Assembly (NCBI GenBank): GCA_020072925.1
Contig: JAIQGA010000003.1
Coordinates: 1-43,520, forward strand
Direction of reading: 5' to 3'
From: Terriglobia bacterium
GTDB lineage: Bacteria > Acidobacteriota > Terriglobia > UBA7540
Length of the DNA stretch: 43,520 nucleotides
Below, piece after piece: positions 1-43,520 of the stretch; within the stretch, counting starts at the first letter, position 1; the number at the start of each line of letters is the position of its first letter. The translations under genes were made by a program, and so were the position numbers. The notes under the pieces are model-generated. The model was given only the letters and a program-made list of their open reading frames with translations. It was not told the DNA's origin and searched no databases.

Positions 1-258
1 GTCCTCCTGGCGAAGGCCCGCTACCGCTCGACCCTTCGAGTCCCGCACGATGACGCGCACAGGCACCACATTCCGCTGCACCTGCAACTTAAAGCCAGGC
101 TGAGTTTCCGTGACTTCTGCGGTCTTTTCATTTGCCTGGTTCTGTGCGTTCTGAGCATGGAGGCTCCAGCCAGGATTCCAGGTTGTGGCTGCAAGGACTG
201 CCAAGGCGCTGCTGCAGTAAAGACACGCCCGCGCGACAATACCGGAAAGGGTGAGCAT
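1..258 (-). CDS. VWFA-related acidobacterial secreted protein, N-terminal part (cut by window edge)
   Basis: An open frame starts at ATG 258 and runs off the left edge with no stop (86 codons visible). GGAGGG lies 6-7 bases before the ATG. A hydrophobic N-terminal segment is followed by a polar stretch and then by KLQVQRNVVPVRVIVRDSKG and VAGLRQED. That pattern (beta strand with V-x-V-R-D-x-x-G, then V-x-G-L-x-x-E-D) is typical of the region ahead of the VWA domain in acidobacterial VWFA-related proteins (TIGR03436). The VWA domain itself lies outside the window, so the family call rests on this motif and the likely taxon. Expected location is exported or periplasmic. Confidence 0.6.
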   Translation of the reverse strand, partial: MLTLSGIVARACLYCSSALAVLAATTWNPGWSLHAQNAQNQANEKTAEVTETQPGFKLQVQRNVVPVRVIVRDSKGRAVAGLRQED

Positions 259-376
259 CACAGGCCCTCCACGGACTTTTCGGCGAGGTTCGGGCCTTCA
301 GGTTAATGAAACAGTATGCCCTGAAAAGGAAATTGTCAACGGGGCTATTTCACTTGCTTAGCCTGAGGTCGTGAGG

Positions 377-1213
377 TCAAGTCTTGCGGCATTTATGGAA
401 GAGCTTGCAGTTGATATCGGGCCAGAATTCCGCGCCGAAGCCGGTCGCCATGCCGGACAGGAGGCTGACGGCCGAGCGGCTCATGGTCAAACCAAAGCCG
501 CGGTCGGCCGGAGGGTAGTAGGCGTTCGATACCGCCTTGCTCGCGAACGCGCCCAGCACCTTGGAATAGTTGAACTGACGCGTGCCTTGATCATCCCGGC
601 ACCAGAACTCTTGTGCCAGGGAGTAGATGATCCGATGCTTGATCGTCCCTCGCCCGATTCGAAAGTAGCGAGGGTCCTGCTTCAGCAGGACAGGAAGCAG
701 GAAGTTAGACATGAATTCATGATCCGTCACATCGGCGATCGCGGCCCCATAGCGCTTGCCATATCCCGAGGCGCCCTGCCCGTATCCCGGCAAGCGGTTC
801 TGGGCCTGACTCAGACCGGCTTGCGCGCCCGCAAAGACCCACTGGAAGGGGTCGAAGGCTTGCCGGGTGAAGAGCCTGAACTTCTGCCCCGGCGTCAACG
901 ATGGAGGATGCTGGCGGTCCGTCACCTCGAACGTCGGAATGATCCCGAGGATGCGCTCGTGGCTTTCGCGTGAACCTTCCGAAGCCTGTGAGCCCTGCGG
1001 CTGTCCGGTGGCGGGAGCGATTGTTTGCGCCTCGTGTGGTGATGGTTCCGACGGTGAATTTGGAAACGGCTGGGCGAAGGCCGCCGCCGCGAACGTCAAC
1101 ACGGCAAAGGCTGTCGGCACGAACGTCCAATCCGTAAAAGACGACTTTTGAAATCCAGACAGTGGATGTGACTCCCTTTGCGCGCAAGGGACTTCACTGC
1201 GCTTTGCTCTCAC
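377..1213 (-). CDS. Conserved secreted protein of unknown function
   Basis: The 278-residue frame uses a GTG start at 1213. A hydrophobic stretch ending AAAAFAQ around residues 33-48 looks like a signal peptide, so the true start may be slightly further in; no start has a well-placed Shine-Dalgarno sequence. A low-complexity Ser/Pro/Gln linker follows, then a conserved-looking domain with YGQGASGYGKRYGAAIADV and LKQDPRYFRIGRG. I recognise this pattern from secreted acidobacterial proteins of unknown function, and it resembles no enzyme I can name. It is in the same orientation as the beta-barrel genes upstream and may be co-transcribed with them. Confidence 0.6.
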   Translation of the reverse strand: MRAKRSEVPCAQRESHPLSGFQKSSFTDWTFVPTAFAVLTFAAAAFAQPFPNSPSEPSPHEAQTIAPATGQPQGSQASEGSRESHERILGIIPTFEVTDRQHPPSLTPGQKFRLFTRQAFDPFQWVFAGAQAGLSQAQNRLPGYGQGASGYGKRYGAAIADVTDHEFMSNFLLPVLLKQDPRYFRIGRGTIKHRIIYSLAQEFWCRDDQGTRQFNYSKVLGAFASKAVSNAYYPPADRGFGLTMSRSAVSLLSGMATGFGAEFWPDINCKLFHKCRKT

Positions 1214-1268
1214 TGATCTTAAGCCATTCAGCAGTGGTCCGCCCTCCGCAAAATTGCGGCGCTTGATC

Positions 1269-1787
1269 CTACCTGAACGCCAGGCCTATACGAAGGCCCC
1301 AGTAATGATATGTATGTCCGGAGGCGAAAATGGGCGAGACGTGATGGACGTGGTCGCGGAATTCCAGGCGCAGACCCACTCGCTTGAACGCCCAGTAATG
1401 GATGCCGCCGCCGAAGTTGAAGTGGATGTCGGGGAAATCACTTTGTCCGAAGGTGCGTGTGTATCCACCCTCGACAAACGGGGAGAGCTTCGTTTTGCTG
1501 GAAGCGCGCCGGAAGTGGTACGACGGGTCCATTGAGAACACGCCCACTCCATAGCCGGGCCTTCCCATCGCCCCTAGTTCCGCGCCCACACCGAATCCCT
1601 TAACAAGCAGCACTTCTCCGCCGCCGCCCACATGGGTGATTCCATGAAGGCCACCATCTGATGATCGAAAGCTGCCTTCACCGATGAAGATGTACTCCTG
1701 ACCTCGATACCGGGGATCCGCGCCCTGGGCAGACACCCATGCCGGTGCCATGAGCAGCAACGCTAACGTCGCAATGAGTTTTTTCAT
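1269..1787 (-). CDS. Small outer-membrane beta-barrel-like protein
   Basis: 172 residues. ATG at 1787 is preceded by GGAGGGG at good spacing. A clear Sec signal peptide (MKKLIATLALLLMAPAWVSA, cut before Q) is followed by alternating Gly/aromatic segments with aromatic residues near strand ends, finishing YWGLRIGLAFR. A C-terminal Phe-x-Phe/Arg strand is usual for outer-membrane barrels. Length fits an eight-stranded OmpA/OmpX-like or 'outer membrane protein beta-barrel domain' protein. The neighbour at 1844-2422 has nearly the same signal peptide and end, so the two are paralogues. Ligand or function is unknown. Confidence 0.65.
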   Translation of the reverse strand: MKKLIATLALLLMAPAWVSAQGADPRYRGQEYIFIGEGSFRSSDGGLHGITHVGGGGEVLLVKGFGVGAELGAMGRPGYGVGVFSMDPSYHFRRASSKTKLSPFVEGGYTRTFGQSDFPDIHFNFGGGIHYWAFKRVGLRLEFRDHVHHVSPIFASGHTYHYWGLRIGLAFR

Positions 1788-1843
1788 CTATCGGCCCCTC
1801 CAGTCAGGGTGCGAGGGACGGGTCGATCGCGCGAACTGCATTC

Positions 1844-2422
1844 CTACCTGAAAGTCATACCGACACGGAAGGCTACGAACTGGGTGAATTGACTGTGAAA
1901 TTGATTGATATTGCCCTGGTTCCGAACCTCCAGGCGCAAGGCAGCGTGTTTGCTCACCCACAAGTTCGCTCCGCCGCCGAGGTTGTACCCATTCTGCACC
2001 GCGGTGCGGTCCCCGAAGTAGAGGCTGTAGCCTCCGGTTACAAAAGGTTCGGCCTTCTTTTGGCGTGAGAAGTGGTAGGACCCATTGACTGAGCCCACTC
2101 CGATTCCATTGCTGCCGAAACTCCAATCCTGACCCGCATATCCAAATTCCGTGCCCACGCCGAGGCCCCTGTAAACAAACACCTCTCCGCCAAAACCGGC
2201 GTTTACACCACCCCGTTTGTGGGAGAAGCAGTCTGCCGGCGGCGGTTGCCCGGGGGGGAACACCACACCGTAACAGGCCGGACTGAAAACGTATCTGGCA
2301 TTCGACACGATGGGGGCAAGAAAGACATACCCCTGGCCCCGGGACGGATGTTCTGCTTCCTGCGCCGGAGCCATTGCTGGCACCAAGAGCAGCAACCCTA
2401 ACGTCGCAACAAGTTTTCTCAT
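1844..2422 (-). CDS. Outer-membrane beta-barrel-like protein, paralogue of the next gene
   Basis: 192 residues. ATG at 2422 is preceded by GGAGGG. The signal peptide (MRKLVATLGLLLLVPAMAPA, then Q) resembles that of the following gene at 1269-1787. The mature part is rich in Gly, aromatic residues and alternating hydrophobics (GGEVFVYRGLGVGTEFGYAG, GVGSVNGSYHF) and ends VAFRVGMTFR, which fits a small outer-membrane barrel. Four Cys-containing positions and a Pro-rich loop (PPGQPPPADCF) lie in the first third and may be an extracellular loop. It is probably co-transcribed with its neighbours. Function is unknown. Confidence 0.65.
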   Translation of the reverse strand: MRKLVATLGLLLLVPAMAPAQEAEHPSRGQGYVFLAPIVSNARYVFSPACYGVVFPPGQPPPADCFSHKRGGVNAGFGGEVFVYRGLGVGTEFGYAGQDWSFGSNGIGVGSVNGSYHFSRQKKAEPFVTGGYSLYFGDRTAVQNGYNLGGGANLWVSKHAALRLEVRNQGNINQFHSQFTQFVAFRVGMTFR

Positions 2423-2459
2423 GTTTCAACCCTCCAACCGCAGCGCGGGGGACAGGCCA

Positions 2460-3053
2460 TTACCTCTTCGGGCGCCCTACGTGCAAAACCAACCCGAACG
2501 ACAGTCGCAAAGAGTTTTGAACGTCGTTCGGAAAGGAGGCACGCAGGTAATCGACTTGGAGCGGGCGTACCCAGATGAATCGCCACGCCCGCACATCCAG
2601 CCCGCCACCCAAGCCCACCGTAAAGGCCATCCCGCCCTTCAGGGCGCTTGCGGTGTTGGGAATGATTCCAGGCGGAAACGGCGGAAGGATGTTCTGCGCT
2701 CCGTGCGTCGCTCCCACCAGGACGTGCGCGAACGGAGTCACGCCGCGGGTGCCGCGATAAGTGAATCGCGGCCCGAAGAGGAGTGAGTATCGGTTTGCGA
2801 ACGCGGGCGGGTCCTGGGAATAGCCCGAGTACTTGAGAATCTCCATTTCCGCGCCGACGTAGCGATTGAAATCACCGGTGATCGATCCTCCCCAACCATG
2901 AGTGCGGAAATGTGTGCCGACGGTATCGGTCCATACTTTCGAGCCGCCCGCAAAGATCTCGACCTCAGGGACCTGATCCTGGGCAGCGCCGCGTAATGGC
3001 CCGGCGGTAATGAGGCCCGCGCAAATCAACGCAATGAAGACGCGTTTCCCCAT
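2460..3053 (-). CDS. Exported beta-barrel-like protein
   Basis: The frame is open from 3167, but the ATG at 3053 begins a proper signal peptide (MGKRVFIALICAGLITAGPL, then RGAAQ) after a GGGAAAG sequence, giving 197 residues; I prefer that start. The mature region has repeated beta-strand-like segments (VEIFAGGSKVW, GGSITGDFNRYVGAEMEI, LLFGPRFTYRG) and ends LRLSFGLVLHVG, which fits an outer-membrane protein with a barrel fold. It is the first of three similar minus-strand genes. No function can be assigned. Confidence 0.6.
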   Translation of the reverse strand: MGKRVFIALICAGLITAGPLRGAAQDQVPEVEIFAGGSKVWTDTVGTHFRTHGWGGSITGDFNRYVGAEMEILKYSGYSQDPPAFANRYSLLFGPRFTYRGTRGVTPFAHVLVGATHGAQNILPPFPPGIIPNTASALKGGMAFTVGLGGGLDVRAWRFIWVRPLQVDYLRASFPNDVQNSLRLSFGLVLHVGRPKR

Positions 3054-3185
3054 AGACTTTCCCGCGAGCGCGGGGCAACACCCCGCATTTCTTACTTTCG
3101 ACCGACTGCGCACACATCTCCCCGGTCTTGGCGGAGCATCTTTTCCGGCTACCGCCAAGCAAAGCACCGTTGCACTAAGCGAGAA

Positions 3186-3692
3186 CTATCCCGATACTCT
3201 AGGTCGCGGGCGGCCCTGGAAATGTCGAAGAAAAATGAGGGCCAGGCCGATTAGACCCAGCAGAGTGACACCTATCCAGAAATAGATCGGAAATTTCAGC
3301 CACAACAAGTAAGTCTGCGACCCCATGCCCGGCGGCACCTGAGTGGCCATGAGAAAGTCGCGAAGATCGCGGGTCTGGCTCGTGTCGCCGTTGAGGATGA
3401 CGCGTTGGAAAATATACCAGTAGGGCCGATAGGTCAGATACAGCGTGGCGGAGGAAAGCAAAAATCCCACCGCGCTGGTCAAGAAAACAGTTGTCGCCAC
3501 GGGTCTGGCGCGCTGCGCGGCCGGCTGACCGCTCCTCAACCTTCCTGCGATAAGGGCCGCCGCGGCGATCACCACAAGCGCGGAGAAGAGGAGCATCAGG
3601 AGCCCCGACATCTGCACGAACGTGGCGTTCCGTCTGGCTACATACATTCCGAATACCCATCGCCCTACCGCTTCGGAATTCTGGCGGGACAC
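3186..3692 (-). CDS. Hypothetical integral membrane protein
   Basis: 168 residues from a GTG at 3692. An ATG at 3647 giving 153 residues is equally possible, and neither has a strong Shine-Dalgarno sequence. About three or four hydrophobic helices are visible: MLLFSALVVIAAAALIAG, a segment around TTVFLTSAVGFLLSSATLYL, and a C-terminal IYFWIGVTLLGLIGLALIFL. It lies 21 bases downstream of the 392-residue membrane protein and in line with padR, so the three probably form one transcript. I do not recognise the family. Confidence 0.5.
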   Translation of the reverse strand: MSRQNSEAVGRWVFGMYVARRNATFVQMSGLLMLLFSALVVIAAAALIAGRLRSGQPAAQRARPVATTVFLTSAVGFLLSSATLYLTYRPYWYIFQRVILNGDTSQTRDLRDFLMATQVPPGMGSQTYLLWLKFPIYFWIGVTLLGLIGLALIFLRHFQGRPRPRVSG

Positions 3693-3713
3693 GCCGTGCC
3701 CGGCGAGTGGGAT

Positions 3714-4892
3714 TCAAGTTCCACCAGGACAGGCGAGTTGCTCGAACTTACCCGCAAGGTAAGCGAAAAGTGCGGCCTCGTGCGAGTTCCCTTCGTTTGC
3801 CGAGAGGTTTTGAAGTTCTCGGTAGGCCCCTGCCTGCATCCATGAACCCATCCAGTGTTCAAATTCTGTGTGTCCCTGGGAGTCAACTACCTGGCCGAAG
3901 CGCGCCACCGCCCAGTATTTTTCGGCTGCTCCCTTCTTGTCGCCTTGGGCTTCGAGTTTCTGCCCCGAGTCGAGGAGGAATTTTGCGAACCGCTGGGAAT
4001 CACTGAAGGCAAAGGTTGGCAGATCGCGCTCTTCCCCGGAGAGCAGTTCGTAGGGGTCATTGAAGTGGTAGCGGGAGACCACCCGACGGTCCATCTCCTT
4101 CAGCCGCGTCAAGTAATCGTCGAACTTCGGAGAAGCAAATGCCGCCGCCATGGCGGCTTCCCACCGCGGCTCAATATTCTTTAGCCACGAGGCGACGTCT
4201 CGCCGGACCGGGTGGCTCATGTAGATGGATTCCGCGGTGATGAGGTGGAGAAGTGCATTCGTTGGGTCCCAGCGCTCAAGCTCCGGAAGCCACCGGCTGA
4301 TCTCCGGAAGCTCGGGATGGCGAACCGCCACGAGGGCATAAACCCAGACGAGACTCGCGTCGAGGCCAACGGCTTCTTCCGCCAGTCGCGCACTCTCACG
4401 AGAATTGAGGACGCGCACAGCGCAGAAGGCCAGACCTTGGGGGTCGTGCTGCGCCTCCGCTTGCCTGGCGATGGCCGCGAGCCCAGGCTGCCCATCCGCC
4501 GTTATCCCACGGTATAGGACAGGCCAAGCTGCCAGGGAAACTCGCATCCCCTGTCGAAACGGCGGGGCCGCGAAGAAAAGCAGCGCGCCCAGGACGCAGG
4601 CCCCACCGGCGATCAAGGCCGCCCAGCGCAAGGAGACAGTCTTGGCGAAGAGCCCACCGTCTGGTACCAGGCCCTGACCATGGCGGCTTGGAATCAGGAA
4701 GGCGGCGAGGGCGCTTTTGGCGAGAACCGTTGCGCCGCCCATGGCCCACATCAGCCCCGCCCAATGCCCTTCCACGTAGTCGAGCTCGCCACGCATCGCC
4801 TCGCCCCACTCGCGGGTATCGGGCGGCGCAATGTGGATCGCGGAATCAAGGAGCACGGTCGCGGCTTGTCGGAGAGGCGTTTCCAGCATCAC
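3714..4892 (-). CDS. Membrane-anchored protein encoded next to padR
   Basis: 392 residues. The start codon lies 2 bases after the padR stop, so translation is probably coupled. The N-terminal part has an amphipathic region (AMRGELDYVEGHWAGLMWAM) and at least two hydrophobic helices, near residues 52-66 and 90-110. The remaining ~270 residues are soluble and helix-rich with a repeat-like, TPR-style feel (GDKKGAAEKYWAVARFGQ). I recognise this arrangement as common beside padR in Acidobacteriota but cannot name a function. Tight linkage suggests PadR controls it. Confidence 0.55.
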   Translation of the reverse strand: MMLETPLRQAATVLLDSAIHIAPPDTREWGEAMRGELDYVEGHWAGLMWAMGGATVLAKSALAAFLIPSRHGQGLVPDGGLFAKTVSLRWAALIAGGACVLGALLFFAAPPFRQGMRVSLAAWPVLYRGITADGQPGLAAIARQAEAQHDPQGLAFCAVRVLNSRESARLAEEAVGLDASLVWVYALVAVRHPELPEISRWLPELERWDPTNALLHLITAESIYMSHPVRRDVASWLKNIEPRWEAAMAAAFASPKFDDYLTRLKEMDRRVVSRYHFNDPYELLSGEERDLPTFAFSDSQRFAKFLLDSGQKLEAQGDKKGAAEKYWAVARFGQVVDSQGHTEFEHWMGSWMQAGAYRELQNLSANEGNSHEAALFAYLAGKFEQLACPGGT

Positions 4893-4894
4893 CC

Positions 4895-5203
4895 CTACCC
4901 CCTGCTCAGGGTGGGTTGTTGCAGCAACCAGCTCGCGCGAGACTCGGCTAACTTCGCGCGAGCCAATTCCAATCCATTCGGCGTCAACCTATAGGTGTGC
5001 CGCGGCGGGACGCCGTCCTCCGTCGTCACCCAGCAGGCTTCCAGTAACGTGTACTTCTGGAGGCGCATGAGAATCGGATAGAGCGTTCCTGACTTCAGCC
5101 CCGTTGAGCGACTGAGTTCATATCCATATCGCCAGTCGGCCGGGCGCTCGAGGAACCGATCGAGCACGAGGAGGGTCTCTCGGGACAAGCGAGGTGTCTT
5201 CAT
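4895..5203 (-). CDS. PadR-family transcriptional regulator
   Basis: 102 residues from ATG 5203; the frame is open upstream to 5239, but the family normally begins with this Met. The winged-helix core shows the PadR pattern: a first helix (SRETLLVLDRFLER), then YGYELSRSTGLKSGTLYPIL with the characteristic G-T-L-Y-P-I-L recognition segment, then a wing with PPRHTYRLTPNGLELA. PadR proteins are usually repressors of adjacent genes and of themselves. This one lacks the long C-terminal helix of larger PadR proteins and belongs to the short class. An inverted repeat 10 bases upstream is a candidate operator. Its targets are probably the two membrane-protein genes that follow. Confidence 0.85.
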   Translation of the reverse strand: MKTPRLSRETLLVLDRFLERPADWRYGYELSRSTGLKSGTLYPILMRLQKYTLLEACWVTTEDGVPPRHTYRLTPNGLELARAKLAESRASWLLQQPTLSRG

Positions 5204-5212
5204 AGAGCTAAG

Positions 5213-5226
5213 TCTACATAGGTAGA
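5213..5226. promoter_or_regulatory. Candidate PadR operator (TCTAC-N4-GTAGA)
   Basis: A perfect 5-base inverted repeat, TCTAC ATAG GTAGA, sits 10 to 23 bases upstream of the padR start codon, where a repressor would block the promoter or translation start. PadR dimers bind dyads of this size. The assignment as operator is inference from symmetry and position. Confidence 0.45.
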
Positions 5227-5388
5227 GATGAGTTGTCAAGTCCTAATCTTTGCGCCAAAACTGCGCCTGGAACACTTTAGTGCGGCAGCCAACCGTGGCG
5301 AATGCCGAAGACGCGCTCGCAGTATTGCGCGCGTTGGCCGAGTGGTGTAGGTTACCCGTCGGCGCGGTCAGCAACACGGGATACCCAG

Positions 5389-5394
5389 TATAAT
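5389..5394 (+). promoter_or_regulatory. Candidate -10 box of the GT39 gene
   Basis: A perfect TATAAT lies 17 bases upstream of the ATG at 5411, which would give a very short 5' leader of about 9 bases. No convincing -35 box and no Shine-Dalgarno sequence are visible, so this may be a near-leaderless transcript or a chance match. Confidence 0.3.
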
Positions 5395-5410
5395 TGAGCC
5401 TAATCCGCCT

Positions 5411-6976
5411 ATGAGCCTCTCACACGCCCCGGTCCTCGAAAAGAATTCTGGCAGGAAGTTCGCCGTCAGCGCGAGCGCACTCGTCCTTGGCATTTCAGTC
5501 TTCAAGTTGCTGGTCCACCTGTACGCGGGCCGGCATTACGGCTATTTCGTTGACGAACTTTATTACCTGGCTTGCAGCCGGCACCTGGATTGGGGCTATG
5601 TCGACCAACCTCCTCTGATTGCGGTAATCACCTGGCTGGCACGCACGCTGCTAGGGGACTCGCTGCCGGCAATCCGTTTCTTCCCCGCTGTGGCGGGAGC
5701 GGCGGAGGTTGCACTTTCGGGGTTAATCGCTCGCGAACTTGGGGGGAAGCGCTTCGCGCAGGCGCTGGCCGCCCTCGCGGCCTTGGTTGCGCCCGCAATC
5801 CTCGCGACCGACAACCTTCTGACCATGAACGCTTTCGAACCCCTTTTCTGGATGGGGTGTGCCTATGTATTCATTCGCATTGTCAGGACTGGCGACCAGA
5901 AGCTTTGGATCTGGTTCGCGGTTCTGGCGGGCGTCGGACTTGAAAACAAGCACTCCATGCTGATCTTCGGCACGGGCATGGTGGCTGGACTCTTGTTGAC
6001 CTCGGAACGCCGTTCATTCAAGAAGCCCTGGATCTGGGCCGGTGGTGCCATCGCTTTCCTGATCTTCCTCCCCAACCTCTGGTGGAATATTCAGCACCAC
6101 TTTCCGTTCCTGGAAGTGCTGGCCAACATCCGTCGCAGCGGGCGTGATGTTCCTCTCGAGCCGCTGGCGTTTTTTGCCGAGGAAACACTCACGCTCCTCC
6201 CTCTGACTCTGCCCATCTGGCTGGCGGGCCTCTGGTTCTACTTCTTCGCGAAGGCAGGCAAAACCTTTCGCGTGCTGGGCTGGGCATGGATTTTCACCGT
6301 ATCCGTTATCGTCGCACGGAGTCCGCGGGTCTACTATCTGTACCCCGCCATGCCGCTCCTGTTTGCAGGCGGCAGTGTGATGTGGGAAGCGTGGTTGGAC
6401 CGGCCCCGCCTGCAATGGTTGAAGGTCGCATTTCCCATCCTGCTGATTGCGACGGGTGCGGTGTTTTCTCCGCTCGCCATCCCCATTCTTCCGCCTGAAA
6501 CGTACATCCGATATACGCAGGCACTGCACCTTCAGCCGCCCAGGATTGAAACTCACAAGCTGGGCCCGCTTCCGCAACTCTTCGCGGACCAGTTCGGTTG
6601 GGAGGAAATGACGGCAACGGTCGCGCAGGTGTACAACCGCCTGCCGCCGTACATCCGGGCGAAGACTGCCATCTTCGGCCAGAACTACGGGCAGGCCGGC
6701 GCGATCGACCTCTTCGGCCCGAAATACGGCCTTCCCCCCGCCATTAGCGGGCACCAGACCTATTTCTACTGGGGGCCGCGAGACTACACGGGGGAGAGTA
6801 TGATCGTGATGCAGGGCCGCCAGGAGGAACTCGAGAAGCTTTTCGCCAGCGTCCAGAAGGTCGCCAGCGTGTATCACCCCTACTCCATGCCCTACGAGCA
6901 CTTCGACGTCTTCTACTGCCGCGGCCTCAAGCGTCCCCTCAATGAAATCTGGCCACGCGTGAAGAATTGGGATTGA
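5411..6976 (+). CDS. GT39/ArnT-type membrane glycosyltransferase
   Basis: 521 residues with many hydrophobic helices, typical of the PMT/ArnT (GT-C, family 39) fold, which transfers sugars from polyprenyl-phosphate donors on the outer face of the membrane. The first periplasmic loop carries the expected acidic pair in YFVDELYYL (Asp48-Glu49), followed by HLDWGYVDQPPL, the signature of this family. The C-terminal ~150 residues form a soluble periplasmic part (GQNYGQAGAIDLFGPKYGLP) as in other bacterial members. It stands alone: divergent from padR and separated from the reductase operon by a regulatory leader. Substrate is unknown; lipid, glycan or protein glycosylation are all possible. Confidence 0.8.
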   Translation: MSLSHAPVLEKNSGRKFAVSASALVLGISVFKLLVHLYAGRHYGYFVDELYYLACSRHLDWGYVDQPPLIAVITWLARTLLGDSLPAIRFFPAVAGAAEVALSGLIARELGGKRFAQALAALAALVAPAILATDNLLTMNAFEPLFWMGCAYVFIRIVRTGDQKLWIWFAVLAGVGLENKHSMLIFGTGMVAGLLLTSERRSFKKPWIWAGGAIAFLIFLPNLWWNIQHHFPFLEVLANIRRSGRDVPLEPLAFFAEETLTLLPLTLPIWLAGLWFYFFAKAGKTFRVLGWAWIFTVSVIVARSPRVYYLYPAMPLLFAGGSVMWEAWLDRPRLQWLKVAFPILLIATGAVFSPLAIPILPPETYIRYTQALHLQPPRIETHKLGPLPQLFADQFGWEEMTATVAQVYNRLPPYIRAKTAIFGQNYGQAGAIDLFGPKYGLPPAISGHQTYFYWGPRDYTGESMIVMQGRQEELEKLFASVQKVASVYHPYSMPYEHFDVFYCRGLKRPLNEIWPRVKNWD

Positions 6977-7136
6977 AGTTGCCGGGTCGCGGATTCGAAC
7001 AGCGGGCGGACTCGCGCCCCTGTTCACTGGGGATTTCAGTTTGCGCGGGAATTCCGGCCTTGGAGATTTTCGTGTTCGCGAGAAATAAAGGGAGGGATTT
7101 CCTCGGACTACAGAGATCGGTAGGGCTGCCAGCGAT

Positions 7137-7172
7137 TTTCCAATTTTCGAATTTCGAGTTTCGATTTTTCGT
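7137..7172. repeat. Intergenic heptamer repeat (TTTCGAN type)
   Basis: Degenerate 7-base units such as TTTCGAG and TTTCGAT follow each other, with one extra base between the first two. The same unit type recurs at 11597, 41267 and 43053. It lies between the GT39 gene and the reductase leader. Confidence 0.6.
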
Positions 7173-7215
7173 CTTCCCATAAGTTGTTGCTATGCCAGCG
7201 ACAAACAAGATTCTG

Positions 7216-7242
7216 TTGACACCGGTCATAAAGTCGTATTAG
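7216..7242 (+). promoter_or_regulatory. Candidate promoter of the reductase leader
   Basis: A perfect -35 hexamer TTGACA at 7216-7221 is followed, after a shorter-than-ideal 15-base spacer, by TATTAG at 7237-7242. Transcription would begin near 7249, just upstream of the leader ORF at 7258. The -35 is strong; the -10 is only a 4/6 match. Confidence 0.45.
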
Positions 7243-7257
7243 GCTGGATCTGTCTTT

Positions 7258-7332
7258 ATGAGGTTGTCCCTCCAACTCGGCATGGCGATGTGTTGTTGTT
7301 GCGGCGTCGCGGTGCCGACGTGTGGAGGTTAG
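7258..7332 (+). CDS. Cysteine-rich leader peptide (attenuator control ORF)
   Basis: A 24-codon ORF: MRLSLQLG followed by MAMCCCCGVAVPTCGG and a TAG stop. Translation may begin at ATG 7258, 7282 or 7288, all in frame. Four consecutive Cys codons (TGT TGT TGT TGC, 7291-7302) and one more at 7321 make it an obvious cysteine sensor. No function is expected for the peptide; it measures charged tRNA-Cys by ribosome stalling. It is placed directly before the terminator that precedes the sulfite/nitrite reductase gene. Poly-Cys leader ORFs are known ahead of sulfur genes in mycobacteria; I know of none described in Acidobacteriota. Confidence 0.8.
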   Translation: MRLSLQLGMAMCCCCGVAVPTCGG

Positions 7333-7400
7333 GCCTAAGCTAGTTTAACCGGTCTATTTTCCAACCCACCGTCGGACGATCCAAGGTCCGGCGGTGGGTT
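7305..7400 (+). promoter_or_regulatory. Cysteine transcription attenuator (mutually exclusive RNA hairpins)
   Basis: Three pairings can be drawn. Strand 1:2 (protector): CGTCG 7305-7309 with CGACG 7316-7320, just after the Cys codons. Strand 2:3 (antiterminator): 7315-7330 (CCGACG-T-GTGG-AG-GTT) with AACCCACCGTCGG at 7363-7375, where 13 pairs form around a 1-base and a 2-base bulge. Strand 3:4 (terminator): 7363-7377 with 7386-7400. A ribosome stalled at the Cys codons covers strand 1 and frees strand 2, so 2:3 forms and the gene is read. A ribosome reaching the stop at 7330 covers strand 2, so the terminator forms. The pairings are seen; the mechanism is inferred from classic amino-acid attenuators. 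Confidence 0.75.
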
Positions 7401-7410
7401 TTTTTGTTTT
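7363..7410 (+). terminator. Rho-independent terminator of the attenuator
   Basis: A 15-base-pair stem (7363-7377 with 7386-7400, a single G-U wobble) with the 8-base loop GATCCAAG is followed by a run of seven T at 7399-7405, one G and four more T. It ends directly before the GGAG ribosome-binding site at 7411 of the reductase gene, so it can only act as a conditional stop for that gene. Confidence 0.85.
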
Positions 7411-7421
7411 GGAGACAAACC

Positions 7422-9179
7422 ATGATGATTGCCGAAGTCGAAAGCAGACACACACTCGAGGCCATCGAAGACGAAATCCAGGTCTTCGAGGAACGCATTG
7501 AGCAACTGCGCCGCGGAGAGATTACTGACGATCAGTTCCGGCCCTTCCGGCTGAAGCACGGCATTTACGGCCAGCGGCAACCCGGCGTGCAGATGGTACG
7601 CGTCAAGATTCCCTCGGGCGTGCTCAATCCCGAGCAGCTTCGGGTGCTGGCGCGCCTCGCCGACACCTACGCGACGGGCCGCGGACACGTGACGACGCGC
7701 GAGAATTGCCAGTTCCACTATGTGAACCTCGCCAACGTTCCCACCATCATGCGCTGGCTGGCAGACGCCGGCCTGACCACGCGCGAGGCCTGCGGAAACA
7801 CCGTGCGCAACGTCACCTCGTGCCCGCTGGCGGGAATCTGCCCTACGGAAACTTTCGACGTCACACCTTACGCGCTGGCCACCACGCGCTTCTTCCTGCG
7901 GCACCCGGAATTCCACGACCTGCCGAGGAAATTCAAAATCGCCTTCTCCGGCTGCGAGGACGACGGCAACTGCGCCGTGGCCGGCATCCACGACATCGGA
8001 CTGATCGCACGCGTGCGCGGCTCGAATGGCACGGCGCATCGCGGCTTCAAGGTGCTGGTGGGCGGCGGGCTCGGCAGCCTGCCCACCGAGTCGGCCGCGC
8101 TCACCGAGTTTCTGCCGGAAGAAGAGTTGATGCCGACCATGGAGGCTATCCTTCGAGTCTTCAAGGAGCATGGCAACTATAAGAACAAGTACAAGGCGCG
8201 CATGAAATTCGTTCTGCGGGCCAAGGGCATCGAGGAGTTTCGCCGCCTGGTCGCCGAGAAACGCAAGCAGGTCACAACCCCCGCAGAGACGTTCACCGTT
8301 CCCTCGCCCGTGCTGCCGCCGCTCGTGACGCTTGAAGCCTCGCCGGGAAACGGCAATGGCCATGGCAACAGCAATGGCGCCTCTGCCGAGTACGCGCGCT
8401 GGGCACAGCACAACCTGATGCCGCAACGCCAGCCTGGCTATGCGGTCATCTGGATCAAGCTGCCGGCGGGGAATATTCAGGCCCAGCAGTTTCGAGGACT
8501 CGCCGACCTGCTCGAGAAGCATCACCTGAGCGCCGTGCGCATCGCGATCTCCCAGGACCTGGTGATTCCCTGGGTACCCGCCACCAAGGCAAAGCATATC
8601 TATGGTGACCTGGAAGCGCTCGACCTCGCCACGCCGGGCGCGCGCACCATCGCCGACGTTACCGGCTGCCCTGGCGCCACTACCTGCAACCTGGGCATCA
8701 CCAAGTCGCTCGTCCTGGCGGACGTGCTGGCCAAGGAGTTTGCGGACGAGGCGGACCCCGAGGTGAAGAAAATCCGCATCAAGATCAGCGGCTGCCCCAA
8801 CTCCTGCGGGCAACATCACTTGGCCGACATCGGTTTCTATGGCAACGCGCGCAAGGTAGGCGAGCAGCAGGCGCCGTATTACCAGTTGATGCTCGGCGGG
8901 CAGGTCAATGCCGAAGGCGTGCGCTTCGCGCGCCAGCTTGTGCCGCTACCCGCCAAGCACATCCCGCAGGCCCTGCACGAATTGCTCGATTTCTACCGGC
9001 AGGATCGCCAGCCTCGCGAAGCTTTCGCGGATTGGGTGGCGCGGACTTCCGATCAGGCTCTTACCGCGCGTCTCCAGGAGTACATCGCCGCTGACGCCAC
9101 CGAGCCCGAACTCTTCGTCGACTGGGGCGACCAGGAGACCTACTCGCTGAAACTCGGTCGCGGGGAGTGCGCGGGGTAG
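7422..9179 (+). CDS. Siroheme-dependent sulfite/nitrite reductase (ferredoxin type)
   Basis: 585 residues from ATG 7422, with GGAG 8 bases upstream. The frame extends to a TTG at 7404, but that lies in the terminator T-run. Two duplicated halves are visible, as in NirA/Sir: an N-terminal half with TGRGHVTTRENCQFHYV, a Gly/Asn-rich linker near residues 308-320, and a C-terminal half holding the 4Fe-4S/siroheme cysteines C416-x5-C422 (TGCPGATTC) and C458-x3-C462 (SGCPNSCG). Such enzymes reduce sulfite to sulfide or nitrite to ammonia with six electrons. Sequence alone does not separate the two, but the cysteine-sensing leader argues for assimilatory sulfite reduction. Downstream genes make the siroheme precursor. 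Confidence 0.85.
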   Translation: MMIAEVESRHTLEAIEDEIQVFEERIEQLRRGEITDDQFRPFRLKHGIYGQRQPGVQMVRVKIPSGVLNPEQLRVLARLADTYATGRGHVTTRENCQFHYVNLANVPTIMRWLADAGLTTREACGNTVRNVTSCPLAGICPTETFDVTPYALATTRFFLRHPEFHDLPRKFKIAFSGCEDDGNCAVAGIHDIGLIARVRGSNGTAHRGFKVLVGGGLGSLPTESAALTEFLPEEELMPTMEAILRVFKEHGNYKNKYKARMKFVLRAKGIEEFRRLVAEKRKQVTTPAETFTVPSPVLPPLVTLEASPGNGNGHGNSNGASAEYARWAQHNLMPQRQPGYAVIWIKLPAGNIQAQQFRGLADLLEKHHLSAVRIAISQDLVIPWVPATKAKHIYGDLEALDLATPGARTIADVTGCPGATTCNLGITKSLVLADVLAKEFADEADPEVKKIRIKISGCPNSCGQHHLADIGFYGNARKVGEQQAPYYQLMLGGQVNAEGVRFARQLVPLPAKHIPQALHELLDFYRQDRQPREAFADWVARTSDQALTARLQEYIAADATEPELFVDWGDQETYSLKLGRGECAG

Positions 9180-9185
9180 GAAGGC

Positions 9186-9221
9186 AGGAGTCAGAAGACA
9201 GAAGTCAGGAGTCAGAAGAAA
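9186..9221. repeat. Heptamer tandem repeat (AGRAGTC type)
   Basis: Five successive 7-base units close to AGGAGTC / AGAAGAC follow the reductase stop codon. One of at least nine loci in the window with this period. Confidence 0.65.
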
Positions 9222-9321
9222 GAGTCTGCCAAACAAACGGGTAATTTGTCCGAATAAATCACTCCAGAAACGGACACATTGTCTGTTCTGTCCGCCAGGA
9301 GCCGCAGGTTGGACCTCAAGG

Positions 9322-9330
9322 TGCTATAAT
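9322..9330 (+). promoter_or_regulatory. Extended -10 promoter of the hem genes
   Basis: TGCTATAAT is a perfect extended -10 (TGn-TATAAT) 33 bases before the ATG at 9364. No -35 is needed for this class and none is clear. It suggests the hem genes can be transcribed independently of the attenuated reductase gene. Confidence 0.5.
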
Positions 9331-9363
9331 TTGTCGATTTGAGGCTTTGCACTTGAGGTCGGT

Positions 9364-10188
9364 ATGCATGATGTGTTCATGTGGCTCGCCCTGGGGCTGT
9401 ACGGCCTTGGAATCCTGCTTCTGATTCCTTCGGTTGTCCATCGCCGCCCCTCCCTGTCGCCGGCGGCGTTGGGCGCGCTGGGGCTGGGGTTGCTCGCCCA
9501 CGCCGGCGCCATCGCCGTGGTAGCAGCCCGCATCCACCGCCTTCCGGTGACCGACGTCCGCAGCGCCCTTTCCTTTTACGCCTTCCTGGTTACGCTCGCC
9601 TTTTTTCTCGCTTATCTGCGCTATCGCATCACTTCCCTCGGCCTCTTCATGTTGCCGCTGGTTTTTCTTTTGACGCTGATCGCGGCGCTGCACGCCGAGC
9701 ACTCGTTCGACTCTTCGGCGTTCCGAGGGGGATGGCTGCTGATCCACATCGGGTCAACAATCCTCGGCTACACAGGTTTCTTTCTGACCTTTGTCGCCGC
9801 CGTCATGTACCTGATGCAGGAGAAAGAGCTGAAATCCAAGAAGCCTCGGGCGATTTATTACCGCCTCCCCTCGCTGGAAGTTCTGGACGAACTCTATTAT
9901 CGCTCGCTGGTGTTCGGCCTGCCCTTCCTCAGCGTGGGGATGGTCACGGGGTTTGTCTGGGCGACTCGAACGTGGAAGGGTCCGTGGGAACTTGATCCAA
10001 AAATACTGGCGTCGCTGGTCACCTGGCTGATCTACCTGGTGCTTTTCTCGACGCGAGTCAGCGGCGGGTGGCGGGGCCGGCGCGCGGCGTACGGGGCGAT
10101 TTTTGGCTTCGCGGCCGTGATGGTCACGTTCCTCGGCATCAGTCTGTTGAGCGGGCAGCACGGGTATATCCCGACGCTCAAGCCCTGA
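9364..10188 (+). CDS. hemX: HemX/CcsA-like cytochrome c assembly membrane protein
   Basis: 274 residues with about eight hydrophobic helices, starting at ATG 9364 after GAGGT. The tail half carries a CcsA-like pattern, GYTGFFLTFVAAVMYLMQ and a modified tryptophan-rich segment W-K-G-P-W-E-L-D-P-K, which corresponds to the WGxxWxWDPKE motif of CcsA/CcmC heme-handling proteins. HemX proteins sit next to hemA in many bacteria and influence glutamyl-tRNA reductase level; CcsA proper moves heme to apocytochromes. Position immediately before hemA favours HemX, although the window also encodes several c-type cytochromes. Gene symbol is by context. Confidence 0.75.
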   Translation: MHDVFMWLALGLYGLGILLLIPSVVHRRPSLSPAALGALGLGLLAHAGAIAVVAARIHRLPVTDVRSALSFYAFLVTLAFFLAYLRYRITSLGLFMLPLVFLLTLIAALHAEHSFDSSAFRGGWLLIHIGSTILGYTGFFLTFVAAVMYLMQEKELKSKKPRAIYYRLPSLEVLDELYYRSLVFGLPFLSVGMVTGFVWATRTWKGPWELDPKILASLVTWLIYLVLFSTRVSGGWRGRRAAYGAIFGFAAVMVTFLGISLLSGQHGYIPTLKP

Positions 10189-10193
10189 AGGCA

Positions 10194-10221
10194 GGGATTA
10201 GGAATCAGGGATTAGGGATTA
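10194..10221. repeat. Heptamer tandem repeat (GGGATTA)
   Basis: Four 7-base units, three of them exactly GGGATTA and one GGAATCA, between hemX and hemA. Confidence 0.65.
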
Positions 10222-10271
10222 GGCACACAGGAATTTCGCCCTAGCACCTGGCACCTAGCCCCCAGGTTTTT

Positions 10272-11537
10272 ATGAATCTAGTTCTCCTCGGCATCAATCA
10301 TCGCACGGCGCCGGTGGAAGTCCGCGAGCGGATGAACATACCGGAAGCGCGCCTGGCGGATGCCGTCTCCGACCTGGTTCATCGCCCGGGCATCCAGGAA
10401 GGGATGATTCTCTCCACCTGCAATCGCGTCGAGGTGATTGCGTCGGCGGAGGAAAATGTCGAGGCAGACCCCATCCTGCGTCAGTTTCTCGCCGACCATC
10501 ATCACTGCGAGTTGCAGCCGTTCGAGCGCTACTTTTACCGGCACCTTCAGCAGGACGTGATCAGCCACCTTTTCCGCGTGGCCTCGAGCCTGGACTCGAT
10601 GATTCTGGGCGAGCCGCAAATCCTCGGGCAAATGAAGCAGGCCTTCCAGATCGCGCGGCAGGCCGGAGGCCTGAACGGCCCGCTGCAGGAAATCGTCAAC
10701 CAGGCGCTGGCGGTGGCCCGGCGCGTGCGCCGGGAAACGGCGCTGGGGACTGCCGCGGTCTCCGTTTCCTATGCCGCGGTGGAGCTGGCCAAGAAGATCT
10801 TCGGCGGCCTCGAAGGGAAGACCATCCTGGTCATCGGGGCGGGCAAGATGAGCGAACTCGCTGCCAAGCACCTGCTGCGCAGCGGGGCGAGCGCCATCCT
10901 GGTGGCCAATCGCACCTTCGAGCGCGCCCAGGAACTGGCCGTGGCGTTTCGTGGCACGGCCATCCCCTACGACGAACTCTTCAACCACATCAACCAGGCG
11001 GACATCGTCATCAGCTCGACCGGGGCGCCGCACTTCGTGATCACCCGCGCGCAGGCGGCAAAACTTCTCGGCGCGCGCAAAGGCCGCCCCATGTTTTTCG
11101 TGGATATCGCCGTGCCACGCGATATCGATCCGGCCGTCAACGAATTGGATAATGCCTTCGTGTATGATATCGACGACCTGGCCCAGGTGGTGGAAGCCAA
11201 CAAGCGGCAGCGCGAGCGCGAGGCCGTGTGGGCCGAACAAATTGTTCAGGAAGAAGTCGGGCGGATGATGAAACGCCTCGCCTCGCGCGAGGTGGTTCCG
11301 ACCATCGTGGCGCTCGAGGACCGCCTGAACCACATCCGCGAGGGCGAGATGGAGCGTTACCGCAGCCGGCTCGGCGCGCTCGCGCCCGAACAGCGCGAGG
11401 CCGTCGATGCCTTGACCCGCGGCATCCTGAACAAGATCCTTCACGGACCCATCACGGAATTGAAGAGCGGCGTGGGGAATCCCGAACATACCGCGCTCGT
11501 ACGACTGATTCAAAAGATCTTCGGGCTGGGAAGCTGA
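10272..11537 (+). CDS. hemA: Glutamyl-tRNA reductase
   Basis: 421 residues, normal length. It reduces glutamyl-tRNA(Glu) to glutamate-1-semialdehyde with NADPH, the first committed step of C5-pathway tetrapyrrole synthesis in the cytoplasm. Visible marks are GINHRTAPVEVRERM at the N-terminus, the catalytic Cys50 in STCNRVEV, SSLDSMILGEPQILGQMK in the tRNA/catalytic domain, a Rossmann segment ILVIGAGKMSELAAKHL and a C-terminal dimerisation helix domain. The Shine-Dalgarno sequence is weak (AGGT). It is followed by hemC after a repeat-filled gap. Very secure. Confidence 0.96.
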   Translation: MNLVLLGINHRTAPVEVRERMNIPEARLADAVSDLVHRPGIQEGMILSTCNRVEVIASAEENVEADPILRQFLADHHHCELQPFERYFYRHLQQDVISHLFRVASSLDSMILGEPQILGQMKQAFQIARQAGGLNGPLQEIVNQALAVARRVRRETALGTAAVSVSYAAVELAKKIFGGLEGKTILVIGAGKMSELAAKHLLRSGASAILVANRTFERAQELAVAFRGTAIPYDELFNHINQADIVISSTGAPHFVITRAQAAKLLGARKGRPMFFVDIAVPRDIDPAVNELDNAFVYDIDDLAQVVEANKRQREREAVWAEQIVQEEVGRMMKRLASREVVPTIVALEDRLNHIREGEMERYRSRLGALAPEQREAVDALTRGILNKILHGPITELKSGVGNPEHTALVRLIQKIFGLGS

Positions 11538-11543
11538 GAAAGG

Positions 11544-11659
11544 CAGTCGACAGTCGAATGTCGAAGGTCGACAGTAAAAGCCTGCCTCGGAAGCTTTTTC
11601 GAGTTTCGGATTTCGAATTTGGTTTTTCCACTGTCGACTGTCAACTGTCGACTGTTAAC
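11544..11659. repeat. Paired heptamer repeats with inverted arms
   Basis: Left arm 11544-11578 has five units of the CAGTCGA type. Right arm 11632-11659 has four units of the complementary TGTCGAC type. Between them (11597-11631) lie TTTCGAG-type heptamers in phase with the right arm. The arms can fold into a hairpin in the hemA-hemC gap. Confidence 0.65.
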
Positions 11660-11668
11660 TTGTTTCTA

Positions 11669-12619
11669 ATGACCATCACGATTGGAACCCGTGGCAGCAA
11701 GCTGGCGCTCTGGCAGGCCAACTGGGTGAAGGACCGCCTTGTCGCCGCGGGACATGCGGTAGAAATCAAAGTCATTAAGACCACGGGTGATAAACTCCAG
11801 CGCCTTTCGCCTGCTGCGCCGCTGCCCGCGTCCATTGCGGAGACCGTCGCGCAGGTGGGCACGAAGGGGCTTTTCATCAAGGAGATTGAAGAAGCGCTGC
11901 TGGCGGGCGAAGTGGACGTGGCTGTGCACAGCCTCAAGGATCTGCCCACCGTGCAGCCCAAAGGCTTGACGCTGGCCGCCGTGCCGCCGCGCGAGGACGC
12001 GCGCGATGTTTTCATTTCTCGAAACGGAAAAGCCTTCGCAGCGCTTCCCCCTCGCGCGCGCGTGGGAACCAGCAGTCTCCGCCGGCAAACACAACTGTGC
12101 GCGTTGCGAGGCGATCTAGAAGTCACGCCGATGCGCGGCAACCTCGATACCCGGTTGAAGAAACTCGGGCGCGGCGACTGCGAGGCGCTGGTCGTGGCCG
12201 CCGCGGGTGTGCATCGTCTGGGTCTCAGCGAGCACATCACCGCGTACTTCACTTTCGACGAGATGTGCCCCGCCGTGGGCCAGGGCGCATTGGCCATCGA
12301 GATTCGCCGGGACGATTCCCACCTCGCCGCCGCGCTCGCGCCGCTGGATGACCCGGCGACACACGCGGCCGTTCGGGCCGAGCGCGCCTTGCTGCGACGC
12401 TTGGGAGGCGGCTGCCAGGTGCCCATCGCCGCCCACGCGCTTTCCGAAGACAGCCAACTCCGCCTGCGCGCCGTGGTGGCCAGCGCCGATGGCCAGACAC
12501 TGATTCGTTCCGACGCGGGAGGTTCCGTTAAGGACCCCGAAAGCCTCGGCACGCATGTTGCCGAAGATCTGCTGCGCCAGGGAGCGCAGGCGATCATAGA
12601 CACGGTGGGAATTCCCTGA
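11669..12619 (+). CDS. hemC: Porphobilinogen deaminase (hydroxymethylbilane synthase)
   Basis: 316 residues from ATG 11669. The frame is open much further upstream, but that part is a shadow of hemA and repeat DNA. The enzyme joins four porphobilinogens into hydroxymethylbilane. Family motifs are IGTRGSKLALWQANWV, TTGDK, GLFIKEIEEALLAGEVDVAV followed by HSLKDLPT, and RVGTSSLRRQTQL. Cys249 in LGGGCQVPIAAHA would carry the dipyrromethane cofactor. It lies between hemA and the fused cobA-hemD gene in pathway order. Confidence 0.96.
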   Translation: MTITIGTRGSKLALWQANWVKDRLVAAGHAVEIKVIKTTGDKLQRLSPAAPLPASIAETVAQVGTKGLFIKEIEEALLAGEVDVAVHSLKDLPTVQPKGLTLAAVPPREDARDVFISRNGKAFAALPPRARVGTSSLRRQTQLCALRGDLEVTPMRGNLDTRLKKLGRGDCEALVVAAAGVHRLGLSEHITAYFTFDEMCPAVGQGALAIEIRRDDSHLAAALAPLDDPATHAAVRAERALLRRLGGGCQVPIAAHALSEDSQLRLRAVVASADGQTLIRSDAGGSVKDPESLGTHVAEDLLRQGAQAIIDTVGIP

Positions 12620-12638
12620 GGTCAAAGAGAATTGCGGA

Positions 12639-12746
12639 TTGTCCGTGGTCCGTTGTCAGTTGTCCGTTGCACGCTCGCACTACAGTTTCCGGTGTAATTG
12701 AGACCTGACAACTGACGACTGACAACGGACAACTGACCAAGGACAG
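12639..12746. repeat. Paired inverted heptamer repeats
   Basis: Left arm 12639-12673 has TTGTCCG-type units and right arm 12705-12746 has CTGACAA-type units, reverse complements of each other. They could form a long imperfect hairpin between hemC and cobA-hemD. Confidence 0.65.
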
Positions 12747-12748
12747 AC

Positions 12749-12765
12749 GCCGGTCATAGACCGGC
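12749..12765. repeat. Short perfect hairpin before cobA-hemD
   Basis: GCCGGTC ATA GACCGGC forms a 7-pair stem with a 3-base loop ending 9 bases before the ATG at 12775, in place of a Shine-Dalgarno sequence. It may affect translation, or be only one more dispersed palindrome. Confidence 0.5.
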
Positions 12766-12774
12766 GCTACAGAT

Positions 12775-14286
12775 ATGGCCGGGAAAGTTTATCTCGTGGG
12801 CGCGGGGCCGGGTGATCCCGGACTGCTGACGCTGAAAGGCAAAGCAGCGCTGGAGCACGCCGACTGCGTCGTGTACGACTATCTGGCCAACGACGGTTTG
12901 CTTTCGTTTGCCCGCCCGGAATCGGAAAAGATCTGCGTCGGAAAGCACGGCGGCGAGCGCAAGATTTCGCAGGAAGAAATCAATCAGCTCCTCATCACCA
13001 AGGCGCACGAAGGGAAAACCGTCTGCCGGCTGAAGGGCGGCGACCCCTACGTATTCGGCCGGGGCGGCGAGGAAGCGCAGGAACTGGTCAAGGCAGACGT
13101 TCCGTTCGAGGTCGTGCCGGGAGTCTCCTCGGGCCATGCCGTCCCCGCCTACGCGGGCATCCCGGTCACGCACCGCGATTTTGCTTCCGCCGTCACCTTC
13201 GTGACGGGCAACGAAGATCCCACCCAAAAAGAGCAGGACATCGACTGGTCGCAACTGGCGACGTACCGCGGGACGCTGGTGGTCTTCATGGGGGTCAAGA
13301 AGCTCGCGTCCATCACGCACGCGCTCATCGCGCACGGGCGCGACCCGCAGACACCCGCGGCGCTGATTCGCTGGGGAACGCGCGCCGCGCAGGAAGTTTT
13401 CGTGGGGACGCTCACGGACCTCCCTTCGAAGACCGCAGGGGTAAAGCCGCCGGCGATTATCATCGTGGGCGACGTGGTCAAGTTGCGCGAGCAGCTCAAC
13501 TGGTTCGAGCGCCTGCCGCTTTTCGGTAAGCGCATCGCCATCACGCGCACGCGCGAACAGGCCGGCGCCCTGCGCGACGAACTGGTGGCGCTGGGCGCGG
13601 AGGTGGTGGAAATTCCCACCATCGAAATCCGGCCGCCGGCGTCGTGGGAGCCTTTGGATGACGCGATCCGCCGACTTCCTGAGTTCGATTATCTTCTCGC
13701 GACCTCGGCGAATGGCGTGCGGAATTTTCTGGCGCGCCTCGAGGCCTGCGGGCGGGACGTGCGCGACTTGAAAGGCCTGACCATCGGCGCGATTGGCCCC
13801 GCCACTGCTGCGGAGTTCGCGAAGTCCGGAATTCGAGTGGATCTTATGCCGCGCGAATACCGTGCCGAAGGCTTACTCGAAGCCTTGAAGGAATGCGACC
13901 TGCAAGGAAAGGCATTCCTCATCCCGCGCGCCAAAGTCGCGCGCGACGTGGTGCCGCGCTCGCTCCAGGAGAAAGGCGCACGAGTGGAAGTCGTGGAAGC
14001 CTACGAGACCGTCGTGCCGCGTCTGGCCCCCGAGGAATTGGCGCGACTCCTGACGCCGCCTCCTGCCATGATCACCTTCACGAGTTCGTCCACAGCCTCG
14101 AATTTCGTCAGGCTCGTGGGCGAGGAACAAATCGCGGAAGTCCTGCGCGGCGTCGCCATCGCCTCGATTGGCCCCATCACCTCCCAAACCGTGCGCAAGC
14201 TCGGCCTGAGTGTGGCAATCGAGGCTTCCGAGTCCACAATCCCCGGATTGATGCGGGCGATCCAGGAATACTTTCAGCACCGATGA
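12775..14286 (+). CDS. Uroporphyrinogen-III C-methyltransferase / uroporphyrinogen-III synthase fusion
   Basis: 503 residues, two enzymes in one chain. Residues 1-245 are the SUMT (CobA) domain, with VYLVGAGPGDPGLLTLKG at the SAM site, VCRLKGGDPYVFGRGGEEA and VVPGVSSGHAVPAYAGIPVTHR; it methylates uroporphyrinogen III twice to precorrin-2. Residues ~250-503 are HemD, starting FGKRIAITRTREQAGALRDEL, which closes hydroxymethylbilane to uroporphyrinogen III. The fusion is known from several phyla and channels substrate toward siroheme/cobalamin. With hemA and hemC it supplies the sulfite reductase cofactor, but precorrin-2 dehydrogenase/ferrochelatase is not in the window. Confidence 0.93.
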   Translation: MAGKVYLVGAGPGDPGLLTLKGKAALEHADCVVYDYLANDGLLSFARPESEKICVGKHGGERKISQEEINQLLITKAHEGKTVCRLKGGDPYVFGRGGEEAQELVKADVPFEVVPGVSSGHAVPAYAGIPVTHRDFASAVTFVTGNEDPTQKEQDIDWSQLATYRGTLVVFMGVKKLASITHALIAHGRDPQTPAALIRWGTRAAQEVFVGTLTDLPSKTAGVKPPAIIIVGDVVKLREQLNWFERLPLFGKRIAITRTREQAGALRDELVALGAEVVEIPTIEIRPPASWEPLDDAIRRLPEFDYLLATSANGVRNFLARLEACGRDVRDLKGLTIGAIGPATAAEFAKSGIRVDLMPREYRAEGLLEALKECDLQGKAFLIPRAKVARDVVPRSLQEKGARVEVVEAYETVVPRLAPEELARLLTPPPAMITFTSSSTASNFVRLVGEEQIAEVLRGVAIASIGPITSQTVRKLGLSVAIEASESTIPGLMRAIQEYFQHR

Positions 14287-14302
14287 GCGCCTCTACAATA
14301 CG

Positions 14303-14414
14303 GTAGGGGAGGGCCTTCACGGCCCTCCCGCTTTTCCGCCCACGCGAGCACCGTACCGGTGATGCCGGACTACCGTATCCCCAGCGCGGGAGCACCGTGA
14401 AGGTGCTCCCCTAC
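14303..14414. repeat. Twin-hairpin element, copy 1
   Basis: Left hairpin GGGAGGGCC-TTCAC-GGCCCTCCC (14307-14329) and right hairpin GGGAGCACC-GTGAA-GGTGCTCCC (14388-14410), bounded by the inverted ends GTAGGGGAG and CTCCCCTAC. A second copy at 17018-17107 shares both hairpins and the ends but has a different, shorter middle. This looks like a small non-coding mobile or REP-like element. Confidence 0.7.
14307..14335 (+). terminator. Possible terminator after cobA-hemD
   Basis: A 9-pair GC-rich stem with the loop TTCAC is followed by GCTTTT, 20 bases after the stop codon. The T-run is short; it is also the left half of the repeat element. Confidence 0.45.
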
Positions 14415-14528
14415 GGCGCGGATTTCGATCCGTAAAGAGTGTCTTGGGTGGCGACTCAAGCCCACCTGAATGCGAAACTCCGCATCGAAATTATGTAAGA
14501 CCAAGACCTTTGCGGGGAGGGAACAGAT

Positions 14529-17003
14529 ATCGAAACTCGAACCTACACGCGCTTAAATCTTCTGCTTGTTAACCTTTTTCTTATAGCCATCATCCCGACT
14601 TCTCGCGCCGCGGAAACTCCCGCTTGTGTGGGAAGCGTTCCGATCAGCCGGTTTCGCCTGCTGGTCGAGCCGGCGAAAGGCGGCCCGGCGCTGGCCATCA
14701 ACGAGGTCAACCAGCTCATGCCGGGCCAGAAATTGAAGTACCAGCCGCTGCACCTGCCAGCGGCTATCAAGGAGAAGGCGCGAGTGGCAGTGCTGCTGGC
14801 GCCGGCGCCCGGTGCGAAATCCCAGCACGTCGAGGTGCTGGACGCGCAGCCGGCGAAGGATGCGGCCACGTGGGAGGTACCGATCCGCGCCAGGGTGGTG
14901 GGCGTGGTGTTCGGTCCGCGCGGCCTCAGCGTCAAGAAGGTGAGTTCGCTGGTCAACAAAGATGATGAGCTGATTCCGGAGCTGGCCGATTACGCGCACC
15001 AGACAGAGACCGTGCAAGCGCTGGTGCAGACATTGCAGCAATACGAGCAATCGCCCTCGACGGGCCAGAATATGAACGCGGCGCTCCAGGGATTCGCGAA
15101 CCAGTACAACGTTCTTGTGCCCAAGCTCGATCCCAGCCAGCCCGCCAACGAGCAGGCGTCGACGCTGCTGCGCGCCGTGCTCCCCTCGCTCTCTTCCTTC
15201 GATCCGCTGACCTCCCAGCGCGCCACGACCGTACAGCAGACGACAGGGCTTGCGGCGTCGGTGGCCGCGCTCTTCTTCGGCACGCCTGTAGGCCTTGCCG
15301 CGGGCGGGACGGCGCTGCTCACGAACCTCCACACCATCCTCTCGCCCGACACCGATTTCGCCGCGGCGTTTACTCAGCCCGTCGGAAACGGGCTGGCGCT
15401 GTGCGCCAAACCCGTCCCACAGAAATCCCACTCCCGGACCGCTTACTTGTGGGTGCTGCGCGTTCCCGACGCCGCGCCGCCCTCCGTGTCAATCGCGCAG
15501 ACTGCAAATCTGCCCCTGGGGTCGAAGTCCACCGTCGAGGTTTCCACCGCCCATCCCGCGCAATTGAAGCTGCTGCCCCGCGCGCGCGAGTGGCAACTGG
15601 TCGCGGACGGGCACGAGGTCGCCGTTCCCGTCAAGGTCGAAGTGGGCGACGGCCACGATGCGCTCAACCTGGACCTGACCCAGGCAAAACTCTCGCCCGG
15701 CGAATACCATCTGGCGGCGCTCTGGGACTGGACGCCGCTGGAGGTGAAGGGCGCCGTCGAACTGCATCATCTTGGCGATTTCTCAGGCGTCCGGGTCAGC
15801 GCCGAATCTGAAGATCGGCTGGTGAGCGGCGCGGGAACGGTCAGCATCGAGCTGACCGGCGCCGACTTCGAGTTTGTTCACGAGGTCTCGCTTCTCCCCG
15901 CCGGCAATACCCGCGCCGCGCCCAAGGGCCTTTCCTACACGCTGCCGAAGGGCGAAGCCGCGGGCGAGCAACTTTCTCTTTCCGTGCAGGTAGATACCAC
16001 TTCCCTGCCCGCGGGCGGTTACTTGCTGCGGTTGAGGCAGGCGGGCGGCGCCACGCACGACGTGACCATCACGATTCATCCGCCCAATCCCACGCTCACC
16101 CATTTGCCGCTACGCGTCAACGTGGGTGAGACCGAGCAGACCGCGGAGTTGCGCGGGATCGGCCTCGAACGCATCACCGGCGTCACCAGCGAGGGCGCGC
16201 AGTGGAAACTGCTTCCAGTACCCGCGGGCAGCCACAACTTAAGCGAGCGCCGCGCGACCATCAAGCTCCTGCCCTCCGCACACAAGGGCGCGGACCTCGA
16301 CGCGAGCCTCGCGGTCGAAGGCCTGCACAAGCCACTCGATCTATCCGATGTCCTCGAAGTCGCCGGCCCGCTGCCGAAAGTCGCGGACGCCAAGGCGTCG
16401 TTCGCTCAGGAGAGCGACGTCGCGCTTCGTCCGGGCGAAATCCCCTCGGGCACTCCCGTGAGCTTCGCGATTCATACCGAGAATGTGGATGGCTCGCCCA
16501 CCCTCAGCCTGGCCTGCGAGGATGCGGGGGCCACACGCCAGACGGTAACGCTCCATCCCGGCGATAAGGATGGCGATGCGCAATTGGACTTCGCGGGCGA
16601 GAGCCTGCTGTTTCTCTCGCTCGATCCCGGCATGGTCGGCCAATCGGGATGCATGCTCACGGCCAGCGTGACGACGCCGGAGGCGGGAACCTCCGCACCT
16701 TACACGCTGGGGCGCGTCGTGCGCTTGCCGCGCATCGAGAAATTCTCGCTAAGCGATGAGAAACTTGGCGACGGGCTTTACCTCGGCACGCTCACCGGGA
16801 AAGACCTGCAGATGATCGCCAAGACGGGCTGGACCGCCGAGAAGGGGTTCCCGGTGGCGGGCATTCCTATTCCCCTTCCCGCAAGTTCCGACTACCAGAC
16901 GCTGCGGATTGAGCTTTCCTGGCCACCACCGGCGCCCCACGCGGCGCTCTATGTCTGGCTGCGAGGCGAGACCACCGGCCGCAAGACCACAGCACGGTAT
17001 TAA
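14529..17003 (+). CDS. Large secreted protein with Ig-like repeats and an unusual start
   Basis: The first ordinary start is GTG 14628, but the same frame is open upstream to 14499. It encodes a good signal peptide there: polar ETRTYTR, hydrophobic LNLLLVNLFLIAII, then PTSRAAE. GGGGAGGG at about 14513-14520 is 8 bases from an ATC codon at 14529, so I place the start there: 824 residues, assuming AUC initiation or an ATG-to-ATC change. After a helical N-terminal third (residues ~1-280), the rest is beta-rich with repeated segments (VSIELTGADFEFVHEVSLLP; TAELRGIGLERITGVTSEGA) resembling Ig-like folds. Function is unknown. It is flanked by two copies of the same repeat element. Confidence 0.65.
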   Translation: METRTYTRLNLLLVNLFLIAIIPTSRAAETPACVGSVPISRFRLLVEPAKGGPALAINEVNQLMPGQKLKYQPLHLPAAIKEKARVAVLLAPAPGAKSQHVEVLDAQPAKDAATWEVPIRARVVGVVFGPRGLSVKKVSSLVNKDDELIPELADYAHQTETVQALVQTLQQYEQSPSTGQNMNAALQGFANQYNVLVPKLDPSQPANEQASTLLRAVLPSLSSFDPLTSQRATTVQQTTGLAASVAALFFGTPVGLAAGGTALLTNLHTILSPDTDFAAAFTQPVGNGLALCAKPVPQKSHSRTAYLWVLRVPDAAPPSVSIAQTANLPLGSKSTVEVSTAHPAQLKLLPRAREWQLVADGHEVAVPVKVEVGDGHDALNLDLTQAKLSPGEYHLAALWDWTPLEVKGAVELHHLGDFSGVRVSAESEDRLVSGAGTVSIELTGADFEFVHEVSLLPAGNTRAAPKGLSYTLPKGEAAGEQLSLSVQVDTTSLPAGGYLLRLRQAGGATHDVTITIHPPNPTLTHLPLRVNVGETEQTAELRGIGLERITGVTSEGAQWKLLPVPAGSHNLSERRATIKLLPSAHKGADLDASLAVEGLHKPLDLSDVLEVAGPLPKVADAKASFAQESDVALRPGEIPSGTPVSFAIHTENVDGSPTLSLACEDAGATRQTVTLHPGDKDGDAQLDFAGESLLFLSLDPGMVGQSGCMLTASVTTPEAGTSAPYTLGRVVRLPRIEKFSLSDEKLGDGLYLGTLTGKDLQMIAKTGWTAEKGFPVAGIPIPLPASSDYQTLRIELSWPPPAPHAALYVWLRGETTGRKTTARY

Positions 17004-17017
17004 CCGATATTCACAGT

Positions 17018-17107
17018 GTAGGGGAGGGCCTTCACGGCCCTCCCGTCTCGATCCCGCGCGATTGAGATGACCGCAAAAGCGGGAGCACCGTAAAGGTGCT
17101 CCCCTAC
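17018..17107. repeat. Twin-hairpin element, copy 2
   Basis: Same left hairpin (17022-17044) and right hairpin (17081-17103, loop GTAAA) as the copy at 14303, with the same GTAGGGGAG / CTCCCCTAC ends. It lies between two converging genes, where it may end transcription on both sides. Confidence 0.7.
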
Positions 17108-17115
17108 GGGGCGTC

Positions 17116-17625
17116 TCACATATTCCCTTCATCCGCGGAAGGGCCGTAGATGGAAGGCACGGGAATATTATTCAGCCGCAAGTAGACGCCGAGTTGCGCG
17201 CGGTGATGAATCAAATGGTTCATCACCAAGGTTCGCACGACCGCAATGCGAGGCATGGTGAAGAGCGTCTTGCCGCTGTGGAGCAGCGTCCAGGGTTTCG
17301 CGAGGTGGTCGTCGGTTGCCTGGGCGATGACCGCGCGCGCGCCGGTGGCGCTCTCGTCGAACATCGCGAGGATTTCCTGGCGCGAGTTGGCCGTGGGCAT
17401 TTGATAAGGTGGAGCGCCCGGCGGCTGGATATCCAGTGAGTCTTGCTCGATCGCCATCTTCGCCCAACTCGGCAGCAACGCCAGGTGAACGGCGAGCCTG
17501 CCCATCGGCATCGACTTCTCGTGCGGCTTCCAACCGAGCCTGTCCTCCGGCACGCGGTCGAGGCTTCTCCGGGTGTGAGACATCTCCTGATCGAACTCCG
17601 GCAATAACGCTTCACTCCAAGGCAT
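17116..17625 (-). CDS. DinB-family protein
   Basis: 169 residues, usual for the family, with GGAGGGAACT directly before the ATG at 17625. Four-helix DinB/YfiT-like fold: the pattern EMSHTRRSLDRVPEDRLGWK with PHEKSMPMGRLAVHLA at the N-terminus and VMNHLIHHRAQLGVYLRLNN near the end. The expected metal ligands are His47, His137 and His141. Members bind Ni or Zn and include bacillithiol-type transferases and many uncharacterised proteins. The substrate here is unknown. Transcribed convergently with the secreted-protein gene. Confidence 0.85.
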   Translation of the reverse strand: MPWSEALLPEFDQEMSHTRRSLDRVPEDRLGWKPHEKSMPMGRLAVHLALLPSWAKMAIEQDSLDIQPPGAPPYQMPTANSRQEILAMFDESATGARAVIAQATDDHLAKPWTLLHSGKTLFTMPRIAVVRTLVMNHLIHHRAQLGVYLRLNNIPVPSIYGPSADEGNM

Positions 17626-17789
17626 AGTTCCCTCCGTAGCGATAGGTCGTTTTCCTCAAAATCCCCTGCTCAGCTTTTCCTGCCCAGCACTTCCTGTAGA
17701 GGACAAAGAGTCTAGGCGAAGATAAAGCGAAAGTCAATGGAGATTCTCGACGCCTGCGTGTGCCACGCGTGGGGCTACCTCGGGAGTTG

Positions 17790-17818
17790 GTAGAGACGCC
17801 CCGCCGGGGCGTCTCTAC
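17790..17818. repeat. Perfect palindrome with 13-base arms
   Basis: GTAGAGACGCCCC-GCC-GGGGCGTCTCTAC is a perfect 13-pair hairpin with a 3-base loop in the gap between dinB and the pseudogene fragment. No T-run follows. It looks like a dispersed palindromic repeat. Confidence 0.7.
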
Positions 17819-17831
17819 GGCCTGTCTACGG

Positions 17832-17972
17832 CTGCGCCTTGGGCTCGGACGTTTCATCGGCAGCGGGCGCGGGGGTCATGAGTTTCCCCAGCTTCTGGGT
17901 GGACTCGACATTGAAGACCTTGAAATTCGAGGAATGGTGGCTATTGCGCATGTGTTTGCCATTCCAGGCGAT
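17832..17972 (-). pseudogene. Duplicated 3' fragment of the TPR gene
   Basis: This 141-base stretch matches 18741-18881, the 3' end of the TPR gene at 18734-20686, in the same orientation with about a dozen mismatches. Both encode the same C-terminal residues around NVESTQKLGK and PAPAADE. Similarity stops sharply on the side that would be further into the gene, so this is a truncated copy. The two copies flank the DUF2283/DUF4258 pair. Confidence 0.75.
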
Positions 17973-18020
17973 GGCTGGTGGTGGTTCGTCTTGGCCGAGG
18001 GGGGCTTGCCACAGGTGAGA

Positions 18021-18092
18021 TTATACTCTGCCGTAGACGCGTTCGGTTGGAAGGCCTAGCTTGTCGGTTTCACGGTTGTAGGTCACGTTCAT
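18021..18092 (-). CDS. Possible 23-residue small ORF after the DUF2283 gene
   Basis: ATG at 18092 lies 3 bases after the DUF2283 stop codon and opens a 23-codon frame beginning MNVTYNRETDKLGLPTE and ending with TAA. It has no obvious Shine-Dalgarno sequence of its own, but coupling is possible. It may equally be the start of a gene truncated when the downstream duplicated fragment arrived. Weakly supported. Confidence 0.3.
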   Translation of the reverse strand: MNVTYNRETDKLGLPTERVYGRV

Positions 18093-18095
18093 GGC

Positions 18096-18314
18096 TCAAG
18101 CCTGCACGCCGGGGATGTTTTCCAGAACAACCTTGGGGATATCTCCTCGCCCGAGGATTTCTTTCGCGTCCAGGATTTCAATGCCCACCAGAACTTCACC
18201 TTCGCCGATATTCAGGCTGACCTCGTCCGTCAAGCGCAATGTCCGGCACTGGTGCGGGCCTTCCAGCAAACGGATGTAGAGCGCATCGACCTCGGCGTCA
18301 TAAGAAATCTTCAT
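18096..18314 (-). CDS. DUF2283 protein (antitoxin-like)
   Basis: 72 residues, typical length. The sequence opens with MKISYDAEVDALYIRLLEGP, the DUF2283 signature (YD-x-E-x-D-x-LYI), followed by beta strands LTDEVSLNIGEGEVLVGIEI. GGGGAG precedes the ATG. DUF2283 genes are very often paired with a DUF4258 gene, as here (12 bases apart), and the pair is regarded as toxin-antitoxin-like, with DUF2283 the likely antitoxin. That role is by family association, not shown. Confidence 0.85.
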   Translation of the reverse strand: MKISYDAEVDALYIRLLEGPHQCRTLRLTDEVSLNIGEGEVLVGIEILDAKEILGRGDIPKVVLENIPGVQA

Positions 18315-18326
18315 CGCATGCTCCCC

Positions 18327-18581
18327 TCAAAAGTAAAACGTGTACACGGTTACCACGATCATCTCATTTTGCGCCTCAACCACGACGGGCGCAACCTGCT
18401 TGATGGCATAAAACTTCCCTTGCCATTCCGCATTGTATTGGAAATTCAGCCGATAAATAAAACGACCTCGCTTGGCCGGTTCGCGCACGCCATCCTCAAT
18501 CGCTTGTTTGACCTCAGCTTGGGTGGCCCCTCGCTCTTCGCACTGCTCCCTAGCGTGAACCGCGAAATGAAGCGTTTTCAT
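18327..18581 (-). CDS. DUF4258 protein (toxin-like)
   Basis: 84 residues. The pattern HFAVHAREQCEERGATQAEV (H-A-x-x-R-x-x-x-R-G), then KQAIEDGV and a beta-rich half ending EMIVVTVYTFYF, is the DUF4258 fold, related in shape to RelE/BrnT small toxins. It is the first gene of a two-gene unit with DUF2283. No catalytic residues can be asserted. Confidence 0.8.
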   Translation of the reverse strand: MKTLHFAVHAREQCEERGATQAEVKQAIEDGVREPAKRGRFIYRLNFQYNAEWQGKFYAIKQVAPVVVEAQNEMIVVTVYTFYF

Positions 18582-18733
18582 CCAAAGTCCCGATCTGCGT
18601 CATCTGCGGAATCTGTGGATTCCTTCGCCGCCCGCTTGCTCTTCCCCGCCTCCGCCACCGCTTCCTGAATGGCCGTCAATTCCTGGTCCGGGATGCCCCA
18701 GAGGCTATACGGCAGCGACCTGAGCGCGGAAGA
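18582..18733. other. Short gap with a coding-looking remnant
   Basis: On the minus strand, the frame of the TPR gene stays open for about 50 codons past its TAA stop, reading ALRSLPYSLWGIPDQELTAI and an Ala/Lys-rich tail. It has no start of its own. It could be a remnant of another gene or a former extension. Not called as a gene. Confidence 0.3.
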
Positions 18734-20686
18734 TTACCTTTGCGCCTTAGGCTCGACGGCTTCATCGGCAGCGGGCGCGGGGGTCTTGAGTTTCCCCAGC
18801 TTCTGGGTGGACTCGACATTGAAGACTTTGAAATTGGAGTAATGGTGGCTATTGCGCATGTGCTTGCCATTCCAGGCGACGGTGACGGTGACCTCGCGTG
18901 GCAACCAGAATCCCTCGCTCCCCCGGCTGAAGCGGACTTGACCATAATCGATTTCCGTCGTCTCTCGGTCCAGCCTGACTTCCGGCGCGGGCATCAGGAG
19001 GTCAGAGCGCATGCGCAGGATCTGGTAGGTGTCGGGATCGATCCAGGCCAAACCCTGGGTAAAGGTCGTCGTGGTCGTCTTGCCGGATTTGAAGTTGCCC
19101 AGCAGGCGCGCTTTAGCCGGCTGCTGGGCAAAGGCAACCACATAGGCATTGCAGTTGTGGATTTTCTGGCGCCCGCGGAGACGATAAGTATTCTGAGGCT
19201 GGTAGATGGGATGGAACTGAAACGAGGCGGAGGCGAACCCCGAGGTGAGCATGAATCCCTCGTTCAATCCCTTCCCCTGCCCGAGGGCGCCCATTCGGTT
19301 GGCCCGATACTCCTCAAACACCGGCCCCCACGCCCCTTCCGGTATCAAGCAGAGATACTGAGCTTTGGAATCCAGGGTGTCCTCCACCTTATTCTTGCGA
19401 CCCAACTTCTCCTGGTGAATCTCTTCCTTCGAGGAGGTGTTGGGGAAGTTCTGGAATAGATCGCGAACATTCTTGCCCACCGCGGCAAGGATCGTCTCCA
19501 AGGGTTTCTGGTCTGTGGCCGGTTCGAGCCCCTGGAGTTCCGGGGTCATTTGGGTGAGATAGTCGAGAGGCGGGGCGCCGTGCGATTTGGCCTTGACCTG
19601 AGCCACCCGTGCTTTCTCGCGGTCGCGAAGCCGCGCCCAGAGCTGGCGAACCGGTGGGGGCATCGTCTTAACATCCCGGCCGTTCAGATAGAGGGTCATC
19701 CCCTTGTTCGCGGCGTCTAATTCGCCTTCACCCAGCAGGGCGTCAACGAGCAGGAGTCGAGCCTCCGGCGGGGCGCCGGCTTCCATCGCCTTGGTCAAGT
19801 TAACGGCCGCCCTCTGGGCATCGCGAAGAAACAACTCGGCGCGACCGATTTCCTGGAGGGCAAGAGGGTCGGCGGGAGCCACCTTGAGCGCTTCCGCAAG
19901 GAACCCCTCGGCTCTCTCTTGCTGGTGTTTCCAGCTCTCCATCACCCCCATGGCGATCAAGGGTTCGGCGCGCGCCACTTTGGGGTTGGCTCGGCCCTGG
20001 GTGATGGCTTCTCCGAGGTCGCGGGACGCCCCCTCCCAGTCTCCCGATTCCAGCTCCGCGAGCGCCCGCATCGTCTGGCACAACGGGCAGGAAGGATCAC
20101 GACCGATCACCTTGGCAAAAGAAGAGAGGCTGCGCTCCGGACGTTCCTGATCGAGAAACTCCTCCGCCCCGCGCGCGTAATCCTTTTCTGACTTCTGCGA
20201 TAGCCCTTCCGAGGCTCCAATCTTCCGCAACCGCGGCGCGAGGGTCGTAATCAGCCCCTCCTGCGAGAGCAGCATGGGGTCCGGCTTTCCGTCGCGCAGC
20301 GTTACGGGGATGATCCAGGGCTTGGAGGGGTCTCCCAGATCAACCAACGCGTGTGACCTGAGGAAGCCTTTCTTGGTGACGGTCAGCCTTACGCCGACGT
20401 CCTTGATGATGCGGATGTTTAACCAGTAATCCGTCGCGAATTCTCCCCGCGCATCCGTCGTGAGGGTTCGGGCCTGCACCCCCGTCGTGGGCGACACCAA
20501 CACCTTCGCGCCATGAACCGGATCGCCCTCGAGGGTCGTCACCTTGCCGCCCACCATCCAGTGCGTGTTCATGAGGTCCAGGGAACTGAGATCGTCGAGA
20601 GGAGTTTGCCGGACCTGGGCCAACAAAGGCACCGACAGAAGAAATGTGGCGGTCACAAAAAAGCGAATACACCGCAGCGATACCAT
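18734..20686 (-). CDS. Exported TPR protein with carboxypeptidase-regulatory-like domain
   Basis: Frame open from 20821, but ATG 20686 begins the signal peptide (MVSLRCIRFFVTATFLLSVP, then LLAQ), giving 650 residues. A carboxypeptidase-regulatory/CNA-B-like beta domain comes first (GGKVTTLEGDPVHGAKVLVS, VTKKGFLRSHALVDLGDP). TPR-like helical repeats follow from about residue 140 to 360 (KVIGRDPSCPLCQTMRALAE; ALKVAPADPLALQEIGRAEL). The C-terminal ~200 residues form a beta-rich domain (GLAWIDPDTYQILRMRSDLL; GFWLPREVTVTVAWNGKHMR) that I have seen only in secreted acidobacterial proteins. Probably periplasmic; function unknown. Confidence 0.7.
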   Translation of the reverse strand: MVSLRCIRFFVTATFLLSVPLLAQVRQTPLDDLSSLDLMNTHWMVGGKVTTLEGDPVHGAKVLVSPTTGVQARTLTTDARGEFATDYWLNIRIIKDVGVRLTVTKKGFLRSHALVDLGDPSKPWIIPVTLRDGKPDPMLLSQEGLITTLAPRLRKIGASEGLSQKSEKDYARGAEEFLDQERPERSLSSFAKVIGRDPSCPLCQTMRALAELESGDWEGASRDLGEAITQGRANPKVARAEPLIAMGVMESWKHQQERAEGFLAEALKVAPADPLALQEIGRAELFLRDAQRAAVNLTKAMEAGAPPEARLLLVDALLGEGELDAANKGMTLYLNGRDVKTMPPPVRQLWARLRDREKARVAQVKAKSHGAPPLDYLTQMTPELQGLEPATDQKPLETILAAVGKNVRDLFQNFPNTSSKEEIHQEKLGRKNKVEDTLDSKAQYLCLIPEGAWGPVFEEYRANRMGALGQGKGLNEGFMLTSGFASASFQFHPIYQPQNTYRLRGRQKIHNCNAYVVAFAQQPAKARLLGNFKSGKTTTTTFTQGLAWIDPDTYQILRMRSDLLMPAPEVRLDRETTEIDYGQVRFSRGSEGFWLPREVTVTVAWNGKHMRNSHHYSNFKVFNVESTQKLGKLKTPAPAADEAVEPKAQR

Positions 20687-20903
20687 AAACTTATCATCCG
20701 CGACAGGACGCTTCGGGGTACGAGTTGGTGGCATTGTACACCGGTTATCCCGAAGGCTCAAGGTCGCGACGCCCGTCAATTTTGGGATTGTGCTGGAGAC
20801 TACTAATGGTAATCTATGCACATCGCTAGTGTGGGGTAGCCGGCCAGGAGGCGCTATGGCGTTTTAGGCGGGTCCCACGGGTTGCTGAAGAACACCTGAA
20901 ACT

Positions 20904-20991
20904 GTCATCCTGAGCGGCCGCAGGCTACGAAGGATTCCTGTATTTGCGCGGCTGTGCGAATGCTGGGATGCTTCGCTATGCTCAGCATGAC
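20904..20991. repeat. Dispersed repeat with GTCATCCTGAGC ends
   Basis: The stretch opens with GTCATCCTGAGC and closes with GCTCAGCATGAC, near-perfect inverted ends, with GCTTCGCTATGCTCAGCATG inside. I recognise this layout as a frequent intergenic repeat in Acidobacteriota. It occupies the gap between two divergent genes. Confidence 0.6.
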
Positions 20992-21055
20992 GTGCCTCTT
21001 TGTGTCGCGATGGGTGGCCATGGCTCGTTAACTAACCCCGCTGAGGGAGGAAATC

Positions 21056-21577
21056 ATGCCCCTGCAACAGCCGACGAAGGACTTCCTTAAGTACCTGAAA
21101 CGGAACCCCGCCATACGTGATCAGATTCGCGCAGCCCCGGGGAAGACCCTCCTGTACGCGGGGCGATTCTTCAAGCCCATGTGGAAGGAAATCGAGGAAT
21201 TGAAACGCGGGAATCCTCAGGCCTGGGACAAGCAGACGTTGCCCGATGTTCTGGTTCGCATCCTGACGCCGGGCTCGGGGTTCAACAACCTTCTGCTGTA
21301 CACGCAGGATGTGGAAGGGCGAGTCCCCTGGAAGCCCGACGGCTTCGTGGTCTGGCGGGCGCTCTCGGGTATCTTCGCCGCCAATGCGTCCGGCGCCGTT
21401 TCCTTCCAGATCGGCTCAGGCGTCAAGGCCGACGAAAAGGTCTTCGCAGTCACCGAGGTTTCCGTTCTGCTCAGAAATCCCAACATCGACGCCACGACTC
21501 GCGACTTACTCGAATACTATGTGCGCTGCGTACAAAGCAAGAACGCGGACATTAACGTGGGCCAAATGGCCGGGTAA
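21056..21577 (+). CDS. Hypothetical protein
   Basis: 173 residues with a strong GAGGGAGG Shine-Dalgarno sequence before the ATG. No signal peptide or membrane helix. Mixed alpha/beta composition: a basic helical start (FLKYLKRNPAIRDQIRAAP), a central beta-rich part (DGFVVWRALSGIFAANASGA) and a C-terminal helix (TRDLLEYYVRCVQS). I do not recognise the family. Divergent from the TPR gene, isolated downstream. Confidence 0.6.
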   Translation: MPLQQPTKDFLKYLKRNPAIRDQIRAAPGKTLLYAGRFFKPMWKEIEELKRGNPQAWDKQTLPDVLVRILTPGSGFNNLLLYTQDVEGRVPWKPDGFVVWRALSGIFAANASGAVSFQIGSGVKADEKVFAVTEVSVLLRNPNIDATTRDLLEYYVRCVQSKNADINVGQMAG

Positions 21578-22097
21578 TGGCAGGAGGGCCGACCTTCGGA
21601 CCACGGGCGCCGGGGGTGGGAAATAATCTCGCTCTAGCGGCAGTCTCTGATCGCCGTTTCTGTAGTATCAAACCCGCCGGCGCCGACGGAGCCGCGCTGC
21701 AAAAAGCGAGTCCCCATTTTTTCTTTACACTTTCTCCCGCCTTTGCGAACGGCTTAGTCCTCGCACCCGTCAGAGCCTCCATTGATAGGCTGAGGTTTCG
21801 ACTTCCCGACCCTGAACCCTCTCCAGTCGGGCTTGCCAATGCCGGCCCTCCACCTCGAGGGGGCCGCAGATTGTTCCTCGGCGTGGGAAAGAGGGCGGGG
21901 GCTGATCTAGGCATCAGGCTCGCAGCGCGACGTTGGGCCTCAGCACGGCACGGCCAGGATAGCCGTCCTACGTTTCGCCAATTGGTATAAACCCGCATTT
22001 CCATTTTGAAAACGCAGAGGCAGCTCACAGCTAACCTCCAACATCAATATTAATCCGGGTTCGAGCATCAACATTGCGTTCCGGAGGTGTAAACCCA
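21578..22097. other. Gap without a convincing gene
   Basis: Open frames exist on both strands (for example 21577-21990 plus and 21552-22028 minus), but they shadow each other, have Pro/Gly/Arg-biased composition and lack a Shine-Dalgarno sequence. A few short GC-rich palindromic stretches are present. I see no function. Confidence 0.5.
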
Positions 22098-22503
22098 ATG
22101 GGTGAGGGCCAAAAACAGGGATTTCAGCTTTCTTTCAACCGGTTTCTGCGGGTCGCATTTCAGGGATCGAGGGTGACTTCCAGCGGAGCAGTGGATCAAA
22201 GAAGGAAAACAGGCGGTGAAGATGACGCGGCTGAGTTGCCACCGGTTCCGGTCTAACGAAGTGCGCCTGTGGCTGAGCGTGCTCGCCTACAATTTGGGCA
22301 ACCTGTGGCGGCGGCTGGTGCTGCCGAAGAAGATCGAGAACTGGTCGCTATCGAGTTTGCAACAACGGCTGGCGAAGACCGGCGGACGTTTGGTCAAGCA
22401 TGCCCGCTACTATTGGCTGCTCCTGGCCGAGAGCCATCTGACTCGACGATTGTTTGGGAGCCTGGTCCGGCGGATCGCCTCGCTGCCCTTGCCCGCCGGG
22501 TAG
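22098..22503 (+). pseudogene. IS1380-family transposase, internally deleted
   Basis: The first ~28 codons from ATG 22098 (GFQLSFNRFLRVAFQGSRVT) look like the N-terminus of an IS1380-family transposase. At about 22178-22187 the frame changes and the sequence becomes the C-terminus: EQWIKEGKQAVKMTRLSCHR, NEVRLWLSVLAYNLGNLWRR and RLVKHARYYWLLLAESHLTR, ending at the stop in 22503. Some 300 central codons with the DDE catalytic residues are missing. The element cannot move by itself. Family by remembered motifs; exact element ends not identified. Confidence 0.75.
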
Positions 22504-22982
22504 GCGAATCGCAGACGGAAGCAGATTTCGGCGGCAAGAGAGGCAGGGGCGGGAAAAGTGTCCGAGGCACAGGTCGAAAGAGGGCCAGGTTCGAGTTTTG
22601 GGATTCTGCGGAAAGACAAAACCCGCCCGTTCCAGGGCCCGCGGAAGCACAAAGCACTGAAAGCCCGACTGGACCATGAAATTAGAGGCGGACGGGTGTA
22701 GATTTGGGGCAGGGCGAAAACTGAAAACGGAAATTCTGGTTCAACACCAACATACCCGAAGGCTGGGTCAGTGTTACGCCTGGCCCAGTCGGGAAAACCA
22801 TTCGACGCCATGCCAGGATTGACTCGTCGTATATGAACGACAAATTACTAGACCTTGACAACCCTCTGACACATGAAAAAGTGCGCTCCGCCATTATTTC
22901 TATCGGAGGGTCGAAGTCTAAATTTTCGAGAGTAGCGACCGAGACTCGATCACTACCAGACTAACACTAAAAGGAGGATGCC
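22504..22982. other. Gap after the IS1380 remnant
   Basis: No gene is visible. The first ~280 bases may be the non-coding right part of the IS1380 element. A TTGACA at 22855-22860 could be a -35 box for the ferritin-like gene, but no good -10 follows at normal spacing. Confidence 0.4.
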
Positions 22983-24125
22983 GTGAAAGATGCACAAAAG
23001 GGTTCCAAAGCGCGTGCGGGCCGACGCTCGTTCTTGACGAAAGGATTGGCGGCGGCCGGGGCCGCAACTACAGCGGGAGCATTCCTAGGCCACGGGCTGA
23101 GCGCATTCGCCGATGACGAACGCGGTCCAGAAGAGAAAAGTGGCCGCCTCACCCATGGAGATGCGGCATTGCTCAGATTCGCGGCCGCGGCCGAAGTCAT
23201 CGAGAGCGACTTCTGGTTGCAGTATAACGAGCTCGGCGGAATCCAGGATAGCGAGGCTCCAGGGGGAAGCGGGAACCCAGCCTACACCGCTGCGCTCAAT
23301 AACCTTGATGAAGACATGAACGTGTATATCCACGACAACACCGACGATGAGATTTCTCACTTCACTTTCCTCAACGCCTACCTGGAATCGAAAGGCGCGG
23401 ATCCAGTCGATCTGGAGCCGTTTCGCACGCTGCCAGGTAGTACCGCGACTGGGTCGAGTGGAATGCCGCGGATTACGAATCTAATGAAACTTACCCTGGA
23501 TACCAGTTGGTGGACCCGCTATCGCACCGACGCGCAGAACCCGGACCTGGACCCCACAGCCACGTTTCCCCAGGCAGTACCGGGACTAAGTAAGGGGAAG
23601 TTCACAGCAATCCCCAGAACCGATGCTGACCTTTCGCCTGATGCTCACATCCAGGCGATTGCTAACACGGCGGCATTCCATTTTGCGACCATCGAACAAG
23701 GTGGCAACAGCCTTTACCCATCGATGGCGCAGAGGGCGACCGATGTGGAAGTGCTGAGAATTTTGATCAGCATCGGTCCCACAGAAACGATGCATTTCCA
23801 AACCTGGCAGGACAAGGCCGGCCACGCAGTGTCGCCTCCTTTCAACGTAACCGACCCAACCAACGGCTTGACATTTCCGGACCTCAGCGAAGCCGGGGAG
23901 CTCCTAACGAATAACTTGATCATGCCCGAGCCATGCCCGTTCCTCAGCCAAAAGCTCCCGAAATGTTCAATCATTCGCCCGACTGAGACAAGGGGGATTG
24001 CCATGGGCGTGCTCAAGTTCTTGACGGACATGGGCCTCTTCATCGGCCAATCCAAAGAGTTCTTCGAATTCATGCGTGACCTGGCCGAAGATGCGGATGA
24101 GGCCCGGCGAGGATTCGGACAGTAA
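22983..24125 (+). CDS. Tat-exported ferritin-like protein
   Basis: 380 residues from a GTG at 22983, preceded by AAGGAGG. A twin-arginine signal (GRRSFLTKGLAAAGAATTAG) marks Tat export of a folded, probably metal-loaded protein. The mature part has ferritin-like helices: ALLRFAAAAEVIESDFWLQY, DDEISHFTFLNAYL, HIQAIANTAAFHFATIEQGG and IGPTETMHFQTWQD. Glu/His pairs at E-x-x-H positions could bind a di-iron site. It fits the Ferritin_2-type family of secreted bacterial and fungal proteins. Role unknown; iron or oxidative-stress functions are guesses. Inside an accessory stretch after an IS remnant. Confidence 0.8.
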   Translation: MKDAQKGSKARAGRRSFLTKGLAAAGAATTAGAFLGHGLSAFADDERGPEEKSGRLTHGDAALLRFAAAAEVIESDFWLQYNELGGIQDSEAPGGSGNPAYTAALNNLDEDMNVYIHDNTDDEISHFTFLNAYLESKGADPVDLEPFRTLPGSTATGSSGMPRITNLMKLTLDTSWWTRYRTDAQNPDLDPTATFPQAVPGLSKGKFTAIPRTDADLSPDAHIQAIANTAAFHFATIEQGGNSLYPSMAQRATDVEVLRILISIGPTETMHFQTWQDKAGHAVSPPFNVTDPTNGLTFPDLSEAGELLTNNLIMPEPCPFLSQKLPKCSIIRPTETRGIAMGVLKFLTDMGLFIGQSKEFFEFMRDLAEDADEARRGFGQ

Positions 24126-24312
24126 CCACGGTCAAATGTTCTACGGTTGGTCGTGAACTTTTCTTTTCGACGATGCCGCCGGCTGACGTGGGTTTGCGCT
24201 TTAAGTTGTTCCACAACCCTCTCCGTATCGCGTGACGGTGGAAATAAGCCGATATACGTGCAGCGCGAACGACAACCTCTACCAGAGCAGCCTTGAGGAT
24301 CATGAGTTCCGA

Positions 24313-25725
24313 ATGATGAGATTTTGTTTCGTCAATGTCGCAAAGGTCCGCCGGACGTCAAGCGTTCTCCGTGCGTCACTCTGTTTGGCTGTTGCGCTTC
24401 TAGTTGGCTGCGGCGGTGGCGCTGGGACACCAGCGATCAAAACCGTAAACCTCTCCTTGTCTGGCCTGACAGTTACAAAGGTGCGCACAGCAAATAACGC
24501 GATCATCCTGCTTGAGGAGCGACTTACATCCATCTTTGAGGACGGTCCACAGCGCACGCTGGCGATACTACAAAGTGACGGCCATCCCATACAGTCCTAT
24601 GTGCCGCCGGCGGGATGGTCAATCGTTGACTTCGCGGTGCATCCGTCCGGCGACATTTCGGCAATTCTCACCACGGCAAGGGAAGTGCGCATCGTGCGGC
24701 TCGATCCAAATGGATCTATTCGAAGTGACGAACCATTTCTCGACCCCGCCGCCGCAAGCGATCCATTCTTCGACTACGCCGGAGGCATCAAGGATGACAC
24801 CGCGCTCCAGCCTGCCCTGATGCATGACGCCGCCCGGCTGGCTCCGCTTGGTGAAAGCTTGGCTGTCGTGTTGCGCACCGGACGCAACGCGATCGTTGCC
24901 TATCGTCTGGACCCTGACGTGAGCGGCGCATATCAGCGTGCCTGGCGCACGCTTATCGAGCCCGGTAGTTCGATACTCGGCTTAGGCATCACGAGTGGTA
25001 GCTTCGACGTGTTCGGCCAACTCGAGAATCATCTCAGCATTTTTGTGGATATCGATACGGACGCTACGCTCGCCATGGGCGTCGTCGATGCCCCGTTCCT
25101 CAACTATACGTTCCGGGCGCACACAGAATATTTCAGCGAACCGATTGCAGCATCGATCGGCGTCTTACTCACGCGTGTGGCGAGCGCCGACGGCCGCCGT
25201 TTGGGAAGCATTGCCATCGACACTCATGATCGTGCTGAACTGCATGGGCTGCGTGCAGTGCCGCGCGGCTTCATGTTGGTGGGCCGAGTTCTCTCCGAGG
25301 TGCGATCAGACGGAACGGGTTGGAATGCGTTCACTGCATTTGTTGGCAGCGATGGCACTCCCGGTCCGTACAGCGTGGTCGATGTTGACCGAGGTGACGT
25401 GTTTTTTGATGTTGCTGCGTTGCCCAGCGGGCGATATCTGGCGCTGGGTACGACCGGGTACGTACAGAACCCAACCGGCGAGAGTATCTCCGAAGCTGCG
25501 CAGCCACTGTTGGCGTTGTTAAACAGTGACGGCTCGCTGGCCCAGAACCTCGGCTACATCGGAGGTCCGCGCCATAACCAACTCACCACCATCGCTCCTC
25601 TGAACGGCCACTGGCTTCTTGGCGGAATGATCAATGGTCCGGGAACGCATTCTGGCGACGCTCAGCGCGAGCTCATCGTCGCCGATGGATTCTTGCGCGA
25701 GCTCATCGTCGCCGATGGATTCTAG
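24313..25725 (+). CDS. Lipoprotein of unknown function
   Basis: 470 residues from ATG 24313; the frame opens earlier at 24232. The N-terminal MMRFCFVNVAKVRR is followed by SVLRASLCLAVALLVGCGGG, a lipoprotein signal with the lipobox LVGC. The rest is beta-rich with blade-like repeats (HPSGDISAILTTAREVRIVR; RAVPRGFMLVGRVLSEV; ALPSGRYLALGTTGYV) suggesting a beta-propeller. A 4-codon ORF (ATG 24302, stop overlapping the gene's start) has the better Shine-Dalgarno GAGG and may couple translation. The C-terminus repeats ELIVADGF because of a 30-base DNA duplication. Function unknown. Confidence 0.65.
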   Translation: MMRFCFVNVAKVRRTSSVLRASLCLAVALLVGCGGGAGTPAIKTVNLSLSGLTVTKVRTANNAIILLEERLTSIFEDGPQRTLAILQSDGHPIQSYVPPAGWSIVDFAVHPSGDISAILTTAREVRIVRLDPNGSIRSDEPFLDPAAASDPFFDYAGGIKDDTALQPALMHDAARLAPLGESLAVVLRTGRNAIVAYRLDPDVSGAYQRAWRTLIEPGSSILGLGITSGSFDVFGQLENHLSIFVDIDTDATLAMGVVDAPFLNYTFRAHTEYFSEPIAASIGVLLTRVASADGRRLGSIAIDTHDRAELHGLRAVPRGFMLVGRVLSEVRSDGTGWNAFTAFVGSDGTPGPYSVVDVDRGDVFFDVAALPSGRYLALGTTGYVQNPTGESISEAAQPLLALLNSDGSLAQNLGYIGGPRHNQLTTIAPLNGHWLLGGMINGPGTHSGDAQRELIVADGFLRELIVADGF

Positions 25726-25731
25726 CGCGAG
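25665..25731 (+). repeat. 30-base tandem duplication across the lipoprotein stop
   Basis: Two complete 30-base units beginning GCGCGAGCTCATCG and a 7-base partial third. The units are identical except for the last base: T in the first (TTG, Leu) and A in the second, where it makes the TAG stop codon. Confidence 0.85.
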
Positions 25732-25934
25732 GCGTCCAAGCTTCGGTCTGCGCACGAACGGAGGACAACCACGTGAGCGACAGTACTGAAGCGCAGCCGT
25801 TCGAACCTCCCGAAGGATGGCACTCGCGGTTTGGAGTACAAGCGGAGTCACTCAACTGACAAATCCCCTAAGCCCGATAGAAAGAAGTGCATCTCTTCGC
25901 CAGGAAGATGGAGAGGATCGCATCACCATCGATG
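25732..25934. other. Gap between lipoprotein and integrase fragment
   Basis: No supported gene. The minus strand just beyond the integrase fragment has no open continuation, in keeping with a truncated integrase. Confidence 0.4.
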
Positions 25935-26260
25935 TCATCGCGGGCCTGCATCGTGCGGGCTACAACGCAACCCACAATGGATATTCAAATTGACTGTCGT
26001 TTTCTTCCAGCCACGTGCCTTGTTCTGAACAGAATACGCCGCAAGGATCTCGGGGGTCACTTCCTTCAGGGAGACACCTTGTTTCCCGAGCCATTCGAAG
26101 AAGAGGTTAAGGGTTTCCTCGCGAGTGGAGATGGTTTGGTCCGTATATCCTCTTTCATCCCGGAGCTTTTTAAGAAAACTGTCGAGTTCTGGCTTGAACT
26201 GGGGATTGCGGGCCGGATCAGACCACTTGCCCAAAAAACGAAACCACTGTAAAAGTATTG
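25935..26260 (-). pseudogene. Tyrosine-recombinase/integrase N-terminal fragment
   Basis: The minus-strand frame holds a typical SAM-like core-binding domain: FKPELDSFLKKLRDERGYTD, then REETLNLFFEWLGKQGVSLK, EVTPEILAAYSVQNKARGW and KKTTVN, as in XerC/D-type and IS-associated integrases. The coding sense is lost after KKTTVN and the catalytic domain (R-H-R-Y) is absent. The frame stays open upstream to 26354, but that part looks like non-coding DNA. A decayed remnant. Confidence 0.65.
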
Positions 26261-26479
26261 AGAATGTGGTTTGACCCCGCCGCCCGTCCCAGGTTCGAAC
26301 AGCGAGTCCCAAATTCGAACGGTCGCTGCCCGGCGCGAAGCGTAGCCCCTGCATATCCTATAGCAGGATAAAGGATTGCCTCGACGCTCTATGGCCTGTG
26401 ACTTGCGTGAATGAAAACGGAAAGTACGACCCGTGGGGCGAGAATCCGGCTTTCGGCGGCGCTGCGGCACGAAAAAAAC

Positions 26480-26572
26480 ATTGAGTGATCGGGTGATTGA
26501 GTGATTAAACAGACGCTACCGGCCGCTTGGCCCTTCGATCACAAAATCACACAATCGCCAAATCGCTCAATT
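26480..26572. repeat. Inverted octamer repeats before the first ADOP gene
   Basis: Left arm 26480-26506 has ATTGAGTG / ATCGGGTG units and right arm 26538-26572 has ATCACAAA / ATCGCTCA-like units, roughly complementary. The period here is 8, unlike the 7 elsewhere. It ends a few bases before the ribosome-binding site. Confidence 0.55.
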
Positions 26573-26583
26573 CGAGGTGATCG

Positions 26584-29079
26584 ATGACAACGCTGTTTCA
26601 GGACCTGCGCTACGGGCTTCGCATGCTGGCGAAGAACCCCGGCTTCACGGCGGTGGCCGTGCTGACGCTGGCGCTGGGCATTGGGGCCAACACGGCGATA
26701 TTCAGCCTGGGCAATGTCTTCATGTTTCGCCCCTTGCCGGTGAAGGATGCCCATCGCCTAACCGTGGTCGCCATTCAGTACCGCGCGGACGCTGACCCTG
26801 GCCAGCTCTCCTACCAGGATTACCTGGACTACCGCAAGCAGGCTGACATCTTCACGGACATGACCTTTTACGATCTGACCCTGGCAGGCCTGGGTTATCG
26901 TGGGCATGCCGACCGCATCGTCATGGCCTATGTCCCCAGCAATTTCTTCACGATGCTGGGGATTCGACCCGCGCTCGGACGTCTGATCGTCCCGGGCGAA
27001 GGCGACACTCCCAAAACCGGCCCGGTCGTGGTGCTTGGCCACAGTTATTGGGAGAGACGCTTCGGCGGAAACCCCGGGGTGATTGGGAGCAGCGTCACCT
27101 TGGACGGGCAAATGGTGACGGTGATTGGCGTGGTGCCAGAGGATTTTCACGGCCCTTACAACATCGTCGAACTGGAGGCCTATGCCCCCATCGGAATGTT
27201 GGCGCTAACGCCCGAGGGAACCAACTTCTTCACGGACCGGGGCAACACCCAGTTGCGTGTTTTGGCCACCTTGAAACCTGGTGTGACCACTAAGCAAGCC
27301 GAGACGGCGCTGAACGTCATCGCGAAGCGGCTGGCAAGGGAGTATCCCCAAGTCGATCAGGGCCAGATTGCGCGCGTGATCCCTGAGCATCTCGCTCGCC
27401 CGGAACCCGCCGCGGCGAACTCCATGCCGCTTGTGACCACCATTTTTCTGGTCATGGTCGGCCTCGTCCTGCTGGTGGCCTGCTTCAACGTCGCCAACCT
27501 GCTTTTGGCGCGAGCGGCGGCGCGCGAAAAGGAGATTGCCGTTCGGGCCGCCCTGGGCGCCACCCGCGTGCGCCTGATTCGGCAAATGTTGACCGAAAGC
27601 ATTCTCCTGGCAACTGCCGGCGCCGTGGGGGGTGCGCTGCTGGGTAACTGGGCAATTGGCGCGCTGGAGAAGCTGCGCCCGCTGGGCGATTTCGCGCTGC
27701 GGCTCGCCTTTAACTTCGACTGGCGGGTGTTCAGTTACGTCGCGGGCGTCGCCTTGCTGGCGGGAATTGTCGCCGGACTGGTGCCGGCGCTGCGCACCTC
27801 CCGCGCCAACCTCAACAACACTCTGCGCGAAGGTGGCCGCGGCTTGATTGGTGAAACGCAGCGGCACTGGCTGCGCAACGGCCTGGTCGTCGCGCAGGTG
27901 GCGGGCTCGTTGATTGTGCTCGTGGCCGCAGGACTCTTCACCCGCAACCTCACCAATGCGGAATCCATCGACCTGGGCTACGATCCGCACAACGTTCTGA
28001 ACGTCAGCCTCGACCCTAAACTTCAAGGCTACGATCAGGCGCATGCCGAGTCTTTCTTTCGCGAACTGCTGGGCCGGGCGAAAGCCCTCCCCGGCGTCGA
28101 ATCGGCAAGCGTGGCATTCTCAATTCCCCTGGGGTACTACGGTGATGGCTCCAGCGTACATGCCGAGGGCCAAGCCCGGCAGCCCGCCGACAAACGGGCT
28201 CCTGGCGCAGGCTTTAATTGTGTGACCCCGGATTATTTCTCCACCATGCGAATGAAGATTCTGAGAGGGCGCGCGTTCACCGAAGCCGATACCAGCACTT
28301 CCCAAGCCGTCGCGATCGTCAATGAGACCATGGCCGAGCGGCTGTGGCCGCACGAGAACCCGATCGGGCGGCGTTTCAGCTACCAGGGCAATCAGGGTCC
28401 AATGGGCGCCGCGCGTGAAGGCGCTTCAGGTTCGTTCGTGACCGTGGTCGGGGTGGTGCGAAACGCAAAGCTACAGGGCCTCCTGGACGCCCCCGGGAAC
28501 TTTTTCTATCTTCCCCAGACGCAGTACTACGAATCGATCCAGGTCCTTCAACTGCGCACGTCGGTCCCGCCCCAGTCGCTGATTGTCCCCGTCGAGGCTC
28601 TGGTACACGAACTGGACGCTAACTTGCCGGTCTACGACGTGATGACCATGGAACAAGCCCTTGCGGGCGTCAACGGGTATTTCCTGTTCAAGGTGGGAGC
28701 GGGCTTTGCCCTAATGCTCGGTGCTCTCGGCATGCTGTTGGCGCTGGTGGGAGTTTACGGCGTTGTCTCTTATACCGTCAGCCTGCGCAAACACGAGATC
28801 GGTATTCGCATGGCGCTAGGCGCACAACCACGTTCCGTCCTGGGGCTGGTGGTCCGCCAGGCCGTCATGCTGGTGGGCGTGGGCGTCGGGATTGGTGTTT
28901 TTGCTGCCCTCGCTGTCAGTCGCCTGCTGGTGACCTTGCTCGTTGGCGTCCCATCCTACGACCCACTCACCTTTATTTGCGTCGCAACGTTGATGCTGGC
29001 TGCGGCGCTTGTAGCGTGCTACGCCCCTGCCCGCCGGGCAACGAAGGTCGACCCGATGGAGGCGCTAAGGTACGAATGA
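26584..29079 (+). CDS. ADOP-family ABC-type permease, copy 1
   Basis: 831 residues. The N-terminal [20 protein letters not shown] followed by [20 protein letters not shown] is the hallmark of the acidobacterial duplicated orphan permease family (TIGR03434). It has a MacB-like periplasmic domain and two FtsX domains, around residues 285-400 ([20 protein letters not shown]) and 710-825 ([20 protein letters not shown]). The end is [17 protein letters not shown]. No ATPase gene is nearby, hence 'orphan'. FtsX/MacB-type permeases use mechanotransmission rather than transport through a pore; substrate unknown. Followed closely by a paralogue. Confidence 0.92.
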
Positions 29080-29141
29080 TGAATTATGAATTAAAGACCA
29101 GTTGTAGCGCAGGTCTTTTCATAATTCATAATTCAGAATTC
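29074..29141. repeat. Heptamer hairpin starting at the ADOP-1 stop codon
   Basis: Units GAATGAT, GAATTAT and GAATTAA begin inside the last codons (TAC GAA TGA). After a spacer, the complementary ATAATTC, ATAATTC and AGAATTC units follow at 29121-29141. It can fold into a hairpin between the two ADOP genes. Confidence 0.65.
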
Positions 29142-29173
29142 ACAACTTACCGAATCGCACGGAAAGGCAAATC

Positions 29174-31606
29174 ATGAGCACATTGCTTCAGGACCTGCGC
29201 TACGGGGTTCGCATGCTGGCGAAGAACCCCGGCTTCACGACGGTCGCGGTGCTGACGTTGGCGCTGGGCATCGGCGCGAACGCGGCCATCTTCAGCGTGG
29301 TGAACGCGGTGCTTTTTCAGCGGCTGCCGGTGAGGGCTGCCGACCGCCTCGTGGTGATCTGGGTGAACAACCTGGCCGAGGGTTGGAGTCGCGTGGGTCC
29401 GGCAGGCCAGGACTACCTCGACTGGAAGGAGCAGAGCAAGTCCTTCGAGGACCTGTTCCTGTTCGAACACGGCACCGGGACCATCACGGGCGCTGGCGAG
29501 CCCGAGCAGGTAGCAGGTTTGCGCGTGACCACCAATTTCGGTGACTTCTTTGGCATCAAGCCGGTGCTGGGCCGTACCTTTCGCCTGGAGGAAACCAACG
29601 GACGGCACAATCTTCTGATTCTGTCTTACGGCTATTGGCAGCGGCGCTTTGGGTCCGACCCGAAAGTGATCGGGCGAGGCATCACGCTGAACGGCGAACT
29701 CTATACGATCGTCGGAGTCCTTCCCGCCTCTTTCGCCAGTCTCTTTCCCGCCGAGGTCGTTGTGCCGTTCGACACCGATTGGCTGAAGCGCGCGGATTCC
29801 GACCTGGGTGTCTTGGGCAGGCCCAAACCCGGGGTCACGCTCGCGCAGGCCTCAGCCGAGATGAGCATGATCGTCCAGCGCATCGGAAGCCAGCGGCTGA
29901 GCCGCAAGGGTTGGGGCGTGGTCCTTGTGCCACTCGAAGCCGCTCGGGTGGAATACATCCGTCCTGCGCTGCTGGTCCTCCTGGGCGGCGTGGGGTTTGT
30001 GCTGCTCATCGCCTGCGTCAACGTGGCCAACTTGATGCTAGCGCGAGCCGTCGCGCGGCAGAAGGAGGTTGCTGTTCGCATGGCGTTGGGCGCGGGACGC
30101 CTCAGGTTAATCCGCCAGTTTCTGGCTGAAAGTTCCTTGTTGGCACTTGGGGGCGGTGGCACGGCCTTATTCCTGGCGCCTTGGGGGATCGAACTGCTGA
30201 TGCGCTTCGTGCCCTCGCGCATTCCGGTCCCTAACGCCGCGGACGCGGTCTTGCTCCCCAAGGTCCACCTGGATGGGAGCGTGGTCGTCTTCACGCTGCT
30301 GGTTTCAATTCTCACAGGAATTGTTTTCGGTCTGTTTCCCGCCTTGCAAGGCGCGAGATGCAACGTAAACGAATCGCTCAAGGAGGGAGGAAGAGGTTCT
30401 CTCTCCGGTCCGCGGGGGAATCGCACGCACGCCGCGCTGGTCGTTGCCGAGGCGGCCTTCGCCTTCGTCCTGGTGATCGGCGCGGGCCTGATGATCAAGA
30501 GCTTCTTGCGCCTCATGGCGGCCAGCCCGGGGTTCAACACGGCGCACCTGCTGACCCTGCGCATCAAATTGCCCGCCGACGTGAAAGGCTCGAAGTATCG
30601 CCAGCCGCGGCAACGAGCCTCCACCTTCCAGCAGTTCCTGACGAACGTCGCGGCGCTGCCCGGGGTTCGCTCGGCAGCCCTCACGGAGATTATTCCCCTG
30701 AGCCAGGAGGATATGGACATGGGGGTCTTCGCAGTCAAAGAGGCGCCACCACTCCCGCTGGGCGAGCACCTCGCCGCGGATTTCCGGGACGTCAGCCCCA
30801 GCTACTTTGGCACGATGGGCATTCCACTTCTGGAGGGACGGGTTTTCACCGACCACGACAACGCTGACGGCCCGTGGGTGGTGATCATCGATGAAACTCT
30901 CGCTCGCCGCTTTTTCCCAAATCAGGATGCCATCGGCAAGCACGTCTACTTCTCCGATCCGTCACGCGCGAGGGAAATCGTGGGTGTCGTCGGCGGGGTT
31001 CGGGACACCGGATTCGATCAGCAACCCCGCCCCACCATCTACCTTCCGTATCTTCAGACCGGCGATCAAACGATGAGCTTGGTCGTGCGCACGGATTCGC
31101 CGCCGGCGGCCATCCTGCCTTCGATCAAGAAGGCGATCTGGTCGGTGGATAAGGATCAGCCGGTCTTCAATATCAGAACCATGGATGAGATCGTTGCGGG
31201 AATCGTCTCCGCGCAACGCCTGGCGTTCGCCCTGTTGGGGGTATTTGCCTTCCTGGCGCTCGCTCTGGCGGCTGTGGGTATGTACGGCGTAACCTCCTAC
31301 GCGGTCAGCCAGAGGACGCACGAGATTGGCATCCGCATGGCCCTGGGGGCCGAAAAAAGCGACGTGCTCAGGCTCGTGGTCGGGCACGGGCTGGCCCTGG
31401 CTGTGGCGGGCATTGCGGTGGGCATCGCCGCAGCGCTGGTGTTGACTCGCTTCATGTCGAGCATCCTCTACGCGGTTCACCCTGCCGATCCGCTGACGTA
31501 TGTTGGCGTCTCGCTTCTGCTCGGCCTTGTGGCGGTGCTCGCCAGCTACCTCCCCGCGCGGCGGGCGGCAAAAGTCGACCCGATGGTAGCGCTACGATAC
31601 GAATGA
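29174..31606 (+). CDS. ADOP-family ABC-type permease, copy 2
   Basis: 810 residues with the same architecture as the gene before it: [20 protein letters not shown], then [20 protein letters not shown]; a periplasmic MacB-like region; FtsX domains around residues 265-380 (LLIACVNVANLMLARAVARQ) and 690-805 ([20 protein letters not shown]); end PARRAAKVDPMVALRYE. The tandem arrangement comes from an old duplication, since the middle parts have clearly diverged. No ATP-binding partner in the window. Substrate unknown. Confidence 0.92.
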   Translation: MSTLLQDLRYGVRMLAKNPGFTTVAVLTLALGIGANAAIFSVVNAVLFQRLPVRAADRLVVIWVNNLAEGWSRVGPAGQDYLDWKEQSKSFEDLFLFEHGTGTITGAGEPEQVAGLRVTTNFGDFFGIKPVLGRTFRLEETNGRHNLLILSYGYWQRRFGSDPKVIGRGITLNGELYTIVGVLPASFASLFPAEVVVPFDTDWLKRADSDLGVLGRPKPGVTLAQASAEMSMIVQRIGSQRLSRKGWGVVLVPLEAARVEYIRPALLVLLGGVGFVLLIACVNVANLMLARAVARQKEVAVRMALGAGRLRLIRQFLAESSLLALGGGGTALFLAPWGIELLMRFVPSRIPVPNAADAVLLPKVHLDGSVVVFTLLVSILTGIVFGLFPALQGARCNVNESLKEGGRGSLSGPRGNRTHAALVVAEAAFAFVLVIGAGLMIKSFLRLMAASPGFNTAHLLTLRIKLPADVKGSKYRQPRQRASTFQQFLTNVAALPGVRSAALTEIIPLSQEDMDMGVFAVKEAPPLPLGEHLAADFRDVSPSYFGTMGIPLLEGRVFTDHDNADGPWVVIIDETLARRFFPNQDAIGKHVYFSDPSRAREIVGVVGGVRDTGFDQQPRPTIYLPYLQTGDQTMSLVVRTDSPPAAILPSIKKAIWSVDKDQPVFNIRTMDEIVAGIVSAQRLAFALLGVFAFLALALAAVGMYGVTSYAVSQRTHEIGIRMALGAEKSDVLRLVVGHGLALAVAGIAVGIAAALVLTRFMSSILYAVHPADPLTYVGVSLLLGLVAVLASYLPARRAAKVDPMVALRYE

Positions 31607-31694
31607 GGAATGGTGAATGGTGAATGGTGAATAGTGAATTACGAAACTGATATCGGTTTATATCGTTGCAATTCACCATTCACTATTCACTATT
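31601..31694. repeat. Heptamer hairpin starting at the ADOP-2 stop codon
   Basis: Left arm has units GAATGAG, GAATGGT (three times) and GAATAGT, beginning in the terminal GAA TGA of the gene. Right arm at 31671-31691 has ATTCACC and ATTCACT units. It lies between two converging genes and may end transcription from both sides. Confidence 0.7.
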
Positions 31695-31700
31695 TCTTAA

Positions 31701-32399
31701 TCATTCGACGGACGTGAAATTGTAGAGCGGACAGAGTTCGGCGAAGATGCTTTGGACGTTGCGCGCGAAGGCGGGCGAGCCGAGGCCGCGCGCGTTGGGC
31801 AGGAACACCTTGCGGACGACCCACGCCTGTAACGACTGCCAATCCTCGGCGCGGCGCGGCAGCCCGGAGTGCTGCGCCCAGTCGCCCTTCTCCAGGCGAT
31901 GCCAGTAAGTTTCATAGCGCCGACCGCGCACGATTCTGGCCAGCAAGCGTTCGAGGGCGGCGGGGTCGGAGGCTACGCGCTTACGAAAGACCGTGCGCAG
32001 CGCGCCGGGCGATTTCCTGTCGGTGTCGTAAATCGAGAACCCCACCGTCACGCAGTCGGCGCTGAGGCCGACGTAGAGGCGGCCCCCATGGCCCCGGTCG
32101 TGCCGGCCGTCGTACACATAGAGGTAGTAGTTCCCCTTATAGGGGCGCTTGTCCTTGCTGAAGCGGATATCGCGATTGATGCGGGAGAAGTTGCCGTTGG
32201 TTTTGCCTGCGGTCTCGAAGTGAGGGTTCAGCTTTCGCAGCGAGGGCGCGAGCCCTTCGAGGAGGCCGCGAAACACACCCACCACGTGCTGGTCATAACG
32301 CGCGCGGTTCTCGTCAAACCAAAGCTTGTTGTTGTTCTCGCCCAGCTCCTGGAAGAATGCAAAGGACTCCGCCGTAAAGCCCGGAAACGTCGCGGCCAT
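31701..32399 (-). CDS. DUF2461 family protein
   Basis: 232 residues from ATG 32399, which has GGAGAAGAG before it; an upstream ATG at 32432 is less likely. The sequence shows the DUF2461 (TIGR02453) pattern: FPGFTAESFAFFQELGENNN, KLWFDENRARYDQHV, SRINRDIRFSKDKRPYKGNY, and LYVGLSADCVTVGFSIYD. The family is widespread in bacteria, cytoplasmic, and without an established function. Convergent with the ADOP gene. Confidence 0.9.
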   Translation of the reverse strand: MAATFPGFTAESFAFFQELGENNNKLWFDENRARYDQHVVGVFRGLLEGLAPSLRKLNPHFETAGKTNGNFSRINRDIRFSKDKRPYKGNYYLYVYDGRHDRGHGGRLYVGLSADCVTVGFSIYDTDRKSPGALRTVFRKRVASDPAALERLLARIVRGRRYETYWHRLEKGDWAQHSGLPRRAEDWQSLQAWVVRKVFLPNARGLGSPAFARNVQSIFAELCPLYNFTSVE

Positions 32400-32432
32400 A
32401 CTCTTCTCCGAAGTGAGATCAAGAAGCACCAT

Positions 32433-32780
32433 TATAAGGCATCATGGTAAAGCTTGCACTTGGCACAACTGACCCTTTTGGCTCGAGGTCAGTCAGGAAG
32501 CGCCCGGCGCAAAGCGTCCCCTGACGAAGCACAGAGAAAAAATCCGCTCCGGTCATGCGTTGAATTTCGCATTACGGGACTTGCCTTCGGTTCGGGCACC
32601 CTGCTGGGGTTCGTGGGTGCACTGAAAAGGGGCTGCAAGCCCCATAAAGTTCAGACATCCAGTCACTTCCCGGGATTCTGGAGGGGAAGGTCCGTCTCCC
32701 GCCACGATGTTTCAATCTGGCAAGGCGATTGCGGCGTCCCGGCACGAGGAAGTTGTATCTCGTCGTGGCAGGAGGGGCAC
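32433..32780. other. Gap upstream of the YbaK gene
   Basis: The YbaK frame is open through this region, but the codons look non-coding and lack family similarity. A small hairpin GGGGCT-GCA-AGCCCC is at 32629-32643 without a T-run. No promoter or gene could be supported. Confidence 0.4.
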
Positions 32781-33266
32781 ATGGCAATACCCCAACGGAT
32801 CCGCGACTACCTTGATTCCCAAAATATGGCCTTCGAACCCATCCATCATACCCAAGCCTTTACCGGCCAAGAGGTTGCACATACGCTCCACATGTCAGGC
32901 AAACGCCTGGCCAAGACCGTGGTGCTGGATGGAGATGGGAAACTGGTCATGGCGGTGATTCCCGCCTCCCATCGTCTCAACCTCCCAGAGTTCCGGGCGG
33001 TCCTAGAAGTGAATCGCCTTCAAATGCTTCCGGAAAGCGAGATGATGCAACACTTTCCGGACTGCGAGGCAGGGGCCGTCCCGCCCTTCGGGAACCTCTA
33101 CGGGCTGGAGGTTTGGGTGGATCGGGCACTGGGCGACGCCGAGGAGATCACGTTTTGCGCCGGCACGCACGAAGACTGCATCCGCATGAGGTACGGCGAC
33201 TTCGCAAAACTCTCCAAGCCGAGCCTGGCCCGGTTCTCCGAGGTCTGGCTTGCCAAGGCCGCCTGA
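32781..33266 (+). CDS. YbaK/EbsC-family aminoacyl-tRNA deacylase
   Basis: 161 residues from ATG 32781, with GGAGGGG 5 bases upstream; the open frame begins far earlier but only this part matches the family. Motifs: HHTQAFTGQEVAHTLHMSG, KRLAKTVVLDGDGKLVMAVI with the conserved Lys45, and IRMRYGDFAKLSKP at the end. Members hydrolyse mischarged tRNA (for example Cys- or Ala-tRNA(Pro)) in trans. The exact tRNA specificity cannot be read from the sequence. Precedes citrate synthase in the same orientation. Confidence 0.87.
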   Translation: MAIPQRIRDYLDSQNMAFEPIHHTQAFTGQEVAHTLHMSGKRLAKTVVLDGDGKLVMAVIPASHRLNLPEFRAVLEVNRLQMLPESEMMQHFPDCEAGAVPPFGNLYGLEVWVDRALGDAEEITFCAGTHEDCIRMRYGDFAKLSKPSLARFSEVWLAKAA

Positions 33267-33392
33267 CGGGCCGAGGCCGCCTTTTGGGTTGAACGAATTG
33301 AATAGGTTTGATGCAGGTCGGCCACATGGATTACCACGTAGGATGAGCCGAGTGGCCGACATGGGACCCCAGGAAAACACGAGGAGGGACTT

Positions 33393-34691
33393 ATGCCCAT
33401 TTTGAAAGACAAATTGACTCAGCAGATTCCCGCTTTGCGCAAGGAAGCACAGGCACTTCTCAAAGAAAACGGGAATACCGTTATTTCCGAAGTCACCATC
33501 GCGCAGGCGTTTGGCGGGATGCGCGGCGTGAAAGGTTTAGTCTGCGACACCTCGGTTGTGGACGCGGACAAAGGGCTGGCGGTTCGTGGCATCCCCATCG
33601 GCGACCTTGCCGACCGCTTGCCCGAGGAAATTTTCTATCTGCTCTTGAGCGGAGAACTCCCCGACAAAGCCGCCCTGGCTGATTTTCAGGGCGAACTGCG
33701 GGCGCGCGCCCAAGTCCCTGACTACATCTGGAACGTGCTCCGCGCCATGCCCGAGGATTCCCACCCCATGACCATGTTCAGCACGGCGGTTCTGGTACTG
33801 GAGCGCGAATCCGTGTTTCGCCGCCGCTACGCCGAGGGCATGCCCAAGGATCAATACTGGGAGGCGGCGTTGGAAGACTCGCTGCAACTCCTGGCCAAGC
33901 TTCCCACGATCGCCGCGGGGATCTACCGCATGCACTACGGCAAAGGCAACCCCATTCCTTCCAACCCGGCGCTCGATTGGGGCGCTGATTACGCCTTCAT
34001 GCTGGGTCTGCCGGACCCCGACGGGCAATTCGCCAACCTCATGCGCCTCTACCTGACGCTGCACTGCGACCATGAGGGCGGCAACGTGAGCGCCTTTACC
34101 AGCCACACTGTCGGCTCGGCGCTTTCGGATCCCTACTACGCCGTTTCGGCGGGCTTGGACGGGCTGGCGGGCCCCCTGCACGGGCTGGCCAACCAGGAAT
34201 GCCTGCACTTCGTTCTGGGCACTCGCAAGAAGTTTGGAGGCGTGCCGACCGACGCGCAACTGCGCGAGTACGCCTGGAACACCCTGAAGGAAGGTCACGT
34301 GATTCCCGGCTATGGGCACGCTGTGCTGCGCATTACCGACCCGCGCTTTACGGCGTTCCACAAGTTCGGCGAACGCGTCTGCGCCCAGGACGACGTCTTC
34401 CGCATCGTGGACCGGATTTTCGCGCTCGTACCTGACGTGCTCAGAGAGCAAGGCAAGGCCAAGGACCCCTGGCCGAACGTTGACGCCATTTCCGGATCGC
34501 TCCTGTACCACTTCGGCCTGACGGAGTTCGATTATTACACTGTGTTGTTCGGCGTTTCGCGCGCGCTGGGGTTGACCTCCCAACTGGTCATCAACCGCGC
34601 GCTCGGTACGCCCATTACGCGCCCCAAGTCCGTAAGCACGGCATGGATCAAGGGCGCCGCCGCTGGCGCGCGCCGCGCCGCAGCAGCCTGA
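33393..34691 (+). CDS. Citrate synthase, eukaryotic (mitochondrial) type
   Basis: 432 residues with GAGGAGGGAC before the ATG. Condenses acetyl-CoA and oxaloacetate to citrate. It matches the mitochondrial-type enzyme rather than GltA: CDHEGGNVSAFTSHTVGSAL, GLAGPLHGLANQECLHF, IPGYGHAVLRITDPR, PNVDAISGSLLYHFG and YYTVLFGVSRALGLTSQL. The catalytic triad corresponds to His263, His309 and Asp364. There is no transit peptide. An Ala/Arg-rich tail (GAAAGARRAAAA) ends the chain. Closely followed by a Crp/Fnr regulator. Confidence 0.93.
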   Translation: MPILKDKLTQQIPALRKEAQALLKENGNTVISEVTIAQAFGGMRGVKGLVCDTSVVDADKGLAVRGIPIGDLADRLPEEIFYLLLSGELPDKAALADFQGELRARAQVPDYIWNVLRAMPEDSHPMTMFSTAVLVLERESVFRRRYAEGMPKDQYWEAALEDSLQLLAKLPTIAAGIYRMHYGKGNPIPSNPALDWGADYAFMLGLPDPDGQFANLMRLYLTLHCDHEGGNVSAFTSHTVGSALSDPYYAVSAGLDGLAGPLHGLANQECLHFVLGTRKKFGGVPTDAQLREYAWNTLKEGHVIPGYGHAVLRITDPRFTAFHKFGERVCAQDDVFRIVDRIFALVPDVLREQGKAKDPWPNVDAISGSLLYHFGLTEFDYYTVLFGVSRALGLTSQLVINRALGTPITRPKSVSTAWIKGAAAGARRAAAA

Positions 34692-34771
34692 CCTTCATCG
34701 CCGGCGCGGGAGGCACGTTCGCCTTCCGCGCCGCGGGGGAGGCGGCAGAACCTGTTCGAGAGGAGACACGC

Positions 34772-35461
34772 ATGGGACCTGGCTGTGAGAATTGTCCCGT
34801 CCTGAAGACCTCGCTGTTTCGGAGCCTGTCGCGCGAGCAAATCTCGCGTCTGGGTTGCGTGTTTCGTCCGGCTCGCTACCGTCGAAGTCAGATCCTCTTC
34901 TTCGAAGGAGGCGCCGCTCAACACATCTTTGCGCTTCATTCGGGCTTGGTGAAGGTGGTGAAATCCCTCGAGAACGGGAAGGACCGGATCACCGGGGTCC
35001 TGTTCCCGGGCGAGTTGTTCGGCCTGGAAACACTCAACGAAACCACCTACCCCCTCACCGCAGTCACGCTCCGCGACTGCGAAATCTGTGCCGCCCCTCG
35101 CGAGGAGTTCGTGTCTTTCCTGCAAACGAACCCCGATATCGCCATGGGCATGATTCGCTTTTTGATCGGCGAACTCGAACGCGTACGCGTCCAAATCACC
35201 GACATGAGCTTCAAGGACGCCCGTATGAAGGTGGCAACGTTCCTGGTTTCGCTGGTCACCTCCAATGGCCCCTCCGGCAACGGGTCGGTTTCACTCAACC
35301 TGCCGCTCTCCCGGCAGGAAATCAGCGAAATTCTCGAGCTTTCCCCGGAGACGGTCAGCCGCACGTTGACGGCATTTCGACGTGAGCAGTTGCTCACGGC
35401 GCGCGGCAGGCACCTGGTCATTCAGAATCTGCCAGGGCTGGAAGCTGTAGCACGACGCTAG
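34772..35461 (+). CDS. Crp/Fnr-family regulator with N-terminal cysteines
   Basis: 229 residues from ATG 34772, with AGGAG upstream; the frame opens earlier in the citrate synthase tail. A cyclic-nucleotide-binding-type beta-roll (residues ~30-115, with FFEGGAAQHIFALHSGLVKV and FPGELFGLETL), a long dimer helix, and a C-terminal HTH whose recognition helix SPETVSRTLTAF has the Fnr-like E-x-x-S-R. Cysteines at 5, 8 and 29, with 103/106 in the beta-roll, resemble the pattern that holds the 4Fe-4S cluster in FNR. It may therefore sense oxygen or NO; a cluster is inferred. Possible target: the adjacent citrate synthase. Confidence 0.88.
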   Translation: MGPGCENCPVLKTSLFRSLSREQISRLGCVFRPARYRRSQILFFEGGAAQHIFALHSGLVKVVKSLENGKDRITGVLFPGELFGLETLNETTYPLTAVTLRDCEICAAPREEFVSFLQTNPDIAMGMIRFLIGELERVRVQITDMSFKDARMKVATFLVSLVTSNGPSGNGSVSLNLPLSRQEISEILELSPETVSRTLTAFRREQLLTARGRHLVIQNLPGLEAVARR

Positions 35462-35837
35462 GCTCCGAACCGTTTTTCCCACAACCGACTCAGCATGCCA
35501 ATTCAGCGATGAAGTGTGCCTCGCCTCCAGGTGGAGGAGGCCTGATGGCCCTCGACAGTTTGCCCTCATAGAAACCCATTAGGCAGTCCATAAGGGGTCG
35601 CACACACCAAAAAACAAAACAACTACATTTCGCAGATTGACATCCGTCGTCTCGGATTGTGCGGGGGCTCATCGACAGCCCCTTTTTCTGCCTGTTACGG
35701 TGCTTGTTTGACAGCGGCGGGTCTTGGGTCTTGGGTTTACTGCGTGGGGGCCGCTGCCGCCTCGTCCCCTGCCTTTTGATGAGGTCCGATAAGTCGAACT
35801 CCTCGCATTTGAAGCGTCCGGTCGGCGAGCGTGAACT
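35462..35837. other. Gap holding a terminator
   Basis: No gene is visible in these 376 bases. The only clear element is the terminator at 35664-35687. A tandem word GGGTCTTGGGTCTTGGGTTT lies near 35718. Confidence 0.5.
35664..35687 (+). terminator. Rho-independent terminator
   Basis: GGGGCT-CATCGAC-AGCCCC followed by five T. It lies about 200 bases after the Crp/Fnr stop and 150 before the next gene, so it probably ends the citrate synthase-regulator transcript. Confidence 0.6.
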
Positions 35838-37286
35838 ATGCGTTTGTTTCGGCGTTCAGTAGTGCCCTATCTCGTCGCCTTCCTCGGACTGCAGGCCGCG
35901 GTCCTCGCCAAGGCCCCCGCTGATGCCACAGCTTCGGCCAAGGCTCCGCGCCCTGACTTGGTTTTCGTGCAGGCACCGGTTGTCCAGCCGGGCGCCCTTT
36001 CGGCGCGATTTCCGCAAGGGAGTCGCATCGTGCGTCTCGCCGCCGGGAGCACTTCACCTGTCAATCTCACCGCGCAATTCTTCGCCGCCGCCGACCCGCA
36101 AGTTTCCTTTGAAGGAATGCAAGTGCTGTTTGCGGCAAAGCGCGGCGCCGCTGACCTCTGGCAAATCTGGGAAATGCAAGCCGACGGCTCGAACCCACGG
36201 CAAATCACACGCTGCCCCAATGATTGTCTGCGCCCGGCGTATTTGCCCCGCGACGAGATCGTCTTCACCGTGGAGAGTGACGGTCCGACGGGGCGGGCCT
36301 CGCAACTCTACGTCAGCAAGCGCGACGGTTCCGGAGCGCACGCCATTACCTTTGGCCCAGGCGAGTTTCAAGTCGAGACAGTCCTCCAGAACGGCCTGAT
36401 TCTGGCTTCGGCGCGCTCGCCGTTGCTGCCGCGTCATGGCCAGGAGAATGGTCGCGACCTCTACACGCTCAGGCCGGACGGCAGCGGCCTGGGGGCGTTT
36501 CGCTGCGATCACCAGCCGGGAGTGATCCGGGAAGAGGCCACGGAATTGCGGGACGGCTCGGTTGTACTGGTAAAGAGCCACAACCCCGTGGGCAAGGTCG
36601 TCGGCGAGTTGACCGTCATCCGCCGTGGTGCGTTGCACAATTCCCCGCTGGGACTGCCGGCGGCGTTCGCGGCGTCGCCCCGGGAACTTTCGCCCGGCCG
36701 CTTGATCGTGGCGCGCCCTGCTGCAAGTGCTCCTGGCGCGGGAAGGTTGGCGCTTTATGCTTTTGACTCGGCTCGCCGCGGATTCGATAGCCCGGTCTAT
36801 GAAGACCCCAAGCTTTCGAGCCTGGCGGCGGCGCCGGTGGCCGCACACGCCTCGCCCAAGTGGTACTGGAGCACGCTGAACCCGGCTCTCCAGGTTGGCT
36901 ACTTTATCTGCCTGGACGCGTATCGCGCTGAAGGAGCGCCGCGCGGGCTCCTCGCCACAGATCTCTCCAAGGTTCGAGTCCTGCGCCTCGATCCCAAGAC
37001 CAGCCAGGAAGCTAGTCTCGGCGAGGCGCCGATCTACAAAGATGGTTCGTTCTACATTGCCATCCCGCCCGACGTCCCCGTGCGCTTTGAGCTTCTGGAC
37101 GACAGCGGGCGCGTGGTCCGCGCGCAGCAAAGCTGGATCTGGTCGCGTTCGGGCGAGGAGCACGGTTGCGTCGGCTGCCATGAAGATCGCGCCCTGGCGC
37201 CGGAGAACCGTTGGCCAATGGCTTTGCACCGCTTCGACACGCCCGCGCGGCTGGGGGTGGAAGCTGGTCCCGAGGCAGCGCACTGA
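35838..37286 (+). CDS. Exported PD40/HZS-alpha-like protein with one c-type heme motif
   Basis: 482 residues. Signal peptide at the N-terminus (VVPYLVAFLGLQAAVLAKAP). The middle has TolB/PD40-like blades (VSFEGMQVLFAAKRGAADLW, QIWEMQADGSNPRQIT; RASQLYVSKRDGSGAHAITF). The C-terminal part, IYKDGSFYIAIPPDVPVRFE, ends with a single CXXCH (Cys444, CVGCHE) after QSWIWSRSGEEHG. This layout resembles the hydrazine synthase alpha-subunit-like proteins common in Planctomycetes and Acidobacteriota; anammox chemistry is not implied. Likely a periplasmic electron-transfer or substrate-binding protein. First of a run of exported propeller genes. Confidence 0.7.
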   Translation: MRLFRRSVVPYLVAFLGLQAAVLAKAPADATASAKAPRPDLVFVQAPVVQPGALSARFPQGSRIVRLAAGSTSPVNLTAQFFAAADPQVSFEGMQVLFAAKRGAADLWQIWEMQADGSNPRQITRCPNDCLRPAYLPRDEIVFTVESDGPTGRASQLYVSKRDGSGAHAITFGPGEFQVETVLQNGLILASARSPLLPRHGQENGRDLYTLRPDGSGLGAFRCDHQPGVIREEATELRDGSVVLVKSHNPVGKVVGELTVIRRGALHNSPLGLPAAFAASPRELSPGRLIVARPAASAPGAGRLALYAFDSARRGFDSPVYEDPKLSSLAAAPVAAHASPKWYWSTLNPALQVGYFICLDAYRAEGAPRGLLATDLSKVRVLRLDPKTSQEASLGEAPIYKDGSFYIAIPPDVPVRFELLDDSGRVVRAQQSWIWSRSGEEHGCVGCHEDRALAPENRWPMALHRFDTPARLGVEAGPEAAH

Positions 37287-37288
37287 GG

Positions 37289-37333
<45 letters not shown>

Positions 37334-37371
37334 CGAGTGGGCGCTATAAACGCTCGCGGCAGAAGGTGCTG

Positions 37372-39078
37372 ATGAAGATCTCATCCGTTCGACTGATCGC
37401 CTTGGCGGCAATCGCCGTCGTCCTGCTCTGGACGACGCTGCGCGTGCCCGCCCAGAGTCCCGCGCCCAAGCCGCTTCCGCCTTCGTCGCTCGTCACCTAC
37501 GAGGACGTAACGGAAAAATCCGGCATCAACTTCAAGCATTCCTTCGGCGAGCAGAAGCTAAGCTCAATTATGGAAGCCACGGGTTCCGGCTGCGCCTGGA
37601 TCGATTACAACAACGATGGCCTGCTGGATCTCTACGTCGTGAGCGGGCGTTACCTCGAGGGCGTGACGAAGTTCTCGAAGCCCGAGGGCGTCGACGCGAC
37701 GAACCACCTCTTTCGCAACAACGGCGATGGGACGTTTACGGACGTCACCGCCCAGGCGGGCGTGGGCGGAAAAGGCTTCGGCATGGGCGTGACCGTCGGC
37801 GAGTACGACAACGACGGCTACGAAGACATGTTCGTTACGAACTGGAATTCTTCGATTCTCTACCACAACAACGGGGATGGCACCTTCAAGGACGTAACCG
37901 CGCAGGCGGGTGTCGAGAACCCGCATTTCGGCACTGGCGCGACCTGGGTCGATTACGACCGCGACGGCAAGCTGGACCTTTACGTAGGCAATTACTTGAA
38001 GTTCGATCCTAACGCCAAGCGCGAGTTTTTCACCGCCGACGCTTTTCCGGGGCCGCTCGACTACGAGGGCGATGCCGATCGCCTGTTTCATAACAATGGC
38101 AACGGGACATTTACCGATGTGTCGCACAAAGCGGGCATTGACAATCCCCTCGGCCGGGCCATGGGGCTGACCGCCGGCGATTACGACAACGACGGCTGGC
38201 CGGACATCTACATCGCCAACGACACCATGGAGAGTTACCTCTACCACAACAATCATGACGGCACGTTCACCAACGTGGCCGAGGACGTGAACACGGCTTT
38301 CGGCGCTAACGGCGAAGCGACCTCCGCCATGAACCCGATCTTCGGCGACTACGATAACGACGGCTGGCCCGACCTGTTTGTCTCCGACATGCGCTACCAC
38401 CGGCTGTTTCACAACCCCGGCGCCAAGGGCTTCTGGCTCGATACCACGGTGGAGACGGGCGTGGCGGCAGTTTCCGGCCAGTACGTGGCGTGGGGCGACG
38501 GCTTTTTCGATTACGACAACGACGGGTGGAAAGACATCTTCGTGGTGAATGGCGGCCTGCACTGGTTGATCCCCATGGAAGATTCCCTGCTTCGTAATAA
38601 TGGAGATTCAACCTTCACGGATGAGTCAACGCAGGCGGGCAGCTATTTCAAGGTTAAGAAAGTGGGCCGCGGCGCCTGCTTTGGCGATTACGACAACGAC
38701 GGCACCATGGACGTCTTCATTGTGGTGCTGGGCGGCAAAGGCATCCTGCTGCACGCCAATGCGCCCGCTGGTGCGCGCAACCACTGGTTGACGATCAAAC
38801 TGGTGGGAACCAAAAGCAATCGCGACGGCTTCGGAGCGCGGCTGGAATCCATTGCCGGCGACTCGCACCAATACACGGAGGCGACGGCGGAGAACGGATA
38901 CCTTTCCCAGGGCGACCCTCGCCCGCACTTTGGTCTCGGCCAACATACGGAAGTGGATAAGCTCCTCATCCATTGGCCCAGCGGCCTCGATCAGACGCTC
39001 GAGCACGTGAAGGCCGATCAGATCCTGACGGTGAATGAACCCAACGGCACTCCCTCTGCAGGAGGCAAGGCGCGATGA
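37372..39078 (+). CDS. CRTAC1-family protein (FG-GAP repeats plus ASPIC/UnbV)
   Basis: 568 residues from ATG 37372 (a GTG two codons earlier is possible). Signal peptide VRLIALAAIAVVLLWTTLRV. At least six FG-GAP/VCBS blades with Ca-binding-like loops D-x-N-x-D-G: WIDYNNDGLLDLYVVSGRY, VGEYDNDGYEDMFVTN, WVDYDRDGKLDLYVGN, AGDYDNDGWPDIYIAND, FGDYDNDGWPDLFVSD, FFDYDNDGWKDIFVVN. The end is the ASPIC/UnbV domain (GFGARLESIAGDSHQYTEAT, then HFGLGQHTEVDKLLIHWPSG). Such proteins are secreted calcium-binding propellers of uncertain function. The stop overlaps the possible start of the next gene. Confidence 0.9.
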   Translation: MKISSVRLIALAAIAVVLLWTTLRVPAQSPAPKPLPPSSLVTYEDVTEKSGINFKHSFGEQKLSSIMEATGSGCAWIDYNNDGLLDLYVVSGRYLEGVTKFSKPEGVDATNHLFRNNGDGTFTDVTAQAGVGGKGFGMGVTVGEYDNDGYEDMFVTNWNSSILYHNNGDGTFKDVTAQAGVENPHFGTGATWVDYDRDGKLDLYVGNYLKFDPNAKREFFTADAFPGPLDYEGDADRLFHNNGNGTFTDVSHKAGIDNPLGRAMGLTAGDYDNDGWPDIYIANDTMESYLYHNNHDGTFTNVAEDVNTAFGANGEATSAMNPIFGDYDNDGWPDLFVSDMRYHRLFHNPGAKGFWLDTTVETGVAAVSGQYVAWGDGFFDYDNDGWKDIFVVNGGLHWLIPMEDSLLRNNGDSTFTDESTQAGSYFKVKKVGRGACFGDYDNDGTMDVFIVVLGGKGILLHANAPAGARNHWLTIKLVGTKSNRDGFGARLESIAGDSHQYTEATAENGYLSQGDPRPHFGLGQHTEVDKLLIHWPSGLDQTLEHVKADQILTVNEPNGTPSAGGKAR

Positions 39079-39126
39079 CGCCTCGAAAGCCTTCCTCGGG
39101 ATCACATGGACACGGCAAGGACAAGC

Positions 39127-39229
39127 TTCTCCGTGTCCTCAGAGGGTCAAAAGATTTAACACAGAGAACACGGAGAACCTCCGTGACCTCTGTGTTGAAT
39201 CTTTTCCGAAGACAGAGGACACAGAGAAA
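39127..39229. repeat. Nested hairpin element in the 5' part of the di-heme gene
   Basis: Inner arms 39149-39175 and 39179-39205 (CACAGAG / CACGGAG words and their complements) match at about 24 of 27 positions with the 3-base loop AAC. Outer arms 39127-39144 and 39211-39229 are also roughly complementary. It is a dispersed intergenic-type repeat that happens to be open in the frame of the next gene. Confidence 0.7.
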
Positions 39230-39245
39230 TGACGGACAGGAGAGA

Positions 39246-41216
39246 GTGCCTTCTCACGAGGAGGGGACGGTACCAAGGGTTGCATCAGGCCGGTCTTCCC
39301 GATGCGCCTGGCTCGTCCTGGCCGCTTTCGTGGCCGCTGCGATGCTCTGGGCAGCGCGGATTCCCTCCCCCGAGGCTGCGCCCCTCGGCCCACAAATGAG
39401 CGCCGCGGCGGAGCCGGAATACCTCACTCCGGTGGAGGTCAAGCTCTCGCCCGATGGCGCGAAGCTTTACATCGTTTGCGAAGGCAGTGATTCCCTGCTG
39501 GCTCTCGACACGCGGACCCGCCAGGTCGTGGCGCAGGTCAAGGTCGGCGACAAGCCGCGAGGCATTGCGCTCTCGCCCGATGCACGGACGATTTACGTCT
39601 CCAATAGCTGGAGCGACACGGTCAGCGAAGTTGACGCCGCCACGTTCAAGGTTCGCCGGACCTTGAAAACCGGCTGGTGCCCCGTCGGGTTAATCACTGA
39701 CCCCCCGGGGAAGACGCTCTACGTCGCCAACAGCATTGGCGACGACGTCTCGGTGATCGACCTTGCGACCGGCGAAGACACCAAGCGCTTCCGTACGCGT
39801 CACTACCCTGAACAAGTCACGCTGTCGCGCGACGGCCGTCGCGTGTACGTGTCTAACGTTCTGCCGCTACCCACGGCCTACGATCAGCCGCCCGCTTCGG
39901 AGTTACTAGTCATCAACGCGCAGAAACAGACCGTGGCGGAGCGCGTGCTGGTTCCGGGCGTCATCGAGCTCCGCCACATTGCGGAAGCTCCGGCGCGCCT
40001 GGGCAGCTATCTACTCGTTCCCTTCGTGCGCCCGAAGAACCTCGGGCCCCTGATTCAAGTCGGGCAAGGGTGGGTCTTGACTCATGGCATAGCGGTGGTG
40101 CGGCCTAGTGCCGTGTCTGCCACGGAAGGAGGCAAGTCGCGAGTCACCGAGGTGCTGCTCGACGATATCGACTATTACTTCGCGGGCAACGAGGGCGTGG
40201 CGTTCACACCTGACGGCCGACAGGCCTTGGTGACCGCCGCGCAGGCGAACGTGGTGAGCGTGGTGGACACGGTCCGCCTGGCGCGCCGCCTGCGAGAAGT
40301 ACCTTCGGAAGAACTCGCCGATCGGCTGGACTCCGCGGAAACGATCGTCGCATACCGCCTTCCCACCGGCCACAGTCCCTCGTCTGTCGAGGTAGCGCCG
40401 GATGGGCGCGTCGCCTATATCGCCAACCGCCTGGACGATTCCCTGACCGTCATCGACCTCGCGCGACGGCGCGTTGCCGGGACGGTGGATTTGGGCGGTC
40501 CCAAGGAGATCACCTTGCTGCGCCGCGGCGAACAACTCTTCAACTCGGCGAAATATTGCTTCCAGGGCCAGTTTGCCTGCGCCACGTGCCATCCCAACAG
40601 CCACCTCGACGGCCTGGCGTGGAATCTCGAAACGCCGCAATTGGGGCGCGACCGCGTAGCCAACCGCACGCTGCGCGGCGTCCGCGAGACCGGGCCCTAC
40701 AAATGGAGCGGCAAGAATCCCGACCTCGCCACGCAATGCGGCCCGCGCATCGCCAAGTTCTTGTTCCGCTCCGAGGGCTTCAATACCCAGGAGCTCGAGG
40801 CCCTGCTCACGTATCTCAACAACATTCCTCTGGCGCCGAATCGCCACCTCGCGGCCGACGGGCAGTTGACCGAAGCGCAGGAACGCGGCAAAGCAGTTTA
40901 CTACCGCACGCACAAAAACGACGGCACGGTCATTCCCATTCAGAATCGCTGCGACACCTGCCACCCCGCGGACTCGCACTATACGAACAAGCTCAGCGCG
41001 GACGTGGGCACCGCTACGAAGTTTGATACCTCGGGGCTCTTTGATACGCCGCAGCTCGACCGCGTCTACGAGGACGCCCCGTACCTTCACGACGGCGAAG
41101 CGCTGACCCTCGAGGAAATCTGGACGGTGTTCAATAACAAGGACACGCACGGCATTACCTCGGACATGAGCAAGGAACAATTGAACGACTTGATCGAGTT
41201 CTTAAAGACGCTCTGA
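39246..41216 (+). CDS. YVTN beta-propeller fused to a di-heme cytochrome c peroxidase-like domain
   Basis: 656 residues from GTG 39246 (AGGAG just upstream). An in-frame ATG at 39075 overlaps the previous stop, but it would put a repeat hairpin in the coding sequence and push the hydrophobic segment (AWLVLAAFVAAAMLWAARI) to residue ~80, so I prefer the later start. A YVTN-type propeller follows (PDGAKLYIVCEGSDSLLALD; PDARTIYVSNSWSDTVSEVD; PGKTLYVANSIGDDVSVIDL; PDGRVAYIANRLDDSLTVID). The C-terminal third has two CXXCH motifs, Cys445 (CATCHPNSHLDG) and Cys569 (CDTCHPADSHYT), as in MauG/CcP-type proteins. Probably periplasmic redox enzyme; substrate unknown. Confidence 0.85.
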   Translation: MPSHEEGTVPRVASGRSSRCAWLVLAAFVAAAMLWAARIPSPEAAPLGPQMSAAAEPEYLTPVEVKLSPDGAKLYIVCEGSDSLLALDTRTRQVVAQVKVGDKPRGIALSPDARTIYVSNSWSDTVSEVDAATFKVRRTLKTGWCPVGLITDPPGKTLYVANSIGDDVSVIDLATGEDTKRFRTRHYPEQVTLSRDGRRVYVSNVLPLPTAYDQPPASELLVINAQKQTVAERVLVPGVIELRHIAEAPARLGSYLLVPFVRPKNLGPLIQVGQGWVLTHGIAVVRPSAVSATEGGKSRVTEVLLDDIDYYFAGNEGVAFTPDGRQALVTAAQANVVSVVDTVRLARRLREVPSEELADRLDSAETIVAYRLPTGHSPSSVEVAPDGRVAYIANRLDDSLTVIDLARRRVAGTVDLGGPKEITLLRRGEQLFNSAKYCFQGQFACATCHPNSHLDGLAWNLETPQLGRDRVANRTLRGVRETGPYKWSGKNPDLATQCGPRIAKFLFRSEGFNTQELEALLTYLNNIPLAPNRHLAADGQLTEAQERGKAVYYRTHKNDGTVIPIQNRCDTCHPADSHYTNKLSADVGTATKFDTSGLFDTPQLDRVYEDAPYLHDGEALTLEEIWTVFNNKDTHGITSDMSKEQLNDLIEFLKTL

Positions 41217-41217
41217 C

Positions 41218-41315
41218 GATTTTGGATTTTTGATTTTGGATCTGGATTGCGAACCATGATATCGGTTTTCGAGTTTCGATTTTCGAATTTCCAGTTTCCA
41301 ATTTCCATTTTCCGG
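41218..41315. repeat. Two heptamer arrays (GATTTTG and TTTCGAN/TTTCCAN)
   Basis: Four units of the GATTTTG type at 41218-41245 directly after the stop codon, then seven units TTTCGAG, TTTCGAT, ... TTTCCGG at 41267-41315. The second array shares units and order with the one at 43053. Confidence 0.75.
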
Positions 41316-41343
41316 TTACTTTCGTGATCTATGGAGATTCACG

Positions 41344-42543
41344 ATGAAGAGAATTCTCACCGCGAACTGGCTGCTGGCACTGGCGGGGGCGGCCCTGACG
41401 GCGATGGCCCTGGCGGGAACCGCCCGGGCGGCGTCCACGCCGCGGCCGCACCTCATCACGCGCTGGGAGAACTTTACGACGGCCAACGGCATGCCGGACG
41501 CCAAGGTTTTCTGCGTCACGGTGGATGGCGAGCGGGTCTGGGCGGGCACCGAAGACGGCCTGGTGCTCATCGAGCACGGCAAGGTGGCCAGGGTTTTCAA
41601 GACCGAGGACGGACTCGCGCACCGTGTGGTGATGGGGATCGCGCTGGATCAGGCGACGGGCGACCTCTGGATTGCCACCTTTGGCGGGGTCAGTCATTTT
41701 TCCGGCGGCCGATTCGAGAACTTCACCAACCTGACCAGCGGCCTGCTGAACGACATCTGTTATGGCATCGCCGTGCAGGACAAGTTTGTATGGGTCACCA
41801 CCACGGCGGGCGTCAGCCGCTACAACACCTACACGGGCGAGTGGACGAATTGGAGCGAGAAGAACGCGCCCTTCCACGAACCGTGGACGTACGGCGTGGC
41901 CATCGCCGACAACATCGGCAAAATCTATTTTGCCATGTGGGGCGGAGGTCTGATTGAGTACGACCAGGTCCAGAAATACATGAAGGCTTACACGGATCCC
42001 GATGAAGAAATGGAGTTGGTGCTGTTCAAGAACCAGGGACTGGTCCACATCATCGTTTCGAACGTCGCCTACAACCCCGACACCAAAATGGTTTGGGCTT
42101 CCACCTACTTCGGCCTGAGCGGCTACGACGGCCGCAACTGGCACAACTACCTGAACAAGGACAGCGGGCTCGCCTCAGACTTCATTAACGCGCCCAAGAC
42201 CCGTCGCAACGAAGTATGGAATTGCACCGACAAGGGCCTCAGTTATCTCGACTACAAGACGAACACCTGGGTCAACTACCGTCCTGATAAGAATACCGGT
42301 CATGGCGAGATTGAGATCGTCTGGCCGGATAAGACCAAGACCAAGCTCGAAACGCCGACCGCCCTCGCCCACAACTACATCCTGAATATGGATTTCCAGG
42401 GCGAGGACATCTGGGTGGCGACAGCCCAGGGGCTGAGCCACGGAATTCGCGAAATTCAAAAGGAGAATCAACTCTATGCCTCTGCCAGAAACCGCCGCAG
42501 TCCCGGAAAGGACGCACCAGCCCATTCCCAGGAAGGCCGTTAG
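41344..42543 (+). CDS. Exported two-component-regulator-type beta-propeller protein
   Basis: 399 residues. Signal peptide (WLLALAGAALTAMALAGTAR, then A). The body has Reg_prop-like repeats, each with a W-x-A-T/G-x-x-G core: VWAGTEDGLVLIEHGK, DLWIATFGGVSHFSGGR, VWVTTTAGVSRYNTYTG, WNCTDKGLSYLDYKTN, IWVATAQGLSHGIREI. Such propellers normally form the sensor part of hybrid histidine kinases; here no kinase follows and the protein stands alone in the periplasm. The last 68 bases overlap the RidA-like gene in another frame, so its C-terminal ~23 residues (after QKENQLYAS) may not be conserved. Confidence 0.8.
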   Translation: MKRILTANWLLALAGAALTAMALAGTARAASTPRPHLITRWENFTTANGMPDAKVFCVTVDGERVWAGTEDGLVLIEHGKVARVFKTEDGLAHRVVMGIALDQATGDLWIATFGGVSHFSGGRFENFTNLTSGLLNDICYGIAVQDKFVWVTTTAGVSRYNTYTGEWTNWSEKNAPFHEPWTYGVAIADNIGKIYFAMWGGGLIEYDQVQKYMKAYTDPDEEMELVLFKNQGLVHIIVSNVAYNPDTKMVWASTYFGLSGYDGRNWHNYLNKDSGLASDFINAPKTRRNEVWNCTDKGLSYLDYKTNTWVNYRPDKNTGHGEIEIVWPDKTKTKLETPTALAHNYILNMDFQGEDIWVATAQGLSHGIREIQKENQLYASARNRRSPGKDAPAHSQEGR

Positions 42544-42997
42544 CGCGCCGCACACGCTGAACGAAGCGTACGACTATCCCAAGCCCTCGTCCTTTTCACG
42601 CGCCCTGCGGCTGGACATCAAAGGCGTCACCATTCTCCTGATCTCGGGCACCGCCAGCGTGGACGAGAACGGCAAAACCGTTCACGTGGGCGATTTTCGC
42701 GCCCAGACCTGGAGGACGTATCAGAACATCACCGGCCTGCTCGAAGCCGAGGGCGCGACCTGGAAAGACATCGTGCGCACCACGTGCTACCTGCGGGATA
42801 TCGAGCGCGATTACGAAGCGTTCAACGATATTCGCACGCAGTTTTTCGCGGAGCAGGGACTCGATCCCCTGCCCGCGTCCACGGGCATTCAGGCGATTCT
42901 CTGCCGGCCCGACCTGCTCATCGAGATCGAAGCGATCGCCATCTTCGAGACCGACCGCGGGTCGAACAACAACGGCGAGCGGAAGATTGCGGCCTGA
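42476..42997 (+). CDS. RidA/YjgF-family protein without the usual Arg
   Basis: 173 residues from ATG 42476, with AAGGAG at a slightly long spacing; the start lies 68 bases inside the preceding gene. Core motifs: LLISGTASVDENGKTVHVGD, FRAQTWRTYQNITGLLEAEG, DIVRTTCYLRDIERDYEAFN and IEIEAIAIF. In RidA deaminases the motif near the end is P-A-R-S with the catalytic Arg (Arg105 in E. coli); here it reads P-A-S-T, so imine hydrolysis in the RidA manner is doubtful. A ~35-residue N-terminal extension is unusual. Placed before DAHP synthase. Confidence 0.85.
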   Translation: MPLPETAAVPERTHQPIPRKAVSAPHTLNEAYDYPKPSSFSRALRLDIKGVTILLISGTASVDENGKTVHVGDFRAQTWRTYQNITGLLEAEGATWKDIVRTTCYLRDIERDYEAFNDIRTQFFAEQGLDPLPASTGIQAILCRPDLLIEIEAIAIFETDRGSNNNGERKIAA

Positions 42998-43052
42998 GGC
43001 GCGGCCGTTTCCCTGCGTGCGTGTCGAGCCGCGTGGCTCGTTCCGGCGCGAG

Positions 43053-43108
43053 TTTCGACTTGCGAATTTCGAGTTTCGATTTTCGAATTTCCAGTTTCTA
43101 CTTTTCGC
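43053..43108. repeat. Heptamer array (TTTCGAN type)
   Basis: Eight consecutive 7-base units, TTTCGAC to TTTTCGC, four of them in the same order as in the array at 41267. Lies between the RidA-like gene and DAHP synthase. Confidence 0.75.
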
Positions 43109-43138
43109 AGGCGTCGAGTCGGACAAAGGAAGGCAGCC

Positions 43139-43520
43139 ATGAAGATCGCTGGACAACTCAGCCTGTACGATCTGCCGCGGATTTCACCCCTGGTGTGCCG
43201 GGCCACCAACCCGGAGTACGGCGAAGAGAAGACGCGCGTCGTCGAGGTGCGCGGCGTGCGCTTCGGAGGCGAGCGCCCGGTGGTGATCGCCGGGCCCTGC
43301 GCCGTGGAAAGCCAGGAGCAGACGCTCAGCGTGGCCCGCGCCGTACGACGCGCCGGCGCGGACATGCTGCGCGGAGGCGCCTACAAGCCCCGCACCTCGC
43401 CCTACGATTTTCAGGGAACGGGCCTGGAAGGGCTCTGCATCCGGCAAGTCGCGCGAGAAGAAACCGGCCTGCCCGTGGTCACGGAAGCGATGGACCCGCG
43501 CCTCGTCGAGCAGGTCGCGC
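43139..43520 (+). CDS. 3-deoxy-7-phosphoheptulonate (DAHP) synthase, N-terminal part
   Basis: ATG 43139 follows AAGGAAGG; 127 codons are visible before the window ends. The enzyme joins phosphoenolpyruvate and erythrose 4-phosphate in the first step of the shikimate pathway. Visible motifs: [40 protein letters not shown] and [17 protein letters not shown], all typical of the type I-beta (AroF/AroG of Gram-positives, KDO8P-synthase-like) class. The short N-terminal part resembles the ferredoxin-like or linker region of this class. Confidence 0.92.

Follow-up and report, generated by a model that had tools for sequence, protein, structure and literature searches.

A NirA-family reductase gene of a Terriglobia bacterium is preceded by an element which, with a probability of about 0.9, is a trp/his-type transcription attenuator in which a translating ribosome senses cysteine through the supply of Cys-tRNA. 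This estimate draws on sequence comparison and modelling in the window (the whole stretch of DNA analysed, 43,520 nucleotides) and in its relatives. The soil acidobacterium thus appears to use translation of a Cys-rich leader peptide as a gauge of its cysteine supply; from the arrangement we infer stalling, cysteine dependence and coupled transcription and translation at the leader. The features of the locus, with the evidence for each, are as follows.

7216–7244 (+): sigma-70-type promoter; sequence, and promoter-like sites at the same place in relatives' leaders
7216–7221 (+): −35 element TTGACA; sequence
7237–7242 or 7239–7244 (+): candidate −10 elements TATTAG (15-bp spacer) or TTAGGC (17-bp spacer); sequence
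7258–7332 (+): leader ORF of 24 codons, MRLSLQLGMAMCCCCGVAVPTCGG*, predicted to be near-leaderless; sequence, and poly-Cys uORF in homologues
7291–7302 (+): putative sensing codons TGT TGT TGT TGC, four consecutive Cys; sequence
7321–7323 (+): fifth Cys codon of the leader ORF; sequence
7269–7287 (+): strand 1 of the protector helix; duplex prediction, swap test and pair counts
7308–7329 (+): strand 2, partner of strand 1 (protector) or strand 3 (antiterminator); duplex prediction, pair counts, and RNA kept in locus L018
7363–7376 (+): strand 3, arm common to antiterminator and terminator; duplex prediction and pair counts
7387–7400 (+): strand 4, of the intrinsic terminator; sequence, duplex prediction and pair counts
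7399–7405, then GTTTT to 7410 (+): terminator T-run; sequence and duplex prediction
7411–7414 (+): reductase ribosome-binding site (RBS), GGAG; sequence
7422–9179 (+): NirA-family siroheme sulfite/nitrite reductase, 585 aa, the putatively regulated gene; Pfam, NCBIfam and PDB matches

The leader ORF with its run of four Cys codons had been noticed in an earlier sequence-only reading, as had the terminator with its T-run before the reductase RBS, and both are present as described, the terminator having 14 pairs (7363–7376 with 7387–7400). The terminator ends 5 nt ahead of the RBS, which lies outside the attenuator hairpins. Duplex prediction in the window gave −27.5 kcal/mol for the terminator (3:4), −31.0 kcal/mol for the protector helix (1:2, 7269–7287 with 7308–7328) and −18.5 kcal/mol for the antiterminator (2:3, 7315–7325 with 7366–7375). 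The last of these is the core of the 13-pair antiterminator proposed earlier, which has extra outer pairs to 7330/7363. The 231-nt leader region as a whole folds at −95 kcal/mol compared with −69 kcal/mol in shuffles (z = −5.5; none of 200 shuffles reached the native value). One part of the earlier reading was not borne out. The small hairpin 7305–7309/7316–7320, proposed as the protector, is possible in the window but was rejected for lack of conservation: 41% of cells are paired, and part of it lies in a stretch absent from most relatives. In the pairing models the supported competitor of the antiterminator is the long helix 7269–7287/7308–7328, which takes its place.

Transcription would start just ahead of the near-leaderless leader ORF. 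With ample Cys-tRNA, a ribosome at the stop codon (7330) would cover strand 2, the 3:4 hairpin would form and transcription would terminate at 7399–7405. With scarce Cys-tRNA, the ribosome would stall at 7291–7302 and disrupt strand 1, so that strand 2 could join strand 3 instead, and formation of 2:3 would permit readthrough into the sulfite reductase gene. If the leader were not translated then helix 1:2 would form and termination would be the default. That a stall at Cys would free strand 2 while a ribosome at the stop codon would hide it had been suggested earlier, and this reading is supported by covariation, the ribosome footprint model and the nature of the target genes.

The element was compared with its counterparts upstream of homologous genes, using genomes that are mostly metagenome assemblies and kinship labels taken from the search tool. 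Protein searches in the same family returned close orthologues of 61–77% identity and a longer paralogue type, ∼40–45% identical, which also has a poly-Cys leader. A poly-Cys uORF was found in 24/24 same-family homologues with usable upstream DNA and a recognisable terminator in 23/24, the exception (L003/L013) retaining MCCCR* but having no clear terminator. A covariance model, R1, built from an alignment (A1) of 21 same-family loci, matched in 32 of 40 genomes of the order, some of them lacking this reductase. This comparison of orthologous upstream regions, which the sequence-only reading had put forward as a check, found the Cys run retained and the stems covarying.

The pairings themselves were examined in 64 leaders, with strands set from the ORF and the terminator. 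The median distance to strand 3 was 31 nt from the stop codon and 79 nt from the Cys run. When each strand was paired with its own partner or with partners swapped between leaders, own partners gave −25.1 versus −20.5 kcal/mol for 1:2, −17.6 versus −13.5 kcal/mol for 2:3 and −23.3 versus −14.3 kcal/mol for 3:4 (p<0.001 in each case), while the control pairing 1:3 showed no own-partner preference (p=0.49). Subgroups were mostly consistent; in the third NIR_SIR group alone the specificity of 2:3 was not significant (n=7, p=0.42). In alignment A1 the paired fraction was 92.9% for 2:3, where both bases of one pair have changed in four sequences, and 91.5% for 3:4, where three pairs show such double changes. 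Helix 1:2 was looser, with 69% of cells paired, yet it exceeded controls in both pairing and covariation score. In one locus, L008, reading by eye showed that strand 3 fits its altered strand 2 and that a C–C mismatch is left in the terminator.

These results bear on the strongest of the other explanations, namely that the leader acts on reductase translation or through Rho-dependent termination in the style of the mycobacterial poly-Cys sORFs and that the hairpin is incidental. In mycobacteria poly-Cys leaders have no terminator, and translational attenuation is their reported mode of action (PMC1262725, PMC9031893); the leaders here are likewise predicted to be near-leaderless. However, the window has a strong intrinsic terminator just before the RBS, nearly all homologues have one as well, covariation ties 2:3 and 3:4 to the leader strands, and the RBS is free of the hairpins. 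Control at the level of translation or via Rho is thus improbable.

Transcription attenuation was also explored with a footprint model in which a ribosome was masked at the first Cys codon (stalled) or at the stop codon and the pairing of strand 3 was computed. Over the 64 leaders this pairing was 0.71 when stalled at Cys, 0.26 at the stop codon and 0.48 in shuffles. The stalled value exceeded the stop value in 60/64 leaders, a contrast which is partly trivial because more RNA is exposed in the stalled state, so that comparison with shuffles was needed; the stalled value exceeded the leader's own shuffle mean in 59/64 (Wilcoxon p = 1.6e-10). For the window alone the stalled-state pairing was moderately above shuffles, 9 of 100 of which reached the same value. 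Whatever the ribosome state, the full-length terminator was dominant at equilibrium (0.79 with the ribosome stalled, 0.90 with it at the stop codon and 0.89 with none). The equilibrium fold alone was rejected as a demonstration of a switch given that the terminator wins in all states, and the switch must therefore be kinetic and decided during transcription. Kinetic switching is usual for attenuators.

In 67% of the 64 leaders a promoter-like site immediately precedes the start codon, as against 1.4% of control windows, and the median distance between the −10 element and the leader start is 13 nt. The predicted 5′ UTR, taken from promoter position only, is ∼6–8 nt, which would leave no space for an aptamer or riboswitch. 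The leader Cys codons are TGT in 80% of cases (32 protein-anchored leaders) while five genes of the window use TGC for 20 of 21 Cys codons, and the preference for TGT in the leaders may slow decoding. The short predicted 5′ end speaks against a metabolite-binding riboswitch or T-box in which the Cys ORF would be a by-product of the stem sequence. The regulated genes would also be compatible with a riboswitch for a sulfur metabolite, but an Rfam covariance-model search of the leader gave no match at the gathering score to leader or riboswitch families, the weak matches being chance-like, and the Cys run persists in groups that have wholly different terminator and antiterminator sequences. Such a riboswitch or T-box is very unlikely.

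Equally unlikely is a constitutive terminator accompanied by a small functional Cys-rich peptide, metal-binding for example, with no regulatory link between them: a C-terminal P-x-C-G motif is conserved in many same-family leaders, but it is encoded by strand 2, the leader peptide differs in L012/L017, and the Cys run is the sole part common to leader peptides elsewhere in the phylum. The leader ORF of L018 ends ahead of strand 2 and yet the strand-2 sequence is retained beyond the stop codon, indicating that strand 2 is conserved as RNA.

In Pfam the NIR_SIR domain and the ferredoxin-like half domain (NIR_SIR_ferr) each occur twice in the reductase. Its best NCBIfam match is the NirA family, with a score below the family cut-off, and its best PDB match is Mycobacterium tuberculosis NirA (1zj8), a sulfite reductase. 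Genes like ccsB, hemA and cobA/hemD follow 3′ of it on the same strand, the last of these making the siroheme precursor. Sulfite is supported as the substrate rather than nitrite because leaders of this kind precede sulfur-assimilation genes. The earlier suggestion that the enzyme is an assimilatory sulfite reductase is thus favoured, as sat, cysD, cysH, cysteine synthase, siroheme synthase and three NIR_SIR types all carry such leaders. The window's own genome (6.5 Mb in 456 contigs) has one clear instance of the attenuator, this one; further matches there were weak or due to chance, and no poly-Cys leader was found upstream of its sat gene (L157).

Other Cys leaders were sought with a pattern of poly-Cys, 75–105 nt and a terminator end, the reversed pattern serving as the control. 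In the 40 genomes of the order it matched 23 loci and the control matched none. About 20 of the 23 are considered genuine, since three (G005:C96:10629-10741, G005:C237:9782-9894 and G008:C20:5706-5818) resemble fluoride riboswitches by eye (GGTGATGGAGTTCGCC...AATGACTCC) and were rejected as Cys leaders. Within the order Cys leaders also precede the third NIR_SIR type, outer-membrane barrel genes and a YeiH-like gene, and they stand before 9 of 12 sat genes of the ∼400-aa type and before none of the longer sat types. In a sample of the phylum the pattern matched in 31 of 396 genomes, a figure which includes clear chance matches, and the control gave a few matches; loci such as L122–L126, L131 and L138, with no proper leader ORF or terminator, were excluded as chance. 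In other families of the phylum the genes found behind Cys leaders are sat, cysD, cysH, cysteine synthase, a NIR_SIR gene and a siroheme-synthase N-domain gene, as well as TauE-like, YeiH-like, threonine-synthase-like and RimK-like ATP-grasp genes. The genes behind Cys leaders are largely of one pathway and, judged from these sequences, the window element is one of a wider set of Cys attenuators governing sulfur assimilation in Acidobacteriota.

Several leaders stand before less familiar genes. In four genomes (L097, L099, L101 and L108 in G002, G009, G003 and G031) Cys attenuators precede genes for large outer-membrane barrel proteins that contain carboxypeptidase-regulatory domains, and their position suggests a role for these proteins in the uptake of sulfur compounds. 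A Cys leader and terminator precede a RimK-like ATP-grasp gene at L136 and L137 (G110:C7, G158:C11); this gene is possibly thiol-related. At L130 (G065:C275) a Cys leader ending ACCCCL and a terminator precede a threonine-synthase-like gene, whose link to sulfur is not obvious. A role in sulfur metabolism is thereby suggested for poorly characterised leader-bearing proteins, namely the outer-membrane barrels, the YeiH-like and TauE-like transporters and the RimK-like ATP-grasp proteins. A hisI-like gene was also seen to follow a terminator and a leader ORF containing His codons (HSHYRHF; L103:576-695; G036:C10:2975-3094), by sequence a probable histidine attenuator.

Two weak matches to R1, E = 2.4e-4 and 0.02, were the leaders MKMLSQSRLQLQSSYLSLKAPGCGM and MKRLSQSRLQSLSSYLSLSVPGCG, located before tRNA arrays in two genomes of the same family as the window genome:

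L111:557-679 (G015:C177:4156-4278): tRNA-array leader; R1 match
L109:5416-5542 (G016:C275:20415-20541), minus strand: tRNA-array leader; R1 match

These leaders are rich in Leu, Ser, Gln and Tyr codons and are followed directly by arrays of tRNA genes for the same four amino acids. Their strands 1 and 2 are similar to those of the Cys attenuator (...CCCAATCCCGGC... and ...GCCGGGGTGTGGG...), and both have competing hairpins and their own terminator. In G015 the leader holds a cognate codon for 10/10 tRNAs (TTA, TTG, TAT, CTG, CTT, AGC, TCC, TCA, CAA and CAG). It seems an even chance that there is a reusable RNA chassis, with the Cys attenuator among its versions, of which the tRNA-array version would sense tRNA supply and adjust transcription of the tRNA genes by ribosome-mediated attenuation. 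No further genome of the order yielded a tRNA array behind such a leader, a scan of viral contigs for the tRNA-array leader found nothing, and no description of a tRNA-operon attenuator of this kind was found in the literature searched. G016 also has a 30-gene tRNA array on one strand (L214:7156-11043), with an HNH-endonuclease-like ORF at ∼8399–8963 between the tRNA genes, and this array resembles mobile tRNA arrays.

A 2010 survey remarked that hardly any of the attenuators predicted in Acidobacteria had an assigned function (PMC2965389). No description of a Cys attenuator or of such a regulon in Acidobacteriota was found in the literature searched, in which subscription journals are scarcely covered; this agrees with what the sequence-only reading had supposed, though the principle is not new given the predicted Cys attenuator uORFC-8-2, which has an intrinsic terminator and lies upstream of cysS in Rhodobacterales (PMC8632094). 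Cys attenuation with an intrinsic terminator would here act on a whole pathway, the cases previously found described being that of cysS and the terminator-less actinobacterial leaders. The Acidobacteriota, abundant soil bacteria that are hard to culture, thus gain a testable mechanism for the control of sulfur assimilation.

The element shares with uORFC-8-2 a short uORF, tandem Cys codons, an intrinsic terminator and predicted ribosome-mediated attenuation. However, uORFC-8-2 has two tandem Cys codons and precedes a cysteinyl-tRNA synthetase gene in Alphaproteobacteria, whereas the Acidobacteriota leaders usually have three to six Cys codons and precede sulfur-assimilation genes, in the window a NIR_SIR reductase. 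Actinobacterial cys leaders have been described without a conserved terminator (PMC1262725), Rho having been suggested earlier, and the mycobacterial polycysteine leaderless sORFs (Canestrari 2020) are described as translational attenuators (PMC9031893, PMC13236596). They resemble the present leaders in having a Cys run before cys genes, a short or absent 5′ UTR (predicted from promoter position for the present leaders) and a cysteine-responsive logic, but they are reported to act on translation and have no conserved intrinsic terminator while that of the window is strong. The element also resembles the trp, his and leu attenuators, with strands 1–4, the pairings 1:2, 2:3 and 3:4 and a codon run before strand 2; the difference is that here cysteine would be sensed, and that the targets are not one biosynthetic operon but single operons of a common pathway at scattered sites.
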